Source: Pedobacter riviphilus (GTDB lineage Bacteria > Bacteroidota > Bacteroidia > Sphingobacteriales > Sphingobacteriaceae). Taken from it: a stretch of DNA of 64,000 bases. The stretch lies in the NCBI RefSeq assembly GCF_014692875.1, contig NZ_CP061171.1:4216001-4280000 (forward strand). The letters run 5' to 3'. Under the pieces are notes generated by a model, which saw nothing but the letters and a program-made list of their open reading frames with translations, was not told the DNA's origin and did no database searches. This document shows, piece by piece, positions 1 to 64,000 of the stretch. The first letter of the stretch is position 1; the number at the start of each line of letters is the position of its first letter. The position numbers were made by a program, and so were the translations under genes.

Positions 1-643
1 GTGTAAAATGGTATTTTGGAACTTTATAAGCTGATGCTGAAAGTAATTTCATTCCAGTTTCCAAATCTTCCTTAATCCTCGCGTAAGTAGTGGCAACAGT
101 ACCTCTGCTATAGGGCTGTATTACTTTTGTTTCTGGCCTGTCAACATAAGGAATACCCGGAGAATCATTTGCTCCATCAATTTGATAAGGCTTCGCAAAC
201 AAATTAACCAGCATAAAATGTGCGTAAGCTCTACAAACTAAAGCTTCGCCTTTATACGGTAATGCTCCTGCACCAAGATTATTAGTTTCAATAGACTCCA
301 AAGCCTGATTAGCAGATGCAATTGCTTCATAACACGCATTCCAATATGCAGTAGATGTATTGGTCCCATCACCAATTAAATCTTGCCAAGCATAAGGGAT
401 ATCAATAGCATCATTAGTAGTACCAATACCAGCTCCCTTATCTTCAGCATTATCTGAGGAAGCTTCTGTAAATGTCAAATAATCTCTTGATGGATAAGCA
501 GTTGAAACCAACTGAGACAGCTTCTCAACAGTATTAATTTCTGCACGATTATCTGGGACTTGTTCTAAATATTTTTTGCACGATGGCATTGAGAACAACA
601 ATGCAACGGCAGCTATACTGAGTGATATTTTGTTTAATTTCAT
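1..643 (-). CDS. RagB/SusD-like outer-membrane lipoprotein, N-terminal part (runs off left edge)
   Basis: The first 214 codons are open from an ATG at 643 to the window edge, so the C-terminal part is missing. The N-terminus is a lipoprotein signal (MKLNKISLSIAAVALLFSMPSC, Cys 22). The stretch around residues 125-145 (GEALVCRAYAHFMLVNLFAKPY) is the conserved helix of the SusD/RagB family. Such proteins sit on the cell surface as the substrate-binding lid of a SusC TonB-dependent transporter. The gene lies 12 bases after the SusC stop on the same strand, the standard SusC-SusD order. The substrate cannot be told from this part of the sequence; no glycoside hydrolase adjoins it here. Confidence 0.93.
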   Translation of the reverse strand, partial: MKLNKISLSIAAVALLFSMPSCKKYLEQVPDNRAEINTVEKLSQLVSTAYPSRDYLTFTEASSDNAEDKGAGIGTTNDAIDIPYAWQDLIGDGTNTSTAYWNACYEAIASANQALESIETNNLGAGALPYKGEALVCRAYAHFMLVNLFAKPYQIDGANDSPGIPYVDRPETKVIQPYSRGTVATTYARIKEDLETGMKLLSASAYKVPKYHFT

Positions 644-655
644 AATTTCCTTCAA

Positions 656-3600
656 TTAAAACCCAACTTTTAATGATAAGGTGTATTGTCTGGCAACTGG
701 TAAGGCTACACCACCTGAATTATAGAATTCAGGATCCTGACCATTTAATTTTTTATCTGAATAAAGCAGCAATAGGTTATTACCTACAAGCGAAACTGAA
801 GCTGCTGACATGCCAAGTTTAGAATAAATACTCTTAGGCAGGTTATAACTTAAAGATATTTGTCTTAGTTTGATATAATCTCCTTTTGCTACACGCTCGG
901 TCGAAAAGTTATATAAATTATAAGGGTATCTTACATCAACTACAGCACCTTTAGAATCTACAATTTTAGAAGCAGAAAGCGGATCTAAAATAGCAGGAAC
1001 AGTAGTAAACTTTTCATCGCCTGGCATTACCCATCTGTTCAGTTCATCACGGCTCATCGCAGATATATCGTTAAAATTGCTTTTTACATTAGGATTTAAT
1101 CTGATCACATTTCCGGCAGAAAACCCAAGCAAAGCTGATAATGTTAAATTCTTATAAGAAAACTGGTTATAAAAACCTCCTGCAAATGTCGCATCTAAAG
1201 GTCCTTCATATTTTAGCTGAAGTAAGTTATCATCCTGTAAATTCACATAAGTTGTAGGTTTACCATCGGTTCCCAAAAACATTGGATAACCATAATCATG
1301 GTTTAAACCAGCAAACTGGATAGAGAACAAACTGCGTTGCGGGTAGTTAAGTACCGCCGAACCATTATTAGAGACAGATTTGAAAATACTTGGATCGATC
1401 TCCAGGTCTTTTACTTTGTTTTTATTGATACCGAAATTAAAATTGGTTGTCCATTTAAAATTTGGATGATCTATTGCCTTACCCATAATGGCCAATTCAA
1501 AACCTTGGCCAGACATGGCTCCATAGTTAGCAATTTTGGTGTACTCCCCCCCAATACCCGAGGTTTGTATCGCACCGATTAAATCATAAATATTCCTTTT
1601 GTAATATTCGACAGTGAAATTAATTCTGCTTTTTAACAAAGCTAAATCTAAACCGATATTTAAATCCTTAGCTTTTTCCCAGGTTAACTCTGAGTTTTCC
1701 AAATTAGAAATAAAAATCTGCGCTTCCTGATCTCCTAAACTAGGTCTTCTTGAAACCTGATTATAAAACACTGCTGCAGAGTTTGTGGCATTACCAATAC
1801 TCGCTACTAAACCATATGATCCGCGTAATTTAGCACCAGATAGGATATCGCCTTTTGGCCAAAACTTCTCATCGCTAATATTCCAGCTGGCCGATACATT
1901 CCAGGTTGGTAACCATCTTGCTGTAGCTGTCCTGCCCAACTTATTTGAACCATCATATCTTCCTGAAAATTTTACGGTGTATTTTTCATCATAGGTGTAA
2001 GCCGCATTACCGAAAAAAGCACTATATCTTTCAAATTCGTTGCCCATACTAAAGTAAGGTTTACCTTCTTCGGCAGCCTCTTTAAAATATTTGTAATATG
2101 GCGTTACCAAACCCCCGTTATCAAACTGATAGCCCACCCCATCAAAAGCTTCTCTTTGACGATCGATATAACGAACTTCCATGGCACCAAAAGCTACAAA
2201 ATTATGCTTGGCATTAAAGGTTTTATTAAACAAAAGGTTTTGTCTGAAATAATAACTTTTTAAGTTGTCGGTTGAAGTTTTGTAAAAACCACCACTCGGT
2301 AAAACACTAATTGGTAAACTTCCTGGTAAATCCGGGTCCGTATAAAGATTTCCATTACTTTGCGAAGAGGTAGCATCATCAACAGTTCTAAAAGAGGTAG
2401 CCATATTTGAGCTTTCTAAAATAGAAATCTGCGATTCAGACTTTACAAAGCGGTAAGCACCATTAACCGAATAGGTTAAGCTAGGAAGGATTTTATAATC
2501 GATATTTCCCTGAACTTTAAAATCTAATACACCTAGTTTTAGGTAATTGGTATTTAATTCGTTTAGTATGCTAAAAGGAGCGCTGTTTTGTCTAAAATAT
2601 TCATAATTACCATTTTCATCAAAAGCCGTAAGCATCCTACTGGTATTTAAAGCGTATGAATAAGGATTAATATCAAAATTGCGGAAATAATTACCATAAA
2701 CAGGGTCAGATTGTAGCGCTGTTGCGCCCGGTGCTTGTTGATTACGTACCGAACCAGTACTTAAAAGCTCTGCACTCAATTTATGTGTTAAATTAAAGTT
2801 TGCGCGATAGTTTCCTGTAAACCTACTTACACTATTACCAATTGTTACGCCATTATCTTTCGTAAAAGAGGTAGAAGCATAACTTTTAAACTTTTCGGTA
2901 CCTGAGTTTATACTTAAAGAATGTTCTTGTTGCAGTGAATTTTTAAACAATACATCAAACCAATCAGTATTGGCATTAGCATACCTGCTTAAAAAAGCGA
3001 TCTTATCGGCACTGGTATTTTTTAAGGCAAATGAATTGGTTGCCGGATTATAATCATACAACATGTTGTACATTTTATAAAATGGACCACCGTTAACTCC
3101 TCTCGATGCCTCTGGTATCTGATAATACCCTTTATTTTGCATTTCAATTAGAACAGCCATCTGATCGGCTGAATTCAGGATATCAAAATCAGCATAACTT
3201 GGTTTTGCATAGGTTGTGAAGTTACCTCTATAGCTGATTTTTGCTGCTCCTTCGGTTAACTTACCTTTTTTAGTCGTTACTACAATTACCCCGTTCATAG
3301 CCCGGGCACCATACATACCAGTTGCAGCTGCATCCTTCAGAATGTTGAAACTTTCAATATCATCAGGGTTTAAACCTGCCACAGATGATCCGATTAGTGT
3401 ACTTGCATCTCCTGTAGTCAAAGCTTCGTTTGAAATATTAACCACATCTTCTAAAATAATCCCATCAACCACCCAAAGCGGCTTATTATCACCTGAAAAT
3501 GAGGTTGCGCCACGAACACGGATTTTAGGGGCGGCTCCAAAAGTACCGGAAACATTTTGTATCGTTACCCCAGCTACCTGGCCCTCCAGCATCCGGCTTA

Positions 3601-4345
3601 CATCTGTAACCCCGGCTCTTTCGGCATCTGCAGCTTTGATTAGTGTTGAAGCTCCGGTAAAAGTTTTCTTCTCAAGCGTTTGGTAACCGGTTGAAACTAC
3701 ATTTACCTCCTTGAGCTGAGCAGCATCCTCCTCCAAAGTAACATTGATAACGGTTTTGGAACCGATCGGTACCTCGAGTGTTTTATAGCCAATATAATTG
3801 AAGGTTAAAACAGCCCCCTCTTTTACCGAAATGGTATAATCACCCGACGCATTAGTTGATACTGCATTAGCAGCCCCTTTTTCACGAACACTGACCCCAG
3901 GTAATGCCGACCCACTTTTATCTCTTACTTTACCTGTTATTTTTACCGCAACAAAATACCCAATCACTTTATCTATTAACGATTTGTCTTTGGGCTTAAT
4001 TAAAATGGTTTTATCTTCAATGGTATAGGTTAAATCATTTCCTGCAATAATTTTGGCCATTACTTCCTCAATGGTCGAATTGCTAAAATTTGCATTAAAG
4101 GTAGTGCTACTGCTTATTTTATTGGTAGAGAGCAGTACATCATAACCAGATTGCTGTCTGATTTCCCTGAACATTTTCTCTAATGTCACATTTTTTTCCT
4201 TTAATGTAACCAGCTGGCCAAATGAAGCTGCACTTACCTGCATTAACGAGGCAAGCAATATGACCGTAACTAACTTCATAAGCAATAGCAATTTAGGTAT
4301 GTAGCGTCGATGCGTACATAAAATTCTAATATAAATTTTGTACAT
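656..4345 (-). CDS. SusC/RagA-family TonB-dependent outer-membrane transporter with STN domain
   Basis: A 1229-residue protein, within the usual 1000-1200 range of SusC proteins plus an extra N-terminal domain. In order: signal segment (about 22-44), an STN/secretin-N domain (about 45-115, LKEKNVTLEKMFREI...), a carboxypeptidase-regulatory-like beta sandwich (about 135-208), a TonB plug (about 225-365, with RVRGATSFSGDNKPLWVVDGI) and a 22-strand-type barrel ending in the C-terminal Phe (SLKVGF). The long start (MYKIYIRILC...) fits relatives in which a short basic leader precedes the signal segment. The STN domain is the part that contacts FecR-type anti-sigma factors, and a FecR gene lies just upstream, so this transporter probably both imports a nutrient and signals its presence. 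Confidence 0.95.
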   Translation of the reverse strand: MYKIYIRILCTHRRYIPKLLLLMKLVTVILLASLMQVSAASFGQLVTLKEKNVTLEKMFREIRQQSGYDVLLSTNKISSSTTFNANFSNSTIEEVMAKIIAGNDLTYTIEDKTILIKPKDKSLIDKVIGYFVAVKITGKVRDKSGSALPGVSVREKGAANAVSTNASGDYTISVKEGAVLTFNYIGYKTLEVPIGSKTVINVTLEEDAAQLKEVNVVSTGYQTLEKKTFTGASTLIKAADAERAGVTDVSRMLEGQVAGVTIQNVSGTFGAAPKIRVRGATSFSGDNKPLWVVDGIILEDVVNISNEALTTGDASTLIGSSVAGLNPDDIESFNILKDAAATGMYGARAMNGVIVVTTKKGKLTEGAAKISYRGNFTTYAKPSYADFDILNSADQMAVLIEMQNKGYYQIPEASRGVNGGPFYKMYNMLYDYNPATNSFALKNTSADKIAFLSRYANANTDWFDVLFKNSLQQEHSLSINSGTEKFKSYASTSFTKDNGVTIGNSVSRFTGNYRANFNLTHKLSAELLSTGSVRNQQAPGATALQSDPVYGNYFRNFDINPYSYALNTSRMLTAFDENGNYEYFRQNSAPFSILNELNTNYLKLGVLDFKVQGNIDYKILPSLTYSVNGAYRFVKSESQISILESSNMATSFRTVDDATSSQSNGNLYTDPDLPGSLPISVLPSGGFYKTSTDNLKSYYFRQNLLFNKTFNAKHNFVAFGAMEVRYIDRQREAFDGVGYQFDNGGLVTPYYKYFKEAAEEGKPYFSMGNEFERYSAFFGNAAYTYDEKYTVKFSGRYDGSNKLGRTATARWLPTWNVSASWNISDEKFWPKGDILSGAKLRGSYGLVASIGNATNSAAVFYNQVSRRPSLGDQEAQIFISNLENSELTWEKAKDLNIGLDLALLKSRINFTVEYYKRNIYDLIGAIQTSGIGGEYTKIANYGAMSGQGFELAIMGKAIDHPNFKWTTNFNFGINKNKVKDLEIDPSIFKSVSNNGSAVLNYPQRSLFSIQFAGLNHDYGYPMFLGTDGKPTTYVNLQDDNLLQLKYEGPLDATFAGGFYNQFSYKNLTLSALLGFSAGNVIRLNPNVKSNFNDISAMSRDELNRWVMPGDEKFTTVPAILDPLSASKIVDSKGAVVDVRYPYNLYNFSTERVAKGDYIKLRQISLSYNLPKSIYSKLGMSAASVSLVGNNLLLLYSDKKLNGQDPEFYNSGGVALPVARQYTLSLKVGF

Positions 4346-4363
4346 TTAATAGTCTGTTTTTGT

Positions 4364-4403
4364 GCGAAGCGCAATAAAGTTTAGACGCCAAAAAGCGTTT
4401 CGC
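4364..4403 (-). promoter_or_regulatory. inverted repeat in the SusC 5' leader
   Basis: GCGAAGCGC (4364-4372) pairs with GCGTTTCGC (4395-4403) with one G-U type mismatch, across a 22-base loop, 20-60 bases upstream of the SusC start. It lies in the 283-base gap between the FecR and SusC genes, a place where SusC loci often carry leader structures or antisense control. Only the pairing is seen; a function is a guess. Confidence 0.3.
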
Positions 4404-4628
4404 GGTTATCCAAGAAATAATTGATTTTTAATCGATTCCGGTTTACGGAATAGCTAAACAGATAATAAAGGGGGTGTTGCAAGCACTCCTTTTTTATTTA
4501 TTCAACTTTTGATCGTCAGGAGTTTTGTCGAAGTATATTCATTAGTTGTTAGTGGTTTTTAGGTTATTGTTGATTAATTAGTTTTGTTTTTAGAGATAAA
4601 GGTTAGTTACGTCTTCATCTTTTTTCGG

Positions 4629-5789
4629 TTATTCTTTATAGACAATAACTTTATTGCCTTTAATATCAAAGCGTACTTCACCAGTTTGTTCAAATTTGGT
4701 TAGCACTTTCGATATTTTCTCAAAACGGCTTACCGTTCCGTAGTACATTACATTTTTTGCATCTGCATCTGCATATTCTATTTCTACATTATACCAACGG
4801 GCAACTTTACGTAAAATACTTTCTTGCCTTTCATTGTTAAACATAAAATAGCCTTTTTTCCATGCTATTGCTTCATCAACATTTACTTCTTTTATCGCTA
4901 TCCCCGAAACAGATACCAGCGATTGTTCTCCAGGTTTAAGCACCTCATGCTCATTAGTCGTATTATGCGAAACACGTACACTTCCTTCGAGCAAAGTGGT
5001 TTTAGTTACCTTTTCATCTTTATAGCTATTAATATTAAAGTGCGTACCCAATACCTCAACAGATTGTTTATCGGTTTCTACAATAAAAGGATGTGCTGCA
5101 TTTTTAGCTACTTCGAAATAAGCTTCTCCATCTAATTTAACTACACGCTGTTTAGCGGTTCCGATATTTAACGAATATTGGATAGAAGATGCTGCATTTA
5201 ACCAAACCGTAGAACCATCGGGTAACTGAATCTGCCACTCGCCACCATTTGGAGTCGAAATGGTATTTAATCTGGTATCATTCACATTTTCTGATCCGGC
5301 AACATTATACACCAATTGTCCATCGGCAGTTTTAGTAATTGAGAAACCAGCTTCTTTAACCACATCGCCTTTCATCGCGTCTGAAAGTGAAATTTTCTTT
5401 CCATCGGCCAGGGTGAGAATAGCCTTATTTTTTCCCGGCGCCACGTCGGTAGCAAAAACATGCTCTTTCTTTTTCTGTAGAGAGAGGTAAGCCGTAAATG
5501 AAAACACAATAAAAACAACTGCAGCTGCAGCCCATTTTAAGCTGTTCATTAAAATCCTTTTAGGCGATGCGGTTGGTTTGTCTACCGCCAGAATTTTATT
5601 TAAAACCGGATTCCATTTTTCATCAACAACATTAACCGCATGTTCTTCCTCCTCGATAATCATTTTCACGATTTCGTCAGAAAGCAATGAAGTGCTATCT
5701 TCCGCCAAAACTAAAAGTTCTTCCCTTTCGGCCTGGCTTAAGGTCTTAGCGGTAAACTGTTGTAAGAGATAATGTATACGTTCTTCCAT
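4629..5789 (-). CDS. FecR-family anti-sigma factor
   Basis: Inner-membrane anti-sigma regulator. From the preferred ATG at 5789 (MEERIHYLLQQF...) it is 386 residues; a nine-residue longer reading from 5816 is possible but adds an untypical hydrophobic start. The layout is a cytoplasmic N-terminal helical part that should bind the sigma factor, one membrane segment (about residues 85-104, WAAAAVVFIVFSFTAYLSL), a periplasmic FecR domain (from about 120, with PNGGEWQIQLPDGSTVWLNA) and a C-terminal DUF4974-type domain that would meet the STN domain of SusC. It follows the ECF sigma gene by about 60 bases and precedes SusC, which makes the three a trans-envelope signalling set. Confidence 0.93.
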   Translation of the reverse strand: MEERIHYLLQQFTAKTLSQAEREELLVLAEDSTSLLSDEIVKMIIEEEEHAVNVVDEKWNPVLNKILAVDKPTASPKRILMNSLKWAAAAVVFIVFSFTAYLSLQKKKEHVFATDVAPGKNKAILTLADGKKISLSDAMKGDVVKEAGFSITKTADGQLVYNVAGSENVNDTRLNTISTPNGGEWQIQLPDGSTVWLNAASSIQYSLNIGTAKQRVVKLDGEAYFEVAKNAAHPFIVETDKQSVEVLGTHFNINSYKDEKVTKTTLLEGSVRVSHNTTNEHEVLKPGEQSLVSVSGIAIKEVNVDEAIAWKKGYFMFNNERQESILRKVARWYNVEIEYADADAKNVMYYGTVSRFEKISKVLTKFEQTGEVRFDIKGNKVIVYKE

Positions 5790-5849
5790 AAAGATTCTGA
5801 TACTAAGAAGCAGCAAAAGAAAATTAGGACTACTCGGATATTATTTTTT

Positions 5850-6449
5850 TTATTTTATTTTCAAAAAGAAAAAAACAATTGGGAAAAAGAATACGATTCC
5901 GTGTTGATCGAGGTGTATACGTATCGATTTCAATGCAATTACAAGGGCATTTTTAACCGTATTAGGTGAGATATTGAGTATTTCTGCAATTTCAGGTATA
6001 GTTTTACCATCACGCCTGCTCAATTGGTATATATTTTTACGTTGATCAGGCAGTTTTTCGACAGCAATAGCAATAATTTTCGTTACCTCATTTAAATTAA
6101 TCGTTTCTACAGTATTGTTATGGCTATTTTGTTGCTTGGCCACAAATGCATCAACAACTCTATCTTCTTTTAATTTTTTGCGTAGGTAGCTTAAACATTC
6201 GTTAGAAACATATTTATATAGATAAGCTTTCACATTATCCACTTCTGCTAGTTTATCGCGATTTAGCCAAACCCTTAAAAATGAATCTTGAATAATTTCC
6301 TCTGCTGCATCATCAGATTTAGTAAACTTAGTAGCAAAGACCTGGAGTACAGGAAGGTATTTAAAGAAAAGAACAGAAAAAGCCTGCTCATCACCTCCTA
6401 CGATTTTATCAATCAGGGCACGTTCTTTATCCACATTGCTTACTGCCAT
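5850..6449 (-). CDS. ECF RNA polymerase sigma-70 factor (Bacteroides expansion family type)
   Basis: A 199-residue ECF sigma factor. Region 2 is seen around residues 22-85 (FSVLFFKYLPVLQVFATKF... AEEIIQDSFLRVWLNRDKL) and region 4 around 135-182 with the helix-turn-helix IPEIAEILNISPNTVKNAL. The end is a strongly hydrophobic tail (GIVFFFPIVFFFLKIK), a trait often seen in this Bacteroidota sigma group. It should direct polymerase to the SusC/SusD promoter when released by the FecR protein encoded next to it. Confidence 0.94.
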   Translation of the reverse strand: MAVSNVDKERALIDKIVGGDEQAFSVLFFKYLPVLQVFATKFTKSDDAAEEIIQDSFLRVWLNRDKLAEVDNVKAYLYKYVSNECLSYLRKKLKEDRVVDAFVAKQQNSHNNTVETINLNEVTKIIAIAVEKLPDQRKNIYQLSRRDGKTIPEIAEILNISPNTVKNALVIALKSIRIHLDQHGIVFFFPIVFFFLKIK

Positions 6450-6555
6450 AAATTAGTTTCATCATAATTGCCTTGTATTTCATTTTCCGAGGCGTAATAG
6501 ATAAATTAATAGAAAACTAAAACTATTTAGTTTAACCATAATACAACTTTATAAC

Positions 6556-6589
6556 CAAATATACAGATTAAGAAATTTTGCGCGCCAAA
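6556..6589 (-). promoter_or_regulatory. candidate housekeeping promoter for the sigma/FecR operon
   Basis: On the minus strand TATATTTG (6563-6556) matches the Bacteroidota -7 box TAnnTTTG exactly. A TTTG (6589-6586) lies 22 bases upstream, slightly longer than the usual 19-21 spacing. It would give a leader of about 100 bases to the sigma gene. Confidence 0.45.
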
Positions 6590-6599
6590 AAAATGTATT

Positions 6600-6632
6600 A
6601 AAAATAAAAGCCTTACTTTTAAGATAAGGCTT
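6600..6632 (-). terminator. terminator of the respiratory operon
   Basis: AAGCCTTA (6608-6615) pairs exactly with TAAGGCTT (6625-6632) across a nine-base loop. Read on the minus strand the hairpin is followed by TTTTATTTTT, a good U-rich tail. It lies about 25 bases after the stop of the last gene of the operon. Confidence 0.75.
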
Positions 6633-6657
6633 CATTTATTGTTTAATGCTTCTAAAG

Positions 6658-7203
6658 CTATTGGTATTGATAATACGGCGAAATCATCAGATAAACCACT
6701 ACACCGGTTACTGCAACATAAAGCCATAGTGGAAAAGTAATCCTGGCAATTTTTCTATGACGGTCGAAACGCGCTGCCAGTGCTCTTACATAAGTAACCA
6801 ATACCAATGGAATAATGGCTATCGACAACAGGATGTGCGTTAACAAAATAAAGAAATATACGTATTTAATTGTACCCTCTCCACCGAATTTGGTAGATGG
6901 GGTAGTCATGTGATAAGCAATGTACATCACCAAAAATAACAAAGAGCAAGCAATAGCTGTTTTCATTAAATTTTGATGCAGGTTTATTTTGCCGTTTTTA
7001 ATTGCCCATACGGCCACTACTAATAAAACGGCTGTTATCCCATTAATGGTAGCATATATAGGCGGCAAAAAAGGCAGGGGTGGCGCATCGATACCAAGAT
7101 CTTTTAGCTTTACCACAAATAAAAATGCTACTGCAACAGGAATAAAAATGGATAGGATAATGATCCATTTACTGTATTTTTTCTCAATCGGGCTATTTTC
7201 CAT
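6658..7203 (-). CDS. DUF420-family membrane protein, oxidase assembly-associated
   Basis: A 181-residue protein with about five membrane segments (roughly 15-31, 47-66, 82-99, 112-138 and 152-174). The pattern, with His residues in the membrane region (MYIAYHMTTPSTKFGG and LTHILLS), fits the DUF420 family (relatives of CtaM/YozB), which usually lie beside heme-copper oxidase genes and are linked to oxidase assembly. It is the last gene of the ctaCDAB run, 66 bases after the SCO-like gene. The exact function is inferred from position. Confidence 0.82.
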   Translation of the reverse strand: MENSPIEKKYSKWIIILSIFIPVAVAFLFVVKLKDLGIDAPPLPFLPPIYATINGITAVLLVVAVWAIKNGKINLHQNLMKTAIACSLLFLVMYIAYHMTTPSTKFGGEGTIKYVYFFILLTHILLSIAIIPLVLVTYVRALAARFDRHRKIARITFPLWLYVAVTGVVVYLMISPYYQYQ

Positions 7204-7269
7204 GAGTTTTTTAATCTCTCTTATATTATTATTTTATGTATCGACTTCGGAGTCTGAACGCTAAACCAA

Positions 7270-7965
7270 TTACCTACCGTCTTTAACATTCCTTAGATAT
7301 TCGGCTATAAGAACTTTTATTTCATCTTCCAACCTAGCATTTGCTTCAGCACTATCTGCATCATAAATACCCCTTATACGGTGTAAATTATCGATAAGCA
7401 CTATTTTATTGCTAAAGATGAAATTTGTTTTATCTTTCGTTTCATCTGCAACTACATCGAGTAACAAACCTTTTCTAATTAGCGGATAGGTTTGAATGGT
7501 ATCACCTACCAAAAAATCCCATTTTCCAGCTTTTGCCTTAAACTGTTCGGCAAAATCCCTTATTCTACTTCCATCAAGTGGATCAACAGACAGACTTAAA
7601 AACTTAACTAAAGGTTTCTGCTCATAGCCATCAGCTAGTTTTTTAACGTAGTTACTTGTTCCTTGATTGTTTGCACCAGTATAAAATATATTCAGCACCA
7701 CTATCTTGTTCTCCAGCGATTTCCAGGTAACAGTATCCTTATGCTGGTTTACAAGTTTAAAATCAGGAACCAGGTGATAAATGGTATCAGGAATTTTCTT
7801 CCCTTTTACACTATGGAAAGTTGACGCTACTATCTTTTCACCAAAGATTGGTAAACTCTTATACCGGTTTTTAGCGAAGTGTGGCAATAAGTAAAAAAAC
7901 AAAAATCCCGGTATAGCTAAAATGCTTACCAGGATTATTACCTTTTTTATAGGACTTCTTTTCAT
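7270..7965 (-). CDS. SCO1/SenC-like thioredoxin-fold protein lacking all copper ligands
   Basis: A 231-residue protein with one N-terminal membrane anchor (about 8-28) and a SCO-type thioredoxin fold: VPDFKLVNQHKDTVTW, then VVLNIFYTGANNQGTSNYV, then LSLSVDPLDGSRIRDF. Normal SCO proteins bind copper for the CuA site of oxidase subunit II through a CxxxC motif and one distant His. Here the CxxxC place (near residues 98-102) reads ANNQG, the whole protein has no Cys, and the expected distal His region (about 180-190) has none. Its ATG overlaps the stop of the subunit IV gene by one base (TAATG), so it is translated with the oxidase genes. It may be a structural chaperone; copper donation by the known mechanism is unlikely. 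Confidence 0.88.
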   Translation of the reverse strand: MKRSPIKKVIILVSILAIPGFLFFYLLPHFAKNRYKSLPIFGEKIVASTFHSVKGKKIPDTIYHLVPDFKLVNQHKDTVTWKSLENKIVVLNIFYTGANNQGTSNYVKKLADGYEQKPLVKFLSLSVDPLDGSRIRDFAEQFKAKAGKWDFLVGDTIQTYPLIRKGLLLDVVADETKDKTNFIFSNKIVLIDNLHRIRGIYDADSAEANARLEDEIKVLIAEYLRNVKDGR

Positions 7966-8318
7966 TAATGATTCATCATGTGGATATTTAAGAACCCACC
8001 TTCTGTTAACATTAAAACAATAAAGTAAATAATGAAAATAAATGATACCGTTAATGCAAGCTGTAAGCCTAATTTCTCATATTTTAAGTGCATAAAGTAT
8101 GCTACGATATAAAATGCTTTTAATAGGGTTAATACGATATATACATAGTTACCAATATGCTGGGTCATATATCCTTTTGGGATTAATACGAGTGCAATGA
8201 TAAACTCAATTACGGTGATTAATAAAAGTATACCGAAAACTTTCCAGATTTTACCTTTTGATAAACCTGCGTGATCGTCGTGCCCGTGTTCTTCTGTTGT
8301 GTGTGTGTGCTCTGACAT
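7965..8318 (-). CDS. cytochrome c oxidase subunit IV-like membrane protein
   Basis: A 117-residue protein with a His-rich, acidic N-terminus (MSEHTHTTEEHGHDDHAG) and three membrane segments (about 25-47, 55-78, 86-106). This is the pattern of small bacterial oxidase subunit IV (CtaF/CoxD-like, prokaryotic cytochrome C oxidase subunit IV). It lies 25 bases after ctaE in the oxidase operon. Subunit IV stabilises the oxidase and carries no cofactors. Confidence 0.88.
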   Translation of the reverse strand: MSEHTHTTEEHGHDDHAGLSKGKIWKVFGILLLITVIEFIIALVLIPKGYMTQHIGNYVYIVLTLLKAFYIVAYFMHLKYEKLGLQLALTVSFIFIIYFIVLMLTEGGFLNIHMMNH

Positions 8319-8343
8319 AAAAATATTTTTATAATATGATAAA

Positions 8344-9057
8344 TTAAACCAAATAGAAGAATGTAAATACGAACACCCATACTAAATCTACAAAGTGCCA
8401 GTATAAACCAACTTTTTCTACCATTAAATAATGTCCTCTCTTCTCGAAAGTTCCATTAATAGTCATGATTAAGATAATGATGTTAATGATTACTCCACTA
8501 AATACGTGGAAACCGTGGAAACCTGTAATGGTAAAAAATAAGTTTGCAAATTGTTGTGCAGCAACTAATGATACATCTTCTGGCTTAAGGAAAAAGTGTT
8601 TTAATTCTTCTGCCGAAGGAATATGTCCCCACCAGAAACCATCGTGGTGTAAGTGAGTCCACTCAATTGCCTGACAGCCTAAGAACATGAAACCACCAAT
8701 AATGGTTGCAATCATCCAGCCGATAACTTCTTTTTTAGAACGTCTGTGACCTGCCTCTACAGCTAAAACCATAGTTACCGAACTCATGATTAAGATAAAC
8801 GTCATGATACCTACGAAAACCAATGGAGCGCCATGTTCTGCAATACCTGGGATAGATTGGAAAACCTTATCTGGAGCTGGCCATGTTAATTTAGAAAAAC
8901 GCTGAGCGCCGTAGTAGATCAATAAAGATGAAAAGGTAAAAGCATCTGACAAAAGGAAAAACCACATCATGATTTTACCATATTCTACCGACCACGGAGA
9001 ACGACCACCATTCCATGGTCCGGTTTTAACTTGATCTAATTGTGATACTGCATTCAT
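8344..9057 (-). CDS. ctaE: cytochrome c oxidase subunit III
   Basis: A 237-residue heme-copper oxidase subunit III with about five membrane helices. Family marks are KIMMWFFLLSDAFTFSSLL near the start, GFHGFHVFSGVI (about 178-189) and the end YWHFVDLVWVFVFTFFYLV. Subunit III holds no metal but supports proton uptake and stability of subunit I. It is the second of two adjacent subunit III genes, 31 bases after the shorter one. Confidence 0.93.
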   Translation of the reverse strand: MNAVSQLDQVKTGPWNGGRSPWSVEYGKIMMWFFLLSDAFTFSSLLIYYGAQRFSKLTWPAPDKVFQSIPGIAEHGAPLVFVGIMTFILIMSSVTMVLAVEAGHRRSKKEVIGWMIATIIGGFMFLGCQAIEWTHLHHDGFWWGHIPSAEELKHFFLKPEDVSLVAAQQFANLFFTITGFHGFHVFSGVIINIIILIMTINGTFEKRGHYLMVEKVGLYWHFVDLVWVFVFTFFYLV

Positions 9058-9088
9058 TTGGAAATAGTATAATAGTTTGTTAACAAAT

Positions 9089-9667
9089 TTAACGGTTCAA
9101 AAGTAAAAAAACATACAGATATATCCATAATATATCTATAAAATGCCAAAAAATAGAAGCGATTTGCATTCTATACTGGACTTTGGCAACAGGAAGGCTT
9201 TTATAGCTACCTGCTAAAGCATTAATAATAAGGCCAACCCCTGCAATAATATGCAATAAGTGCATACCCGATACCACATAAATAAAAGAAATGGCGGCAT
9301 TGTTACCCACTAAGGTAGCGCCTGTTCTTACCATGCTTCCCCATGCATTAAACTGCATTACGCCAAAAGCTATGGCCAATATAACGGTAACCCAAAGCAG
9401 GTTACGCTGTAAGCTAAAATTAAGTTTGCGTAGCGCCTTAGCCGCTAAAAACAGGGTTATACTGCTTGCTATAATCACCAGGCTCGAGTAAATAAATGCG
9501 TCGGGCAATACTAAACCATGCCCTTTACCTTTAGATGCGGCAAACACCAGGTAATAACTGGTAAAGCCCCCAAACATAATGCTAGATGATACTACAAATA
9601 GCCAAACAATAAACTTTCTGGGTTTTGGATCAAATGTATCCTGGATTTTTTCCATTGTGATAACCAT
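9089..9667 (-). CDS. cytochrome c oxidase subunit III paralogue (short)
   Basis: A 192-residue subunit III-family protein with five membrane helices and the family end ASIFWHFIDILWIYLYVFLLLNR; SGMHLLHIIAGVGLIINA matches the HxxHV helix of subunit III. It begins four bases after the ctaB stop; an ATG at 9655 (MEKIQDTF) is an alternative start. Two subunit III-like genes in a row occur in several Bacteroidota oxidase operons; whether both are in the enzyme cannot be seen here. Confidence 0.9.
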   Translation of the reverse strand: MVITMEKIQDTFDPKPRKFIVWLFVVSSSIMFGGFTSYYLVFAASKGKGHGLVLPDAFIYSSLVIIASSITLFLAAKALRKLNFSLQRNLLWVTVILAIAFGVMQFNAWGSMVRTGATLVGNNAAISFIYVVSGMHLLHIIAGVGLIINALAGSYKSLPVAKVQYRMQIASIFWHFIDILWIYLYVFLLLNR

Positions 9668-9670
9668 AAG

Positions 9671-10579
9671 TTATTTTGCTATAAAATTTAATAATAAACC
9701 CAACTGTACGGCCGGGATGTAAAAAAACGAACAGAACATCACTTTCTTTGCATCAATCAGTTCTCTGTTCATTAAAAGTTTAAAAGCCAGCCAGCTAAAT
9801 ATCAATCCGGCTATTAAGGATAAACCTGCAATGTAATAACCGCCAAAACCATAAATGGTTGGCAATAAACTTACCGGAATTAAAATCAGCGTACTTAAAA
9901 AAGTAAGCAATGCCGATGTTTTATCTCTTTTTTTGGTTGGTAACAACCTGAAACCAGCTTTTTTATAATCATCATCCAACACCCAGGCAATGGCCCAAAA
10001 ATGAGGGAACTGCCATACAAACTGGATCAGGAATAAAATAACGGCAATATTGTAGTCGATTGCATAAAACATTTCAGACTTTAAACTACCAAAGGCAGCT
10101 AAATAACCGATAAGTGGTGGCAAAGCTCCGGGTATTGCACCTACAAAAACAGCAATCGGCGATTTTCTTTTCAATGGTGTATAGGCAAAAGCATATAACA
10201 GGATCGAAAATACGGATAACAGACCGGTTTCGAGGTTTAAATGTCCCAATAACCAGGTACCTAAAAATGCCATAAACACGCCTAAAATTAATCCTTGTCC
10301 AGTAGTCATTCTACCTGCTGGCATAGGACGGTCTTTAGTCCGCGACATTAACTTATCCAGGTCTTTCTCTATAATTTCGTTAAAGCAGTTTGCAGCAGCG
10401 GTTACTAAAAAACCACCAGCAATTAAGATTAACCAGTTTCCCCAATCAATAGTAGGAATATGACCTCTCCCTACCTGCATTTTCTGTCCGATCAAAAAAG
10501 AGATGGATGCCGAAAACACTACCGTAAACGATAGCCTGAATTTGATAAGTTTAGAAAAATCTGAAAGATATTGTTTCAA
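9671..10579 (-). CDS. ctaB: protoheme IX farnesyltransferase (heme O synthase)
   Basis: A 302-residue UbiA-family membrane enzyme that adds a farnesyl group to heme B, giving heme O, the precursor of heme A for the oxidase. The first Asp-rich prenyl-diphosphate site is seen as NCFNEIIEKDLDKLMSRTKDRPMPAGR (about 63-90) and the second as WVLDDDYKKAGFRLLP (about 198-214). About eight to nine membrane helices are predicted. It follows ctaA by 12 bases, so the two heme A enzymes are made together with the oxidase. Confidence 0.95.
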   Translation of the reverse strand: MKQYLSDFSKLIKFRLSFTVVFSASISFLIGQKMQVGRGHIPTIDWGNWLILIAGGFLVTAAANCFNEIIEKDLDKLMSRTKDRPMPAGRMTTGQGLILGVFMAFLGTWLLGHLNLETGLLSVFSILLYAFAYTPLKRKSPIAVFVGAIPGALPPLIGYLAAFGSLKSEMFYAIDYNIAVILFLIQFVWQFPHFWAIAWVLDDDYKKAGFRLLPTKKRDKTSALLTFLSTLILIPVSLLPTIYGFGGYYIAGLSLIAGLIFSWLAFKLLMNRELIDAKKVMFCSFFYIPAVQLGLLLNFIAK

Positions 10580-10591
10580 TTTTCTTAAATA

Positions 10592-11650
10592 TTATTGTTT
10601 ATATGTACTTGTTCGGTAAACCAATAAGTACAGGTAAAACTGTAAACTAAATAACAGCGTAGAGAACAAAATATGCAATGCCTGCGCTGCCGATGGAAAA
10701 GCTATATATGCTAATGCAAAACCACTTAATAACTGTATGAGGAGCGTTATTAACATAAACCTTGCGGTTAACAACGGTGCAGCTTTACCACTAAAACGGT
10801 CGATAACCATTTTATACACTACTGCATTGGCAATTACTACGAGAATAGCTAAATCACGGTGATAAGAGAATACTTCTCCTACTTTCGAAATCCATGTATG
10901 CTTGCTTCCGTAAGAAAGCGATTTTGCAATCACATCTACCGCTTCTCTAACCTCGGTTCCTAAAACAATTTGAACGATACTAATTACAAGGGTAAAGAAC
11001 AAAAATCCCTTTAGCCACGCTATACGGTACATAATTACAGAAGGCGCTTTGTTTAATTGCTTTGCGTAATTATAGGTATAAATAGATATCGCTAAAATAA
11101 CTAATGCCAATAACATGTGTACAGTTACCACCCATTGCGTTAGGTTGGTAGAAACTACTATCGAACCTAACCAACCTTGGTAGCCTACTACAAAAAGATT
11201 TAAAATACTGAGTACAATAATGCGTTTGGCTGTTTTACGGTAGGCAAAAGAATAAACTACTGTTAAAAACAGGAATATTCCAGCTGCTACCCCAGCCAAT
11301 CTGTTCAAGTATTCAGTCCAGGTTTTAGTTGGATTAAACTCTTCAGGTACGGTTATACTTTTATCGTGCCTAATACTATCAGCTAAGGCTACTTTACCCA
11401 TACTTTCCAAGTATTTGGCAAATTTCTCATTCTTTTTTAACCTACCTGCAACGTATTTTTCTTTATAGTTAGCAGGAAGCTGCGATACATCAGTTGGCGG
11501 GATATAACGATCGAAACATTTTGGCCAATCCGGACAACCCATACCTGATCCGGTACTGCGTACAATACCACCGGCAAGTATAACCAATAGTGTAACTACG
11601 ATGGTTATCAGATTAATGCTAATGAAACGTTGTTCTGATCTGCTGACCAT
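10592..11650 (-). CDS. ctaA: heme A synthase (CtaA/Cox15 family)
   Basis: A 352-residue membrane oxygenase that turns heme O into heme A. Near the start it has GGIVRSTGSGMGCPDWPKCFDRYIPP, the Cox15/CtaA loop with a CPDWPKC Cys pair, followed by a long hydrophilic insert (about residues 45-105) as in Bacteroidota homologues. Later membrane His residues (TVHMLLAL, HRDLAIL, ALHILFSTLL) are the likely heme ligands. It lies between ctaD and ctaB with a hairpin in the gap upstream. Confidence 0.93.
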   Translation of the reverse strand: MVSRSEQRFISINLITIVVTLLVILAGGIVRSTGSGMGCPDWPKCFDRYIPPTDVSQLPANYKEKYVAGRLKKNEKFAKYLESMGKVALADSIRHDKSITVPEEFNPTKTWTEYLNRLAGVAAGIFLFLTVVYSFAYRKTAKRIIVLSILNLFVVGYQGWLGSIVVSTNLTQWVVTVHMLLALVILAISIYTYNYAKQLNKAPSVIMYRIAWLKGFLFFTLVISIVQIVLGTEVREAVDVIAKSLSYGSKHTWISKVGEVFSYHRDLAILVVIANAVVYKMVIDRFSGKAAPLLTARFMLITLLIQLLSGFALAYIAFPSAAQALHILFSTLLFSLQFYLYLLVYRTSTYKQ

Positions 11651-11665
11651 ATATCTATTAAGATG

Positions 11666-11710
11666 AAAAGGGTATCCGGATAAGCAGAAACTTAATCAGA
11701 TACCCCTTTT
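11666..11710 (-). terminator. hairpin between ctaD and ctaA (terminator or attenuator)
   Basis: AAAAGGGTATC (11666-11676) pairs with GATACCCCTTTT (11699-11710) with one bulged base. On the minus strand the stem follows the ctaD stop by about 20 bases and ends in CTTTT. As downstream genes belong to the same pathway it probably only lowers read-through into ctaA and the accessory genes. Confidence 0.6.
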
Positions 11711-11731
11711 AAAATTTTATTTTAGCTTAAA

Positions 11732-13612
11732 CTAGCCTTTGTTTTCTGCAACAGGGTTAGCTAATTCCCAATCCTGCTGTATTTTTTCCGCTTCTTCATT
11801 TCCTTCAAAATCGTGAGGTAAATTAGAGCTCATCGTTTGAGAGAAAGGAACAGTTTGAGGGATAAAGTCTGCATCATGTCCTGGTTTACTATAATCGTAA
11901 GGCCATCTGTAAACAGTTGGGATTTCTCCTGGCCAGTTACCATGTAAGTGTTCAACTGGTGCAGTCCATTCTAATGTATTAGCTTCCCAAGGGTTTTGAG
12001 GAGATACTTTTCCTTTGAATATTGAGTAAAAGAAGTTAAATAAGAACGCTACCTGAGCAAGTGCTGCCATAATAGCTGCCCATGTTACAAATACGTTAAC
12101 CGTTAACCATTTTTTCATAAACTCAAATTCGGTAAATGCATAGTAACGACGAGGTACACCATCTAAACCTAAGAAGTGAAGTGGGAAGAATACCAGGTAA
12201 GCTGCAATAAAAGTTAACCAGAAGTGTAAATATCCTAATTTAGCATTCATCATTCTACCGAACATTTTAGGGAACCAGTGATAAACACCTGCAAGCATAC
12301 CGAAGATTGCTGCAGATCCCATTACCAGGTGGAAGTGAGCAACAACAAAATAGGTATCGTGTAAGTTAATATCTAACGATGCATTTCCTAAGAAGATACC
12401 AGTTAAACCACCAGAGATAAAGAATGATACCAAACCGATAGCGAATAACATTGCTGGAGTGAAACGGATGTTACCACGCCATAATGTTGCTAAATAATTA
12501 AAGGTTTTTACTGCCGATGGTACTGCAATGATCAACGTAGTAATCATAAACACACCTCCCAACAATGGGTTCATACCGGTTACAAACATGTGGTGACCCC
12601 AAACGATGAACGATAATACTGTAATACCAATTAATGAGTAAACCATTGCATGGTAACCGAAGATCGGTTTACGCGAGTTTACAGAGATAACCTCAGATGA
12701 AATACCCAATGCCGGCATAATTACGATATATACCTCAGGGTGACCTAAGAACCAGAATAAGTGTTGCCATAAAATTGGAGAACCACCTTCGTTTGGTAAA
12801 ATATCAGTACCCATTACAATATCCGACAAATAGAAACTAGTTCCAAAACTACGGTCGAATACCATTAATACCACACCAGCTACAAGAACAGGGAATGATA
12901 AAATACCTAAAATAGCAGTCAAAAAGAAAGCCCAGATGGTTAATGGCATTTTCCAAAGGTCCATACCTTTAGTACGCATGTTTAAAACTGTACTTACATA
13001 GTTAATACCACCCATTAAAGATGATGCTACGAAAAGTACCATACTCACTAACCACAAAGTCATACCCAATCCCGATCCTGGCATTGCCTTGGCAACAACA
13101 GATAACGGTGGATAAACCGTCCAACCACCAGATGCAGGACCTGTTTGGATAAAGAATGATGACATCATGATCACACAGGCCATAAAAAAGAACCAGTATG
13201 AAAGCATGTTTAAGAATGGCGAAGCCATATCTCTTGCCCCAATTTGAAGTGGAATAAGTAAGTTACTAAATGTACCACTCAACCCGGCGGTTAGTACAAA
13301 GAATACCATAATGGTACCATGAATGGTTACCAAAGCAAGGTAGAAATCGGGTTTAATACGACCACCTTCAGCCCATTTACCTAAAAATGTTTCTAAGAAT
13401 GGGAAGTTTTGATCTGGCCATGCCAATTGAATACGGAATAAAATTGATAAGCCCATTGCTATTACCGCCATGATAATACCGGTAATCAAAAATTGCTTAG
13501 CAATCATTTTATGATCCATACTAAAGATATACTTTGAAATCAAAGTCTCTTTATGATGCCCATGATCAGCGTGATCGTGATTGTGTTCGTCGTGTAATGC
13601 TATTGTTGACAT
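11732..13612 (-). CDS. ctaD: cytochrome c oxidase subunit I (aa3-type, A1 class)
   Basis: A 626-residue catalytic subunit of the terminal oxidase, which reduces O2 and pumps protons. Visible residues: heme a ligand His 98 (TIHGTIM), the cross-linked His-Tyr motif HPEVY at 291-295 with the Glu that marks A1-type oxidases, CuB ligands His 340-341 (WGHHMF), Mg-site His-Asp 418-419 (LHDTYF) and heme ligands His 426 and His 428 (VVAHFH). Twelve or more membrane helices are expected. A His-rich N-terminus (residues 7-20) and a soluble C-terminal extension of about 70 residues are typical of Bacteroidota. It follows ctaC by 23 bases. Confidence 0.97.
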   Translation of the reverse strand: MSTIALHDEHNHDHADHGHHKETLISKYIFSMDHKMIAKQFLITGIIMAVIAMGLSILFRIQLAWPDQNFPFLETFLGKWAEGGRIKPDFYLALVTIHGTIMVFFVLTAGLSGTFSNLLIPLQIGARDMASPFLNMLSYWFFFMACVIMMSSFFIQTGPASGGWTVYPPLSVVAKAMPGSGLGMTLWLVSMVLFVASSLMGGINYVSTVLNMRTKGMDLWKMPLTIWAFFLTAILGILSFPVLVAGVVLMVFDRSFGTSFYLSDIVMGTDILPNEGGSPILWQHLFWFLGHPEVYIVIMPALGISSEVISVNSRKPIFGYHAMVYSLIGITVLSFIVWGHHMFVTGMNPLLGGVFMITTLIIAVPSAVKTFNYLATLWRGNIRFTPAMLFAIGLVSFFISGGLTGIFLGNASLDINLHDTYFVVAHFHLVMGSAAIFGMLAGVYHWFPKMFGRMMNAKLGYLHFWLTFIAAYLVFFPLHFLGLDGVPRRYYAFTEFEFMKKWLTVNVFVTWAAIMAALAQVAFLFNFFYSIFKGKVSPQNPWEANTLEWTAPVEHLHGNWPGEIPTVYRWPYDYSKPGHDADFIPQTVPFSQTMSSNLPHDFEGNEEAEKIQQDWELANPVAENKG

Positions 13613-13635
13613 AATTCGTTCGCTCCTGCTTAATA

Positions 13636-14865
13636 TTATTTATTTAAAGCCATTTGGTTAGTTTTTACAGCTGCTGAATCTTTAGCTGCTGAATCTGCTA
13701 CTGATTTTACAGCTGCAGGTGCCACTGGCAAATTAAATTGTTTTCTTAAATCATCGTTTAAGTATGTTTTCTGTTCAGCTATCCAAGTTTTATACTCGGC
13801 CTCAGAAACTACACGTACAACCTTTTGCATATTGTAGTGACCAGATCCACAGATTTTAGCACAGAAGAAAAGGTACTTGAAGTTAGGATCGTTAGTTTCT
13901 TGCTGCATTTCTGCAGTAGTTTTTGTAGGCGTAAACTCAAAGAAAACCCGCATACCCGGTACTGTGTTTAACTGTACTCTGAAGTGTGGCATGTAAAAAC
14001 TGTGAATTACATCTTTACTGGTTAAAATCAGTTTAACCGGTTTACCAACAGGAATCACCATCTCATCAGCCATTTCGTCATCACGAGAGTTGATATCTTT
14101 AAAATCAATACCCAATGGGTTAGTAGCTGTAGTTAATTTGTAGTTTTTGTTCCCAACTATACCATCTGCTCCAGGGTAACGGATAGACCATTTAAACTGC
14201 TCAGAAGTAACTTCTATCTGTAAAGGCTTGTGGTTTGGATCTTCGACTTTGAAGAAAATAGATCTCCAGGTTAAGAAACCCATTAATACCAAAACAGTTA
14301 ATACTAAAGCCGGAATAATCGTCCAGATTTTTTCAATTGTATTATTGTGTGGATAGTAGTAAGCTTTTCTTTTAGCAGAATATTTATAGATATAAGAAAA
14401 TCCGAACAATAAGATATGTGTAACGACAAATACAATAGTGGTAATGATTAATGTTAAATTAAACATCTTATCAATTTTCTTTCCGTGCTCAGATGCTGCA
14501 TCAGGAAGTAACATTGACCCATGCACTGTATATTCCCAATATACACCATACAAACCGATCACCAAAAACAGCGCAAATAAACTTGCGTGAACCCTGTTCC
14601 AGTTAATGCCAACAGGTTTGCCTTGTGCTTCGCGGCTTAACTCATACACTTTTATTGCTTTACCAATAATTGCAATGAATAAGCATACAGCAAGGAAAAC
14701 CAGAATATAAAATATTACCGATTTATAAACCTCGCCCATATCAACTTTCGGTGCCGCGGCAGCACCTGCTGCATCTTGCGCAAATACGCTAGTGTTTGCA
14801 AAAACAGTAATCAATACTGCTAAAGCTGCGGTCGTTTTATTCGTTATAAACTTTCTTAAACTCAT
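13636..14865 (-). CDS. ctaC: cytochrome c oxidase subunit II (CuA subunit, four membrane helices)
   Basis: A 409-residue subunit II. After a signal peptide (1-30) there are two extra membrane segments (about 50-70 and 93-112) before the usual two (about 134-158 and 181-201), then a cupredoxin domain. CuA ligands are seen: His 288 (DVIHSFYMPHF) and C335-x3-C339-x3-H343-x2-M346. The residue between the Cys pair that is usually Glu is Lys 337. There is no C-terminal cytochrome c domain; instead an Ala-rich tail (about 370-409). It should accept electrons from complex III hemes. It is the first oxidase gene after actF, 69 bases downstream. Confidence 0.96.
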   Translation of the reverse strand: MSLRKFITNKTTAALAVLITVFANTSVFAQDAAGAAAAPKVDMGEVYKSVIFYILVFLAVCLFIAIIGKAIKVYELSREAQGKPVGINWNRVHASLFALFLVIGLYGVYWEYTVHGSMLLPDAASEHGKKIDKMFNLTLIITTIVFVVTHILLFGFSYIYKYSAKRKAYYYPHNNTIEKIWTIIPALVLTVLVLMGFLTWRSIFFKVEDPNHKPLQIEVTSEQFKWSIRYPGADGIVGNKNYKLTTATNPLGIDFKDINSRDDEMADEMVIPVGKPVKLILTSKDVIHSFYMPHFRVQLNTVPGMRVFFEFTPTKTTAEMQQETNDPNFKYLFFCAKICGSGHYNMQKVVRVVSEAEYKTWIAEQKTYLNDDLRKQFNLPVAPAAVKSVADSAAKDSAAVKTNQMALNK

Positions 14866-14934
14866 TTTCTTAAAAGTAGTACGCTGTACTGCTAATTATA
14901 ATAATAATTAAATATTTGCTTTATCTTATCACCT

Positions 14935-16158
14935 CTACAGTTGATGATGCAAACTTTCTTGTAATAATGGGTGGTTCTTTGCAATTAAAGGTTTTTTGCT
15001 TAATGATGTTAAAACCGTAAAGGTAAACAATCCTACGAAACCTAATGCAGTACCTATTTCAATGATACCGAAACCATTATGCCCTTCTTCTACCGTTCCT
15101 GGCATAATCATTTGGTAATAATCTACCCAGTGACCTAACAATACCACGATAGCAACGAACAATAATTTTGCATCTGTTCTTTTGTTATCTCTATCCATTA
15201 ATAATAATACTGGTGCTAAGAAGTTCATGGCAAGGTTTAAGAAAAACCAAAACTTGTAGTACTCAAAGCGCTTGTAGAAATATACCGTTTCTTCAGGCAT
15301 GTTTGCATAGTAGATCAATAAGAATTGAGCAAACCATACATATGTCCAAAAGATAGAGAAACCAAAAATAAACTGGCCTAAATTGTGCAAGTGGCTATTG
15401 TTAACCCATTGCATATAACCCGCTCTTCTTAATAAAATAAGAATAATTGCAATAGTAGCTAAACTGCTTACCCACATAGCGGCGAAGTTATACCAACCGA
15501 ACATGGTTGAGAACCAGTGTGCTTCTAACGACATGATAGTATCAAAGGCAAATACTGGAGTGGTAAAACCATAAATTACCAGGAAGATACAAGCGTTTTT
15601 AAAGCTTTTTCTGTACGAATTTAAACCACCTGCTAAATCTTCATTATAAGAAAACTTAACAAACATGATCGAAAATATACTGTAGATACCTAAGAACACC
15701 ACTTGGCGGCCTAAGAAGAAAGGCACATTTAAGAATACCGATTTACCAGCAATAATGGCATCGTAATTAGGGCTACCCTCTACGGTTAAACCCTCTGCAT
15801 GCCAGTGGTGGTATAAGTTATGTGTGTACAAACCTGCCGAAATTACGACAATGAGTATTACAGCTGCAATAGGCAAAGTTTTTGCCATAGCCTGCGGTAC
15901 ACGTAAAATTGATGCAGACCAACCTGCCTGAGCTACATATTGAACAGCCAGGAAAAATGTACCCGACATACAAACGCATGCAAAGTAATATGCCATAAGC
16001 AACAGGTTAGCAAAAGTACGCTCGTGCATCACTTTATCCCCAGCTAAAAACCCATAAGCAATAGCTGCGATACCTAGTGCGATACCAACGATGCTTAATG
16101 TTTTTACTTTACCTGTAAACTCAAACTGTTCACTAAAATTAATATTGTGAGTTCCCAT
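14935..16158 (-). CDS. actF: alternative complex III subunit ActF (NrfD-like quinol oxidoreductase subunit)
   Basis: A 407-residue integral membrane protein with about ten helices, related to NrfD/ActC. Family features include the start MGTHNINFSEQFEFTGKVKTLSIVGIALG and the helix GWYNFAAMWVSSLATIAIILILLRRAGY. In alternative complex III, ActC and ActF form the membrane part that works on menaquinol; ActF may take part in proton transfer. It is the last act gene, 14 bases after actE, directly upstream of ctaC. Confidence 0.94.
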   Translation of the reverse strand: MGTHNINFSEQFEFTGKVKTLSIVGIALGIAAIAYGFLAGDKVMHERTFANLLLMAYYFACVCMSGTFFLAVQYVAQAGWSASILRVPQAMAKTLPIAAVILIVVISAGLYTHNLYHHWHAEGLTVEGSPNYDAIIAGKSVFLNVPFFLGRQVVFLGIYSIFSIMFVKFSYNEDLAGGLNSYRKSFKNACIFLVIYGFTTPVFAFDTIMSLEAHWFSTMFGWYNFAAMWVSSLATIAIILILLRRAGYMQWVNNSHLHNLGQFIFGFSIFWTYVWFAQFLLIYYANMPEETVYFYKRFEYYKFWFFLNLAMNFLAPVLLLMDRDNKRTDAKLLFVAIVVLLGHWVDYYQMIMPGTVEEGHNGFGIIEIGTALGFVGLFTFTVLTSLSKKPLIAKNHPLLQESLHHQL

Positions 16159-16172
16159 TTATATTTGCTTTA

Positions 16173-16757
16173 CTATTGTCCTTTTTGTAATTGTTGAACA
16201 TACATCACCACTTTCCAACGATCTGTTGGTGAGATTTGCGAAGCATGCGAGCCCATGTTATTTACACCATAAGTAATGGTATGGTAAATTTTACCTGCGG
16301 TAAGATCGGCCATGTTACCACCTCTAGATGAGGAACCTGTTTGATAAGCAGGTACACCACTAAATTTCTCAATTTTAACTAAGTGTCCCTGTCCATCGCC
16401 TTTTTCTCCGTGGCAAGGGCTACAGAAAACGGTAAATAAGTGTTTACCCTGAGCTAAATTAACAGTATCTACTGGTAAAGGGTTAACCATGCTCACACCT
16501 GCTGCCTCATATCCTTCTTTTGTATTAGGATACTCATCATATTCAGTAAAACCTACCGGTTTAGTATGTGCAGGTGGCAACTGGGCTGTTTTACCATCTT
16601 TAAAATTTTTGTTTGGTTGGTCCGGATTGTAAGCAATCGGATCATACATGTTTCTGGCATATTCTAAGCCAGTACTGCGTTTATCTTTACAAGCAGAAAA
16701 GGTAGCTGCAAAAGCGATAGCTAAAAACGCTGTGTAAACAAATTTATTCTTATTCAT
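16173..16757 (-). CDS. actE: alternative complex III subunit ActE (monoheme cytochrome c lipoprotein)
   Basis: A single-heme cytochrome c with the motif CSPCH followed by GEKGDGQGH and a later Met ligand in NNMGSHASQISPTDRW. From the ATG at 16757 it has a lipoprotein signal (MNKNKFVYTAFLAIAFAATFSAC, Cys 23), so this start is chosen over the longer one at 16778, which would add seven residues before the signal. The start overlaps the end of actD by eight bases. In the complex it is held at the periplasmic face and passes electrons on toward the oxidase. Confidence 0.93.
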   Translation of the reverse strand: MNKNKFVYTAFLAIAFAATFSACKDKRSTGLEYARNMYDPIAYNPDQPNKNFKDGKTAQLPPAHTKPVGFTEYDEYPNTKEGYEAAGVSMVNPLPVDTVNLAQGKHLFTVFCSPCHGEKGDGQGHLVKIEKFSGVPAYQTGSSSRGGNMADLTAGKIYHTITYGVNNMGSHASQISPTDRWKVVMYVQQLQKGQ

Positions 16758-17286
16758 AGCTAATGTACTTCCTTTCATTATACTTTATTTCTAAAGCACC
16801 TGCATCTTTTAATAATCCATCAATTACAGTATGTTCTACATTGTCTTTTGCATCAACTGCAATAACAAAACGATCATCAGTAGCACGTAAATCCATTACT
16901 CTTGGTGCTCTTCCTGGAAATAAGTGAGTAGATGCATAATAAGTTAACACCATACCGAAAGCACAGAATAATACTGTAAGCTCGAACATTATCGGAATAA
17001 AATCCGGTAATGCAAATGATGGTTTACCACCTATGTTTACTCTCCAATCGATAACTGCGCAGAAATAAATCAAAGCGAATGCACAGCAAGTACCGGTAAT
17101 ACCAAAGCAAAATGCTGCGATATCGATTCTAGATCTTTTAATTCCTAATTTGGCTTCTATTCCGTGTATAGGCATTGGTGTGTATACATCATAAATGCTG
17201 ATGTTATTTTCCTGAAGTTTTTCGATGCCATGCATCATTTCGTCAGGATCGCCAAAGCTGCCTAAAATATATTTGATATCACTCAT
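16750..17286 (-). CDS. actD: alternative complex III subunit ActD (DUF3341)
   Basis: A 178-residue DUF3341 protein. The N-terminal cytoplasmic part (YILGSFGDPDEMMHGIEKLQENNISIYDVYTPMPIHGIE) is the family signature; two membrane helices follow (about 57-80 and 98-120), then LFPGRAPRVMDLRATDDRFVIAV. It belongs to the membrane arm of alternative complex III, has no cofactor, and starts two bases after the actC stop. Confidence 0.95.
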   Translation of the reverse strand: MSDIKYILGSFGDPDEMMHGIEKLQENNISIYDVYTPMPIHGIEAKLGIKRSRIDIAAFCFGITGTCCAFALIYFCAVIDWRVNIGGKPSFALPDFIPIMFELTVLFCAFGMVLTYYASTHLFPGRAPRVMDLRATDDRFVIAVDAKDNVEHTVIDGLLKDAGALEIKYNERKYISYE

Positions 17287-17288
17287 TG

Positions 17289-18761
17289 TTATATTTTTGC
17301 GTAATCTTCTTGTTTAACACTATCAAATTTTTCTAAAGACTCTACGTATTCTGCAACGTATTCTTTATTCTCATGCCCTTCTTTAATCTGTTTCATTTTG
17401 GCTTGCTCACTTGCAGTTTTTAATAATAATTTAACCTCTGCTATAGCGATTGATGGCAATACTCTTAAGAATAATAAGAATAAGGTAAAGAATAAACCAA
17501 TTGAACCTACGAATACACTGATATCAACCCATGTTGGATAGAACATTGCCCAACTTGATGGAATATAATCGCGGTGTAATGAAGTAACGATAATTACGAA
17601 ACGCTCAAACCACATACCTACGTTTACTACGATTGATAGAATCCAGGTAGCTTTAATGCTTAAACGGATCTTTTTGAACCATAACAACTGTGGAGAGATT
17701 ACGTTACAAGTCATCATCATCCAGTACGACCACCAGTAAGGACCAGTAGATCTGTTGATAAATGCGTATTGCTCATACTCAGAACCTGAATACCAAGCGA
17801 TGAAGAACTCAGTTAAATAAGCCACACCTACGATTGATCCGGTTAAGATGATGATTTTATTCATCGACTCGATGTGGAACATAGTGATGTAGTTTTCTAA
17901 TCCCAATACTTTACGTGCAACCAACAATAAAGTTAATACCATCGCAAATCCTGAGAAGATCGCTCCTGCCACGAAGTATGGAGGGAAGATGGTAGTGTGC
18001 CATCCTGGAATTACCGATGTTGCAAAGTCCATTGATACAATGGTGTGTACCGAAAGTACAAGTGGCGTAGAGATACCGGCTAAGATTAACGACACCGCTT
18101 CGAAACGTTGCCAAGTTTTAACACTTCCACTCCATCCAAAAGAGAAGATAGAATAGATTTTTCTACGTGTACCCACTGCACGGTCGCGGATGGTAGCGAT
18201 ATCTGGTAATAAACCTGTGTACCAGAATAATAATGATACAGAGAAGTAAGTAGAGATCGCAAACATATCCCATACCAATGGCGAGTTAAAGTTTACCCAA
18301 AGTGAGCCGAATTGGTTTGGTAAAGGTAAAACCCAATAAGCTAACCATGGGCGGCCCATGTGCGATACCACATAAGTAGCGGCACAGATAACGGCGAAGA
18401 TAGTCATCGCCTCTGCCGAACGGTTGATGGAGTTACGCCAGTTCTGACGGAAAAGTAATAGTACTGCCGAAATTAGTGTTCCAGCGTGACCGATACCTAC
18501 CCACCATACGAAACCGGTGATATCCCAAGCCCAACCAACTGTTTTATTTAAACCCCATGATCCGATACCATTCCAGAAAGTGTAGCTTACTGCTACTACC
18601 CAAAGTAAAGCACCTAATGCGGCAACGATGAAACCAATCCACCAAGCCTTGTTTGGCTTGTTCTCTACCGGACTTAAAATATCATCTGTAATTTTTGCAT
18701 ACGTGATGTTATCTCCGGTAATTAATGGTTCTCTAAGTATTGATTCGTTATGTCCTGACAT
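17289..18761 (-). CDS. actC: alternative complex III subunit ActC (NrfD-like quinol-binding membrane subunit)
   Basis: A 490-residue polytopic protein of the NrfD/PsrC family with about ten helices. The start MSGHNESILREPLITGDNITYAKITDDIL and the helices VGIGHAGTLISAVLLLFRQNWRNSINRSAEAM and SFGWSGSVKTWQRFEAVSLILAG are characteristic. It should bind menaquinol near the iron-sulfur part of ActB. It lies 26 bases after actB. Confidence 0.96.
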   Translation of the reverse strand: MSGHNESILREPLITGDNITYAKITDDILSPVENKPNKAWWIGFIVAALGALLWVVAVSYTFWNGIGSWGLNKTVGWAWDITGFVWWVGIGHAGTLISAVLLLFRQNWRNSINRSAEAMTIFAVICAATYVVSHMGRPWLAYWVLPLPNQFGSLWVNFNSPLVWDMFAISTYFSVSLLFWYTGLLPDIATIRDRAVGTRRKIYSIFSFGWSGSVKTWQRFEAVSLILAGISTPLVLSVHTIVSMDFATSVIPGWHTTIFPPYFVAGAIFSGFAMVLTLLLVARKVLGLENYITMFHIESMNKIIILTGSIVGVAYLTEFFIAWYSGSEYEQYAFINRSTGPYWWSYWMMMTCNVISPQLLWFKKIRLSIKATWILSIVVNVGMWFERFVIIVTSLHRDYIPSSWAMFYPTWVDISVFVGSIGLFFTLFLLFLRVLPSIAIAEVKLLLKTASEQAKMKQIKEGHENKEYVAEYVESLEKFDSVKQEDYAKI

Positions 18762-18787
18762 AATTTGTATTTTCTTTATACTAAAGC

Positions 18788-21700
18788 TTACGCTTGCACT
18801 GTTGTATCTGTATTTCTAATTTTTGTCATGTAGCCGATACCCGGTTTCACATTGATCTCTTCTAATACGTAGTAGATACGCTCAGAACGTAATGCTTTTG
18901 AAACCTCTGAATTTGGATCGTTTGCATCACCAAATACAATTGCATTTGCTGAACAAGCTTCCTGACAAGCCATTTTAATATCGCCATCTTTTAATGGACG
19001 TTTCTCCAATTTAGCTTGTAATTTGCCACCTTGTATACGTTGAATACACATAGAGCATTTTTCCATTACCCCTCTAGAACGTGTAGTTACATCAGGGTTT
19101 AAAACTAATTGAGTAAACTCGTTATTTAAATAGTTATCGAAACGTGAATCGTTCCAGTAGTTAAACCAATTGAAACGACGCACTTTGTACGGACAGTTAT
19201 TTGCACAGTAACGTGTACCTACACAACGGTTATAAGCCATGTGGTTTAAACCATCACTTGAGTGTACAGTTGCCAATACCGGACAAACTGTTTCGCAAGG
19301 TGCGTGATCACAGTGTTGGCACAACATTGGTTGGTGAACAACAGAAACGTGATCTAAGTCTTCTAACTTAGCAATTTCTTTCTCTCTCGTTACATCACCA
19401 TCCTTAGTTTCGTAGCTATAGTAACGGTCGATACGGATCCAGTGCATTTCGCGACGACGGCGAACCTCATCACGGCCTACAACAGGAATGTTATTTTCTA
19501 CGTTACAAGCAACAATACAAGAACCACAACCTGTACAGGCATTCAAATCGATTGCCATAACCCAGTTGTTACCTGGTTTTTCATATTGATCCCAAAGATC
19601 GTAATCTTTATGCTCGCCCTTTTCGTTGCCCGCTCCAGGATTTTTCAGATACTCCTTAAAGGTAGCCTCTTTAATCACTGCACGACCTTCGAAAGAGTGG
19701 TGAGTTTGTGTTTGAGCCAATTCGTAGTATCCACCTGTTGGAGTGATGGTTACCGAAGTAGCGTATTGCATTGTTCCATTAACAAAAGAAACAAAAGGGA
19801 AAGCATTTTTACCTACATCGTTACCGGCTTTACCAGTTTTGGTACGGCCATAACCTACGGCGATAGATGCAGTTCCTTGTGCTTGTCCTGGTTGGATCAA
19901 TACCGGAAGATCTACTGAATATCCGTTGCTGGCTTTAACAGTTACAACATCAAATTCTTTAACCTTTAATTTTTCAGCAAATTTTGGCGCAATGGCAACA
20001 AAGTTATCCCAGGTTACTTTAGAAACCGGATCAGGTAACTCTTGCAGGAACGCGTTGTTGGCATTCTTACCATCACGCATCGGGATGTTTTCGTAAACCT
20101 GTAACTCTACTTCTTTAGCCAAAGCTTTGCTGCTATTGGTAATTGAAGTAGCTACTGCAGCTAACGATAAAGTGAAGCTGTAAGCAGCAGCAGCTTTTGC
20201 AGCTGTTGTAACCACACCTTTCTCTAACACCTCTTCCCATTTCAAACCTGCAGCTGGTAATACTTTAGCTTCCCAGTTGCTGCGAACAAACTGATAGTAA
20301 TCTTTAACAGGAGCATCAGCCCAGGTTAATAAACTTTCTTCTGCCTGACGGCTATTGAAAACCGGGTTAATGGTTGGCTGAACGATAGAATAATATCCTT
20401 CGTAAGCGTTTGCATCACCCCATGATTCTAAGTAGTTGTGGTTAATGGCAATTGCATCACAAAGCGTAGCCGTTTCATCAGCACGGTCTGAGAATGAAAT
20501 TTTCGCCGGAACTTTAGCTAAAGCATCAGTAAATGCTTTCGGGTTTGCAGCATCGTAAGCAGGGTTGCTGTTTAAGAATAAAACTGCACCAACTTCGCCA
20601 CGACCCATTTCAGCAACTAAACCATTAAATTCGGCATCGTTACCAGCATATAGGTAGCAAGGATTATCTAAATCGATAGTAGTACCATAACTTCCGATAG
20701 CGGCGTTAATGGCATTTACTAAAATTTGTGTAGAAACATCGTTCGAACCACAAACTACAAGGCCTTTACCTTTAGCTTGCAATAATTCTTTAGCAACCAA
20801 TTTAATTACTTTATCAGCTGTAGCATTATTACCTAATGTTCCTCCAGGTAAAGCCTGACCAGTAATTGCGTTGTATAAAGCGATTAATGCAGGGCCTTCT
20901 TCTGATAATTTAACCGGAATACGGGTATCTGCATTGGTACCTGTTAAGCTCATTCCACTTTCGAACTGAATGTGGCGGCTCATTTTTTTATTTGCTAACG
21001 ATTTGTAGTTACGGTTAGCTGTATATTGAGCAGTAAACTCTTCTCCGCTAATCCATGTACCTAAGAAATCGGCACTGAAACTTACAATTAAATCGGCCTT
21101 ATCAAAATTGTATTTAGGTAAAACGGCTTTACCGAAACTGTTTTGGTTCGCCTGGATAATACCAGTATAAGAAACCGCATCATACTGAACCAATTTAGCA
21201 GCAGGGTATTTGGTCACAAACTGTGCAATTACTGCATTAGTTGATGGGCTATTTACCGTTGATGCTACAATACGGATTTTCTTCCCACCCGCCTGTGCTT
21301 TTGCCAACTCGCCTTTTACATAGCTGTCGATTTTTGCCCAGGTAGTTTCTTCAACCTGCCCACCTTTTACTGTAGCAGGTGCTTTTAGTTTAGATACATC
21401 GTATAAATCTAATACAGAAGCCTGCGCTCTTGCATCGGTACCGCAGTTAAACTGACCCGCATTAGGATTTGGTTCAATTTTAATCGGACGGCCTTCTCTT
21501 GTTTTAACCAAAATACTCTGGCCATTAAAGCTAGAAGTATAATAGTTAGGAATACCTGGAGTTACTTCTTCAGGTTTTACCAGATAAGGAATTGATTTTT
21601 TTAACGGTGTACTTTGGCAGGCAGCTAATGTAACCGCACCTAAACCAAAACCTAACGCCTTTAAAAAGTCGCGGCGTGGGGTAACGGTACTTAACCCTGC

Positions 21701-21820
21701 TTCATTTAAAACATCTTCTATTGGAAGTGGCTCGGCGAATTCGTTTTTGTTATTCTTAACAAAATCGGGTGTATTGTTATACTCCTCTAAGCCTTTCCAG
21801 TATTTTTTATTGCTTTCCAT
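18788..21820 (-). CDS. actB: alternative complex III subunit ActB (fused molybdopterin-like and iron-sulfur subunit)
   Basis: A 1010-residue periplasmic subunit. Near the start is a twin-arginine signal (TPRRDFLKALGFGLGAVTLAAC; RR 49-50, lipobox Cys 68). The middle (about 70-740) has the molybdopterin-oxidoreductase fold, which in this family carries no molybdenum. The last quarter is a NrfC-type ferredoxin with four cysteine groups: CTGCGSCIVAC, CQHCDHAPCETVCP, CVGTRYCANNCP and CSMC...CQEAC, enough for four clusters. It links quinol oxidation in ActC to the hemes of ActA. It follows actA by 48 bases. Confidence 0.96.
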   Translation of the reverse strand: MESNKKYWKGLEEYNNTPDFVKNNKNEFAEPLPIEDVLNEAGLSTVTPRRDFLKALGFGLGAVTLAACQSTPLKKSIPYLVKPEEVTPGIPNYYTSSFNGQSILVKTREGRPIKIEPNPNAGQFNCGTDARAQASVLDLYDVSKLKAPATVKGGQVEETTWAKIDSYVKGELAKAQAGGKKIRIVASTVNSPSTNAVIAQFVTKYPAAKLVQYDAVSYTGIIQANQNSFGKAVLPKYNFDKADLIVSFSADFLGTWISGEEFTAQYTANRNYKSLANKKMSRHIQFESGMSLTGTNADTRIPVKLSEEGPALIALYNAITGQALPGGTLGNNATADKVIKLVAKELLQAKGKGLVVCGSNDVSTQILVNAINAAIGSYGTTIDLDNPCYLYAGNDAEFNGLVAEMGRGEVGAVLFLNSNPAYDAANPKAFTDALAKVPAKISFSDRADETATLCDAIAINHNYLESWGDANAYEGYYSIVQPTINPVFNSRQAEESLLTWADAPVKDYYQFVRSNWEAKVLPAAGLKWEEVLEKGVVTTAAKAAAAYSFTLSLAAVATSITNSSKALAKEVELQVYENIPMRDGKNANNAFLQELPDPVSKVTWDNFVAIAPKFAEKLKVKEFDVVTVKASNGYSVDLPVLIQPGQAQGTASIAVGYGRTKTGKAGNDVGKNAFPFVSFVNGTMQYATSVTITPTGGYYELAQTQTHHSFEGRAVIKEATFKEYLKNPGAGNEKGEHKDYDLWDQYEKPGNNWVMAIDLNACTGCGSCIVACNVENNIPVVGRDEVRRRREMHWIRIDRYYSYETKDGDVTREKEIAKLEDLDHVSVVHQPMLCQHCDHAPCETVCPVLATVHSSDGLNHMAYNRCVGTRYCANNCPYKVRRFNWFNYWNDSRFDNYLNNEFTQLVLNPDVTTRSRGVMEKCSMCIQRIQGGKLQAKLEKRPLKDGDIKMACQEACSANAIVFGDANDPNSEVSKALRSERIYYVLEEINVKPGIGYMTKIRNTDTTVQA

Positions 21821-21868
21821 TTAAGCTATATTACTGTTTATCGAACGTTCTTACTAAACTCTAATCTA

Positions 21869-23173
21869 TTAATAGTGGCATTTACCACACTCTAAACCAC
21901 CCAATAAAGCTGGTGTAATTTTCTCGCCTTTTTTAATTTTTTCGTGCGCTTCGATAACCTTAGCGTAGAAAGCATTGTTTTTCTGACCAGAAATATCTGT
22001 TTCTTTATGGCAGTTAATACACCATTTCATGGTTAATGGAGAATATTGGTAAATTTCTTCCATGGTATTAACCGGACCGTGACAAGCGAAACACACAGGC
22101 TCGTTTGGTTGTAATCCTTTTGCTTTACGGATTGCATCTTCAGCAACAACTACGTGCTGAGAGTGGTTGAAGTAAGCAAAATCAGGTAGATTGTGTACAC
22201 GTACCCACTCCATTGGTTTAGCTTTACTTTCATCATATTTCTGTGTTTCCGGATCGTAACCTAAAGCATTGTAGATTTTTTTGATCTCAGGAGAAATCTC
22301 ACCATCATATTTATCTCTTGCCTGTACCGCTTTATGGCAGTTCATACAAACATTTAATGATGGAATAGATGCATTTTTAGATTTGAATGCTCCAGAGTGG
22401 CAATACTGACAATCGATCTGATTGATACCTGCGTGCAACTCGTGCGAGAATTTAATTGGTTGAACTGGTTGGTAACCGGTATGAACACCAGTATTCCACA
22501 TGCCCATCCAACCGAACGAACCTAAACAGATGATCAAACACAAAATGAAGAACATTACGAACTTCTTGTTTTTGAACATTTTGCGCACACCAACTTTTAA
22601 TGGCACATCTTCTTCAATCTCGATACCTTGTTTTTGCAGAATTAAACGCTCTAATAATTTAGATGCACGACCTAAAATTACTAAAATAACAATCGCTAAT
22701 ACAACAATGGCTACAATACCAGCAATTGATAAACCCGAAGTTTTATCCTCTTTTGGTGCTGCAGAAACTGCTGCATCGCCAGCTGGCTTTGGCTCGCCTT
22801 CTTTAATGTAAGCTAAGATATCTTTTACTTTCGCCTCATCTAACTCAGGGAAGGTAGTCATTGCTACTTTACCATTATCGTTAAATAATTTAACAGCAGC
22901 CGGATCACCTGCAGCAATCATTGCCGCGTTGTTCGGGATCCATTTTAACAAGAACGCTTCAGGGTGACGATCGCTTACTCCAGTTAATGCCGGACCAACA
23001 ACTTTGTGATCTAACGCGTGACACGAAGAACATTTTGCTTTGAAAAGCGTTCTTCCTTCTTTAGCATCCTGCGCATTTACGGTAGAAACCGCTATTACGG
23101 AAATTGCTGAAAACACGAATAACGACTTCCAAACGCTTTTTAAAATCATCGAGATATCTCTCATAATGAACAC
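21869..23173 (-). CDS. actA: alternative complex III subunit ActA (pentaheme cytochrome c with an extra N-terminal monoheme domain)
   Basis: A 434-residue multiheme cytochrome and first gene of the respiratory operon. Six CxxCH sites are seen: C48-H52 in an N-terminal class I cytochrome domain (with likely ligand Met 105, VAMTTFPEL), and C255-H259, C276-H280, C361-H365, C385-H389 and C429-H433 in the pentaheme part. A signal peptide ends about residue 34 and two membrane segments lie at about 149-168 and 205-225, between the two heme parts. ATGs at 23164 and 23149 are also possible starts. A good -7 box lies about 75 bases upstream. Confidence 0.94.
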   Translation of the reverse strand: MFIMRDISMILKSVWKSLFVFSAISVIAVSTVNAQDAKEGRTLFKAKCSSCHALDHKVVGPALTGVSDRHPEAFLLKWIPNNAAMIAAGDPAAVKLFNDNGKVAMTTFPELDEAKVKDILAYIKEGEPKPAGDAAVSAAPKEDKTSGLSIAGIVAIVVLAIVILVILGRASKLLERLILQKQGIEIEEDVPLKVGVRKMFKNKKFVMFFILCLIICLGSFGWMGMWNTGVHTGYQPVQPIKFSHELHAGINQIDCQYCHSGAFKSKNASIPSLNVCMNCHKAVQARDKYDGEISPEIKKIYNALGYDPETQKYDESKAKPMEWVRVHNLPDFAYFNHSQHVVVAEDAIRKAKGLQPNEPVCFACHGPVNTMEEIYQYSPLTMKWCINCHKETDISGQKNNAFYAKVIEAHEKIKKGEKITPALLGGLECGKCHY

Positions 23174-23245
23174 TTTATACTTATTTAATTTACTTTTTGT
23201 TGTGAAATTGATGCTGAACTAGGGGTAGCTCCACCAAAACTTGAA

Positions 23246-23253
23246 CAAAAGTA
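23246..23253 (-). promoter_or_regulatory. candidate promoter (-7 box) for the act-cta operon
   Basis: The minus strand reads TACTTTTG, an exact TAnnTTTG match. The -33 part is weak. It lies about 75 bases upstream of actA in a gene-free gap and is the only such box seen before the whole run of act and cta genes. Confidence 0.5.
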
Positions 23254-23344
23254 TAACTTATTAATAAATCCCATGACATAATAGTGACTGGAAATACAAT
23301 TTATAATCATTCTAAACAAATGTCATTTCAAGCCATTCAGACAA

Positions 23345-23384
23345 TAAAAATGCCCATTTTTGATAGGTTATCTCCAATGGGCAT
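23345..23384 (-). terminator. terminator of the deoxyhypusine synthase-like gene
   Basis: ATGCCCATT (23350-23358) pairs with AATGGGCAT (23376-23384). On the minus strand the stem is followed by TTTTTATTG. It sits 35 bases after the stop of the gene at 23420. Confidence 0.7.
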
Positions 23385-23419
23385 ACTTGAAACCAATTTG
23401 GTTTATTTATTTTTTCTGA

Positions 23420-24400
23420 TTATTGTTTTAATATCCAGGCAAACATTAGCGGCGCTACAATTGTTGCATCACTTTCTACGATAAATTTTGGCGTGTGGAT
23501 ATCCAGCTTACCCCAGGTGATCTTTTCATTCGGTACGGCACCAGAGTATGAGCCATAAGAAGTAGTCGAATCTGAGATCTGGCAGAAATAACTCCAGAAA
23601 GGAATATTTTCCATTTCCATATCCTGATAAAGCATTGGTACCACGCAGATCGGGAAATCGCCGGCAATACCACCACCAATCTGAAAGAAACCAATTCCTT
23701 TCCCTCCACTGTTTGCAATATACCAATCGGCCAACCAGCCCATATATTCGATACCGCTTTTCATTGTACTGGCTTTCAATTCATTTTTCATTACATATGA
23801 GGCAAAAATATTACCCATAGTAGAATCTTCCCATCCAGGTACCACAATTGGTAAATTCTTTTCTGCCGCAGCAAGCATCCATGAGTTTTTAGGATCGATT
23901 TCGTAATATTGCTCCAAATCGCCGCTTAAAAGCATTTTGTACATAAACTCATGCGGAAAATATCTTTCGCCAGCAGTGTCTGCATCTTTCCATATTTTAT
24001 GGATATGTTTCTGTAAACGACGGAAAGCCTCTTCTTCAGGGATACAGGTATCCGTAACACGGTTGTAATGGTTTTCTAAAAGGTCCCATTCGTCTTGCGG
24101 ACTTAAATCGCGATAGTTTGGTACACGTTTATAATGTGAATGTGCTACCAGGTTCATAATATCTTCTTCAAGGTTTGCACCAGTACAAGAAATAATGGCC
24201 ACTTTATCCTGGCGAATCATCTCTGCAAGTGAAATTCCCAATTCTGCAGTACTCATAGCACCAGCAAGTGTGATCATCATTTTACCACCCTCGTCTAAAT
24301 GCGTTTCGTATCCTTTAGCCGCATCCATCATTGCCGCTGCATTAAAATGGAGGTAATTACGCTCCATAAACTGAGATATTGGTCCTCTTGTATTGCTCAT
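23420..24400 (-). CDS. deoxyhypusine synthase-family protein (probably polyamine-modifying)
   Basis: A 326-residue protein from the ATG at 24400 (MSNTRGPISQFMERNYLHFNAA). A reading from 24424 would overlap the -7 box, so the shorter start is chosen. It matches the deoxyhypusine synthase fold: LAGAMSTAELGISLAEMI, ISCTGANLEEDIMNLVAHSHY, PGWEDSTMGNIFAS, IGGGIAGDFPICVVPM, and near the end NEKITWGKLDIHTP, whose Lys aligns with the active-site Lys of the WGK motif. True deoxyhypusine synthase modifies eIF5A, which bacteria lack; bacterial members may make homospermidine or a related product from spermidine and NAD. The actual substrate cannot be told. It stands alone with its own terminator. Confidence 0.88.
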   Translation of the reverse strand: MSNTRGPISQFMERNYLHFNAAAMMDAAKGYETHLDEGGKMMITLAGAMSTAELGISLAEMIRQDKVAIISCTGANLEEDIMNLVAHSHYKRVPNYRDLSPQDEWDLLENHYNRVTDTCIPEEEAFRRLQKHIHKIWKDADTAGERYFPHEFMYKMLLSGDLEQYYEIDPKNSWMLAAAEKNLPIVVPGWEDSTMGNIFASYVMKNELKASTMKSGIEYMGWLADWYIANSGGKGIGFFQIGGGIAGDFPICVVPMLYQDMEMENIPFWSYFCQISDSTTSYGSYSGAVPNEKITWGKLDIHTPKFIVESDATIVAPLMFAWILKQ

Positions 24401-24421
24401 TTCGTTTTGTATTATTTGCCG

Positions 24422-24429
24422 CAAAAATA
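24422..24429 (-). promoter_or_regulatory. candidate promoter (-7 box) for the deoxyhypusine synthase-like gene
   Basis: Minus strand TATTTTTG matches TAnnTTTG exactly, 21 bases before the ATG at 24400. It supports the shorter start of the gene. Confidence 0.5.
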
Positions 24430-24534
24430 GGTATTTAGGCCGAAAGGTGAAAACGTAAAAGCGATTGTATTAGTCCACAGTCCCAAGTCGGCATCCCTTA
24501 GTTAGTTATATCAGATAAATTTTCTCCCACGATT

Positions 24535-24560
24535 GTCATCCTGAGCATAGTCGAAGGATC
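24535..24560. repeat. half copy of a palindromic REP-like repeat (GTCATCCTGAG type)
   Basis: GTCATCCTGAGC followed by GTCGAAGGATC, the outer half of the element seen fuller at 26184-26246 and 54940-55003. Such dispersed repeats are frequent between Bacteroidota genes. Confidence 0.55.
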
Positions 24561-24579
24561 TTCATGCAAATAAACAATC

Positions 24580-24915
24580 ACATCTATTTTTTTGAAAAGC
24601 AATAACAGTAGCTATTATTAAAGGTAGTCCGGCTTTCTGGTACAAGTCCTCGGTTCGTGCCTCACCTGTGGGCTTTTCCCGTCAATCCGGTTTAGGTGGG
24701 CCATATTCTGCTACGATTAAACTTTCCTTACCCCATCCTCAATAAGCTGTATCATGATGCGCTACAAGCTCCAATAGCATGAACAGGCCAGGCCACCTAA
24801 ACCCGACAATAGCGAGATGCTCCCGTCTGATTTGTTTTTTACTGTGTGCTTGTTTGTTTTACAGGTTTCATCGGAGCAGAAGCGGAGGCGGGACTGTATA
24901 ACCCCAAATGTTACT
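24580..24915 (+). repeat. long intergenic repeat region, diverged copy of the family at 56447-57120
   Basis: The 593-base gap 24425-25017 holds no credible gene. It contains ATTTTTTTGAAAAGCAA (about 24587), also found at about 56632 and 56908, and a block 24643-24693 (AAGTCCTC, GTGCCTC, TGTGGGCTTTT, then CGGTTTA) that matches the reverse complement of about 57005-57060. The rest (AGCAGAAGCGG...GGCGGGACTG, about 24875) resembles the end of the unit at 32140-32155. A 61-codon reading frame on the minus strand here is a by-product of the repeat. Confidence 0.6.
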
Positions 24916-25017
24916 GTACCCGCATAAACACTAACCATAATTAACATAGTTGGCAGTTACCAATGAACAAATGACTAGTGAACGAATGAACTATAACTAA
25001 ATTTCCCTTTCTTTGCC

Positions 25018-26151
25018 TTGATGAAAAAATACTGTCTAATTATTTTACTTGCGCTCATTTCAGGAAGTTCATTCGCACAGATGAAACTGATCAGGAAAAT
25101 GCTCTCAAACGAAAAAGATACTACACGTAAAGCGAGCTTTTTACCGTTACCGGCCTTTGGTTATAGTCAGGAAACAGGATTTGAATTTGGTGTCGGGGCC
25201 ATTTATTCATTCTATATAGACCGGAAAGATACATTGAACCGCAGTTCCAATTTCGCTTTAAACACAACTTATTCTACTAAAAAGACGGCTAATTTTATGC
25301 TTAAGGGCGATATGTGGACAAAAGGGAACAAATACCACTTTATCGGTGATATCCGCTTTAAAAACCAGCCCTTTAATTTTTATGGTATTGGCAACAGCGC
25401 TACAAAGTCTGATGAAAACAAATTAGATCAAAGGGTTTTTAAAACACTTTTCGATGCCGAAATGAATACTTTGCCCAAAGCTTATACGGGTATTTCATTA
25501 GGTTTTGAGAATTATCATTTTATAGACAGACAGCCTGGAGGTATTTATTCCACTAGCCCACAAATTTTAGATAAAGACGGTGGCTCGGTAGCATGGATCG
25601 GCGCATCTCAAAGTTACGATACCCGTAACAGCAATAACTATCCAACCAAAGGTTTTTTCGGTAGGGCAACCTATCAATATGCACCAGATTTTTTTGGCGG
25701 GGAAAATTTCAATGGCTCACAGATTAAGCTCGACCTTCGTGGTTTCTTTAGTTTAGCCCCGAAAGTGGTTTTGGGTATACAGGGAATTTATTATACCATA
25801 CAGAGCAAAAGCACACCATTTTATTTATTGCAGCAATTAGGGAACGACCAAATGATGCGTGGTTATTACAGTGGTCGCTACCGCGATGAAAACTTAATGG
25901 CTGCGCAGGCCGAAATCCGTTACCGTTTTATGAACCGCTTTGGCATTGTAGCTTTTGCGGGTACCGGCAAAGTATTTGCAAACAGCCAGTTTAATGGCGA
26001 TGGATTAAAACCAAATTTTGGGCTTGGCGGTCGCTACTTTTTCGATCCGGCAAAAGGTTTGAGCGTTCGATTAGATTATGGTATAGGAGAAAAATTGCCA
26101 AATGAAAAACGCCAGGCAGGATTTTACATTAGCTTGGCTGAAGCGTTTTAG
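25018..26151 (+). CDS. BamA/TamA-family (Omp85) outer-membrane barrel without POTRA domains
   Basis: A 377-residue protein with a signal peptide (MMKKYCLIILLALISGSSFAQ) followed almost at once by barrel strands (LPAFGYSQETGFEFGVGAIYSFY...). The segment MMRGYYSGRYRDENLMAAQAEIRYRF (about 281-306) is the RG(F/Y) loop and strand of the Omp85 family, and the protein ends in Phe. At this length there is no room for POTRA domains, so it resembles the stand-alone surface-antigen barrels rather than BamA itself. Cargo or function is unknown. It is a single-gene unit. Confidence 0.85.
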   Translation: MMKKYCLIILLALISGSSFAQMKLIRKMLSNEKDTTRKASFLPLPAFGYSQETGFEFGVGAIYSFYIDRKDTLNRSSNFALNTTYSTKKTANFMLKGDMWTKGNKYHFIGDIRFKNQPFNFYGIGNSATKSDENKLDQRVFKTLFDAEMNTLPKAYTGISLGFENYHFIDRQPGGIYSTSPQILDKDGGSVAWIGASQSYDTRNSNNYPTKGFFGRATYQYAPDFFGGENFNGSQIKLDLRGFFSLAPKVVLGIQGIYYTIQSKSTPFYLLQQLGNDQMMRGYYSGRYRDENLMAAQAEIRYRFMNRFGIVAFAGTGKVFANSQFNGDGLKPNFGLGGRYFFDPAKGLSVRLDYGIGEKLPNEKRQAGFYISLAEAF

Positions 26152-26183
26152 GAGATGGGTGATTGAACATTCGCCCAGGCTTA

Positions 26184-26246
26184 TCATTCTGAACGCAGTG
26201 AAAAATCTTTATAATAAGATAGGTGCTGAAACAAGTTACCAATGAC
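26184..26246. repeat. REP-like palindromic repeat, diverged copy
   Basis: TCATTCTGAACGCAGTGAA at the left and GTGCTGAAACAAGTTACC...ATGAC at the right give the same plan as the copy at 54940-55003: outer TCA...TGA ends and inner CTGAA...TTCAG type arms. It lies in the gap between two convergent genes. Confidence 0.5.
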
Positions 26247-26264
26247 AGAGTACAAGGAATGGCC

Positions 26265-26347
26265 GTCTTTCCCGCGCAGGTGGGAATCTTAATGCAAGCT
26301 ACAAACCCTACTAAGGCATTACGATTCCCAATCAAGTTGGGAATGAC
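26265..26347. repeat. MITE-like repeat with GTCATTCCC/GGGAATGAC ends, copy 1
   Basis: An 83-base element with inverted ends GTCTTTCCC and GGGAATGAC. Inside are two small palindromes, TCCCGC...GTGGGA and TCCCAATCAAGTTGGGA. A second copy in the opposite orientation is at 55151-55218. It lies between the stops of two convergent genes. Confidence 0.7.
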
Positions 26348-26433
26348 GATTCATCAGCACCTTTTCTCCTAAAAATCATCTGGTGTATTAACAGATTGCC
26401 CCTATTCCATCATACATTTCACATCTTCCATCC

Positions 26434-28812
26434 CTAATTACTCCTCTTCCGCTCCTCTTCATTCCCAGGTTTCCTATCCTGCTGTTTAATTTTTTCATTT
26501 CCGAAATTATAACGGAAAGTAATCCGCAGCTGCCGACTATCGTAATAATTATTATACTCCTGCCTGATGTTATTAACCAAACTGCTAGAACGGTATCGGT
26601 TTGTTTTTAAAATATCGCTGGCAGTAATGGCCAATTGTATTTTTTTATGGAGGAACAAAGTTTTAATGCCCAAATCGAGATTATACTGTTTTTTATTTTT
26701 ATTCAACCCATCAACTGTTGGAAATTGGTACCAGAAACTTACTTCACCCAAAATAGTTTTCGACGGGTTAAAAACGAATTGGTTAAGCGTAGAAAAATAA
26801 GCGCCAAATCCATTTAAACTGCCCAGGGTTTGGGCGATACTGGAATTGGATGCATTGTAAAAAACATCAAACTGGTTAATCGTTTCCCACCCCTTCGCGA
26901 TGTTAAAATTAATGACATTACTTAACTGATAATGATAGCCTGTTATAAAATTAACCGGTTGAGCAGCCTGGGTATTCGTAGCCGCATCAATAAAATTCAC
27001 ATCATTAAATCCATTTGTGGTTTTGCTGAAAGATAGCGATGTAGTATATATATTATAGGTGTACGAGAGTTCGATGTTATCGTTATAGGATGGCTGCAAA
27101 AATGGATTACCCTCGGCATAAGCATATTGGTTGCTGTACCAACGGAAAGGATTTAATTTACGGTAGGCAGGACGGTTGATCCGGCGTCCATAATTAACCG
27201 AAAAAGTGCTTTTATCATTTGCACGATAAATAATGAAAAGTGTAGGGAAAAGACGAAAATACTCATTCCGATTTTGTTCATTAACCGATAATCCATCAAT
27301 CTGTGTATACTCTCCCCTCAGTCCTACCTGAAAATCCCACTGTTTTATTGTCTTGCTGAAATTAACATATAAAGCCTGGGTATTTTCCTGATAGTTGAAA
27401 AGGTTGGTTTGGCCAGGATCTAATTCGTAAACCGCATTACGGGCTTTGTAAAAAGCAAGATCGCTTTGGTTGTTGATAAAGCTCAGTTTTGTACCGAAGG
27501 ATAGTTTAAAGGTTTTATAGGGCAAGTCTACATCAGTCTTTAAGGTAAAAAAATCTATATTTTGTTTGCTGGTTGATAGGTATTCGGCAAAGGAGTGCGG
27601 AATAATCTCTCCATTTTGAAAATAGCTCGTATTGTTAAAAAATCTATTTTTATCATCACTATATTTAAACCAATCGCCATTAATGGTCAGTTGTTTCCCT
27701 GTAGAATCTAAGGTCTGTTTTAAATAAACATTGGCTGAATGATAATGAGACATGATTTTGGCATTGGCATCAGAATTCAATATCGAGTCTAAACCATTGG
27801 TTGGGTTATAAACTGTGGTTTTAATATTTTCTTCAGAATGGAAGCTGGTTACGCCACCATTGTACGATAAACCCAATACTGTTTTTTTGGTGGCCTGATA
27901 ATCAATTCCGATCTGCCCACTGGGCACCGTTCTAAAATTCCGGTCCTTATTTACAATATTCCAGGTTTGTGCGGGATAAAAAACATCACTTTGTTCAAAC
28001 GGTACAAGAGATCCTTTTCTAATATTGAAATTAGAAGAAAGTGTGATCTTGTTCCTACGATAATTTAAGTTTCCACCTGCAGATGCGGTTATATAATTTG
28101 CCTGCGTTAAAGCCGTATTTACCGAACCTTTAAAACCTTCGGCAGTAGCTTTCTTCAATACAATATTAATCAAGCCATTATTTCCCTGGGCATCATATTT
28201 TGCCGGCGGATTGGTAATCACTTCAATCTTGGCAATGGTGCCTGATGGAATTGATTTTAAATAATTCGCCAGTTCATCTGCCGACAAAGGCACCAGTTTA
28301 TCGTTAATCATCACATTAACCTCACCTTTGCCCACCAGCGAAACCTTATCGTTCAAAACGCGTACACTAGGAACTTTTGAAAGCAGTTCCAAAGCATCTG
28401 TCCCGATTGCGGAAATACTATTTTCTACATTAAAAACAGTTCTGTCGATCTTTTTTTCGATCAATGCTTTTTTGGCATTAATCTGAATGTCGACAAGGGT
28501 ATTCGGGTTACGCATGAGTTGAACATTGATTATAGTATCTTTTATTAAGGTAAATAACTGATTAATGGCTTTAAAATTGAGCGCAGAGAAAACAACAGAA
28601 TGTTTTCCGGTTTGTAGATTTTTAAAAGTGTAAAAACCTAAACTATCTGTTTGGGTATAATTTACCCGGTTTTGAGGACCAGAAATTTTAACGGTAACAA
28701 ATGGTAAAGCTTTATACTCTTGATCGGCTACTCTACCAGATAAATTGATCTGAGCTTTTAAGGTTAGCGAAATAAAAATTATAAATATTAAGGCTAAGAT
28801 TTTGTTTAACAT
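26434..28812 (-). CDS. TonB-dependent receptor-like outer-membrane barrel (outer membrane beta-barrel family)
   Basis: A 792-residue protein: signal peptide (about 1-20, ending LKAQ), a carboxypeptidase-regulatory-like domain (about 24-105, INLSGRVADQEYKALPFVTVKI...), a plug-like part (about 120-215, VPSVRVLNDKVSLVGKGEVNVMINDKLVPLS and KIEVITNPPAKYDAQGNNGLINIVLKK) and a barrel of the PF14905 type. This group usually lies next to BlaI/M56 or sensor genes in Bacteroidota; its ligand is unknown and it may be a structural or signalling barrel rather than a transporter. It follows the small M56 gene by 30 bases and is the last gene of the BlaI operon. Confidence 0.9.
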   Translation of the reverse strand: MLNKILALIFIIFISLTLKAQINLSGRVADQEYKALPFVTVKISGPQNRVNYTQTDSLGFYTFKNLQTGKHSVVFSALNFKAINQLFTLIKDTIINVQLMRNPNTLVDIQINAKKALIEKKIDRTVFNVENSISAIGTDALELLSKVPSVRVLNDKVSLVGKGEVNVMINDKLVPLSADELANYLKSIPSGTIAKIEVITNPPAKYDAQGNNGLINIVLKKATAEGFKGSVNTALTQANYITASAGGNLNYRRNKITLSSNFNIRKGSLVPFEQSDVFYPAQTWNIVNKDRNFRTVPSGQIGIDYQATKKTVLGLSYNGGVTSFHSEENIKTTVYNPTNGLDSILNSDANAKIMSHYHSANVYLKQTLDSTGKQLTINGDWFKYSDDKNRFFNNTSYFQNGEIIPHSFAEYLSTSKQNIDFFTLKTDVDLPYKTFKLSFGTKLSFINNQSDLAFYKARNAVYELDPGQTNLFNYQENTQALYVNFSKTIKQWDFQVGLRGEYTQIDGLSVNEQNRNEYFRLFPTLFIIYRANDKSTFSVNYGRRINRPAYRKLNPFRWYSNQYAYAEGNPFLQPSYNDNIELSYTYNIYTTSLSFSKTTNGFNDVNFIDAATNTQAAQPVNFITGYHYQLSNVINFNIAKGWETINQFDVFYNASNSSIAQTLGSLNGFGAYFSTLNQFVFNPSKTILGEVSFWYQFPTVDGLNKNKKQYNLDLGIKTLFLHKKIQLAITASDILKTNRYRSSSLVNNIRQEYNNYYDSRQLRITFRYNFGNEKIKQQDRKPGNEEERKRSN

Positions 28813-28842
28813 TCAACTTAAATTATCATAGTATAAATGCCT

Positions 28843-29646
28843 TTAATCTTTTCTTCCAAAAACTTTAGCTTTTGAAGTCTCAATATTTAAATGAATAGAA
28901 TCGGCTACAATTATACTTTGTTGATCCTTGGTTAATAGTTTTACTTTATTTGCATTAATCGTGTTAAGGTTTTTCGAGTATGTGGCACTAGAAGCTAAAA
29001 TAGTTAATCCATCATTTATTATTTTAACAACTATGGGGCTAAACCATAAAACGGCTTTAAAAGCCATTAAAATAATTTTATCTATCGAATGGTATTGCTT
29101 AACGTGTACCTGCTCATGTTTAAGCAAAACGGATAAATCCGCCGTGCTTAAATCGTTGTGATTTATAAAAACATAGTTAAAAAAGGAACAATTGGTAAAG
29201 CCTTCGGTTTTGCTGATCAGCTTTAGGCCATCGCCATTTTTGGTGTAGCTACCGGTATACTTAAGCAAACCCAACAGTTGCCATAGGCAGGCCAACAATA
29301 AAAGTGAAGCAGTACCACCATAAATGAAATACATCACCACCATCCAATCGATTTTAGACTCTACTTCTGGCTGGTACTCCAACATCATGGGCCGAATAAG
29401 TTGAACAGGTTCTTGAGCAGCGGGTTTTATTTCAGGTATTCTAACCGGAGCCTCAGTTTCCACTACTGTTATTTCGCGCTTAATTTCAAGCTGCAAAGCC
29501 GGAATAATAAAACTCAACAATAACGTAACCAGCAAATAAAAACGGTTGATTTTAAAAAAAGTGAGCTTCCTTAAAACCACCACATAAAATCCAAAGAACA
29601 ACACCGTACAGGCGGTAACTTTAAGCAGGTAGGTTAACCATTCCAT
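28843..29646 (-). CDS. BlaR1-like M56 membrane peptidase, C-terminally shortened
   Basis: A 267-residue protein with BlaR1-type membrane segments (about 5-25, 36-52, 101-128) and the zinc motif HEQVH (177-181, LLKHEQVHVKQYHSIDK). In its neighbour the motif is followed by HNHEFLADRE, which provides the third zinc ligand; here the matching place reads IINDGLTILASSATYSKN and has no Glu. The protein ends soon after with NKVKLLTKDQQ...ADSIHLNIETSKAKVFGRKD, which looks like the tail of longer M56 proteins, so an internal part seems lost. It may be inactive. It follows the M56-amidase gene by 11 bases. Confidence 0.85.
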   Translation of the reverse strand: MEWLTYLLKVTACTVLFFGFYVVVLRKLTFFKINRFYLLVTLLLSFIIPALQLEIKREITVVETEAPVRIPEIKPAAQEPVQLIRPMMLEYQPEVESKIDWMVVMYFIYGGTASLLLLACLWQLLGLLKYTGSYTKNGDGLKLISKTEGFTNCSFFNYVFINHNDLSTADLSVLLKHEQVHVKQYHSIDKIILMAFKAVLWFSPIVVKIINDGLTILASSATYSKNLNTINANKVKLLTKDQQSIIVADSIHLNIETSKAKVFGRKD

Positions 29647-29657
29647 AACTATAATTA

Positions 29658-31217
29658 TTAACAGCCCCGTTTCGAAAAAGCTACAAATCCATCTAAAATC
29701 AGGTTGCTGATCCTTCGGATATTTTTTTCCTGATTGATATATTCCAGTGTTTTACCATTCGAAATATTTCCAAGTTCGATTAAAACAGCAGGCACTTTAG
29801 ATTCGCGGAGCAATAACAGGTTTGCGTTTTTTAACGAATCTCTTACTTCAAGCCCATTTAGCTGTTTCAGCTTGCTTAAAATACCAGCACCCAGATCTTC
29901 CGCTGTTTTAATATTACTGTTCTGTTTCGAAACATAAATTTCAATTCCGCCGAAAGGCACAGCTGCATTTGCAAGTGTTGCATTATGGTGGATGGAAATA
30001 AATGCCATGGCTTCTTGTTTAGGCAAGCGATCTCTAAGTGAAATGAACTGGTCAGCATTTCTTGTTAATATTACTTTAATCCCTCTTTTTGCGGCCTCTT
30101 CTTTCAGTATTTTCACCGCTCTTAAGTTCAGGTCTTTTTCTTTTTGTCCATCAAGTGCCGCAACCGATCCATCTTTTCCTCCATGACCGGCATCAACAAC
30201 CAATACAGGTTCTATTTCTCTAAATGCAGGCTTTGCATTTGGATTAACCTTAATATTGCTGTTTAAGTAGTTCATAGTATAAACATTTGGTCTTGTCGAC
30301 GCATCTGCAGAAGCCTGGTTTCCAGCTAATGTTTTCTCAACAATAATTTCTTTGCGGTTTATAAATGCCATACAGCAAACCATTAACACCGGAATAATAG
30401 CTAAATAAGCAAGCTTTTGCAGCTTTGTATTGGGTTCTTTGTACAACATCATGATTCTATTTTTTAGTGGAAGTTTACTAAAACTATTAATGGCTAAATT
30501 TTGGAATGGCATAGCCAGATCTAAAAGTAAAAAAGCATAAATCTTCTTATCTACAACTTTTGAAGTCTCGCGATCGGCCAGAAATTCATGATTATGATCA
30601 ATGGCATTCCGCCAGAAATAAATAATGGGGTTAAACCAAAGGACGGCGGTAACGAAATTGACTAAAAGTTTGTCGACAGCATGCAGCTGCTCAACGTGAA
30701 CCGATTCATGTTTTATAACCAGATTCTTTTCTTCATACTGCAAAGTGGAGTCGACAATAATCTGGTTAAAAAAAGAGCAGTTTTTTATGCTTGATTTCGC
30801 ATCCACCAAGATAATGGCACCACATCTATCAATAGCATACTTACGCAATTGCATCTGAATGCGCGCCATCATAAAAAGCATTCTAAAAATAAGGGCCGCT
30901 AAAATGGCACAATAACTGTATATGAGCAATTCATCCAAGTTTAGGTTATGGTTAGCAGAGCTGCCTTTGTCTACAAAATCCTGCTCAACAAAACCATCAT
31001 TGCTATATGCTATTTTTGAGGGAATCTCTTTGGTGGCTACCGTTACTTCGTGACGGTTTTCGATGGTAACCGCCGGGATACCAAAACTCAGCACCAGCAT
31101 CATTAATAAATAAGCACGGTTCAGGTTAAAAAATGTGAGCTTAGCCAACAATAACTGATAAGCAGCAAAAAATATCAGCGTACAGGCAGAAACCTTTAAC
31201 AAATAGATTAAAATCAT
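29658..31217 (-). CDS. fusion of BlaR1-like M56 peptidase with N-acetylmuramoyl-L-alanine amidase (Amidase_3)
   Basis: A 519-residue two-part protein. Residues 1-290 are a BlaR1-type M56 peptidase: membrane segments about 3-24, 34-52, 98-118, 184-202 and 268-286, zinc site HESVH (170-174) with third ligand Glu 211 (HEFLADRE). Residues about 335-517 are an Amidase_3 domain with all expected residues: His 345 (VDAGHGG), Glu 360 (EKDLNLRA), His 410 (SIHHNA) and Glu 481 (LIELGNIS). In BlaR1 this outer part is a penicillin-binding sensor; here it is a peptidoglycan amidase fold in the periplasm. The start overlaps the BlaI stop by four bases. Role proposed: sensing or trimming cell wall and cleaving the BlaI repressor. 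Confidence 0.92.
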   Translation of the reverse strand: MILIYLLKVSACTLIFFAAYQLLLAKLTFFNLNRAYLLMMLVLSFGIPAVTIENRHEVTVATKEIPSKIAYSNDGFVEQDFVDKGSSANHNLNLDELLIYSYCAILAALIFRMLFMMARIQMQLRKYAIDRCGAIILVDAKSSIKNCSFFNQIIVDSTLQYEEKNLVIKHESVHVEQLHAVDKLLVNFVTAVLWFNPIIYFWRNAIDHNHEFLADRETSKVVDKKIYAFLLLDLAMPFQNLAINSFSKLPLKNRIMMLYKEPNTKLQKLAYLAIIPVLMVCCMAFINRKEIIVEKTLAGNQASADASTRPNVYTMNYLNSNIKVNPNAKPAFREIEPVLVVDAGHGGKDGSVAALDGQKEKDLNLRAVKILKEEAAKRGIKVILTRNADQFISLRDRLPKQEAMAFISIHHNATLANAAVPFGGIEIYVSKQNSNIKTAEDLGAGILSKLKQLNGLEVRDSLKNANLLLLRESKVPAVLIELGNISNGKTLEYINQEKNIRRISNLILDGFVAFSKRGC

Positions 31218-31582
31218 GGCTTCGAATCTTGATTAATGATTTTCTTAATTTCTTCGATATCCTTTTCACTCAACTTTTCTTCTTTTACCATAAAGGATAA
31301 AAGACTGCTTGGAGAGTTATCAAAATAACCTGAGAACAATTTGGAGAAAGTGGTTTTGGCATATTCATCTTTGCTAATGGCCGGAAAGTACTCGTATGTT
31401 TTTCCATAAGCCTTGTACTTAACATAACCTTTCTTTTCTAAAAGCCTAACGATTGATGAAATGGTGTTATAGGGCGGTTTAGGCTCCTCTTCCAGTTCAT
31501 CAATAATATCTTTCACAAATGCTTTTTGCAGTTTCCATAAAATCTGCATAATGCGTTCTTCTGCTTTAGTTAATTCTTCCAT
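31214..31582 (-). CDS. BlaI/MecI/CopY-family transcriptional repressor
   Basis: A 122-residue winged-helix repressor from the ATG at 31582 (MEELTKAEERIMQILWKLQKAFVKDIIDELEEEPKPPYNTISSIVRLLEKKGYV), the family's N-terminal DNA-binding domain; an upstream TTG at 31588 would add two residues. The C-terminal part (SKLFSGYFDNSPSSLLSFMVKEEKLSEKDIEEI) is the dimerisation arm where BlaI proteins are cut by BlaR1-type peptidases. It is the first gene of the operon and should control its own promoter. Confidence 0.95.
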   Translation of the reverse strand: MEELTKAEERIMQILWKLQKAFVKDIIDELEEEPKPPYNTISSIVRLLEKKGYVKYKAYGKTYEYFPAISKDEYAKTTFSKLFSGYFDNSPSSLLSFMVKEEKLSEKDIEEIKKIINQDSKP

Positions 31583-31585
31583 ACT

Positions 31586-31645
31586 CAAATCTATAACTTA
31601 CTTTTCAGTTTTACAACTAAAAAACAAGTTATATTACTGAAAAAT
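31586..31645 (-). promoter_or_regulatory. BlaI operon promoter with overlapping inverted-repeat operator
   Basis: On the minus strand TAGATTTG (31593-31586) matches the -7 box exactly and TTG (31616-31614) lies 20 bases upstream. An imperfect dyad centred at 31622.5 covers the -33 side: outer arms ACTTTTCAGT (31600-31609) and ACTGAAAAAT (31636-31645) match in nine of ten places, inner arms ACAACT (31613-31618) and AGTTAT (31627-31632) in five of six. The start codon is only four bases from the -7 box, so the transcript would be nearly leaderless. Confidence 0.5.
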
Positions 31646-31724
31646 CAGTTTAAAAATATAATATCCTGATTATAAGATAAATATATTTAGCTAAAATAAA
31701 AAAACAGTATTGCTTGTAATTGAG

Positions 31725-32185
31725 ATCCTGTCATACGCTTTACTTCGTTACACTTTGTGCCTGCTGCTGTCAGATTTATGAGGAAAGGCCCTGCGCCTGA
31801 CATGGAGCCAGAAGCATTTAACCTTTGTTACTAAACCCGATCGAAGTGGTTCCGGTTCTTCACCGGAAGTAACGAAGAGCGGGACGGAAGCCCGCCAAAA
31901 GTAACGAACTGTTCATTTTCTAATTCTTAAAAACATTAACCTTTTTTTGAAAACGAACGGCTTGTGGTGCTTGGCCATTGTAGCCCCGCCATCCGCTTTA
32001 CTCCGTTGCACTCCGTGTTCGCTGCTGTCAGGTTTATAACCGAAGGGCCTGCTCCCGGCATGTAGCCAAAGGCGCTTATCCACTGTAACTAAACCCGATC
32101 GGAGCGAGATGCAACCGATTTTTCATCGGGTGCAGAAGCGGGAGCGGGACTGAAGCCTGCCAAAAGAAATGGAACGCTCATTTTC
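31725..32185 (+). repeat. two tandem diverged units of the long intergenic repeat
   Basis: The 688-base gap 31589-32276 holds no credible gene beyond the operator. Two units of about 258 bases follow each other: CATACGCTTTAC at 31732 and CATCCGCTTTAC at 31990, each followed by a Cys-Thr rich stretch, TGTCAG(A/G)TTTA, then CCCGATCG and a hairpin (CCGGTTCTTCACCGG near 31852; CCGATTTTTCATCGG near 32119) and AGCGGGA(C/G). The same core in reverse orientation is at 56484-56537 and 56757-56810. Confidence 0.65.
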
Positions 32186-32276
32186 AAAAAGCCACTATTA
32201 CTAAAGAATCAACCAAACTTATGAAGTTCTCGTTCGCTCAGGCCTTTCTAAGCTTTGTAAGTTTTCCAAAAAGAAA

Positions 32277-32948
32277 TTATTTGCTTAGTCCTGCTAATGC
32301 ATTAATGGTTAATGCCACAATTACGGTATTAAATATAAAGGCGATTAAACTGTGTAAAAGGGAAAGCCTTCTAATCTCCCTGCTCGAAATTTCGACATCC
32401 GAAACCTGGAAAGTCATGCCCAGAACAAAAGAAAAGTACGCAAAGTCGATAAAATCGGGTTCATCGTTACCTGGAAACTCCAATCCCGAACCACGTTTTT
32501 CCGATTTCTCTTTCCGCTTGTCGCCATAATACAAATGGGCATAACGCATGGTAAAGGTGGTATGCACTAAAAACCACGATAAAAACATGCCCAGTATGGC
32601 AACGATTAAATCGATCGGCTCGATATCTTTATTAATTAATAGTAGAATTACCGCAAGCAAGCCCGCAAAGGTAGATACTACAACAATGGCAAAAATTTCG
32701 CCACGGGTTTCATCCTGCATTTTGGCTTTAAGATGCGTTTCAGCGGGAGAGGTATGAAAAAACATATACCAATGTAGAGTAATCAGCGCTAAACAAAACG
32801 CATCCCAACCTAACATGATATGCGTAAGCACATCCATTTCAATAAAAAGCGACACCAAATAAAAAGCAACTCCAAAAAATAAACTAACCAACAAAATAAA
32901 CAACGCCGATCGTTTCTGAATACCTTCTAACTTGGGTTCTACATTCAT
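32277..32948 (-). CDS. DUF1345-family membrane protein
   Basis: A 223-residue protein with five membrane segments (about 14-34, 40-60, 84-103, 112-131, 198-219). The order and the loop motif HTTFTMRYAHLYYGDKRKEKSEKRGSGLEFPGNDEPDFIDFAYFSFVLGMTFQVSD are typical of DUF1345, a family of inner-membrane proteins without a known function. It lies three bases after the methyltransferase gene, so the two are co-transcribed. Confidence 0.88.
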   Translation of the reverse strand: MNVEPKLEGIQKRSALFILLVSLFFGVAFYLVSLFIEMDVLTHIMLGWDAFCLALITLHWYMFFHTSPAETHLKAKMQDETRGEIFAIVVVSTFAGLLAVILLLINKDIEPIDLIVAILGMFLSWFLVHTTFTMRYAHLYYGDKRKEKSEKRGSGLEFPGNDEPDFIDFAYFSFVLGMTFQVSDVEISSREIRRLSLLHSLIAFIFNTVIVALTINALAGLSK

Positions 32949-32951
32949 CTT

Positions 32952-33734
32952 TTAAAATTTAAGTTTAAAGTGTTCTTTAGCTTGCCCTTTTTTAAAATAA
33001 ACCAAACCAATCCAGAATAAATCTACTGTTACGGTAACATCAGGATGGTTTTTAATTTCTGCCCAGGCTTCTTTCATCCCTTCGCTCCAGTAAATATCGT
33101 CAAAAATCAGCAGCGAATTTTCATTAACTTTTGGCAAACACCATTTAAAATAATTTAGTGTTGCATCTTTACGGTGGTTACCGTCAATATAAACGAAATC
33201 TAAACTGGGCTGCCTGGCAATAATATCGGGCAGGATTAAATCAAAGTTGCCCACATGAAGTTCAATATTCTCTAAATTTAGATCCTGGAAATTTTTTCTA
33301 GCTACTTCCGCTGTTTGCGGACAGCCTTCTATAGTAATGACCTCAGTCTCAGAATCCGTTTTTGCTAAATAAGCAGTAGTAATACCCAAACAGGTACCCA
33401 GCTCGATCGCACTTTTCGCTCGGGTATTTTTAGCTAACCGATAAATAAGCTTGGCTAACCTTGGGCTTTTTAACGCATTCTTGGCAATCTGACTTACCCT
33501 CTTTGTGCGGTTTTTATTGAGGTGAGACCCTGCTCCAAGGTCTGTAACAGTGATTATCGAATCGTCATTAAAAAGTTTTTTTCGCTGTTCTTCTATGTTT
33601 TTGTATTCAGATTTGTCGGTAAAATCGTAAATTACCTCATCAGCGAGCTTGTACACGAATGGTGAGTGCGTTCCATGTCGGCTTTTTGCTGTTAAACGGT
33701 GTTTAAGGTAATCTGTAATAAATTGAAATAGCAT
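32952..33734 (-). CDS. class I SAM-dependent methyltransferase
   Basis: A 260-residue protein from the ATG at 33734 (MLFQFITDYLKHRLTAKSRHG); the longer reading from 33758 would start upstream of the -7 box. The SAM-binding site is AIELGTCLGITTAYLA (motif I), followed by EVITIEGCPQTAEVARKNF (motif II) and LDFVYIDGNHRKDATLNYF with IFDDIYWSEGMKEAW, the Methyltransf_24 pattern also found in small-molecule O-methyltransferases. The substrate is unknown. It is divergent from the gene at 33779. Confidence 0.85.
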   Translation of the reverse strand: MLFQFITDYLKHRLTAKSRHGTHSPFVYKLADEVIYDFTDKSEYKNIEEQRKKLFNDDSIITVTDLGAGSHLNKNRTKRVSQIAKNALKSPRLAKLIYRLAKNTRAKSAIELGTCLGITTAYLAKTDSETEVITIEGCPQTAEVARKNFQDLNLENIELHVGNFDLILPDIIARQPSLDFVYIDGNHRKDATLNYFKWCLPKVNENSLLIFDDIYWSEGMKEAWAEIKNHPDVTVTVDLFWIGLVYFKKGQAKEHFKLKF

Positions 33735-33741
33735 AATATTG

Positions 33742-33749
33742 CAAAAGTA
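33742..33749 (-). promoter_or_regulatory. candidate -7 box for the methyltransferase gene
   Basis: Minus strand TACTTTTG matches TAnnTTTG exactly but ends only eight bases before the ATG at 33734, implying a very short or absent leader. No good -33 box at normal spacing is seen. Confidence 0.4.
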
Positions 33750-33778
33750 ATTAAACACGGCAAACGTAGGTATGTTTT

Positions 33779-34642
33779 ATGGAAAATAACGCAGAGATAA
33801 GTGCTTTAGTAAAACTTTTGGATGACCCAGATGAGGAAGTATTCCATCATGTAGAGAAAAAACTGCTTGAATATGGCGGCGAGGTAGTACATTTTTTAGA
33901 AAATGCCTGGGAACAGTCTTTTGATGGCTTGTTGCAGGAGCGAATTGAAAATATTGTTCATCAGATCCAGTTTAAAACGGTTAAAGAAGATTTAAACTTA
34001 TGGTATTTAAGTGGTGCTTTTGATTTATTGCAGGGTGCATTAATTATTAACCGGTACCAATATCCTGATTTAGATGAGCAAAAGGTAATTAACCAACTGG
34101 AAGAAATTAAAAGAGATATCTGGTTGGGCCTTCAATATGAAATGAGTTCGGTTGAAAAAGTAAAACTGATCAACCACGTTTTGTATCAACAGTATGGTTT
34201 TGGCGGCAATACCAAAAACCACCACGATCCACAGAATTCTTATTTAAACCAGGTGCTGGAAAGCAAAAAAGGTAACCAGATTTCGCTGGCCATTATCTAT
34301 TCTACTCTGGCCCAGAAATTAGACCTGCCCGTTTATGGCATCAATTTACCGCAACATTTTATTTTAGGTTATATCGATGATAGCAAACAGGAAGGAACCG
34401 AATACGGTGTACTTTTTTACATCAATGCCTTTAACCGTGGTAATATTTTCGGTAAACATGATGTTGATCAGTTTCTTCGTCAGCTTAATTTAGAGGCCCT
34501 GCCCGAATACTATAGACCATGTAGCAATACCGATATTATCCGCCGTGTAATCAGGAACCTGATTTCGGCATACGAAAACGCTGGTGCAACAGAAAAAGTG
34601 GCAGAACTAACCGAATTACAAAATATTATTGCCGAAAAATAA
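33779..34642 (+). CDS. transglutaminase-like SirB1-family protein
   Basis: A 287-residue protein. The central part (about 70-215) matches the Transglut_core2/SirB1 pattern: LINRYQYPDLDEQKVINQLEEIKRDIW, then VLYQQYGFGGNTKNHHDPQNSYLNQVLESKKGNQISLAIIYSTLAQKLDLPVYGINLPQHFILGY, then YINAFNRGNIFGKHDV. The transglutaminase Cys is not seen in the usual place (GNQISLAIIY), as in many SirB1 proteins, so enzyme activity is doubtful. The N-terminus (about 1-60) looks like a HEAT-type helical repeat. The role is unknown. Confidence 0.85.
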   Translation: MENNAEISALVKLLDDPDEEVFHHVEKKLLEYGGEVVHFLENAWEQSFDGLLQERIENIVHQIQFKTVKEDLNLWYLSGAFDLLQGALIINRYQYPDLDEQKVINQLEEIKRDIWLGLQYEMSSVEKVKLINHVLYQQYGFGGNTKNHHDPQNSYLNQVLESKKGNQISLAIIYSTLAQKLDLPVYGINLPQHFILGYIDDSKQEGTEYGVLFYINAFNRGNIFGKHDVDQFLRQLNLEALPEYYRPCSNTDIIRRVIRNLISAYENAGATEKVAELTELQNIIAEK

Positions 34643-34660
34643 CCGTTTTAATTTTAGTCC

Positions 34661-35785
34661 GTGCATAAAAGGAATATCTACTACACCACCGCTACATTCA
34701 GAATTATTGCTTTTGTAATACTGGGCCAGCTATTAAGTTTTAATGTAAAAGCACAAAAAACAATAAAACCCAATGTAATTGCATATTATACAGGGCAAAA
34801 TACAGTGATAGACAGCTTCCCAATTGAAAAATTGAGCCACCTGATTTACAGCTTTGGGCACTTAAAGGGCGATAGTCTGAATATCCGATCGGCTAAGGAT
34901 TCTGCACTGATTTCGAAAATGATCAGTTTAAAAAAGCGTAATCCCGATTTAAAGGTAATGATTGCCATGGGCGGCTGGAGTGCTTGCCAAAACTGCTCTG
35001 AAGTATTCAGCAGGGCTAACGGGCGGAAAACATTTGCTAAAACCACTAAAGAAATACTCAACTTTTTCCATGCCGACGGAATAGATATTGATTGGGAGTA
35101 CCCGGCGGTGTTAGGCTTTCCAGGGCACAGGTATACGGTAGAGGACAAACACAATTTCACTTTATTAATTAAAGAATTACGTAAAAAATTGGGCAAAAAG
35201 GCAGAAATTAGCTTTGCTGCCGGTGGTACAAAAAACTGCATCGATTCTTGTTTCGAATGGGACAAAGTCATGCCTCTGGTAAACCGGGTTAATGTAATGA
35301 GTTACGATCTGGTAAGCGGGTACGCAACACTAAGCGGTCATCACACCCCATTGTATGCTACCGCAAAACAACCTTTATCAGGCGATTATGCAGTAAAAAC
35401 ACTAATCGATTTAGGCGTACCCACTCAAAAAATTGCACTGGGTGCAGCATTTTATGCCCGTATTTTCGAAAATACCACGGATGCAGGCCAGGGCTTATAT
35501 CAGCCAACAAAATTTTTAAGAGGTGTTTCTTTTAAGGATTTCAGCAAACAGTTTGCAGCAGAAAATGGCTATACCTATTATTGGGATGAGACAGCCAAAG
35601 CGCCATATTACTATAATCCACAAACAAGGTATCTTGCTACTTTTGATGATGCTAAATCAATTTCATTAAAAACCAAATATGTAATTGATCAAAAATTAAA
35701 TGGCATCATGTTCTGGGAATTAACTGATGATGCTTATAATAATGGCTTACTGGATGTGATTGACAAAACAATTAAAGGATTATAA
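34661..35785 (+). CDS. glycoside hydrolase family 18 (chitinase-like)
   Basis: A 374-residue secreted enzyme starting at GTG (MHKRNIYYTTATF...), with a signal peptide ending near residue 31 (FNVKAQ). The GH18 catalytic motif DGIDIDWEYP is at 139-148 with acid Glu 146; VMIAMGGWS (99-107) is the SxGG-type strand, and MSYDLVSGYAT and GIMFWELTDDAYN complete the barrel signature. It should cut chitin or other GlcNAc polymers. It starts 18 bases after the preceding gene and its last six bases overlap the convergent CAP gene. Confidence 0.93.
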   Translation: MHKRNIYYTTATFRIIAFVILGQLLSFNVKAQKTIKPNVIAYYTGQNTVIDSFPIEKLSHLIYSFGHLKGDSLNIRSAKDSALISKMISLKKRNPDLKVMIAMGGWSACQNCSEVFSRANGRKTFAKTTKEILNFFHADGIDIDWEYPAVLGFPGHRYTVEDKHNFTLLIKELRKKLGKKAEISFAAGGTKNCIDSCFEWDKVMPLVNRVNVMSYDLVSGYATLSGHHTPLYATAKQPLSGDYAVKTLIDLGVPTQKIALGAAFYARIFENTTDAGQGLYQPTKFLRGVSFKDFSKQFAAENGYTYYWDETAKAPYYYNPQTRYLATFDDAKSISLKTKYVIDQKLNGIMFWELTDDAYNNGLLDVIDKTIKGL

Positions 35786-36262
35786 GGAGCCACCAAAGGT
35801 TACTACCCAATAATTTTGTGCTGTACCTGCACCTGCCGCTTTACTTTTAGCATCCATCATGGCTTTACAATGGCTTACACTATTTTTCCACGCGGTAATA
35901 ACCAGATCAACCTCACTATATCCCTTGGCCAAATTTTCGCCCCTAAAATCGCCTGTGTAACCCGCACCCAATGCGCGCTCGGCAGGGGTACCACCATCCG
36001 GAGATAAATGATCAAAATAGTTTTGTTGTGCCATATCTTTCGCATGGCTTATTGCAGCATTTTGCAATTGGATATTTAAAGATAAATCAGGCACTGGTGG
36101 CATATATTCAGTACCACAATTACATCCGCGCTGTCTTAGTAAATTAATCTTATCAATCAGTAAGCTCGCATTACTTTCTGGTACCGTTATCTCATCCTTT
36201 TTGCACTGCATCAATAAAGCGCAGAGTAACATACCAGCAAACATGATTAGGTATTTTTTCAT
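35780..36262 (-). CDS. CAP-domain (SCP/PR-1-like) lipoprotein
   Basis: A 160-residue protein with a lipoprotein signal (MKKYLIMFAGMLLCALLMQC, Cys 20). The CAP domain spans about 33-158: LLDKINLLRQRGCNCG, LNIQLQNAAISHAKDMAQQNYFDHLSPDGGTPAERALGAGY, GENLAKGYSEVDLVITAWKNSVSHCKAMMD and YWVVTFGG. His 74-75 region and the two GENL/HC His are the usual cavity residues. Bacterial CAP lipoproteins are common in Bacteroidota; their function is unknown. Its end overlaps the convergent GH18 gene. Confidence 0.9.
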   Translation of the reverse strand: MKKYLIMFAGMLLCALLMQCKKDEITVPESNASLLIDKINLLRQRGCNCGTEYMPPVPDLSLNIQLQNAAISHAKDMAQQNYFDHLSPDGGTPAERALGAGYTGDFRGENLAKGYSEVDLVITAWKNSVSHCKAMMDAKSKAAGAGTAQNYWVVTFGGSL

Positions 36263-36330
36263 ATTTTATTTTACACTGCAAATGGAGGCAGCTATAATGC
36301 TACCTCCAAATTAAATATTTGCTTTATAAA

Positions 36331-37158
36331 CTAGAAAGCCCTTTCTCTACCCAGGTAAATGTTTTTACCTGTATAAAAAGTATTACCAGATGGACCAGGC
36401 GAACCACTATCACCTTCCATTTGCATGTTGATGATCAGCCACATGGGTTTGTTTACAGAATTGCTCATGGTATGCTTAGCCACCCAAACATTATCAATAT
36501 AATAATGGCAGTCTACATCCGTTGCACTTACTTTATTGTACCAGCATTTGTAGTTATGATACGAGCCCGCATTAGAAACCGCTGTAAGTTTATTCTCCCA
36601 ACCTCCATCGTATGTATTCTGCCAATTGGTGTTGTTGCCTTTAAACTCCATAATATCACTTTCAGGTGGCCACGAATTAACGCCGGTAATCCAGAATGCA
36701 GGCCAGGTACCTTTACTCGTTGGTACGGCAAAATCGCCTGAAATGGTATAACTAGGAAACTGATCGTTAATTAGCACCTGTTGCTTGGCATGGCATGCGC
36801 CAGAATTATACCAAATAGCTACATTGGTAAAGCCGTTAGCTGTACTATTTCCAGGGGATGAAGCTAAGCGGGTAGCTTTAATGGTTAATACTCCTCCGCT
36901 CAACGAGATCTGGTTATGATTGGTACTACTGCCCACCATACGGGCAGATCCGTTATGATCGGTGCCCCAGGGATAATTATAATTCCATTGTGCCTCGAAA
37001 TTAGTGTAATCGGCGAAAGAGGCGCCATCAATCAATGTTTCCCAGGCTTTAACCTGACCTTTTTCTGCTTTAACTTCAGTCTTATCTTTCTTACAAGATA
37101 AAAGCCCGATAAATAGGCATACCAATAGCAGAGACCATTTCATTGTTTCTTTTCTCAT
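36331..37158 (-). CDS. glycoside hydrolase family 16-like lipoprotein
   Basis: From the ATG at 37158 (MRKETMKWSLLLVCLFIGLLSC; or 37143, MKWS) this is a lipoprotein of about 275 residues; the far longer start at 37254 lacks a signal peptide. The GH16 catalytic pattern ExDxxE is seen as PPESDIMEFKG, flanked by SKGTWPAFWITG and NYKCWYNKVSATDVDCHYYIDNVWV, the usual strands. It should cut beta-1,3/1,4 glucans or galactans; the exact polymer cannot be told. A TAAATTTG box on the minus strand at 37348-37341 may be its promoter. Confidence 0.85.
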   Translation of the reverse strand: MRKETMKWSLLLVCLFIGLLSCKKDKTEVKAEKGQVKAWETLIDGASFADYTNFEAQWNYNYPWGTDHNGSARMVGSSTNHNQISLSGGVLTIKATRLASSPGNSTANGFTNVAIWYNSGACHAKQQVLINDQFPSYTISGDFAVPTSKGTWPAFWITGVNSWPPESDIMEFKGNNTNWQNTYDGGWENKLTAVSNAGSYHNYKCWYNKVSATDVDCHYYIDNVWVAKHTMSNSVNKPMWLIINMQMEGDSGSPGPSGNTFYTGKNIYLGRERAF

Positions 37159-37449
37159 TTTTTTGATTTTAGGTAAATATTTGGTTAATTGTAAAAGCTT
37201 TATGCTTGATCTTAACTTCATAAAAACCCGAAATACAACCACATTTACAATCAAAAAACTGTAAATCGGCTTGTACTTAATTAGGTAATTTGGTTAGATC
37301 ACTTGCAGCACATCAAGATTAAAACTGACATGCATGTAAGCAAATTTATACATACCTTCACTAAAAAATAAGGGGCTAAATCGTAAAAATAGAGTGGTAA
37401 AATGGGAGTTGTATTTCGTTTCCTGTAAAAACTATAAAAACCATATAAA

Positions 37450-37487
37450 GCAAAAGCCTGGTCACAAAATTGTGATCAGGCTTTTGC
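37450..37487 (-). terminator. terminator of the lipoprotein gene at 37502
   Basis: GCAAAAGCCTGGTCACAA (37450-37467) pairs with TTGTGATCAGGCTTTTGC (37470-37487), 18 pairs with one mismatch and a two-base gap in the loop. It lies 15 bases after the stop. Confidence 0.75.
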
Positions 37488-37501
37488 TAGTTGTTTAGAA
37501 T

Positions 37502-38302
37502 CTATTTACAGTTATAAACTAAACTCAAAGTAGTTGTAGTTGTATCGTTTGCACTTCCACCATTATTAATGTGGCTTTTGATCACGATCGAAGTTGCATT
37601 GCCTTTAGCATCAAAAACATAAGAATATTCCTCTGTCTCTACATTAATCAAGTCGCTCGAAATTGTAACTGATTTTTTAAGTACGTTTTTGGATGCTTTT
37701 CCAAAATAATTACCCGGAATGTAATCCACTATAGTAGAAATTGGATCAACCATCTGGCAAGCATTTACCGCAATCTCGCTCGAATATTCATAATTGGTTG
37801 TTTCTATACTTCCATCTTCGGCATAGGTTACTTTGATCTGTGTTAAATTACCCCCTGTATAGCTAAGTTCGGCAGTAGAATTCAGTTTATTCAGTAAATA
37901 GCTTTTAATTACTGTTACATAACCATCAGCATTATAAGTGTAAGTTCTTGTTGCGCTTACACCCGGAAAAAAGTCAGATAAATAACTGGATACCGCCTTT
38001 CCGTTCGCCAGGGTAAGTTCTGTTTTTTCACCACTTGGGAGCATACCCGTAATTTTTGTAGCAGAGTAGGTATAAACCATCGTTTCATTATCGCTGGTTG
38101 CACTCACTAACTTACCAGAAGCATCATATTTATAGCTGATGGCAACTTCGCCCAATGCATCGAAATTAGTCTTTAAGCTCATGAGCTTACAACCATTTCC
38201 ATTAGGATCAGGCTTGGCATTCCAATTAATTTCTTTTTTACAACCCGCTATTGCAATAATTGCAACCAGGGTTACCATCACATATTTAATTGTTTTTTGC
38301 AT
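37502..38302 (-). CDS. YD-repeat-like lipoprotein of unknown function
   Basis: A 266-residue lipoprotein (signal MQKTIKYVMVTLVAIIAIAGC, Cys 21). The rest is a run of beta-strand repeats: ISYKYDASGKLVSATSDNETMVYTY, TYTYNADGYVTVIK, AELSYTGGNLTQIKVTYAEDGS and YSYVFDAKGNATSIVIKS, like the RHS/YD-type beta repeats of DUF4595-like Bacteroidota surface lipoproteins. No catalytic site is seen. The function is unknown. Confidence 0.8.
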   Translation of the reverse strand: MQKTIKYVMVTLVAIIAIAGCKKEINWNAKPDPNGNGCKLMSLKTNFDALGEVAISYKYDASGKLVSATSDNETMVYTYSATKITGMLPSGEKTELTLANGKAVSSYLSDFFPGVSATRTYTYNADGYVTVIKSYLLNKLNSTAELSYTGGNLTQIKVTYAEDGSIETTNYEYSSEIAVNACQMVDPISTIVDYIPGNYFGKASKNVLKKSVTISSDLINVETEEYSYVFDAKGNATSIVIKSHINNGGSANDTTTTTLSLVYNCK

Positions 38303-38335
38303 TAAAATTTCCGGTTAAGAGGTTAAAATATTCAT

Positions 38336-38343
38336 CAAAGATA
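38336..38343 (-). promoter_or_regulatory. candidate -7 box for the lipoprotein gene at 37502
   Basis: Minus strand TATCTTTG matches TAnnTTTG exactly, 33 bases before the ATG at 38302. It touches the stop codon of the upstream esterase gene, so the lipoprotein can be expressed on its own. Confidence 0.45.
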
Positions 38344-39258
38344 TTAAAATTTCTCTTTTTTCATCCAGGCTGCCAACAAGTTAAACCAATCTACATCAGA
38401 AGTTTTGTTAATTAAACCAAAACCATGACCACCTTTTTCGTAAAGGTAAATATCGGTATCTACCTTATTCTTTTTCAGTGCCTCGTTCATAAGTACACTA
38501 TTTTCATAAGGCACGGTTTTATCATCTTTAGCATGTACTAAGAAAGTAGGAGGCGTTTTTTTGTTCACATTTTTATTGGCAGAGAAATAATGTTTTAAAC
38601 TATCAGCAGGATTTGGTCCCAACAAATTCTTCATGGTACCAGTATGTACTGATTCTTCAAAACTGATTACAGGATAAATTAATACAGCAAAATTTGGCCT
38701 CAGCGCTATCTTTTCAGGATCGGTAATTTTAAGATCGTTATAATGTGCAACCAAAGTAGAAGCAAAATGCCCTCCGGCAGAAAAACCCATAATTCCGATC
38801 CTATTGGCTTTAATTCCGTATTTTTTTGCATTTTTTCTAATCAGATAAATGGCTTGTTGTGCATCCTGTAAGGGGCCATAAGTTTTATCAACCATAATCT
38901 GATCGCTTGGTAACCGGTACTTCAATACAAAAGCAGTAACCCCAATAGCATTAAATCTTTTGGCTACATCGGTTCCTTCATGACTAAATGCCAAAGCACC
39001 ATAACCTCCACCTGGGCAAATGATTACCGCGGTTCCTGTAGCGATATTTTTAGGTGCTTCGAAAACCGTAAACGTAGGTACCGATACTTTGGTAACACTC
39101 AAGGTACCATTTGCACGTACTTCTGTATTTTCTACATAATCAGCAGGTGTGGTTTTAGCTCCGGGAATTTCTCCTGAATACAAGGGCACAACTTCTTGTG
39201 CATTAACATAATGAATTGCCATAAGCAACAAAATTACAATGATGGATGATTTTGCCAT
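38344..39258 (-). CDS. secreted alpha/beta hydrolase (BD-FAE/acetyl-xylan esterase-like)
   Basis: A 304-residue protein with a signal peptide (MAKSSIIVILLLMAIHYVNAQ). The fold marks are VIICPGGGYGALAFSHEG (oxyanion), GIMGFSAGGHFASTL (nucleophile Ser in GFSAGG), VHAKDDKTVPYENS (Asp) and KGGHGFGL (His). It resembles esterases that remove acetyl or feruloyl groups from plant polysaccharides. Its place beside GH18 and GH16 genes suggests a role in polymer breakdown, but no shared operon is seen. It starts 10 bases after the prfB stop. Confidence 0.88.
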   Translation of the reverse strand: MAKSSIIVILLLMAIHYVNAQEVVPLYSGEIPGAKTTPADYVENTEVRANGTLSVTKVSVPTFTVFEAPKNIATGTAVIICPGGGYGALAFSHEGTDVAKRFNAIGVTAFVLKYRLPSDQIMVDKTYGPLQDAQQAIYLIRKNAKKYGIKANRIGIMGFSAGGHFASTLVAHYNDLKITDPEKIALRPNFAVLIYPVISFEESVHTGTMKNLLGPNPADSLKHYFSANKNVNKKTPPTFLVHAKDDKTVPYENSVLMNEALKKNKVDTDIYLYEKGGHGFGLINKTSDVDWFNLLAAWMKKEKF

Positions 39259-39268
39259 TATTTTTATT

Positions 39269-40343
39269 TTAAAATTCCATTAAATATGCTTTTAAAAACC
39301 CGTTAATATCGCCATTTAAAACCGCATCAGGATTGGAGGTTTGATAATTGGTCCGATGATCTTTTACCCTTCTATCGTCGAGCACATAACTTCTGATCTG
39401 CGAGCCCCATTCAATTTTCTTTTTCGATCCCTCTACCGCAGCAATAGCTTCATTACGTTTCCGTTCTTCAATTTCATATAATTGAGATTTTAATAAACGA
39501 ATGGCATTCTCTTTATTCTGCAACTGCGATCGCGACTCCTGGTTTTTAATAATAATACCCGATGGTTTGTGGTATAAACGCACAGCTGTTTCAACTTTAT
39601 TTACATTTTGTCCGCCTGCTCCACCAGCCCTAAATGTTTCGAATTCTATATCAGCAGGATTAATATCAATCTGTATGCTGTCGTCAACCAAGGGGTAAAC
39701 ATAAACAGAAGCGAAAGATGTATGCCTGCGGGCATTCGAATCGAATGGAGAAATCCGAACCAAACGATGCACCCCATTTTCGCCTTTTAGGTAACCATAA
39801 GAAAAATCGCCATCAAACTGGAGTGTTACCGATTTTATGCCCGCAACCTCCCCTTCCTGGCTGTCCTGTTCGGTAATTTTATAACCGTTCTTTTCGCCCC
39901 ACATCATATACATGCGCATCAGCATATAAGCCCAATCACAGCTTTCAGTTCCACCGGCTCCGGCAGTAATCTGTAAAACGGCAGAAAGCTGGTCTTCTTT
40001 GCTACGGAGCATATTTTTAAGTTCCAGCTCTTCTACGGCAGTTTTACTGATTTCGAACTGGTCTTGTAATTCTTTTTCAGAAGCATCACCCGATTGAAAA
40101 AATTCGAACATTACTGCAGCATCTTCAACCGCATTATTGGTTTGGTTAAAGCCATCCGTCCATTTTTTCTTTGAACTGATTTCGGCAAGAATTTTTTCTG
40201 CTTTTTTAGGGTCGTCCCAGAAATCGGGCGCCATTGTTAATTTTTCTTCTTCGCGGATGGCGTAAAGTAGCTCATCAACGTCAAAGATACCTCCTCAGCG
40301 ACGTTACTCTGTCCCTTAAATCTTGAATATTTTCTTTGGTCAT
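39269..40343 (-). CDS. prfB: peptide chain release factor 2, with programmed +1 frameshift
   Basis: RF2 ends translation at UGA and UAA. The gene starts at ATG 40343, reads 20 codons to an in-frame TGA at 40283-40281, then shifts +1 (skipping 40283) and continues from GAC at 40282, giving 357 residues, close to E. coli RF2 (365). The shift site is AGGAGG (40295-40290), TAT, CTT TGA C: a Shine-Dalgarno-like element just before CTTTGAC. The SPF tripeptide ([15 protein letters not shown]) that reads the stop codon and the GGQ motif ([16 protein letters not shown]) of the catalytic centre are present. Reading from MAPDFW at 40234 would miss the first 36 residues. Confidence 0.96.
40279..40295 (-). 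promoter_or_regulatory. prfB: prfB autoregulatory frameshift site
   Basis: Minus strand reads AGGAGG TAT CTT TGA C. The slippery CTT followed by the TGA stop and C, with a ribosome-binding-like hexamer three bases before the slip codon, is the classic RF2 signal. When RF2 is scarce the ribosome slips and makes more. Confidence 0.95.
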
Positions 40344-40497
40344 GGCAACAAATATATAAAATCGCTTTGAGCATAATGCATGGCGGAAAGCGATTTCAAT
40401 TAAACTGACCCCTTACTGTTTATTAATCAATTTTCTTTATTAATCCAGCAGGCACCAGAACTAATTAACTAATGACAAATGAGCGAGTGAACCACTC

Positions 40498-41808
40498 CTA
40501 TTTCTTCATCAACATATAATCTAAAGTAAGATTAGAAAGTAATTTAACACCCAATACGAAGCCGCTTTCATCAAGATAAAAATCGGGGGTATGGTGCGAC
40601 GGCGCTTTTAAAGGATCTTTACCTTTTGGCATTCCTCCTAAAAACACAAATAAGCCTGGCACCTTTTCCTGAAAGAAAGAGAAATCTTCAGCGCCAGTAA
40701 CGGGAGGCTTTAATTTCACATGGTCCTTACCTGCTGTAGCCTCCATACTTGGCAACATCTTTTCGGTTAACGCAATGTTATTAAAGGTAACGGGATAATG
40801 ATTACTGTAGGGGATTTTAACTTCGGCTGTAGCCCCACCTGCTTCGGCCGTTTTGGTAGCGATGGTTTTTATACGTTCGATAAACATGGCCTCATCTTCT
40901 TTACTAAAGTTGCGTACCGTGCCCAACATTTCTACCTTTTCGGGGATAATGTTCGAGCGTACACCACCATTAATAGCACCAATGGTAACTACACCCGGGT
41001 TTTCGGTCACATTTAAATTTCTACTTACAATGGTTTGAAGGTTATTGATAATCTGAGCCGAAATCACCACCGGATCGATACTGCTCCATGGGTAAGCTCC
41101 ATGCGCCTGTCGGCCGGTAACGGTAATTTTCATATCGTTTACAGCAGCCATTGTTCCGCCCGGACGGTAAGTTACGTCGCCGACCTCGGTTTGAGAATTG
41201 ATGTGTAAACCAAAAATTACATCAACCTTAGGGCTTTCAAGTACGCCCTCCTTAATCATTAACGCTGCCCCACCTTCATCTCCGGCAGGTACGCCCTCTT
41301 CAGCAGGTTGAAATATGAATTTCACCGTCCCTTGAATATCTTTTTGCATAGAAGCCAGCACTTCTGCTACACCCATTAAAATAGCCACGTGGCTATCGTG
41401 CCCACAGGCATGCATTACACCTACCTCTTGTCCGTTGTACTGTGTTCTCACTTTCGATGCAAATGGAACATCTACCCGCTCGGTAACCGGCAAACCATCC
41501 ATATCGGCACGCAAAGCAACTACTGGCCCGGGTTTACCTCCTTTTAGCACACCAACTACTCCTGTTTTGGCCACACCTGTTTTTACCTGTATGCCCAACG
41601 ATTCTAAGTGTTTTGCAATAATACCAGCTGTTCTTACTTCAGTATTTCCCAATTCAGGGTGTTCGTGAAAATCGCGTCTCCAGGCAATTACTTTTTGTTC
41701 TATGGCATCAGCTTTTTTCGAAACCAATGGTCTTAAATCTGATTTTTGGGCAAAAGAATTTAATGCCAGTAGTGAAAAACCGATCAGGAATATTTTCTTC
41801 ATATTCAT
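40498..41808 (-). CDS. secreted M20D-family amidohydrolase
   Basis: A 436-residue exported zinc amidohydrolase; an ATG at 41802 (MKKIFLIGFSLLALNSFAQ) gives the cleaner signal peptide. The M20D marks are seen: ALRADMDGLPV, VGVMHACGHDSHVAILMGVAEVL (metal-binding Cys and His) , FIFQPAEEG (catalytic Glu) and TGAEDFSFF near the end. Such enzymes hydrolyse N-acyl amino acids or related amides. The exact substrate is unknown. It stands alone. Confidence 0.92.
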   Translation of the reverse strand: MNMKKIFLIGFSLLALNSFAQKSDLRPLVSKKADAIEQKVIAWRRDFHEHPELGNTEVRTAGIIAKHLESLGIQVKTGVAKTGVVGVLKGGKPGPVVALRADMDGLPVTERVDVPFASKVRTQYNGQEVGVMHACGHDSHVAILMGVAEVLASMQKDIQGTVKFIFQPAEEGVPAGDEGGAALMIKEGVLESPKVDVIFGLHINSQTEVGDVTYRPGGTMAAVNDMKITVTGRQAHGAYPWSSIDPVVISAQIINNLQTIVSRNLNVTENPGVVTIGAINGGVRSNIIPEKVEMLGTVRNFSKEDEAMFIERIKTIATKTAEAGGATAEVKIPYSNHYPVTFNNIALTEKMLPSMEATAGKDHVKLKPPVTGAEDFSFFQEKVPGLFVFLGGMPKGKDPLKAPSHHTPDFYLDESGFVLGVKLLSNLTLDYMLMKK

Positions 41809-41936
41809 AAATGAATGATTTAGTTTAGGTGCCCTAAGCTAAACAATTTTAAGGAGAGATGGAATTTGATCTTAGCTGAACAGATAATAGCAGTACCTCT
41901 GCAGGTATCGAAGCTAAGGTTTACAAAATAGATTTT

Positions 41937-41984
41937 AGAGTTGTCAACTTTAATGGCCTTTTGCTATTAAAAGCCGACAACTCT
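41937..41984 (-). terminator. stem-loop after the DUF937 gene
   Basis: AGAGTTGTC (41937-41945) pairs with GACAACTCT (41976-41984) and inside GGCCTTTT pairs with AAAAGCC with one bulge. On the minus strand the stem is followed by AAAATC, a weak U tail. It is about 60 bases after the stop at 42045. Confidence 0.5.
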
Positions 41985-42044
41985 TCTTAAGTATATATTT
42001 ACAGGTAAATCTGAAGGAAATAAATCCTAAAAATCAGTAAATAT

Positions 42045-42551
42045 TTAATTAAACATTCCCTTCAGCTTATCCATAATGCCACCACCTGTTTGGCCAGGTT
42101 GTTGCGCTTGTCCGCCGCCATTAAACATCCCGATTATATCACCCACATCAAATTTACCATCATCGCCGCCCAAACTTCCCAAAACATCTTTAAGATTAAA
42201 AGAGCTATCGTTCGGGTCGTTTGTTTTTTGGGTAAACTTGGCAATCAAACCCGGAATAATACTTGCAGCCAAAGACTTTGCCGTATCGGCATTAATGCCC
42301 AAGCCACTCAATTTATCCACAAAACTCCCCGAAGCCTGCTCAGCAACCTGGGTACCTTCCGCTTTGTTACCATTAAATATATCGGTTAATGCACCAATAT
42401 TACCTGATGATACCTGATCTTTCAGCGTATCGAAAATAGAACCAGATGCAGCCTGGATTACGGCCTCATTTTGTTCATTCGGAATAGCTGTATTGTTTAC
42501 AACACTTTCCTGTACGTTTTCACGCACCATTTCATTTAAATTTTCTAACAT
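42045..42551 (-). CDS. DUF937-like protein
   Basis: A 168-residue protein with no signal peptide. Helical N-terminus (MLENLNEMVRENVQESVVNN), then repeated FDTLKDQVSSGNIGALTDIFNG and VDKLSGLGINADTAKSLAASIIPGLIAKF, and a Gly-rich C-terminus (GMFNGGGQAQQPGQTGGGIMDKLKGMFN). This is the DUF937 arrangement, a soluble protein family without a known role. It is monocistronic. Confidence 0.8.
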   Translation of the reverse strand: MLENLNEMVRENVQESVVNNTAIPNEQNEAVIQAASGSIFDTLKDQVSSGNIGALTDIFNGNKAEGTQVAEQASGSFVDKLSGLGINADTAKSLAASIIPGLIAKFTQKTNDPNDSSFNLKDVLGSLGGDDGKFDVGDIIGMFNGGGQAQQPGQTGGGIMDKLKGMFN

Positions 42552-42707
42552 GACGTAGAATTAAAGGTTAAAATAATTGATGTACTAACAGGGACGTTGT
42601 ATTAAAGTTACAGTGTTTAATCGACATTAAAAATTCTTATTGATTTAGAACATTAAAAAGACCATTTTAAATTTTTGCTTTATTACTTTTACAAAAAAAC
42701 AAAGATT

Positions 42708-44354
42708 ATGTTACCTAAAGTAAATTTCACAGAAACTAAGGCCTACAAGTATTTAGCCGATCATTTTATAGATATTAATCAAAAAAGCATTAAAGATCTT
42801 TTTGCTGAGGATGCAGATCGTTTCAATAAGTTTTCTGTTTTTTTTGAGGATATTCTGCTGGATTACAGCAAAAACCGCGTCAGCGATGAAACATTAGCAC
42901 TATTAATTCAACTGGCACGCGAGTGTAAATTAGATGAAGCGATAAAGTCGATGTATAATGGCGATAAAATTAATGAAACCGAAGACCGTTCGGTGCTTCA
43001 TATTGCCTTACGTAATTTAAGCAATACCCCGATTTTAGTTGATGGTAAGGATGTAATGCCAGAAGTAAATGCAGTATTGGCTAAAATGGAGAAATTTAGC
43101 AATAGCATCATTAGCGGTGAATGGAAAGGTTATACCGGCAAAGCTATTACAGATGTGGTCAATATTGGTATCGGTGGATCAGACTTAGGTCCGGTAATGG
43201 TTACCGAAGCTTTAAAACACTATAAAAACCATTTAAATATTCACTTTGTTTCGAATATTGATGGCACACACATTGCCGAAACATTAGCAGATTTAAATGC
43301 AGAAACAACATTATTCCTGGTAGCTTCAAAAACTTTTACTACACAAGAAACTATGACGAATGCACACTCTGCCCGTACATGGTTTTTAGAAAAAGGCGGT
43401 AAAGAAAGTGATATTGCTAAACACTTTGCAGCATTATCTACCAATGCTAAAGACGTTTCTGCTTTTGGTATCGATACCGAAAACATGTTTGAGTTTTGGG
43501 ATTGGGTTGGCGGCCGTTACTCTTTATGGAGTGCAATCGGCTTATCTATCTCATTAAGTATAGGTTTCGACAATTTTAAACAACTATTGGCTGGTGCACA
43601 CGCAACAGATAACCACTTTAAAACTGCCGAATTTGAAAGTAACCTGCCTGTAATTTTAGGTTTGTTAGGCGTTTGGTATATCAATTTCTATAATGCAGAA
43701 ACACAGGTTATTTTACCTTACGACCAATATTTGCACCGCTTTGCTGCTTATTTCCAACAGGGAGACATGGAAAGCAATGGTAAACATGTTGATAGAAACG
43801 GTAATGAAGTTGATTATGAAACCGGGCCGATTATCTGGGGCGAACCAGGTACAAATGGTCAACATGCCTTTTATCAATTAATTCATCAGGGTACCCGGAT
43901 TATTCCTGCTGATTTTATTGCTCCGGCACAGAGCTTAAACCCATTGGGCGATCATCATCCAATTTTGCTATCAAACTTCTTCGCACAAACAGAAGCTTTA
44001 ATGAATGGTAAAACAGAAGAAGAAGTAACAGCCGAATTAAAGAAGGAAGGTAAATCTGATTCAGAGATTAAAAAAATTGCACCGTTTAAAGTATTCGAAG
44101 GCAATCGTCCGACTAACTCAATATTATTAAAAAAAGTAACCCCATATACTTTAGGCAGCTTAGTAGCCATTTATGAACATAAAATATTTGTTCAGGGAAT
44201 TATCTGGAACATCTTTAGTTTCGACCAGTGGGGAGTAGAACTGGGCAAGCAATTGGCCAAAAAGATTCTTCCGGAGCTGGCGGGCAACGAAAAAGTTTCG
44301 AGCCACGACAGTTCTACCAACGGCTTAATTAACCAATACAAGGCCTGGAGATAA
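42708..44354 (+). CDS. pgi: glucose-6-phosphate isomerase
   Basis: A 548-residue enzyme from the ATG at 42708 ([20 protein letters not shown]); the reading from 42675 adds an untypical lysine-tyrosine start. It converts glucose-6-phosphate and fructose-6-phosphate. Both signatures are present: [17 protein letters not shown] with [15 protein letters not shown], and [19 protein letters not shown] with the end motif [11 protein letters not shown]. The length matches the family (about 550). It has its own terminator. Confidence 0.97.
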
Positions 44355-44363
44355 AATATTATT

Positions 44364-44396
44364 AAAAAAAGCGAGTGTAAATACTCGCTTTTTTTG
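44364..44396 (+). terminator. terminator of pgi
   Basis: AAAAAAAGCGAGT and ACTCGCTTTTTTT form a stem with the six-base loop GTAAAT, starting ten bases after the pgi stop; the stem runs into a T tract on the plus strand and would also work on the other strand. Confidence 0.85.
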
Positions 44397-44614
44397 TTTA
44401 AATCTCATATTTTAGGCCATTCTTATTATTGTTTCACGCTAGTGAAAAATCCAAATTAACTTATTAATGAAATAATTGCCCGCTTTCGCCTTTGATTATT
44501 TCTAATCATTAAAAACAAATTATCTATGAAACCATCATAAGCATGTTAATTATAAATAACAAAAAAATATGCTAATGATAGCTTCATAAACCATTAAAAA
44601 ACAATTATAACCTC

Positions 44615-45928
44615 ATGAAAAAAAGAATTCTTTTTGCTTTGGCCATCTCCGGTCTGTGCTTAAGTGCTTCTGCCCAAAAAGTACAGTTTACCGAATTCGA
44701 CCTGGACAATGGTCTCCATGTTATCCTCCACCAAGACAAAACCGCTCCCGTTGTTGCCGTTTCAGTAATGTACCATGTTGGCTCTAAAGACGAAGAAACT
44801 CAACGCACAGGCTTTGCTCACTTTTTCGAGCATTTGTTATTTGAAGGTTCTGAAAATATTAAAAAAGGGGAGTTTATGAAGCTGGTGAGCAGTAATGGTG
44901 GACAAAACAATGCCAATACTACTCAAGACCGTACTTTTTATTATGAACTTTTTCCATCAAACCAATTAGAACTCGGTTTATGGTTAGAAAGCGAAAGAAT
45001 GTTGCATCCGGTAATTAACGAAAGTGGAGTAAAAACGCAAAATGAAGTCGTAAAAGAAGAAAAACGTTTACGCATAGACAACGCGCCGTATGGAAAATTT
45101 ACCGAGAAAATTTTCACTCATTTGTTTGATGGTCATCCATACCGTTGGCAACCGATTGGATCAATGGAGCACTTAGATGCTGCAAAACTGAGCGAGTTTA
45201 TTGCTTTCTTTAAAAAATACTACGTACCCAATAATGCAGTTTTAACCATTGCCGGCGATTTAGATATAGACAAGACTAAAGCTTTGGTAAAATCTTACTT
45301 TGCCGAAGTGCCTAAAGGTGCACCCGTTGTTCGTCAAGAATTCAAATTACCAGAAATCACCAAAGAAATTATCGATACTGCTTACGATGCCAATATCCAG
45401 ATCCCCGCTATCTTTGCAGCTTACCGCGTACCGGGTATGAAAAGCAGAGAGAGCAAGGTTTTAGGGATGATCAGCTCTATTTTATCAGAAGGCGGAAGCT
45501 CGAGGTTAAGTACCAAAATGGTTGATCAAAAGAAGACGGCATTACAGGTTGCGGCTTTTAACTATTCGCTTGAAGATTATGGTGCTTATATCACCCTGGC
45601 CTTACCCAATAAAAATACTCCGCTTAACGATTTATTAAAAGATATTGACGAAGAAGTTTTACGCCTTCAAACCGATTTAATTAGCGAAAGCGACTATAAA
45701 AAACTGCAGAATAAATTCGAAAACAACTATGTAAGTGCAAACAGTAAAATGCTGGGTGTTGCAGAAAACCTGGCGAATGGATATACTTTCCACGATAAGG
45801 ATGCAAACGATATTAACAAGGAGTTAGAGGTAATTAGATCCATTACCCGCGAGGAGATCAGAGACGTTGCTAAAAAGTACCTGAACAAAAACCAAAGAGT
45901 TGTATTGTATTACTTACCTAAGAAATAA
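44615..45928 (+). CDS. M16-family zinc protease, catalytic subunit
   Basis: A 437-residue exported M16 protease (signal MKKRILFALAISGLCLSASAQ). It has the inverted zinc motif HFFEH at 69-73 and the third ligand Glu 149, exactly 76 residues later (HxxEHx76E). It resembles the periplasmic processing-peptidase-like enzymes and is followed after 33 bases by its non-catalytic partner, so the pair probably forms a heterodimer. The natural substrate is unknown, likely small periplasmic peptides. Confidence 0.94.
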   Translation: MKKRILFALAISGLCLSASAQKVQFTEFDLDNGLHVILHQDKTAPVVAVSVMYHVGSKDEETQRTGFAHFFEHLLFEGSENIKKGEFMKLVSSNGGQNNANTTQDRTFYYELFPSNQLELGLWLESERMLHPVINESGVKTQNEVVKEEKRLRIDNAPYGKFTEKIFTHLFDGHPYRWQPIGSMEHLDAAKLSEFIAFFKKYYVPNNAVLTIAGDLDIDKTKALVKSYFAEVPKGAPVVRQEFKLPEITKEIIDTAYDANIQIPAIFAAYRVPGMKSRESKVLGMISSILSEGGSSRLSTKMVDQKKTALQVAAFNYSLEDYGAYITLALPNKNTPLNDLLKDIDEEVLRLQTDLISESDYKKLQNKFENNYVSANSKMLGVAENLANGYTFHDKDANDINKELEVIRSITREEIRDVAKKYLNKNQRVVLYYLPKK

Positions 45929-45961
45929 GCAGATTGCTTTTTCATTTTAATTATTAAAAAC

Positions 45962-47374
45962 ATGAAGAAATTATTTATTATAGCTGCAATTTCCTTATTG
46001 GCTCAAGGTATTTCAGCACAAACAATAGATCGAAGCCACAAGCCAAAACCGGGTCCAGCACCTGTTATTACCGTTGGCGATCCTGTTATTTATAAATTAG
46101 CAAATGGCATCACTGTTTTGGTTGTAGAAAACCATAAATTGCCAAAAGTATCAGCAAGTTATAGTATCGATGCAGGTCCTATTACCGAAGGTGCAAAAGC
46201 GGGCGTTGTTGGTTTGATGGGCAATATGCTGAACGAGGGAACCACAACTAAGACCAAAGCACAATTTGATGAGGCAGTAGATCAGTTAGGTGCCGATGTA
46301 GGTGCTGGTTCTTATGGCGGCAGTGCTTCTGCTTTAACCCGTTATTTCCCTCAGGCATTCGCTTTAATGGCCGAGAGTATCCGTAAACCTGCTTTTCCGG
46401 CAGAATCTTTCGAAAAACTAAAATCGCAAACCATTACTGGGTTAAAATCTAACGAGAAAAGTGCGAAAGCTATTTCAGCACGTGTGGTAAATGCATTGGC
46501 TTATGGCAAAAATCATCCTTATGGAGAGTTTGAAACCGAGGCTTCTATTACGGGCATTACTTTAGACGATGTAAAAGCGGCTTACAAGAAATACATTACC
46601 CCATCAAGAGGTTATTTAACTTTTGTAGGCGATATTAAACCAGAAGCTGCCAAAGCTTTCGCAGAGAAAGCCTTTGGCGATTGGAAAGGCACTGCCTTAA
46701 CTTTACCAGTACTTACTAAAGTTGCTAATCCTGCCAAAACAGAAGTAGACATCGTTAATGTGAGCAACGCAGTTCAATCTGAAATTACGGTTGTGAACTT
46801 AATCGACCTGCCAATGAGCAGCCCCGATTATTTTCCAATATTATTGGCGAACCAGATTTTAGGTGGTGGCTCTGAATCGAGATTATTTGATAACCTCCGC
46901 GAGAAACATGGCTTTACTTACGGTGCATACTCAAGCACAGGCTCAGGCCGTTTCCAATCTAAATTTTCGGCTACCGCAGCTGTTAGAAATGAGAAAGTTG
47001 ACAGTGCAGTAGTAGAATTTTTAAGAGAAATTAACACCATCCGCACGACAAAGGTTACTGCTGAAGAATTACAGAATGCTAAAAATCTTTTCAATGGATC
47101 GTTTGCATTGGGTTTAGAAAATCCGGCACGTACTGCAGGCTTTGCGAGTAACATTTTAATTAACAACTTACCGAAGGATTTTTACCGCACTTATTTACAA
47201 AAAGTAAATGCAGTTACCACTGATGATATTTTAAGGGTTGCCAAGAAATATTACAATTACGATAATACGCGTGTTGTAATTGTTGGTAAAACCGATGCTT
47301 TTGAAGCAGGATTGAAAAAAGCAGGATTTACTGTAAATCAGTTTGATAGTTTTTCTAATCCTCTTAAAAAGTAA
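45962..47374 (+). CDS. M16-family protease, non-catalytic partner subunit
   Basis: A 470-residue exported M16 protein (signal MKKLFIIAAISLLAQGISAQ). The place of HxxEH reads LMGNMLNEG, so zinc is not bound, but the substrate-binding Arg/Tyr motif is kept (GSESRLFDNLREKHGFTYGAYS). This is the normal division of labour in two-gene M16 pairs; the loss of the metal site is not decay. It ends before a long perfect hairpin. Confidence 0.94.
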   Translation: MKKLFIIAAISLLAQGISAQTIDRSHKPKPGPAPVITVGDPVIYKLANGITVLVVENHKLPKVSASYSIDAGPITEGAKAGVVGLMGNMLNEGTTTKTKAQFDEAVDQLGADVGAGSYGGSASALTRYFPQAFALMAESIRKPAFPAESFEKLKSQTITGLKSNEKSAKAISARVVNALAYGKNHPYGEFETEASITGITLDDVKAAYKKYITPSRGYLTFVGDIKPEAAKAFAEKAFGDWKGTALTLPVLTKVANPAKTEVDIVNVSNAVQSEITVVNLIDLPMSSPDYFPILLANQILGGGSESRLFDNLREKHGFTYGAYSSTGSGRFQSKFSATAAVRNEKVDSAVVEFLREINTIRTTKVTAEELQNAKNLFNGSFALGLENPARTAGFASNILINNLPKDFYRTYLQKVNAVTTDDILRVAKKYYNYDNTRVVIVGKTDAFEAGLKKAGFTVNQFDSFSNPLKK

Positions 47375-47404
47375 TTAATCATTTTTTAAGAAGCCTAAAC
47401 ATTA

Positions 47405-47450
47405 AATAGAAGAAAAGGCAAAGTGTAGTTACTTTGCCTTTTCTTCTATT
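47405..47450. terminator. bidirectional terminator, 20-base-pair perfect stem
   Basis: Positions 47405-47424 (AATAGAAGAAAAGGCAAAGT) are the exact reverse complement of 47431-47450, with a six-base loop. It ends the M16 pair from the left and the XRE gene from the right; the right arm overlaps the last codons and stop of the XRE gene. Confidence 0.8.
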
Positions 47451-47821
47451 TGTCGTTTCAATTCCTTTATTTTGTTATCTCTTCTAAAAATTTTTTCTTC
47501 AAGTATTCGTATACTATCGTCTTTTTGAGTTATAATTTCTCTCATTAAATTTATCTCATTATCAAAATCATCAGTACTTATTTTTATCCCTGTTCCAAAA
47601 AAAGCTTCTATTGGTTTATTAAAAATACGTGCCAATTGCGATAAACGATTTGTCGAAATCTTAACCTTTCCAGTTTCTATTCTTTGATAGGTACTTTGTT
47701 GGATGTCAAGTTGCCTAGCAACATATTCTTGGCTATAGCATTTTTCATCTCTGTACTTCCGTATGTTTTCACAACTATATAGTCCTTTCAACTCCATTCT
47801 TTCTAATTTAACTCCGTTCAT
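47429..47821 (-). CDS. XRE-family helix-turn-helix regulator with coiled-coil tail
   Basis: A 130-residue protein. The HTH (about 17-70) reads NIRKYRDEKCYSQEYVARQLDIQQSTYQRIETGKVKISTNRLSQLARIFNKPIEAFF. The C-terminal part (about 85-130, INLMREIITQKDDSIRILEEKIFRRDNKIKELKRQIEEK) is a predicted coiled coil for dimers. An ATG at 47806 (MELKGL) is another possible start. It is divergent from the small GG-leader peptide gene, with a perfect palindrome in the 149-base gap, so it may control that gene and itself. Confidence 0.9.
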   Translation of the reverse strand: MNGVKLERMELKGLYSCENIRKYRDEKCYSQEYVARQLDIQQSTYQRIETGKVKISTNRLSQLARIFNKPIEAFFGTGIKISTDDFDNEINLMREIITQKDDSIRILEEKIFRRDNKIKELKRQIEEKAK

Positions 47822-47848
47822 CCTTAAAGATAATTAATTATCATACTA

Positions 47849-47876
47849 GCTTTCTGCATAAACTTATGCAGAAAGC
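47849..47876. promoter_or_regulatory. perfect 12-base-pair palindrome between the XRE gene and the peptide gene
   Basis: GCTTTCTGCATA (47849-47860) and its exact reverse complement (47865-47876) are separated by AACT. The dyad lies 28 bases upstream of the XRE start and about 95 bases upstream of the peptide start: a likely operator of the neighbouring regulator, or a hairpin in the XRE leader. Confidence 0.55.
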
Positions 47877-47901
47877 GGATGTTTTTATGCTTAACATAAG
47901 A

Positions 47902-47930
47902 TTGACATAATAATCTATTTATTAACTTGG
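47902..47930 (+). promoter_or_regulatory. candidate promoter of the GG-leader peptide gene
   Basis: TTGA (47902-47905) and TAACTTGG (47923-47930), which differs from TAnnTTTG in one place, are 17 bases apart. This gives a leader of about 35 bases before the ATG at 47971. Confidence 0.35.
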
Positions 47931-47970
47931 TCAAAAAATTTATAGTAATAATTAGTATTAAAAAAACAAG

Positions 47971-48153
47971 ATGAAAAATTTAAAACCACTTACAAGATCA
48001 GAATTGAAAGAAGTTATTGGCGGAAATACACCACCCTTAACAGCCATTGATTTGCTAATGGTTGATTGCTTTGTTGGGTGCATGAATGCTACTGAAGATG
48101 CAACTGTACGGGAAATTTGCTATAGCTTATGTAGAAATACACCTCCATATTAA
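47971..48153 (+). CDS. double-glycine leader peptide with two CX3C motifs (bacteriocin- or signal-like)
   Basis: A 60-residue precursor. Residues 1-18 (MKNLKPLTRSELKEVIGG) are a typical Bacteroidota leader (LxRxELKxVxGG) ending in Gly-Gly, the site cut by PCAT-type C39 peptidase transporters. The 42-residue core has four Cys, at 33, 37, 50 and 54: CFVGC, 12 residues, CYSLC, a twin CX3C layout that would fit a disulfide-closed helical hairpin. The sequence NTPP occurs at both ends of the core. No transporter or modifying enzyme is within the window, so export would rely on a distant one. Function (toxin, signal or other) is unknown. Confidence 0.8.
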   Translation: MKNLKPLTRSELKEVIGGNTPPLTAIDLLMVDCFVGCMNATEDATVREICYSLCRNTPPY

Positions 48154-48219
48154 GCATTAATTTTTGATAGTGCTCTAGCAAATTAACTTGAAATGAGTGG
48201 TGCTTTACAGTTGGGAAAT

Positions 48220-48254
48220 TGTAGTCCTGCCGTACCTGCAAATCTGGCAGGTGA
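48220..48254. repeat. short fragment of the long intergenic repeat with a CCTGCC/GGCAGG hairpin
   Basis: TTGTAGTCCTGCCGTACC resembles the ATAGTCCTGCCATCCGC core edge of the repeats at 56484-56810 (reverse orientation). CCTGCC and GGCAGG pair here. The gap 48154-48598 holds otherwise only the terminator at 48336 and no gene. Confidence 0.35.
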
Positions 48255-48335
48255 AAACTTCTTTTAAAGATATAAAAATCAATCCGCCATTAAAGGCCGA
48301 AGATTTCAACTAGGTTTTAGATATAATCTATCTCG

Positions 48336-48376
48336 AAAGCCGTTCCGATGTAAAATCGGAACGGCTTTTTTTATTT
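48336..48376 (+). terminator. terminator downstream of the GG-leader peptide gene
   Basis: AAAGCCGTTCCGAT (48336-48349) pairs exactly with 48355-48368 across GTAAA, followed by a long T tract on the plus strand. It lies 183 bases after the peptide stop, so the transcript may carry a sizeable 3' part. Confidence 0.8.
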
Positions 48377-48598
48377 TTTTTTATTGCGGGCAACCATTAC
48401 TGATAAAACTACGTAACGATTAAGATTTCAGTAGAAATTACATAACCATGGTTATTAAAAAAACTGTTATGCTTTCAAATAAACAGAATATACATTGAAA
48501 AAATCGGCCATCGCCACAAAAAATTTCAGTTGCACCACAATCAGACATGAGGATATAGAAATGAATCTATCACCAATTTTAATCTTAATTAAATACCT

Positions 48599-48967
48599 AT
48601 GAAAAAACAAAATTCAATCTTTTTATTAGCCGCTATTACCGCCTTGCTTTTTGCCTGCTCTAAAAAACAAGCAGAAGAATTAAAGCCAGAAACACCAACA
48701 CCCAATGGCCCAACGCCTGTAACCACAACGAATGTAACCTACTCAAATTTTGCCGGGGCATTGTTTCAAACCAAATGTAACAGCTGCCATGGGCCTAATG
48801 GAGGAGTGAAAGGGGTATGGGCATTAAATGGTTTAGCTTCTATAAAAAATGATGCACGTGTAGCTAATTCTGTCCTGGTTACCAAAACAATGCCAAAAGG
48901 CGGATCACTAACTGTTAGCGAAAGAGAGCTATTACAAGCCTGGGTTGATAAAGGCATGCCAGAATAG
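48599..48967 (+). CDS. small cytochrome c lipoprotein
   Basis: A 122-residue lipoprotein (signal to Cys 20, ALLFAC) with a Pro/Thr-rich linker (28-45) and one heme site C60-N-S-C-H64 followed by GPNGG. The Met ligand is likely in LVTKTMPKGGSLT and the end SERELLQAWVDKGMPE is the final helix of such domains. It should carry electrons at the periplasmic or surface side. It is the first gene of a four-gene run with YceI, DUF5777 and Rieske genes. Confidence 0.88.
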   Translation: MKKQNSIFLLAAITALLFACSKKQAEELKPETPTPNGPTPVTTTNVTYSNFAGALFQTKCNSCHGPNGGVKGVWALNGLASIKNDARVANSVLVTKTMPKGGSLTVSERELLQAWVDKGMPE

Positions 48968-49015
48968 GCAATCGAAATTGACGCCGGTTTTATTAAGGAC
49001 TTAAATACATTACAG

Positions 49016-49558
49016 ATGCAAAAATTATTTTTCACATTAACAGCCCTATTTTTATGCACAGGCATAAAAGCCCAGATTTGGGTAAGTAAAAGTGTTAATT
49101 CTTCGTTTTTTTCTTCAACACCTGTAGAAGATATCGATGCACAGAGTAAAACAGGTGCTTCGGCACTTAATACCAAAACCAACGATATCATTTTCAAAAT
49201 CAATAATACTTCTTTTCAATTTAAGAAAAAACTGATGCAGGAGCATTTTAACGAAAATTATATGGAAAGTGATAAGTTCCCTACTTCTGATTTTAAAGGG
49301 AAAATTGTAGAACAGATCGATTTTTCGAAACCAGGTACTTATCCTGTTACGGTTAAGGGCAACCTGCAGATCCATGGCGTAACCAAAGAGTATACGACAA
49401 AAGGATCCTTGGTAATTACCGGCGATGAAGCAAAAGCCACTTCTACATTCAATGTAAAACTGGCCGATCATGATATCAAAATCCCAACGATCGTTTTTAA
49501 ACAGATTGCAGAAATCATACAGGTAAAAATGACTGCTATTTATCAACCTAAAAAATAA
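49016..49558 (+). CDS. YceI-family periplasmic lipid-binding protein
   Basis: A 180-residue protein with a signal peptide (MQKLFFTLTALFLCTGIKAQ). The rest is a YceI-type lipocalin-like barrel: NDIIFKINNTSFQFKKKLMQEHFNENYMESDKFPTSDFKGKI, then TYPVTVKGNLQIHGVTKEYTTKGSLVI and KATSTFNVKLADHDIKIP. Members hold isoprenoid or quinone-like molecules. It lies 48 bases after the cytochrome gene and seven before the next gene. Confidence 0.9.
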   Translation: MQKLFFTLTALFLCTGIKAQIWVSKSVNSSFFSSTPVEDIDAQSKTGASALNTKTNDIIFKINNTSFQFKKKLMQEHFNENYMESDKFPTSDFKGKIVEQIDFSKPGTYPVTVKGNLQIHGVTKEYTTKGSLVITGDEAKATSTFNVKLADHDIKIPTIVFKQIAEIIQVKMTAIYQPKK

Positions 49559-49564
49559 AATTTC

Positions 49565-50512
49565 ATGAAATATCATCTAAAATCTCTGTTATACCTATTT
49601 GCGATCTGTTTGCCGTATTTGGCATCTGCACAAGATTCGCTTGAGAATGCTTTACAGCTACCCGCCGAAAAAAAGAATGTACAGGCTACTTTTAAGGCTA
49701 CCAAACTGATCAACATCCAAACCAATGAAACCATTTATAAAAATGAACTTGATTTTAGGGTAGATCACCGTTTTGGCGATATTGCAGGTAGCGCAGGTGG
49801 TACCAAAAACTTTTTTGGACTGGATCAGTCAACAGATATCCGTATTGGTTTTGAATACGGAATCAGTGATAGACTTTCGGTAGGTTTATCAAGGGCAAAA
49901 GGAGCCGGTGTAGTAACACAGCTTTACGAAGGAAACTTAAAATATCGTTTGCTGGAGCAAACCGCTGATGATAAGGTACCTGTTGCGGTAACTTTATTTG
50001 GCAGTACTACCCTTTCGGCAACGAAAGCCTCAACAGACCCTACTGCAGCAAATGCATTCAGCGAATTCCAGGACCGTTTGACCTACGTGGTGCAAGCCGT
50101 AATTGCCCGTAAATTTAATTCAAACTTCTCGGTATTGTTAATGCCATCGTACGTACACCGCAACTTTACTGTTTTTGGCGATCAGAACGACATGCTCGCG
50201 CTGTCGGTTGGTGGTCGTATCAAAATTACCAAACGTATGGCCTTTGTGGCCGATTATACCATTCCGTTCAGGGATAAAAATAAAGAGGCTTATCTCGAAA
50301 GCACATTAGGGACACAGTATTATAAGACACTTGGTGCCGGACTGGAGTTTGAAACTGGCGGTCATATTTTCCACCTTAATTTCACCAACGCCACAGCTAT
50401 ACAGGAGTCGCAATTTATTACCGATACTAATACTTCCTGGCTTAAGGGACAATACCGTTGGGGCTTTAGTATTGCCCGAAGGTTCTCTTTCGATAAGAAG
50501 AAAGCAAAGTAG
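49565..50512 (+). CDS. DUF5777-family predicted outer-membrane barrel
   Basis: A 315-residue protein with signal peptide (MKYHLKSLLYLFAICLPYLASAQ), no lipobox, and alternating strands to the end (FRVDHRFGDIAGSAGGTKNFFGLDQSTDIRIGFEYGISDRLSVGLSRAKG...). This pattern is the DUF5777 barrel family, without a known function. It often lies beside cytochrome c and YceI genes. It starts six bases after the YceI gene and precedes the Rieske gene by 32 bases. Confidence 0.82.
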   Translation: MKYHLKSLLYLFAICLPYLASAQDSLENALQLPAEKKNVQATFKATKLINIQTNETIYKNELDFRVDHRFGDIAGSAGGTKNFFGLDQSTDIRIGFEYGISDRLSVGLSRAKGAGVVTQLYEGNLKYRLLEQTADDKVPVAVTLFGSTTLSATKASTDPTAANAFSEFQDRLTYVVQAVIARKFNSNFSVLLMPSYVHRNFTVFGDQNDMLALSVGGRIKITKRMAFVADYTIPFRDKNKEAYLESTLGTQYYKTLGAGLEFETGGHIFHLNFTNATAIQESQFITDTNTSWLKGQYRWGFSIARRFSFDKKKAK

Positions 50513-50544
50513 ATCAAAAACCAACCAATAAAAACTAAATCATT

Positions 50545-50997
50545 ATGGAACGTAACGAATTTATCAAATCATTGGGACTAGGTGTTGCTATGGTTTGTAC
50601 CGGAGCTTGTTTTTCTGCTTGCGGTAAAAAAAGTGATGCACCAGAACCCAGCAAACCAAACGGTGGCGGTGTTCCTTCCGGAACTACTGCTAGCGTAGAT
50701 CTGAGCACACAATTACTAACAATTGGTGCATCGCTCACCGTAAACAGCATATTGTTTATCCGTACCGCTGCAGGGAATACCACTACCTCATTTGTAGCCA
50801 CACAAGCGGTTTGCCCACACCAGGGCGGTGCATTAAGTTTCATCCAGGCCAGCAACTACATTCAATGTGGCTTGCATAGTTCGAGGTATAGCACTTCGGG
50901 AAGCATTTTAGCCCAACCAAATGATGGTGGCACCACGAGTGCACTAAAAGTTTATCCGCTTACTGTTTCAGGAAATACACTAACCGCAACAGCCTAA
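50545..50997 (+). CDS. Rieske [2Fe-2S] lipoprotein
   Basis: A 150-residue lipoprotein (MERNEFIKSLGLGVAMVCTGACFSAC) with a small Rieske domain: C90-P-H92 (VCPHQGG) and C108-G-L-H111 (CGLHSSRYS), the four ligands of a 2Fe-2S cluster. There is no membrane anchor or cytochrome b partner here, so it is not part of a bc1 complex. It ends the four-gene redox run and is followed by a terminator. Confidence 0.93.
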   Translation: MERNEFIKSLGLGVAMVCTGACFSACGKKSDAPEPSKPNGGGVPSGTTASVDLSTQLLTIGASLTVNSILFIRTAAGNTTTSFVATQAVCPHQGGALSFIQASNYIQCGLHSSRYSTSGSILAQPNDGGTTSALKVYPLTVSGNTLTATA

Positions 50998-51015
50998 GCT
51001 TTTGTTTTTAAGGGT

Positions 51016-51048
51016 AAAGCAGTATCGTAATTGGTACTGCTTTTTTTA
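51016..51048 (+). terminator. terminator after the Rieske gene
   Basis: AAAGCAGTA (51016-51024) pairs with TACTGCTTT (51035-51043) followed by TTTTT. It lies 19 bases after the stop and ends the cytochrome-YceI-barrel-Rieske unit. Confidence 0.8.
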
Positions 51049-51057
51049 TGATACTGA

Positions 51058-52200
51058 TTAAACCGTTACATTTTGCCCTTTTACATCGAAGGCATCTCGT
51101 AAGCCTATGGCCAGTACATTAAAAGCATAAACGGTAAGCATAATAGCTAAACCAGGCAAAATGGCAAGATAAGCGGCGTCCATAATGATATAACCATAAT
51201 GTTCTTTAATCATACTCCCCCAACTTGGCATGGGTGGCTGCGCACCAAAACCTAAAAAGCTTAGTCCGGTTTCTAGCAATATGGCCGAAGCAAAATTAGA
51301 TGAGGCTACCACTAAAATTGGCCCTGCAATGTTCGGTAATATATGTTTGATAATGGTTCTGCTTGTACTAAAACCCAGGGCTCTTGCTGCTTCTACAAAT
51401 TCGACCTCTTTTAAAGCCATTACCTGCCCACGCACCAATCTGGCAACATCTACCCAGGTAGATAAACCTACCGCAATAAATATCTGCCAAAAACCTTTAC
51501 CCAAAGCAAACGATATAGCAATAACGAGCAGTAGGGATGGTAGCGACCAAACAACATTCATAAACCAGCTAATTGCAGCATCTATACGCCCGCCAAAATA
51601 ACCTGCTATTGCACCCAAACTTACACCAATAAAAAGGGAGATCAGAACAGCCATTAAACCTACAGATAACGAAACTCTGATACCTAAAATTAACCGGCTT
51701 AATAAATCGCGCCCATAAATATCAGTTCCCAGCAAATAGCTTTGTTTATAAATATTGTTTTTCTCGAAAAGAATTTGCCGAGTGCCGGCTTTTGAAGGTA
51801 AAACACAACTGGGGCATAAATCTTTTAATCTGTATACTGTTTCTTTGGCTTTTTCGTCGTCGCCAATATATTCTTGCACAAAAACTGCCTGATCTTTGAT
51901 CTTGTAAGAAGTTATCGGGATGCTTTTAAAAGTAGGTGTTTGCCCATGGAGCATTCTCTCGAAAAAGTTAACTTTTTCTACATTGGGGTTCCGGTTGATG
52001 ATTAAGAAAATAAAAGTACTGCCAGGTTTCTTTTTGTTTAACTGGAGCGTTTGCACATTCGCATTTGGAGAATCATCAGGCATAATTAAATAACCCAAAA
52101 TACCCATTACCATCAAAAGTAAAATAAAGGCTAATCCGCCAAAAGCAAATTTATTCCGCTTAAATTTTAACCATACTTTTTTCGATGGGCTACTATCCAT
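51058..52200 (-). CDS. ABC transporter permease (oligopeptide/DppC-type)
   Basis: A 380-residue OppC/DppC-like permease. An N-terminal segment (WLKFKRNKFAFGGLAFILLLMVMGILGYLI) precedes a long soluble insert (about 40-155), then the transport domain with YLLGTDIYGRDLLSRLILGIRVSLSVG, EFVEAARALGFSTSRTIIKHILPNIAGPI (EAA loop) and GLSFLGFGAQPPMPSWGSM. No partner permease, ATPase or binding protein is next to it, so the other parts must be elsewhere. Its ATG overlaps the stop of the glycosyltransferase gene by one base. Confidence 0.93.
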   Translation of the reverse strand: MDSSPSKKVWLKFKRNKFAFGGLAFILLLMVMGILGYLIMPDDSPNANVQTLQLNKKKPGSTFIFLIINRNPNVEKVNFFERMLHGQTPTFKSIPITSYKIKDQAVFVQEYIGDDEKAKETVYRLKDLCPSCVLPSKAGTRQILFEKNNIYKQSYLLGTDIYGRDLLSRLILGIRVSLSVGLMAVLISLFIGVSLGAIAGYFGGRIDAAISWFMNVVWSLPSLLLVIAISFALGKGFWQIFIAVGLSTWVDVARLVRGQVMALKEVEFVEAARALGFSTSRTIIKHILPNIAGPILVVASSNFASAILLETGLSFLGFGAQPPMPSWGSMIKEHYGYIIMDAAYLAILPGLAIMLTVYAFNVLAIGLRDAFDVKGQNVTV

Positions 52201-53336
52201 TATCTAACCATTCTGCCTTTCCAATTGTATTTTCCACTGTTTCCAGCAATGCCGATGTACACCATATAAAGCACATGCAACACATTTAAAACAGGGATTA
52301 AAATGAGTAAACTGCGCCTTTTTGCAAAGCCGGTTACATCCCATAAAAATAAGGTTTCTAAAACCATTTTAACCAATAATTGATAAAATGTGATCGCTAA
52401 AAACCCTGGAATAAAAAGTCCGGTGATAAAGTTTGCCAGAATAGTGAGGTTAAAGATCCAAATCAGTACCCCCAACACAATAATGGCTTTGTTTTTATAA
52501 CGGGTGCTCTTCGAGGCCCAGCGTTTACGTTGTTGTATAAATGCACTTAAAGTTTCTTTTGCATGGGTGTATACAATGGCTTCCCTATTTTTGAGGAAAC
52601 CGATCTGATCTGGATATTTGGCTGCAATTTTATGTAACAGTAGCTCATCATCGCCCGATGCCAGATCATCTATTCCCTGGAAACCACCAACCTCATAAAA
52701 AGTTATTTTTTCATAGGCCAGATTTGCACCGTTACAAGTTGATGGTTGCTTGTTTCCAATGGTAGAAGCCCCTAAACCAATAAGATAAAGAAATTCTAAA
52801 GATTGCAATCTTTCAAAGAAACTTTTCTCCTGAAAATAAGCTACTGGCGAAGAGATCATTTTATAGTTTTTCTGTTCGTATAGATTTACAATGGTTGCCA
52901 GCCAAGCGGAACCCATCCTGCAATCGGCATCAGTGGTAATAATCAGATCGCCAGAGCAGCTACCTATTGCTGTTTGAATAGCTTTCTTTTTGTATGAATT
53001 TAAGGCCCTGTCTTCATTTAGTTTGATCAATTTCACATTCCTATCTGCGTAACTCAATACAATTTCACTAGTACGATCAGTAGAGTGATCATCAATAATA
53101 ATAATCTCTGTTAAAGCTTTAGGATATTGCTGTGCAATCAGATCATCAATGGTTTTGGCGATATTCGCTTCCTCATCCCTTGCCGCAACAATAATAGAAA
53201 CTTTGGTTTGGGGATCTGACTTTTGTGGCCTAAAATAGACCAGGTTATGCCATCCTCTAATAAAATTAAGCACCAAAAAACCATAAATTAAGGTTAGAGC
53301 AGCAGATATAAGACTAATTAGATTTAAGATTTCCAA
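52200..53336 (-). CDS. membrane-bound family 2 glycosyltransferase
   Basis: A 378-residue enzyme: one N-terminal membrane segment (about 5-25), a GT-A domain (about 47-270) and membrane segments at the end. The marks are VSIIVAARDEEANIAKTIDDL, IIIIDDHSTDRTSEI, TTDADC (DxD), SGDDELLLH (acceptor site) and QQRKRW, as in membrane GT2 enzymes of glycan or glycolipid synthesis. It overlaps the upstream flippase-like gene by 23 bases. The sugar is unknown. Confidence 0.92.
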   Translation of the reverse strand: MEILNLISLISAALTLIYGFLVLNFIRGWHNLVYFRPQKSDPQTKVSIIVAARDEEANIAKTIDDLIAQQYPKALTEIIIIDDHSTDRTSEIVLSYADRNVKLIKLNEDRALNSYKKKAIQTAIGSCSGDLIITTDADCRMGSAWLATIVNLYEQKNYKMISSPVAYFQEKSFFERLQSLEFLYLIGLGASTIGNKQPSTCNGANLAYEKITFYEVGGFQGIDDLASGDDELLLHKIAAKYPDQIGFLKNREAIVYTHAKETLSAFIQQRKRWASKSTRYKNKAIIVLGVLIWIFNLTILANFITGLFIPGFLAITFYQLLVKMVLETLFLWDVTGFAKRRSLLILIPVLNVLHVLYMVYIGIAGNSGKYNWKGRMVR

Positions 53337-54312
53337 AAAAATTGAGTTTAAAAACGAAATAAGTGCCTAAGATAGCAGGAATTATAATATTTATGAGCCA
53401 TATACTTGCAGTACATGCAATAACAGCCACATGTTGATCGGTTACATGTTTAAATAATTCAACGGCAGTAACACTCCGTATACCAACATCAAAAAGATCA
53501 AGTGAAGGTAATGCTGATTGAACCAAAAAGAGCAAACAGGTCATCATAATGATATCTGCATAATGCAAACCTGGTATCAACCAGATAAACAGAATGAAAT
53601 ATTGCGAGCTAAATACCAGATAACGGGCAAAACAATAAGTGATGATTTTAAACAACTCTCTTTTTCGGTAACGGCCTAAAATGCTGTAAAACTTCTTGTA
53701 TTTCCTGGTGAATTTAATAGAGAGCAGAATCCCGTTTAACCAACGGATATTAAAGTAGAAGATCAGAAAAAAAAGGCAAAAAATTACCGCAAAAAATACC
53801 AGAGCAATAAATAGTACAGGATCGATAGGGATAAAACGGTATACAAAAAAGCAGACTGCAACGGCTCCAAAAACATTGGTCAGCACTAACTGACCGATAC
53901 TGCCTACGCTCATGGCCACAATACCCACAATCCTTCTTTTGGGCGAAAGGAAAAATACCCTCCCTCCGTACTCTCCCAATCTGTTAGGCGTAAAAATGGC
54001 CAATGTTAATCCGCAAAATACCGATTCAATAGCACGATAAAAGCTGATAGGCTCAATGTGGCTCATTAAGTATTTCCATTTGCCCGCCTCTAAAAACCAG
54101 TTTACAAACATAAGGAGCACTACTATCCCGATTATTGTGATAATTTCTATCTGAGGGATATCTTTTAATAAAGTACTGAAATCGTGCAGATTTTTATTCG
54201 CAACCAGCTTATGGTAAATAAACCAAAAAGCAAATATTACAATTGCAGCTTTGATGAAGATTGATAATATTTTTTTGTTCTTGCCTGTCAAGATTATCTT
54301 TTTAGTTTGCAA
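53314..54312 (-). CDS. LPG synthase-like/UPF0104 membrane protein
   Basis: A 332-residue protein with about eight membrane segments, of the lysylphosphatidylglycerol synthase TM/UPF0104 (AglD-like) type: FWFIYHKLVANKNLHDFSTLLKDI near the start, GLTLAIFTPNRLGEYGGRVFFL and SALPSLDLFDVGIRSVTAVELF. No synthetase domain follows, so it may be a lipid-linked precursor transporter for the glycosyltransferase next to it. The reading starts at TTG (54312); there is no in-frame ATG before the first membrane helix. Confidence 0.85.
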   Translation of the reverse strand: MQTKKIILTGKNKKILSIFIKAAIVIFAFWFIYHKLVANKNLHDFSTLLKDIPQIEIITIIGIVVLLMFVNWFLEAGKWKYLMSHIEPISFYRAIESVFCGLTLAIFTPNRLGEYGGRVFFLSPKRRIVGIVAMSVGSIGQLVLTNVFGAVAVCFFVYRFIPIDPVLFIALVFFAVIFCLFFLIFYFNIRWLNGILLSIKFTRKYKKFYSILGRYRKRELFKIITYCFARYLVFSSQYFILFIWLIPGLHYADIIMMTCLLFLVQSALPSLDLFDVGIRSVTAVELFKHVTDQHVAVIACTASIWLINIIIPAILGTYFVFKLNFFGNLKSN

Positions 54313-54332
54313 ATATGCTTAATATTGCTGTA

Positions 54333-54920
54333 ATGTTGAACGAAAAAAAGGAACGGGTTATTATGGGCATAGATCCCGGCACTGCGGTGATGGGTTATGG
54401 CGTAATTTTAGAGAAGGGAAATAAAACAGAACTGATCAGTTTAGGCGTGGTAAAGATGACCCATTTAGATGATCCTTTTCTTAAGCTTCAGCGGATATTC
54501 GAAAAAACAGTGGTTTTGATCGATCAGTACAAGCCCGATGTTCTGGCCATCGAAGCACCGTTTTATGGAAAAAATATTCAGGTATTGTTAAAACTGGGTC
54601 GGGCGCAGGGCATTGCCATTGCAGCTGCACTCTCCAGAAATATCTCGGTGACTGAATATTCTCCACGTAAGATCAAACAATCGATTACGGGTAGCGGAAA
54701 TGCCACTAAAGAGCAAGTGGCAGCCATGTTGCAACGCTTGTTAAATTTCAAGGAAACACCAGAGTTTTTAGATGCCACCGATGGTTTGGCTGTAGCCGTT
54801 TGCCATTCTTTTCAAAAAATTACCTCAGGAGGGAAATCCAAAACCTATTCGGGCTGGGAATCTTTTGTAAGTGATAACAAAACCAAGGTTAAAGGTATCA
54901 CGGTTAAGGCAAAGAAATAG
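54333..54920 (+). CDS. ruvC: crossover junction endodeoxyribonuclease RuvC
   Basis: A 195-residue nuclease from the ATG at 54333 (MLNEKKERVIMGIDPGTAVMGYG); an ATG at 54315 adds six residues. It cuts Holliday junctions with RuvA and RuvB. The catalytic acids are seen: Asp in GIDPGT, Glu in LAIEAPFYG, and the pair near the end in LDATDGLAVAVCHSF. The divergent flippase-like gene starts only 20 bases away, so both promoters must lie within or across that gap. Confidence 0.95.
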   Translation: MLNEKKERVIMGIDPGTAVMGYGVILEKGNKTELISLGVVKMTHLDDPFLKLQRIFEKTVVLIDQYKPDVLAIEAPFYGKNIQVLLKLGRAQGIAIAAALSRNISVTEYSPRKIKQSITGSGNATKEQVAAMLQRLLNFKETPEFLDATDGLAVAVCHSFQKITSGGKSKTYSGWESFVSDNKTKVKGITVKAKK

Positions 54921-54939
54921 TTCTCATTTCCAAGTTCCC

Positions 54940-55003
54940 GTTACCCTGAATTTATTTCAGAGTCTATTTAGCAGGAAAGATGCTGAAATAAATTCAGCAT
55001 GAC
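54940..55003. repeat. REP-like palindromic repeat, best copy
   Basis: GTTACCCTGAATTTATTTCAG at the left and GATGCTGAAATAAATTCAGCATGAC at the right: two hairpins with a short spacer and near-inverted ends. Related copies are at 24535 and 26184. It lies 20 bases after the ruvC stop and may act in transcript 3' ends. Confidence 0.65.
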
Positions 55004-55150
55004 GATCGCGTTAGTCAGTTGCCCATAAATAAAAAAACTTTATAAAAAATGGTTCGTGCGAACACGAACCATGGAGAGCGTTGGTGAGCCACCATAATGT
55101 TATTGAGTAGATAAATTAAAAACGATGTCATCCTGGGGTACCGGGGTATC

Positions 55151-55218
55151 GTCATTCCCAACTTGATTGGGAATCCTAATGCTATAAGCTTTAAGATTCC
55201 TGCATACGCGGGAATGAC
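55151..55218. repeat. MITE-like repeat with GTCATTCCC/GGGAATGAC ends, copy 2
   Basis: A 68-base element with exact nine-base inverted ends, holding TCCCAACTTGATTGGGA and TCCTGCATACGCGGGA. It is an inverted copy of 26265-26347. The gap 54921-55323 has no gene; besides the two repeats nothing else is seen in it. Confidence 0.75.
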
Positions 55219-55323
55219 GCCCAATTTTAGAATCTATCATTGATAGCCTCGAAAGACGGTGTTGATCTACTACACGTAATGGCCTTCGACTAGGCCCAGA
55301 CTGACAATTGATAGAACAGATGA

Positions 55324-56214
55324 TTATTGCCGAGCCCGATCAATCATATTTTTAGTCGCTTCATCCATTGCTAATTTATTCTTACGGATAAAATATTTTA
55401 TAGTGAAGAAGATTGCAATCCCTACCAATATTAACATCCATAAATTGGAAATTGCGATGATAATTTCTTTAAAAATTGTCCAACCATTTACAATGCCCAA
55501 CCAAAGTCTGTTCATAAATGCCGGACGGTAATCGTACAGATTGTCATTGGCAACAATCATCGTTTTAATGGTATTATCCTGATAAAAATTAAGGGTAATG
55601 GTACTGAATTTTACGCGACTATCGATTTGCATATTCTCGATTCTCTTGTCTACATAATCGTCTTTGATGTAAAGAGAAGATTCCACATTGGCACTTTTCT
55701 TCGAGGCTACTTTATTGATCTTTTCAATCGCATCGACCCGATTCTGTGCTTTTAGCTTATTGGATAAATAGGCGATACTTTGATCGTCCATCTTCATCGA
55801 TTGGTTATCCACAAAAACCGCCATTTTTGCAATGGTATTGGTAAATTCATCCAATTTCTCCGACGGAACTTTTGCTACGAGATAACCCTGGGTGCGATAG
55901 GAAGTAATTTCTTTAAGCGAATCGGTAGATTGTTTAACCTTATCAGTTTCTTGGATGGTACTTTCGATCGAGAATTCAGCAACAGTCCCTCCTTCGGCTT
56001 TAATGGCTTTACTGAGCTGTTCTTTGGTGTTTTGAACGTTCTTAACCCTAAAACGCATGTCAGCAGTTTTAATAATTTTAGCTGTACTTGTACTATCTGT
56101 AGGCACTCTTAATTCATTCGCGACGATAGCTTCGGAGCTGGCATACTTTTCATTCGATTTTTGGCAGCCAAAAATTGTTAAAACTATGGCTATAGCAATT
56201 ATATTCCTTTTCAT
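55324..56214 (-). CDS. DUF4349 lipoprotein
   Basis: A 296-residue lipoprotein (MKRNIIAIAIVLTIFGC, Cys 17). The DUF4349 domain is marked by IIKTADMRFRVKNVQNTKEQLSKAIKAEGGTVAEF, YLVAKVPSEKLDEFTNTIAKMAVFVDNQSMKMDDQSIAYL and YIKDDYVDKRIENMQIDSRVKFSTITLNFYQ, then one C-terminal membrane segment (about 247-270) and a basic tail. The family has no known function. It is monocistronic. Confidence 0.9.
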   Translation of the reverse strand: MKRNIIAIAIVLTIFGCQKSNEKYASSEAIVANELRVPTDSTSTAKIIKTADMRFRVKNVQNTKEQLSKAIKAEGGTVAEFSIESTIQETDKVKQSTDSLKEITSYRTQGYLVAKVPSEKLDEFTNTIAKMAVFVDNQSMKMDDQSIAYLSNKLKAQNRVDAIEKINKVASKKSANVESSLYIKDDYVDKRIENMQIDSRVKFSTITLNFYQDNTIKTMIVANDNLYDYRPAFMNRLWLGIVNGWTIFKEIIIAISNLWMLILVGIAIFFTIKYFIRKNKLAMDEATKNMIDRARQ

Positions 56215-56446
56215 GATTCAGTGGTTCTAAAAAATTAATCATTTTAAATATCTGCTTCAAATGGCCATTAGAAGTTTTGCGTTTTGGGTTGGTTTGTAAC
56301 GCTCTTTTCACTTAATACTACAAAGTGATTTAGGTAACCCAAAAAACAAATTGTTTATATAGAGATGTTATATAGCCTACATTTCCATAAAGTAAAAAGG
56401 CAAAAACAAAAATGACAGTCACAATGTAAAACCGAAAGCCGCAGAA

Positions 56447-57120
56447 CTGTCGGGTTTTGGATAGGAAAGGTTTGCCTAAGTAATTTAAACCTGGCAGTAG
56501 CGGGCACAGAACGAAGGGAGGTAAAGCGGATGGCAGGACTATCGGAACCGATAACCACAGTACCCTGCTTTTCAAAAAAAGAAAGTTATATTTCCAGTAA
56601 AACAGTTATTGGTACCAGAAAACCTATTTTATTTTTTTGAAAAGCAAATACAGAAGCGATTGGGCTACAGCAGCCCCGTCATTTGCTTTAGCCCCGATGA
56701 AGAATCGGGGGCTGCCGCGGCTGTCGGGTTTAGGATAGAAAGGTCTGCCTAAGTAATTTAAACCTGACAGGAGCGAGCACCGAACGCAGGGAGGTAAAGC
56801 GGATGGCAGGACTATCGGAACCGATAACCACAGGACCCTGCTTTTCAAAAAAAGAAGATTACATTTCCAGCAAAACAGCCATTGGTATCAGAAAACCTAT
56901 TTTATTTTTTTGAAAAGCAAATACAGAAGCGGTCGGGTTTAGTGCGGAAAGGTTGCCCCAAGTAACTTAAACTGCGTAGAGGGTTTGTAACACAGAACTG
57001 CTGTTATTAAACCTGATAAAGCGAAAAGCCCACAACGAGGCACGAGTGAGGACTTGAAGCGATAGCAGGACTACAGGCCGCCATTAACAGATTACCAAAC
57101 GTTTTCAAAAAAATATTTTA
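56447..57120 (-). repeat. array of long intergenic repeats, three units
   Basis: The 1013-base gap 56215-57227 has no gene. Unit 1 (56447-56660) and unit 2 (56721-56931) are about 210 bases each, nearly identical over long stretches, 274 bases apart; unit 3 (about 56933-57120) is partly diverged. Shared marks: CTGTCGGGTTT, TTTAAACCTG, GGGAGGTAAAGCGGATGGC, the palindrome TATCGG-AA-CCGATA, CCCTGCTTTTC and TTTTTTTGAAAAGC. Between units 1 and 2 is a hairpin CCCCGATGAAGAATCGGGG (about 56692). Diverged copies in the other orientation are at 31725-32185 and 24580-24915. Confidence 0.85.
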
Positions 57121-57172
57121 TTCTTTATCCTAACCATGTAAACTTCTCAGGTTTTGACAGGGCATATAAAAC

Positions 57173-57207
57173 AAAAAAGCCGGTGATGAATGAACATAAC
57201 CGGCTTT
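57173..57207 (-). terminator. terminator of the small membrane-protein gene
   Basis: AAAGCCGGT (57176-57184) pairs with ACCGGCTTT (57199-57207) and, on the minus strand, is followed by TTTTTTGTTTT. It lies 20 bases after the stop at 57228. Confidence 0.8.
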
Positions 57208-57227
57208 ATATTTTGATAGTAGAACGC

Positions 57228-57446
57228 TTAAGCGTCTAATATTTTGAATACACCTTTAATGGCAATAATTGCACCGATGAACAAAACAATCCAGGATGCT
57301 AAAGATACCTGCCACGAATCGTAAGCGAAACGCGCGTAAGTACCTACCATGCAAACCAGTACACCAAAAATCATTAATTTATAAATTCCTGGCTGGTTAG
57401 CCGTTTTCATACTTTCTGTATTGTGCTTTAATTCGTTGTTCTCCAT
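57228..57446 (-). CDS. small two-helix membrane protein of unknown function
   Basis: A 72-residue protein with a hydrophilic N-terminus and two membrane segments (about 23-42 and 49-69: LMIFGVLVCMVGTYARFAYDS and WIVLFIGAIIAIKGVFKIL). It is its own unit with a good -7 box and terminator, which supports that it is real. No known family is recognised. Confidence 0.75.
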   Translation of the reverse strand: MENNELKHNTESMKTANQPGIYKLMIFGVLVCMVGTYARFAYDSWQVSLASWIVLFIGAIIAIKGVFKILDA

Positions 57447-57468
57447 AATGTTTATTTTTATGATACTG

Positions 57469-57476
57469 CAAAAGTA
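57469..57476 (-). promoter_or_regulatory. candidate -7 box for the small membrane-protein gene
   Basis: Minus strand TACTTTTG matches TAnnTTTG exactly, 23 bases before the ATG at 57446. Confidence 0.5.
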
Positions 57477-57503
57477 ATACTTATTGCTGAATAATTATAA
57501 AAC

Positions 57504-58271
57504 TTAGTAACTTTTTAATCGTTCTAATCTTTGTTTCGCTTTATCTTTATCACTAAGTTTTTCTCCCTGATACAAAGGCTTTTCCCAATCGCCATACATG
57601 GGGTTTGGCAATACGATATACTTTGTTCCAAATAGGTTCTGATTTGCATTTACCTCTTCAAAGGTATTTTTATTTTCGCGATAAAAAATGTTGCTGAAAT
57701 CGCTTAAATTATCGCCACATAACAGAAGGATATTATGCGTTTCCGTAATTTTTTGGCGGCGAGGTTCTTTATTTGAGGTTCCTTTCGAGACTACCAAATG
57801 TGCATCATCTGCATAAGGAAAGCCAAAGTGTTGCAGGTTTTTCAATGTTGCTGTATAATCTTTTTCATCGCGGTTACTCACATAAAAGGTTTCGATATGC
57901 TTTGATGCTGCAAACTTTAAAAAAGCCAAAGCCCCAGGAACGGTATCGGCCTGGGCCAGATTCGTCCATTCGGTCCAATCTGCAGGCAAGTAACTCAGTC
58001 CTTTCTTAATTTCATGTCCCTGAAAAGCCGAGTTGTCCAAAACCGTCTCGTCTATATCTACGATCACACAATTTGGCTTCTTACTCGTATCGGCCCATAA
58101 AGCTTCCTTTAATGATAAACGGGCAAAGTTGTAAGCTTGGAAACATAAGGCGCGGTATTCGCCCGAGCTTTGTTGCCAAAGCACCGCATTGGTATAGTCT
58201 CTCGCTGGATTTTGAGCCACAGCAGCAAATGGCAGCACAAACGATATAATGATGAATAGGTATTTTTTCAT
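57504..58271 (-). CDS. secreted HAD-type acid phosphatase (lipoprotein e(P4)/class C-like)
   Basis: A 255-residue exported HAD phosphatase (signal MKKYLFIIISFVLPFAAVAQ, no lipobox Cys). The DDDD-type sites are present: VIVDIDETVLDNSAF (nucleophile and acid Asp), IETFYVSNRDE, then ETHNILLLCGDNLSDFSN (metal Asp). Family members remove phosphate from nucleotides outside the inner membrane. It is a single gene with its own -7 box (58296-58289). Confidence 0.92.
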   Translation of the reverse strand: MKKYLFIIISFVLPFAAVAQNPARDYTNAVLWQQSSGEYRALCFQAYNFARLSLKEALWADTSKKPNCVIVDIDETVLDNSAFQGHEIKKGLSYLPADWTEWTNLAQADTVPGALAFLKFAASKHIETFYVSNRDEKDYTATLKNLQHFGFPYADDAHLVVSKGTSNKEPRRQKITETHNILLLCGDNLSDFSNIFYRENKNTFEEVNANQNLFGTKYIVLPNPMYGDWEKPLYQGEKLSDKDKAKQRLERLKSY

Positions 58272-58288
58272 GATTTGGAATTAAAATT

Positions 58289-58296
58289 CAAAGATA
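58289..58296 (-). promoter_or_regulatory. candidate -7 box for the acid phosphatase gene
   Basis: Minus strand TATCTTTG matches TAnnTTTG exactly, 18 bases before the ATG at 58271. Confidence 0.45.
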
Positions 58297-58387
58297 TAAA
58301 CTCTTGTGATGCAGCATTCATTTAAACATCATTTAAATCATATTACGATAAATTCACAACAAAAAATCACAAATAGTTCATCTATTA

Positions 58388-58418
58388 ATTTTTTAGTTAT
58401 AGAAATTTATTAGTTTTG
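58388..58418 (+). promoter_or_regulatory. candidate promoter of the PKD lipoprotein gene
   Basis: TAGTTTTG (58411-58418) matches TAnnTTTG exactly and TTTT (58389-58392) lies 18 bases upstream. The leader would be about 20 bases. Confidence 0.5.
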
Positions 58419-58443
58419 AGTACACACAAATAAAATCATTATT

Positions 58444-59076
58444 ATGAAATCTAAAACCTTATTAGGGCTAGCTATTGCCCTATTTTTTCTAGCGGCTTGC
58501 AAGAAACAATCTAATCCAGAAATTAGTACAACCGATTTTAACATTAATAAAAAGTCATTGTATTTAACGCAATCAATTGAGCTTAATGCAAAAGATGCAA
58601 CTGCAGGTAGCAATTATGTTTGGAATTACGGCGATGGAACTATTGAAACCAAGGGAAGTAAAACTGAACATCAGTACAAAACTTCTGGCATTTTTGAAGT
58701 GACTTTGACCGTTTACAACAAGACTAGTAAGATAAAAGTAAGGGTACTTCCCGGAGATATCAGTTACCAAATTAAAAATAACAGCACCTTCGACCTGGAT
58801 CTGAATTCTTATGTAAACCTACCTGCTAATACAGTGAGATCAGTATTAAAGCCAAATGGGCTCTCTGATACTATTTATGTTAAATTACAGGCTACAGGAA
58901 ATTTATTGCAGCTTACAAACATTAGTGGCAATGCGAAAGGAAAAGCTTTTCGTTTTGATGATATGTTTTGGCAAAAAGATTCTATGCATAACATCCTATC
59001 AGTAAATAACGATACTAAAATTCAGCTTGGCGCACATGGGGAACTAGGAATTAGTTCTACACTTGGGAATTTATAA
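58444..59076 (+). CDS. PKD-domain lipoprotein
   Basis: A 210-residue lipoprotein (MKSKTLLGLAIALFFLAAC, Cys 19). Residues about 35-100 are a PKD domain: NYVWNYGDGTIETKGSKTEHQYKTSGIFEVTLTVYNKTSK, the family core. The rest (about 105-210) has no known domain. PKD domains bind or space surface polymers and proteins. Its role is unknown. It has its own promoter and a terminator. Confidence 0.85.
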   Translation: MKSKTLLGLAIALFFLAACKKQSNPEISTTDFNINKKSLYLTQSIELNAKDATAGSNYVWNYGDGTIETKGSKTEHQYKTSGIFEVTLTVYNKTSKIKVRVLPGDISYQIKNNSTFDLDLNSYVNLPANTVRSVLKPNGLSDTIYVKLQATGNLLQLTNISGNAKGKAFRFDDMFWQKDSMHNILSVNNDTKIQLGAHGELGISSTLGNL

Positions 59077-59091
59077 CAATCAGTATAAAAC

Positions 59092-59124
59092 ACAAAGCCC
59101 GTTCCTAACCGAGGCGGGCTTTAT
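59092..59124 (+). terminator. terminator of the PKD lipoprotein gene
   Basis: AAAGCCCG pairs with CGGGCTTT across the loop (TTCCTAACCGAGG), starting 15 bases after the stop. The tail is short of T's. Confidence 0.6.
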
Positions 59125-59332
59125 GTTTTATAAAAATTTTAACTGTTTGAAAAGTTTCTGCTACCGCTTACGATAGGGCTAATGTTTCTGCTTCAGTATA
59201 AGCTTATTTACAGTTAGAGGATTTTATTTTAACCCTTTCACTTAGGTTCAGCGGCAAAAGATTATTGCTTCTTTTTTTCAATAATCCATAAAAACCATAA
59301 TGATTTTGGATTACAGACTGTATTAACAACAA

Positions 59333-59362
59333 AAAACCCATTCCAATTAAGAAATGGGTTTT
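59333..59362. terminator. terminator of the ATP synthase gene run
   Basis: AAAACCCATT (59333-59342) pairs exactly with AATGGGTTTT (59353-59362). On the minus strand it ends the atpG transcript with a TTTTTT tail (after GGGTTTT). The rest of the 344-base gap 59077-59420 shows no gene. Confidence 0.75.
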
Positions 59363-59420
59363 GTATTTTATATAACCAATACGTACTGCTAACTCAAAAC
59401 TGTGAGCTGCAAACTAAATG

Positions 59421-60317
59421 TTATCCGTTCAATGCTGCTGCACCACTTACAATCTCAGTTAACTCAGTTGTAATTGCTGCCTGACGTGCCTGATTATATG
59501 AGAGTTTTAAGGCCTTCAATAATTCGCCAGCATTTTCAGTTGCTTTATCCATTGATGTCATACGTGCACCATGCTCAGAAGCATGAGAATCTAACACGGC
59601 TTTGTACAACTGGATTTTAATTGATTTAGGAATTAACTGCTCTACAATTTCTTCTTGAGAAGGTTCTAAAATATAATCAACGTTTGTTGTTTTCTTATCA
59701 GTTTTTAGATCCGTTGGCGTTTCTTCTGCTTTAGGCAGAGGCAACAACTGCTCAGTAGTAATAAATTGCACTGCTGCGTTTCTAAAACGGTTATAAACTA
59801 CTTCTACTTTATCAAACTCACCTTTAATAAAACCGGCCATAATCGCATCCGTAATTTTGGTTACGTTTTCGAAAGTTAAAGCCGAATACACTTCGTTATT
59901 GTTGCCAATAACGTTGTATTTACGCTTTTCATAAAAGTCTTGAGTTTTCTTACCGATAGAAATAATGCTCACATTACCGTTTTTCAACTGTTCGCTATAT
60001 TTTTCGGCAATTAAATTGTTGGCCGCTTTAATTACGTTCATGTTAAAAGCACCAGCCAAACCACGATTTGATGATACAGTAACAATTAAAACCTTATTGG
60101 GCTCACGTTCCTGGATAAAAGGTGATGAAGAGCCTTCTAAACTTGCTGATAGATTACCTAAAATCTCTTTCAGTTTAGTTGCATAAGGGCGTAAAGCGAT
60201 AATTGCGTTGGTAGCACGTTTCAACTTAGCCGCCGAAACCATTTTCATAGCTTTGGTGATTTGCTGTGTTGATTGTACCGATGCAATCCGGTTTCTTACT
60301 TCTTTTAAATTAGCCAT
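59421..60317 (-). CDS. atpG: ATP synthase F1 gamma subunit
   Basis: A 298-residue central-stalk subunit. It begins MANLKEVRNRIASVQSTQQITKAMKMVSAAKLKRA and ends with ASEHGARMTSMDKATENAGELLKALKLSYNQARQAAITTELTEIVSGAAAL, the two helices of the rotating coiled coil. Residues about 195-235 hold an insert (PKAEETPTDLKTDKKTTNVDYIL) of a kind seen in Bacteroidota. It is the last gene of the run, 87 bases after atpA, with a repeat in the gap. Confidence 0.96.
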   Translation of the reverse strand: MANLKEVRNRIASVQSTQQITKAMKMVSAAKLKRATNAIIALRPYATKLKEILGNLSASLEGSSSPFIQEREPNKVLIVTVSSNRGLAGAFNMNVIKAANNLIAEKYSEQLKNGNVSIISIGKKTQDFYEKRKYNVIGNNNEVYSALTFENVTKITDAIMAGFIKGEFDKVEVVYNRFRNAAVQFITTEQLLPLPKAEETPTDLKTDKKTTNVDYILEPSQEEIVEQLIPKSIKIQLYKAVLDSHASEHGARMTSMDKATENAGELLKALKLSYNQARQAAITTELTEIVSGAAALNG

Positions 60318-60404
60318 TTTTTAAGTATCGAGTATTAAGTGTCAAGTATCAAGAATGGATTCGTTTATCTGTCTTGATACTTGATACTCATTACTTGTAT
60401 CTAA
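60318..60404. repeat. TATCAAG-type short repeats between atpA and atpG
   Basis: TATCGAGTATTAAG, GTCAAGTATCAAGA and, in reverse, TCTTGATACTTGATACTCATTACTTG. AGTATCAAGA and TCTTGATACT pair as a stem. The gap has no gene; such runs are frequent between Bacteroidota genes. Confidence 0.55.
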
Positions 60405-61979
60405 TTAGTATTTACTTGAAATCTCTTTTGCTACTGTATCTAAAACACCAGTAATGCTGTCATCAAATTTACCAGCTTTTAATGCCGCTAAAGTTTCTGG
60501 ATGACGTAATTCCAATTGGGTCAAAAATTCAGTTTCAAATTCTTTAACCTTGTTAACCGGAACACTACGCATTAAGTTTTTAGTACCAGCGTAAACAATT
60601 GCAACTTGTTTCTCAACAGTAAACGGAGAGAACTGTGCTTGTTTCAACATTTCTACGTTACGTGCACCTTTATCTAATACCGATTTAGTTGCAGCATCTA
60701 AGTCAGAACCAAATTTAGAGAAAGCCTCTAACTCGCGGTATTGAGCCTGATCTAATTTTAAAGTACCTGCTACTTTTTTCATCGATTTGATCTGTGCATT
60801 ACCACCCACACGTGATACCGAGATACCTACGTTAATAGCCGGACGGATACCTGAGTTAAACAAGTTAGACTCTAAGAAGATCTGACCATCGGTAATCGAA
60901 ATTACGTTGGTTGGGATATACGCTGATACGTCACCTGCCTGAGTTTCGATAATTGGTAAAGCTGTTAATGAACCACCACCTTTAACGATGTGTTTAATCG
61001 ACTCAGGTAAATCGTTCATGTTTTTAGCGATATCATCGTTAGCGTTGATTTTTGCAGCTCTTTCTAACAAACGACTGTGTAAGTAGAAAACGTCTCCTGG
61101 ATAAGCTTCACGGCCCGGTGGACGACGAAGTAATAAAGATACCTCACGATAAGCAACAGCTTGTTTAGATAAATCATCATAAACAATTAAAGCTGGTTTA
61201 CCAGTATCACGGAAAAATTCGCCAATCGCAGCACCTGCAAACGGCGCATAGAACTGCATTGGAGCAGGATCTGCAGCCGAAGCAGCAACAACAACTGTAT
61301 ATGGTAAAGCACCGTTTTCCTCCAGTGTACGTACAATGTTAGCTACAGTAGAGTTTTTCTGGCCGATAGCTACATAAATACAGAACACAGGCTGGCCTGC
61401 TTCATAAAATTCTTTTTGGTTGATAATGGTATCGATACAAACGGCAGTTTTACCAATCTGACGGTCGCCGATAACCAACTCACGTTGACCACGACCGATT
61501 GGAATCATTGCATCAATTGCTTTAATACCAGTTTGTAAAGGCTCGTTTACCGGCTGACGGTAAATTACACCTGGTGCTTTACGCTCTAAAGGCATTTCGT
61601 AAGTTTCACCTAAGATTGGACCTTTACCATCTAAAGGCTCACCTAAAGTGTTCACTACGCGGCCAAGCATACCTTCACCAACTTTAATAGAGGCAATTTT
61701 TTTGGTACGTTTAATGGTATCTCCTTCTTTGATCTCGTCTGAAGCACCCAAAAGTACCACACCAACGTTATCTTCTTCAAGGTTTAATACAATACCTTGC
61801 AGGCCGTTTGCAAATTCAACTAATTCTCCCGATTGAACTTTAGTTAAACCGTAAACACGGGCAATACCGTCGCCCACTTGCAACACGGTACCAACTTCTT
61901 CCAGTTCGGTTTCTGATTTGAAGCCCGCCAATTGCTGTCTGATAATTGCCGATACTTCGTCTGGTCTTACCTCTACCAT
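60405..61979 (-). CDS. atpA: ATP synthase F1 alpha subunit
   Basis: A 524-residue regulatory subunit of the F1 head. It has the P-loop GDRQIGKT (GxxxxGKT, the third residue from the end Ile instead of the usual Thr in GDRQTGKT), the stretch [34 protein letters not shown] with the arginine finger region, and a normal length. ATP binding here is non-catalytic. It lies between atpH and atpG. The beta subunit gene is not in this window. Confidence 0.97.
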
Positions 61980-62120
61980 AATTTTACTTTATATCTTTTT
62001 GTAAATGTTTAGTGCTTAGCGCATGGCGCTTGGCATTTATTTGCCATCCGCTTATCGCAATATTTTTTTGTTTGGCGTTTGTCGCATGGCGTTTTCCGCT
62101 ATACGCTTATGGCCTCGCGC
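61980..62120. repeat. GCG-rich degenerate short repeats between atpH and atpA
   Basis: A 141-base gap with repeated GGCG(C/T)TT, GCTTATCGC, CGCATGGCG and TACGCTTA words, on both strands, such as TTAGCGCATGGCGC, TTGTCGCATGGCGTT and CGCTATACGCTTATGGC. The same words occur at 62661-62721. No reading frame here resembles a gene. Confidence 0.6.
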
Positions 62121-62660
62121 TTACTGCGCAAATTCTTTTCTTAGTTTACTTAAACCGCTGGCAATACTTGCATCAAATTGCTTATCACCAACTTTTAATA
62201 TAAAACCACCGATTAATTTTTCGTTAATTTTTTCGTTAACAATAACCTGGTTGGCGTTTAATTCTCTTTTTACAATTGCAACAATCTGCTCTTTAGCAGC
62301 AGGGCTTAGCGCACTTGCAGTAGTTACATCAGCAGTAACAATACCCTTAATTAAGTTATATTGTTGAACGAACTGTTTAGCGGTGGCAAATAAAATCGCC
62401 GAACGGCCTTTGTTTACTACAATCTTGAAAAACGAGATGGTTAGTTTACTTACTTTATCAGCAAAAATACCGTTCAAAATACCAGTCTTTTTATCTAAAG
62501 GTACAATCGGGTTTTTTAATATTGCTTCTAGTTCAGGGGTTTCATCAACCACTTTCTCAAACAAAACCATATCATTATAAGAAGCTTCTAACGCATTGTT
62601 TTCAACGGCTAGGTCTATTAATGATTTGGCGTATCTGCTTGCAACTTTAATTTCTGACAT
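62121..62660 (-). CDS. atpH: ATP synthase F1 delta subunit
   Basis: A 179-residue peripheral-stalk subunit: MSEIKVASRYAKSLIDLAVENNALEASYNDM at the start, LTISFFKIVVNKGRSAILFATAKQFVQQYN in the middle and KINEKLIGGFILKVGDKQFDASIASGLSKLRKEF at the end, the typical F1 delta/OSCP pattern. It lies between atpF and atpA, with repeats on both sides. Confidence 0.95.
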   Translation of the reverse strand: MSEIKVASRYAKSLIDLAVENNALEASYNDMVLFEKVVDETPELEAILKNPIVPLDKKTGILNGIFADKVSKLTISFFKIVVNKGRSAILFATAKQFVQQYNLIKGIVTADVTTASALSPAAKEQIVAIVKRELNANQVIVNEKINEKLIGGFILKVGDKQFDASIASGLSKLRKEFAQ

Positions 62661-62721
62661 ATCTTTTGGGTTGGCGTTTAGCGGCTGGCGTTTAACACGC
62701 TTATCGCTTTACGCAATACGC
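62661..62721. repeat. GCG-rich degenerate short repeats between atpF and atpH
   Basis: TTGGCGTTTAGCGGCTGGCGTTTAACACGCTTATCGC and TTTACGCAATACGCTTA share the words of the gap at 61980-62120. It fills the whole gap between the two genes. Confidence 0.55.
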
Positions 62722-63216
62722 TTAGTTTAATTCAACGTCTTTTAACAAGTTAGCTACTAAAGTTTCTTGTTTTGCTTTATCATCTAATTGCGTACGTAAA
62801 ACACGTTCTGCAATTTCTAATGATAAAGAAGAAACCTGGTCTTTAACTTCAGCTAAAGCTGCTTTCTTTTGGTTCTCGATTTCGATTTTAGCTTTCTCGA
62901 TCAATTTAGCACCTTCAACCTGAGCTTGTTTTTTAGCTTCGTTTAAGATACCATCTTTCAAGGTTTTCGCTTCCTTTAAAATCTCATCGCGTTCTGCACG
63001 GGCCTGTTGCATCAAATCCTGATTCTGGCTGGTTAAACGCGCCATTTCTTGTTTGGCCAATTCAGCTTTGTTAAGGGCCTCATCAATGCTTTGCTCACGG
63101 TCGTGAATAGCTCCCATAATTGGGGTCCAAGCAAACTTTTTTAGCAATATTAATAACAGTATAAAAGCAATAAAGGTCCAGAAAACTAATCCTATACTTG
63201 GGGTAACTAATTCCAT
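62722..63216 (-). CDS. atpF: ATP synthase F0 b subunit
   Basis: A 164-residue subunit with one N-terminal membrane segment (about 8-28, GLVFWTFIAFILLLILLKKFAW) followed by the long hydrophilic helix (PIMGAIHDREQSIDEALNKAELAKQEMARLTSQNQ...) that ties F1 to F0. Family length is normal. It lies between atpE and atpH. Confidence 0.96.
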   Translation of the reverse strand: MELVTPSIGLVFWTFIAFILLLILLKKFAWTPIMGAIHDREQSIDEALNKAELAKQEMARLTSQNQDLMQQARAERDEILKEAKTLKDGILNEAKKQAQVEGAKLIEKAKIEIENQKKAALAEVKDQVSSLSLEIAERVLRTQLDDKAKQETLVANLLKDVELN

Positions 63217-63303
63217 TTTATCTAATTTTTTTAATCTTAATCTTCTAATAAAGACTGGAAAATAACCAATCGTTAAATTCCAGCCTTATTTCTTTCAGTG
63301 TAA

Positions 63304-63531
<228 letters not shown>

Positions 63532-63561
63532 TTATATTAATTTGTAAAAAATAGTTTTCTG

Positions 63562-64000
63562 TTAATGATGTTCTTCTACTGCCATACCAATAAACAAGGC
63601 AGTTAATAATGTAAAAATAAAAGCCTGTAAAAATGCTACCAGTAACTCCAATACATCCATAAATAAAACGAATGCAACTGAAACCGGAGCGATTCCGAAA
63701 CTTTTGAAAATAAAGATCAGGGATACTAAACTTAATACGATAATGTGACCAGCGGTAATGTTCGCGAACAAACGTACCATTAAAGCAAAAGGCTTAGAAA
63801 TTACTCCAATCAACTCTACTGGAATCATGATGATGTACATCCATTTTGGCACATCAGGCAATAAAATATGCTTCCAGTAATATTTATTACCATTTAGGTT
63901 AACAATAATCATCGTACATAAAGCCAGAACAAAAGTTACAGCTATATTACCTGTTACGTTAGATCCGCCTGGGAAAATAGGAATCAAGCCCAATAAGTTG
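63562..64000 (-). CDS. atpB: ATP synthase F0 a subunit, C-terminal part (runs off right edge)
   Basis: The frame stays open to the window edge (the last codons read NLLGLIPIFPGGSN), so the gene starts beyond the right edge and the Met-like start seen near 63993 is an internal TTG (Leu). Membrane helices include WMYIIMIPVELIGVISKPFALMVRLFANITAGHIIVLSLVSL, which holds the essential Arg (VRLFAN) and the helix facing the c ring, and DVLELLVAFLQAFIFTLLTALFIGMAVEEHH at the end. Confidence 0.95.
   Translation of the reverse strand, partial: NLLGLIPIFPGGSNVTGNIAVTFVLALCTMIIVNLNGNKYYWKHILLPDVPKWMYIIMIPVELIGVISKPFALMVRLFANITAGHIIVLSLVSLIFIFKSFGIAPVSVAFVLFMDVLELLVAFLQAFIFTLLTALFIGMAVEEHH

Follow-up and report, generated by a model that had tools for sequence, protein, structure and literature searches.

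In Staphylococcus, penicillin resistance is switched on by a BlaR-type protease. BlaR1 and BlaI, familiar as the penicillin sensors of Gram-positive bacteria, constitute the best-studied system in which a receptor cuts a repressor. In PMC9834060, BlaR1 is described as cleaving BlaI directly, without other components; its autocleavage bond is Ser283-Phe284, the bond that it breaks in BlaI is Asn101-Phe102, and the Phe at P1' is reported as almost invariant in BlaI. The same paper places the BlaR1 sensor in the C-terminal position, models an outer loop, EL1 (residues 56-96), as occupying the sensor active site before its displacement by the drug, and records the loss of the sensor domain to signal peptidase at Gly331. 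According to PMC3305447, the dipeptide gamma-D-Glu-mDAP is a ligand of BlaI/MecI whose binding makes the repressor-DNA complex less stable. It is an old question whether BlaI release is driven by the drug alone or also by wall fragments or the state of the wall, and the locus described here bears on it.

The window analysed here, a 64,000-nucleotide stretch of the Pedobacter riviphilus genome, contains four minus-strand genes in the order BlaI, M56-Amidase_3 fusion, second M56 gene and outer-membrane barrel. The first (31214..31582, ATG at 31582) encodes a 122-aa BlaI/MecI-family repressor with a full-length Pfam Penicillinase_R match (1.6e-32, 112.7 bits, positions 1-115 of 115). It overlaps by 4 bp, as already reported, the gene for a 519-aa M56 receptor-protease with a C-terminal Amidase_3 domain (29658..31217). 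The first-pass annotation had located its observation at 29658..31582; the observation is real, and the span is amended here to these two genes, on a strand that had been left unstated. Gaps of 11 and 30 bp follow, leading to the second M56 gene (28843..29646, 267 aa) and to a 792-aa outer-membrane barrel with a CarboxypepD_reg domain (26434..28812; OMP_b-brl_3, 2.4e-93; CarboxypepD_reg, 2.4e-10). The barrel had been labelled TonB-type, which is fair given its TonB_dep_Rec_b-barrel match (2.1e-11), but Pfam returned no plug domain at an E-value of 0.1. Since scans for sigma-70 promoters (18 matches against a shuffle mean of 19.9) and terminators (5 against 4.7) yielded no excess over shuffled sequence, it is from the spacing that we infer a single transcript. 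The eight neighbouring genes match deoxyhypusine synthase-like, Omp85-domain, DUF1345, methyltransferase, transglutaminase-like, GH18 and CAP-domain families, with one weak GH16 match, and no beta-lactamase, PBP or peptide importer was detected by Pfam among them or the four operon genes. Five more BlaI-M56 pairs, with C-termini that differ from that of the fusion, are present in the same genome; neither these pairs nor the operator array presented below had been picked up in the first reading.

As originally proposed, the M56 protease (PF05569, 4.6e-13, 49.4 bits, cut-off 31) and a complete Amidase_3 domain (PF01520, 3.5e-34, 118.8 bits, cut-off 27) are encoded in one open reading frame. The protease half (residues 1-286; 30360..31217, minus strand) comprises TM1 (2-24), TM2 (30-49), TM3 (94-127), a cytosolic gluzincin domain and TM4 (265-285), with both gluzincin motifs present: the HESVH zinc motif at residues 170-174 (30696..30710, minus strand) and, downstream in the protein, ExxxD at 211-215 (Glu211, Asp215). 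The amidase domain (residues 338-516; 29670..30206, minus strand) contains His345, Glu360, His410 and Glu481, the zinc ligands and catalytic Glu of Amidase_3 enzymes. The AlphaFold2 (AF2) model of the fusion (pLDDT 79.8, pTM 0.51) reproduces the BlaR1/MecR1 topology, with four TM helices, the protease inside and the C-terminal domain outside, and assigns an amidase fold to the C-terminal half. The amidase is hence predicted to lie outside the membrane and not to face the cytoplasm, with its position relative to the membrane part left unfixed by the model because of the pTM of 0.51. The linker (about residues 294-333) is modelled with low confidence and is poorly conserved, which disfavours tight mechanical coupling of the amidase to the protease. 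In the same model, and by comparison with the BlaR1 EL1 described in PMC9834060, residues 51-93 (30939..31067, minus strand) form a 43-residue outer loop, mostly of low confidence, in which Tyr71, Glu78 and Asp80 are conserved (majority fraction of 0.8 or more, 68 rows). None of the four operon proteins reached an NCBIfam cut-off, the fusion scoring 13.3 bits against the blaR1 model (cut-off 400), and no transpeptidase-type Pfam match indicative of a penicillin-binding sensor, which is class D beta-lactamase-like in BlaR1/MecR1, was found in the fusion at an E-value of 0.1.

The second M56 gene, which had been reported to follow the fusion, is indeed there and retains HEQVH, but as read it is a remnant with no capacity for protease activity. 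Its Pfam M56 match (2.0e-4, 21.1 bits) falls below the cut-off of 31, and its residues 1-206 and 207-267 match residues 1-205 (67%) and 693-753 (75%) of the second M56 protein at a related locus, L016, revealing an in-frame internal deletion that leaves neither ExxxD nor TM4. A role as active receptor or protease was hence rejected for this copy. In relatives the second M56 proteins span about 400-816 residues and carry M56 motifs. The outside part of most of them consists of OB-like and long-strand domains resembling LptA/LptC/LptD: the Pfam LptD_N model matched 13 of the 34 scanned at an E-value of 0.01 (best 1.7e-5), and Foldseek returned LptD, LptA and LptC at 1e-7 to 1e-4 amid unrelated OB folds, one of which ranked first, with a low-confidence query model (pLDDT 65, pTM 0.26). 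These matches tentatively suggest an OB-like plus LptA-like outside part.

Analysis of the region upstream of BlaI outlined a candidate operator array of three palindromic boxes, ACT-N8-AGT, at -67, -47 and -27 from the BlaI ATG and with exact 20-bp spacing. Across 33 loci (the window and 32 fetched fusion loci), and allowing a 1-nt shift, box 1 (ACTGATTTTTCAGT, 31636..31649) was found in 25, box 2 (ACTTGTTTTTTAGT, 31616..31629) in 32 and box 3 (ACTGAAAAGTAAGT, 31596..31609) in all 33, the three being read on the minus strand. Box 3 lies between the -33 and -7 elements of a putative promoter, TTG-N20-TAGATTTG (31586..31616, minus strand), whose end lies 3 nt upstream of the BlaI ATG and which has the Bacteroidota form; the pattern TTG-N18-22-TAnnTTTG overlaps box 3 in 32/33 loci. 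Ungapped identity to the window in 10-nt blocks is 0.76-0.92 from -70 to -1 and 0.63 at -80, and drops to 0.27-0.52 from -130 to -81. No dinucleotide shuffle of the 130 nt of the window, out of 20000, contained even two boxes.

A scan of the 5.8-Mb genome detected the general paired pattern only here and in one paralogous BlaI-M56 operon (the reversed control gave 0), and the paired pattern in the letters of the fusion family, with up to two mismatches, only at the operon in the window. This search for a wider regulon, restricted to paired boxes since chance matches would swamp single ones, thus returned no target beyond the operon other than that paralogous one under the general pattern, and the output may therefore be narrower than a stress response would call for. 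Among the paralogous operons, L005 presents ACTATAAAAATAGT three times, L001 and L003 present TACGA-type palindromes, L006 a single box and L002 no such box. Because the boxes overlap the promoter, are conserved in relatives and occur in the family's letters only here in the genome, the fusion operon is probably self-repressed through them. Eighteen further loci of this type were also inspected, in one of which the BlaI start was not found and two of which repeat L037 and L038; at least one box was present in 17/17 of those retained, two at 20 bp in 14/17 and three in 4/17, whether or not an amidase was encoded, and the promoter pattern in only 9/17. The comparison of these upstream regions indicates that the box array goes with BlaI, not with the amidase.

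Protein searches revealed the fusion to be a recurrent architecture. Both Pfam domains were present in 118 of the best 120 of 1033 matches in a first search and in 74 of the best 120 of 291 in a second, queried with a distant case (L055), which amounts to at least 192 clusters and led us to reject an assembly join, the artefact that the first-pass annotation had considered. Among the clusters listed, the domains are arranged as M56-Amidase, as M56-Amidase-LptA (P0176 and P0178, by source names) and as M56-Amidase-TonB_C (P0216, P0227 and P0232). The named owners among the matches listed are nearly all Pedobacter, Mucilaginibacter and kin and include Pelobium, Sphingobacteriaceae/Sphingobacteriales and one Flavobacterium sp. 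(P0012), and a Pedobacter sp. SG908 protein in the same set is 96% identical to the fusion. The pairing of the two domains can be seen in public annotation, and most named records among the matches listed mention only the amidase. A literature search, with subscription journals largely outside its coverage, returned no paper with an M56-amidase fusion described in its title or abstract.

At the genome level, a full-length match to the fusion was found in 10/151 genomes of the family, seven of them among the 20 Pedobacter genomes (and by the same measure not in the other 13/20), and in 3/394 genomes of the phylum, all three in the genus of the window. The phylum figure is a lower bound, with at most three candidates scored per genome and other architectures escaping the full-length measure, as did the amidase-bearing M56 proteins of L053 and L055 (G115 and G121); by this measure, a fusion common across the Bacteroidota was not seen. 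The genome-collection scan yielded 34 loci, of which 32 (L008-L039) are fusion loci, one (L040) matches the second M56 and one (L041) encodes an M56 whose TonB_C match is weak. As the first-pass annotation had asked, BlaI adjoins the fusion in every case: it lies directly upstream in 32/32 fetched loci, with the 4-bp overlap in 29. With open reading frames matched by blastp, and L031 and L038 ending too soon to judge, the second M56 gene is found downstream of the fusion in 24/30 loci (as a 165-aa piece in L039) and the barrel in 24/30 (in two frames in L011), the remaining 6/30 lacking it. The gene order thus identifies the barrel and second M56 as frequent, not fixed, partners.

Overall, we assign a probability of roughly one half to the reading in which this protein is a BlaR1-like receptor-protease with an active zinc peptidoglycan amidase on the outside that tunes its own expression. 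At rest, BlaI dimers on the three 20-bp-spaced boxes would block the operon promoter. The state of the wall would alter what the amidase domain holds, be it substrate, product or partner, and EL1 and TM3/TM4 would relay the change to the M56 site in the cytosol, causing it to cut BlaI at a predicted Ser96-Phe97 bond. Release of the operon would lead to more amidase-receptor and, where present, more second M56 and barrel, so that the amidase would act as detector and, at the same time, as the chief regulated product of a self-adjusting wall-trimming device.

The designation of the amidase as a sensor domain in the first-pass annotation was interpretive and is not supported as written, for the amidase may equally be a regulated effector. 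It would then be a product tethered by the M56 protein and would sense nothing, while the protease answered another signal, such as the state of the membrane or outer membrane perceived via the TM segments, EL1 or the partner second M56. We consider that arrangement unlikely. At the same locus, many relatives pair BlaI with an M56 on which no amidase is recognised and whose outside domains are often OB-like and LptA-like; an operator array of the same type is present there, so the amidase is dispensable to the regulatory part, and the low-confidence linker points the same way. The domain in this place is nonetheless the sensor in BlaR1, according to PMC9834060, and sensing better explains why wall-related domains (Amidase_3, M23) recur here. 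Mapped on a tree of 50 M56 domains, possession of an amidase requires at least four changes, at the main clade, L053, the second genes of L019 and L023, and L045/L055, the last being two long branches joined with unsure placement. The corresponding amidase tree (18 rows), rooted by choice on two free amidases with both rows cut short, resolves few of its divisions (4/15 inner branches starred). In L046, the place of the amidase on M56 is occupied by an M23 match that looks degenerate when set against the M23 catalytic motif.

Features associated with repressor cleavage were also identified in both proteins. A phmmer alignment to 8exp places Ser245-Phe246 of the fusion (30480..30485, minus strand) on the BlaR1 autocleavage bond Ser283-Phe284, and every one of 76 aligned sequences, like each of the 31 complete fusion genes, has Phe at position 246. 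In the window BlaI, alignment to MecI 1sd6 (phmmer, 1.3e-11) points to Ser96-Phe97 (31292..31297, minus strand) as the predicted cleavage bond; MecI Asn101-Phe102 lands, ungapped, on Phe97-Met98, with the BlaI Phe one residue earlier, after Ser96. Among 97 BlaI-M56 pairs from 90 different places, the two Phe residues are present or absent together in 94, being both present in 82 and both absent in 12, with Phe in BlaI only in 3 and in M56 only in 0. The pairs derive from 117 loci plus the window, 100 of which gave an M56 frame by motif, and exclude 28 M56 frames without an adjacent BlaI (25 second operon genes and 3 in cut stretches or fragments). The absences fall mostly in receptors of the L001/L002 subtype, and the co-variation is weak as independent evidence because it tracks receptor subtypes. 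The anatomy of the aligned sites fits cutting of BlaI by M56 and supports it, short of proof.

Amidase_3-family amidases cut MurNAc-L-Ala bonds, at the base of the stem peptide, as needed by an alternative in which the amidase frees stem peptides and a derived peptide enters the cytosol and binds BlaI, with M56 helping to make or complete the signal. This route, which we judge improbable, finds precedent in the gamma-D-Glu-mDAP effect on BlaI/MecI reported in PMC3305447. It is at odds with the direct cleavage of BlaI by BlaR1, with no other components, described in PMC9834060, with the lack of any peptide importer or recycling domain by Pfam in the four operon genes and eight neighbours, and with the conserved Ser-Phe sites, which argue for cleavage.

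The sequence determinants of both activities are well conserved. In the 31 complete fusion genes (the window and 30/32 fetched loci, excluding L031 at a contig end and the interrupted L039), no variation is seen at positions 170, 171, 174, 215, 246, 345, 360, 410 and 481, and Glu211 is kept in 30/31, the exception being L038 with Asp. Over 121 aligned rows the protease residues are kept in 120 (His170), 119 (His174) and 119 (Glu211), and the amidase residues in 121 (His345), 120 (Glu360), 121 (His410) and 120 (Glu481), bearing out the residues originally assigned. The only substitutions are Asp for His174 in P0103 and Asp for Glu211 in P0115, the remaining exceptions being gaps in P0120, which is without the M56 half, and P0111, which ends just after His345 and whose His at 410 is an alignment artefact. 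HExxH with [E/D]xxxD was also found in 74/74 further fusions; in the 71 of these placed by motif search (3 were omitted), His345 and Glu360 are kept in 71/71 and His410 and Glu481 in 70/71, P0144 differing. For 11 close genes compared in 55 pairs, median dN/dS is 0.069 for the amidase, 0.112 for M56 and 0.214 for the linker. By these comparisons, constraint on the fusion is strongest in its amidase half, whose retained residues and lowest dN/dS indicate that it is not decaying. The His410-Glu481 spacing is 71 residues in the fusion; the genome also encodes two free amidases, with 138 and 113 residues between these positions, so the fusion lacks the insertions of the latter.

This conservation, in 31/31 complete genes, 120-121 of the 121 rows and 70-71 of the 71 further fusions tested, together with the low dN/dS of the amidase, renders very unlikely a scheme in which the amidase fold acts only as a peptidoglycan-binding sensor, with no need for cutting. 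Such docking would account for the degenerate-looking M23 on the M56 of L046 and for the second M56 proteins of L019 and L023, whose amidase has lost two ligands (His to Gln; Glu to Val or Ile). The latter indicate that catalysis is not needed on every M56; the fusion at both loci, beside the degenerate copy, keeps all amidase catalytic residues. Hardly credible, finally, is a chance fusion with no signalling role, kept for co-expression with BlaI as a plain autorepressor or, in a variant, with M56 trimming or releasing the amidase or acting on other substrates: release of an outer domain has a parallel in the Gly331 cut of BlaR1 (PMC9834060), but BlaI adjoins the fusion in 32/32 loci, boxes lie upstream of BlaI across the locus type and the BlaR1-type autocleavage Phe is conserved.

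Within the preferred reading of an amidase-bearing receptor that tunes its own expression, a more specific and tentative proposal, drawn by analogy and on balance rather unlikely, is that the receptor reads its own enzyme. The acidic EL1, with Tyr71, Glu78 and Asp80, would compete with peptidoglycan for the amidase zinc site, and plentiful cleavable wall would displace it, freeing the M56 site to cut BlaI in a one-protein feedback that would gauge how much amidase substrate is on offer and adjust the amidase dose to it. BlaR1-style plugging by EL1 is possible in the fusion because its 43-residue loop lies in the same place and conserves these three residues, and the output would be the amidase itself, given that the only paired array in the family's letters is on the fusion operon.

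If this were true, the Sphingobacteriaceae would possess a toolkit of self-reading receptors whose outside parts come from the machinery of envelope building (Amidase_3, M23, LptA-like, TonB_C) and whose separate operator letters keep them insulated from one another. With an active wall enzyme standing where the penicillin detector is in BlaR1, the M56-BlaI core would be a general envelope-sensing chassis and provide a directly testable case of a peptidoglycan hydrolase controlling its own amount. The operator array, the aligned cleavage bonds with their co-varying Phe and the standing of the amidase half as the most constrained part are new, and specialists may be surprised by the exchange of a sensor for an enzyme and by an operon limited to itself, with signalling as the presumed link.

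By logic and core, the system is of the BlaR/BlaI kind; the kinship originally claimed holds for protease, repressor and logic and not for penicillin binding, and with the penicillin-binding domain absent the protein is not a BlaR1 by membership. Its outside domain is a zinc amidase, its operon is without a beta-lactamase or PBP gene, its setting is a Gram-negative envelope, and its paired boxes, in the family's letters, lie on its own operon only. Unlike the Amidase_3 enzymes LytH (with ActH), CwlV and AmiA/B/C, the amidase is fused to a receptor-protease. Most other Bacteroidota BlaI-M56 pairs lack an amidase, their outside parts being TonB_C, LptA-like, OB-like or unnamed, and the box letters differ among the paralogous pairs of the genome; the fusion shares with them a BlaI directly upstream, the same receptor core and boxes upstream of BlaI at the same type of locus. 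Like BlaR1/MecR1 with BlaI/MecI, it combines an M56 gluzincin protease bearing HExxH and ExxxD, four TM helices, an EL1 of similar size in the same place and a C-terminal outside domain with an adjacent repressor, Ser-Phe at the position aligned with the autocleavage bond and palindromic boxes at the promoter.

The second M56 gene of the operon, located 3' of the fusion gene (28843-29646, minus strand), is an in-frame internal-deletion remnant, as outlined by residue matches to the copy in one relative (L016), and its product comprises receptor residues 1-206 fused in frame to the final 61 residues of an LptA-like tail. A longer second M56 copy was present in 23 of the 30 relatives that could be judged. 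Interspersed repeats flank the operon, with parts of the repeat at 26150-26400 matching 42 other places in the genome and parts of that at 31715-31900 matching 11.

The BlaI-linked second M56 gene at one relative's fusion locus (L008:9568-11739, numbered within the locus) encodes OB-like and LptA-like domains predicted to lie beyond the cytoplasmic membrane, as do other second M56 genes. These domains hint that such receptors might sense lipopolysaccharide transport or outer-membrane state. In two further relatives (L019:9573-12017 and L023:9579-12029), the second M56 carries an amidase domain lacking two catalytic residues, next to an intact fusion. The fusion frame of Pedobacter mendelii (L039:8001-9559) presents a break between residues 348 and 371, or an assembly error. 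Three protein clusters (P0046, P0168 and P0181) are publicly named 'M56/M15 family metallopeptidase', their second domain being Amidase_3 by Pfam.

An M23 (LytM) domain occupies the outside position in the M56 receptor of another relative (L046:1576-3786), where it seems to lack catalytic histidines, and in clusters P0204, P0214 and P0240; the named owners among these are Mucilaginibacter.

The P. riviphilus genome itself encodes five more BlaI-M56 pairs (L001, L002, L003, L005 and L006), with outside parts differing from that of the fusion. Palindromes with differing letters lie upstream at L001, L003 and L005, as if the pairs of this genome were insulated from each other by their different palindrome letters.
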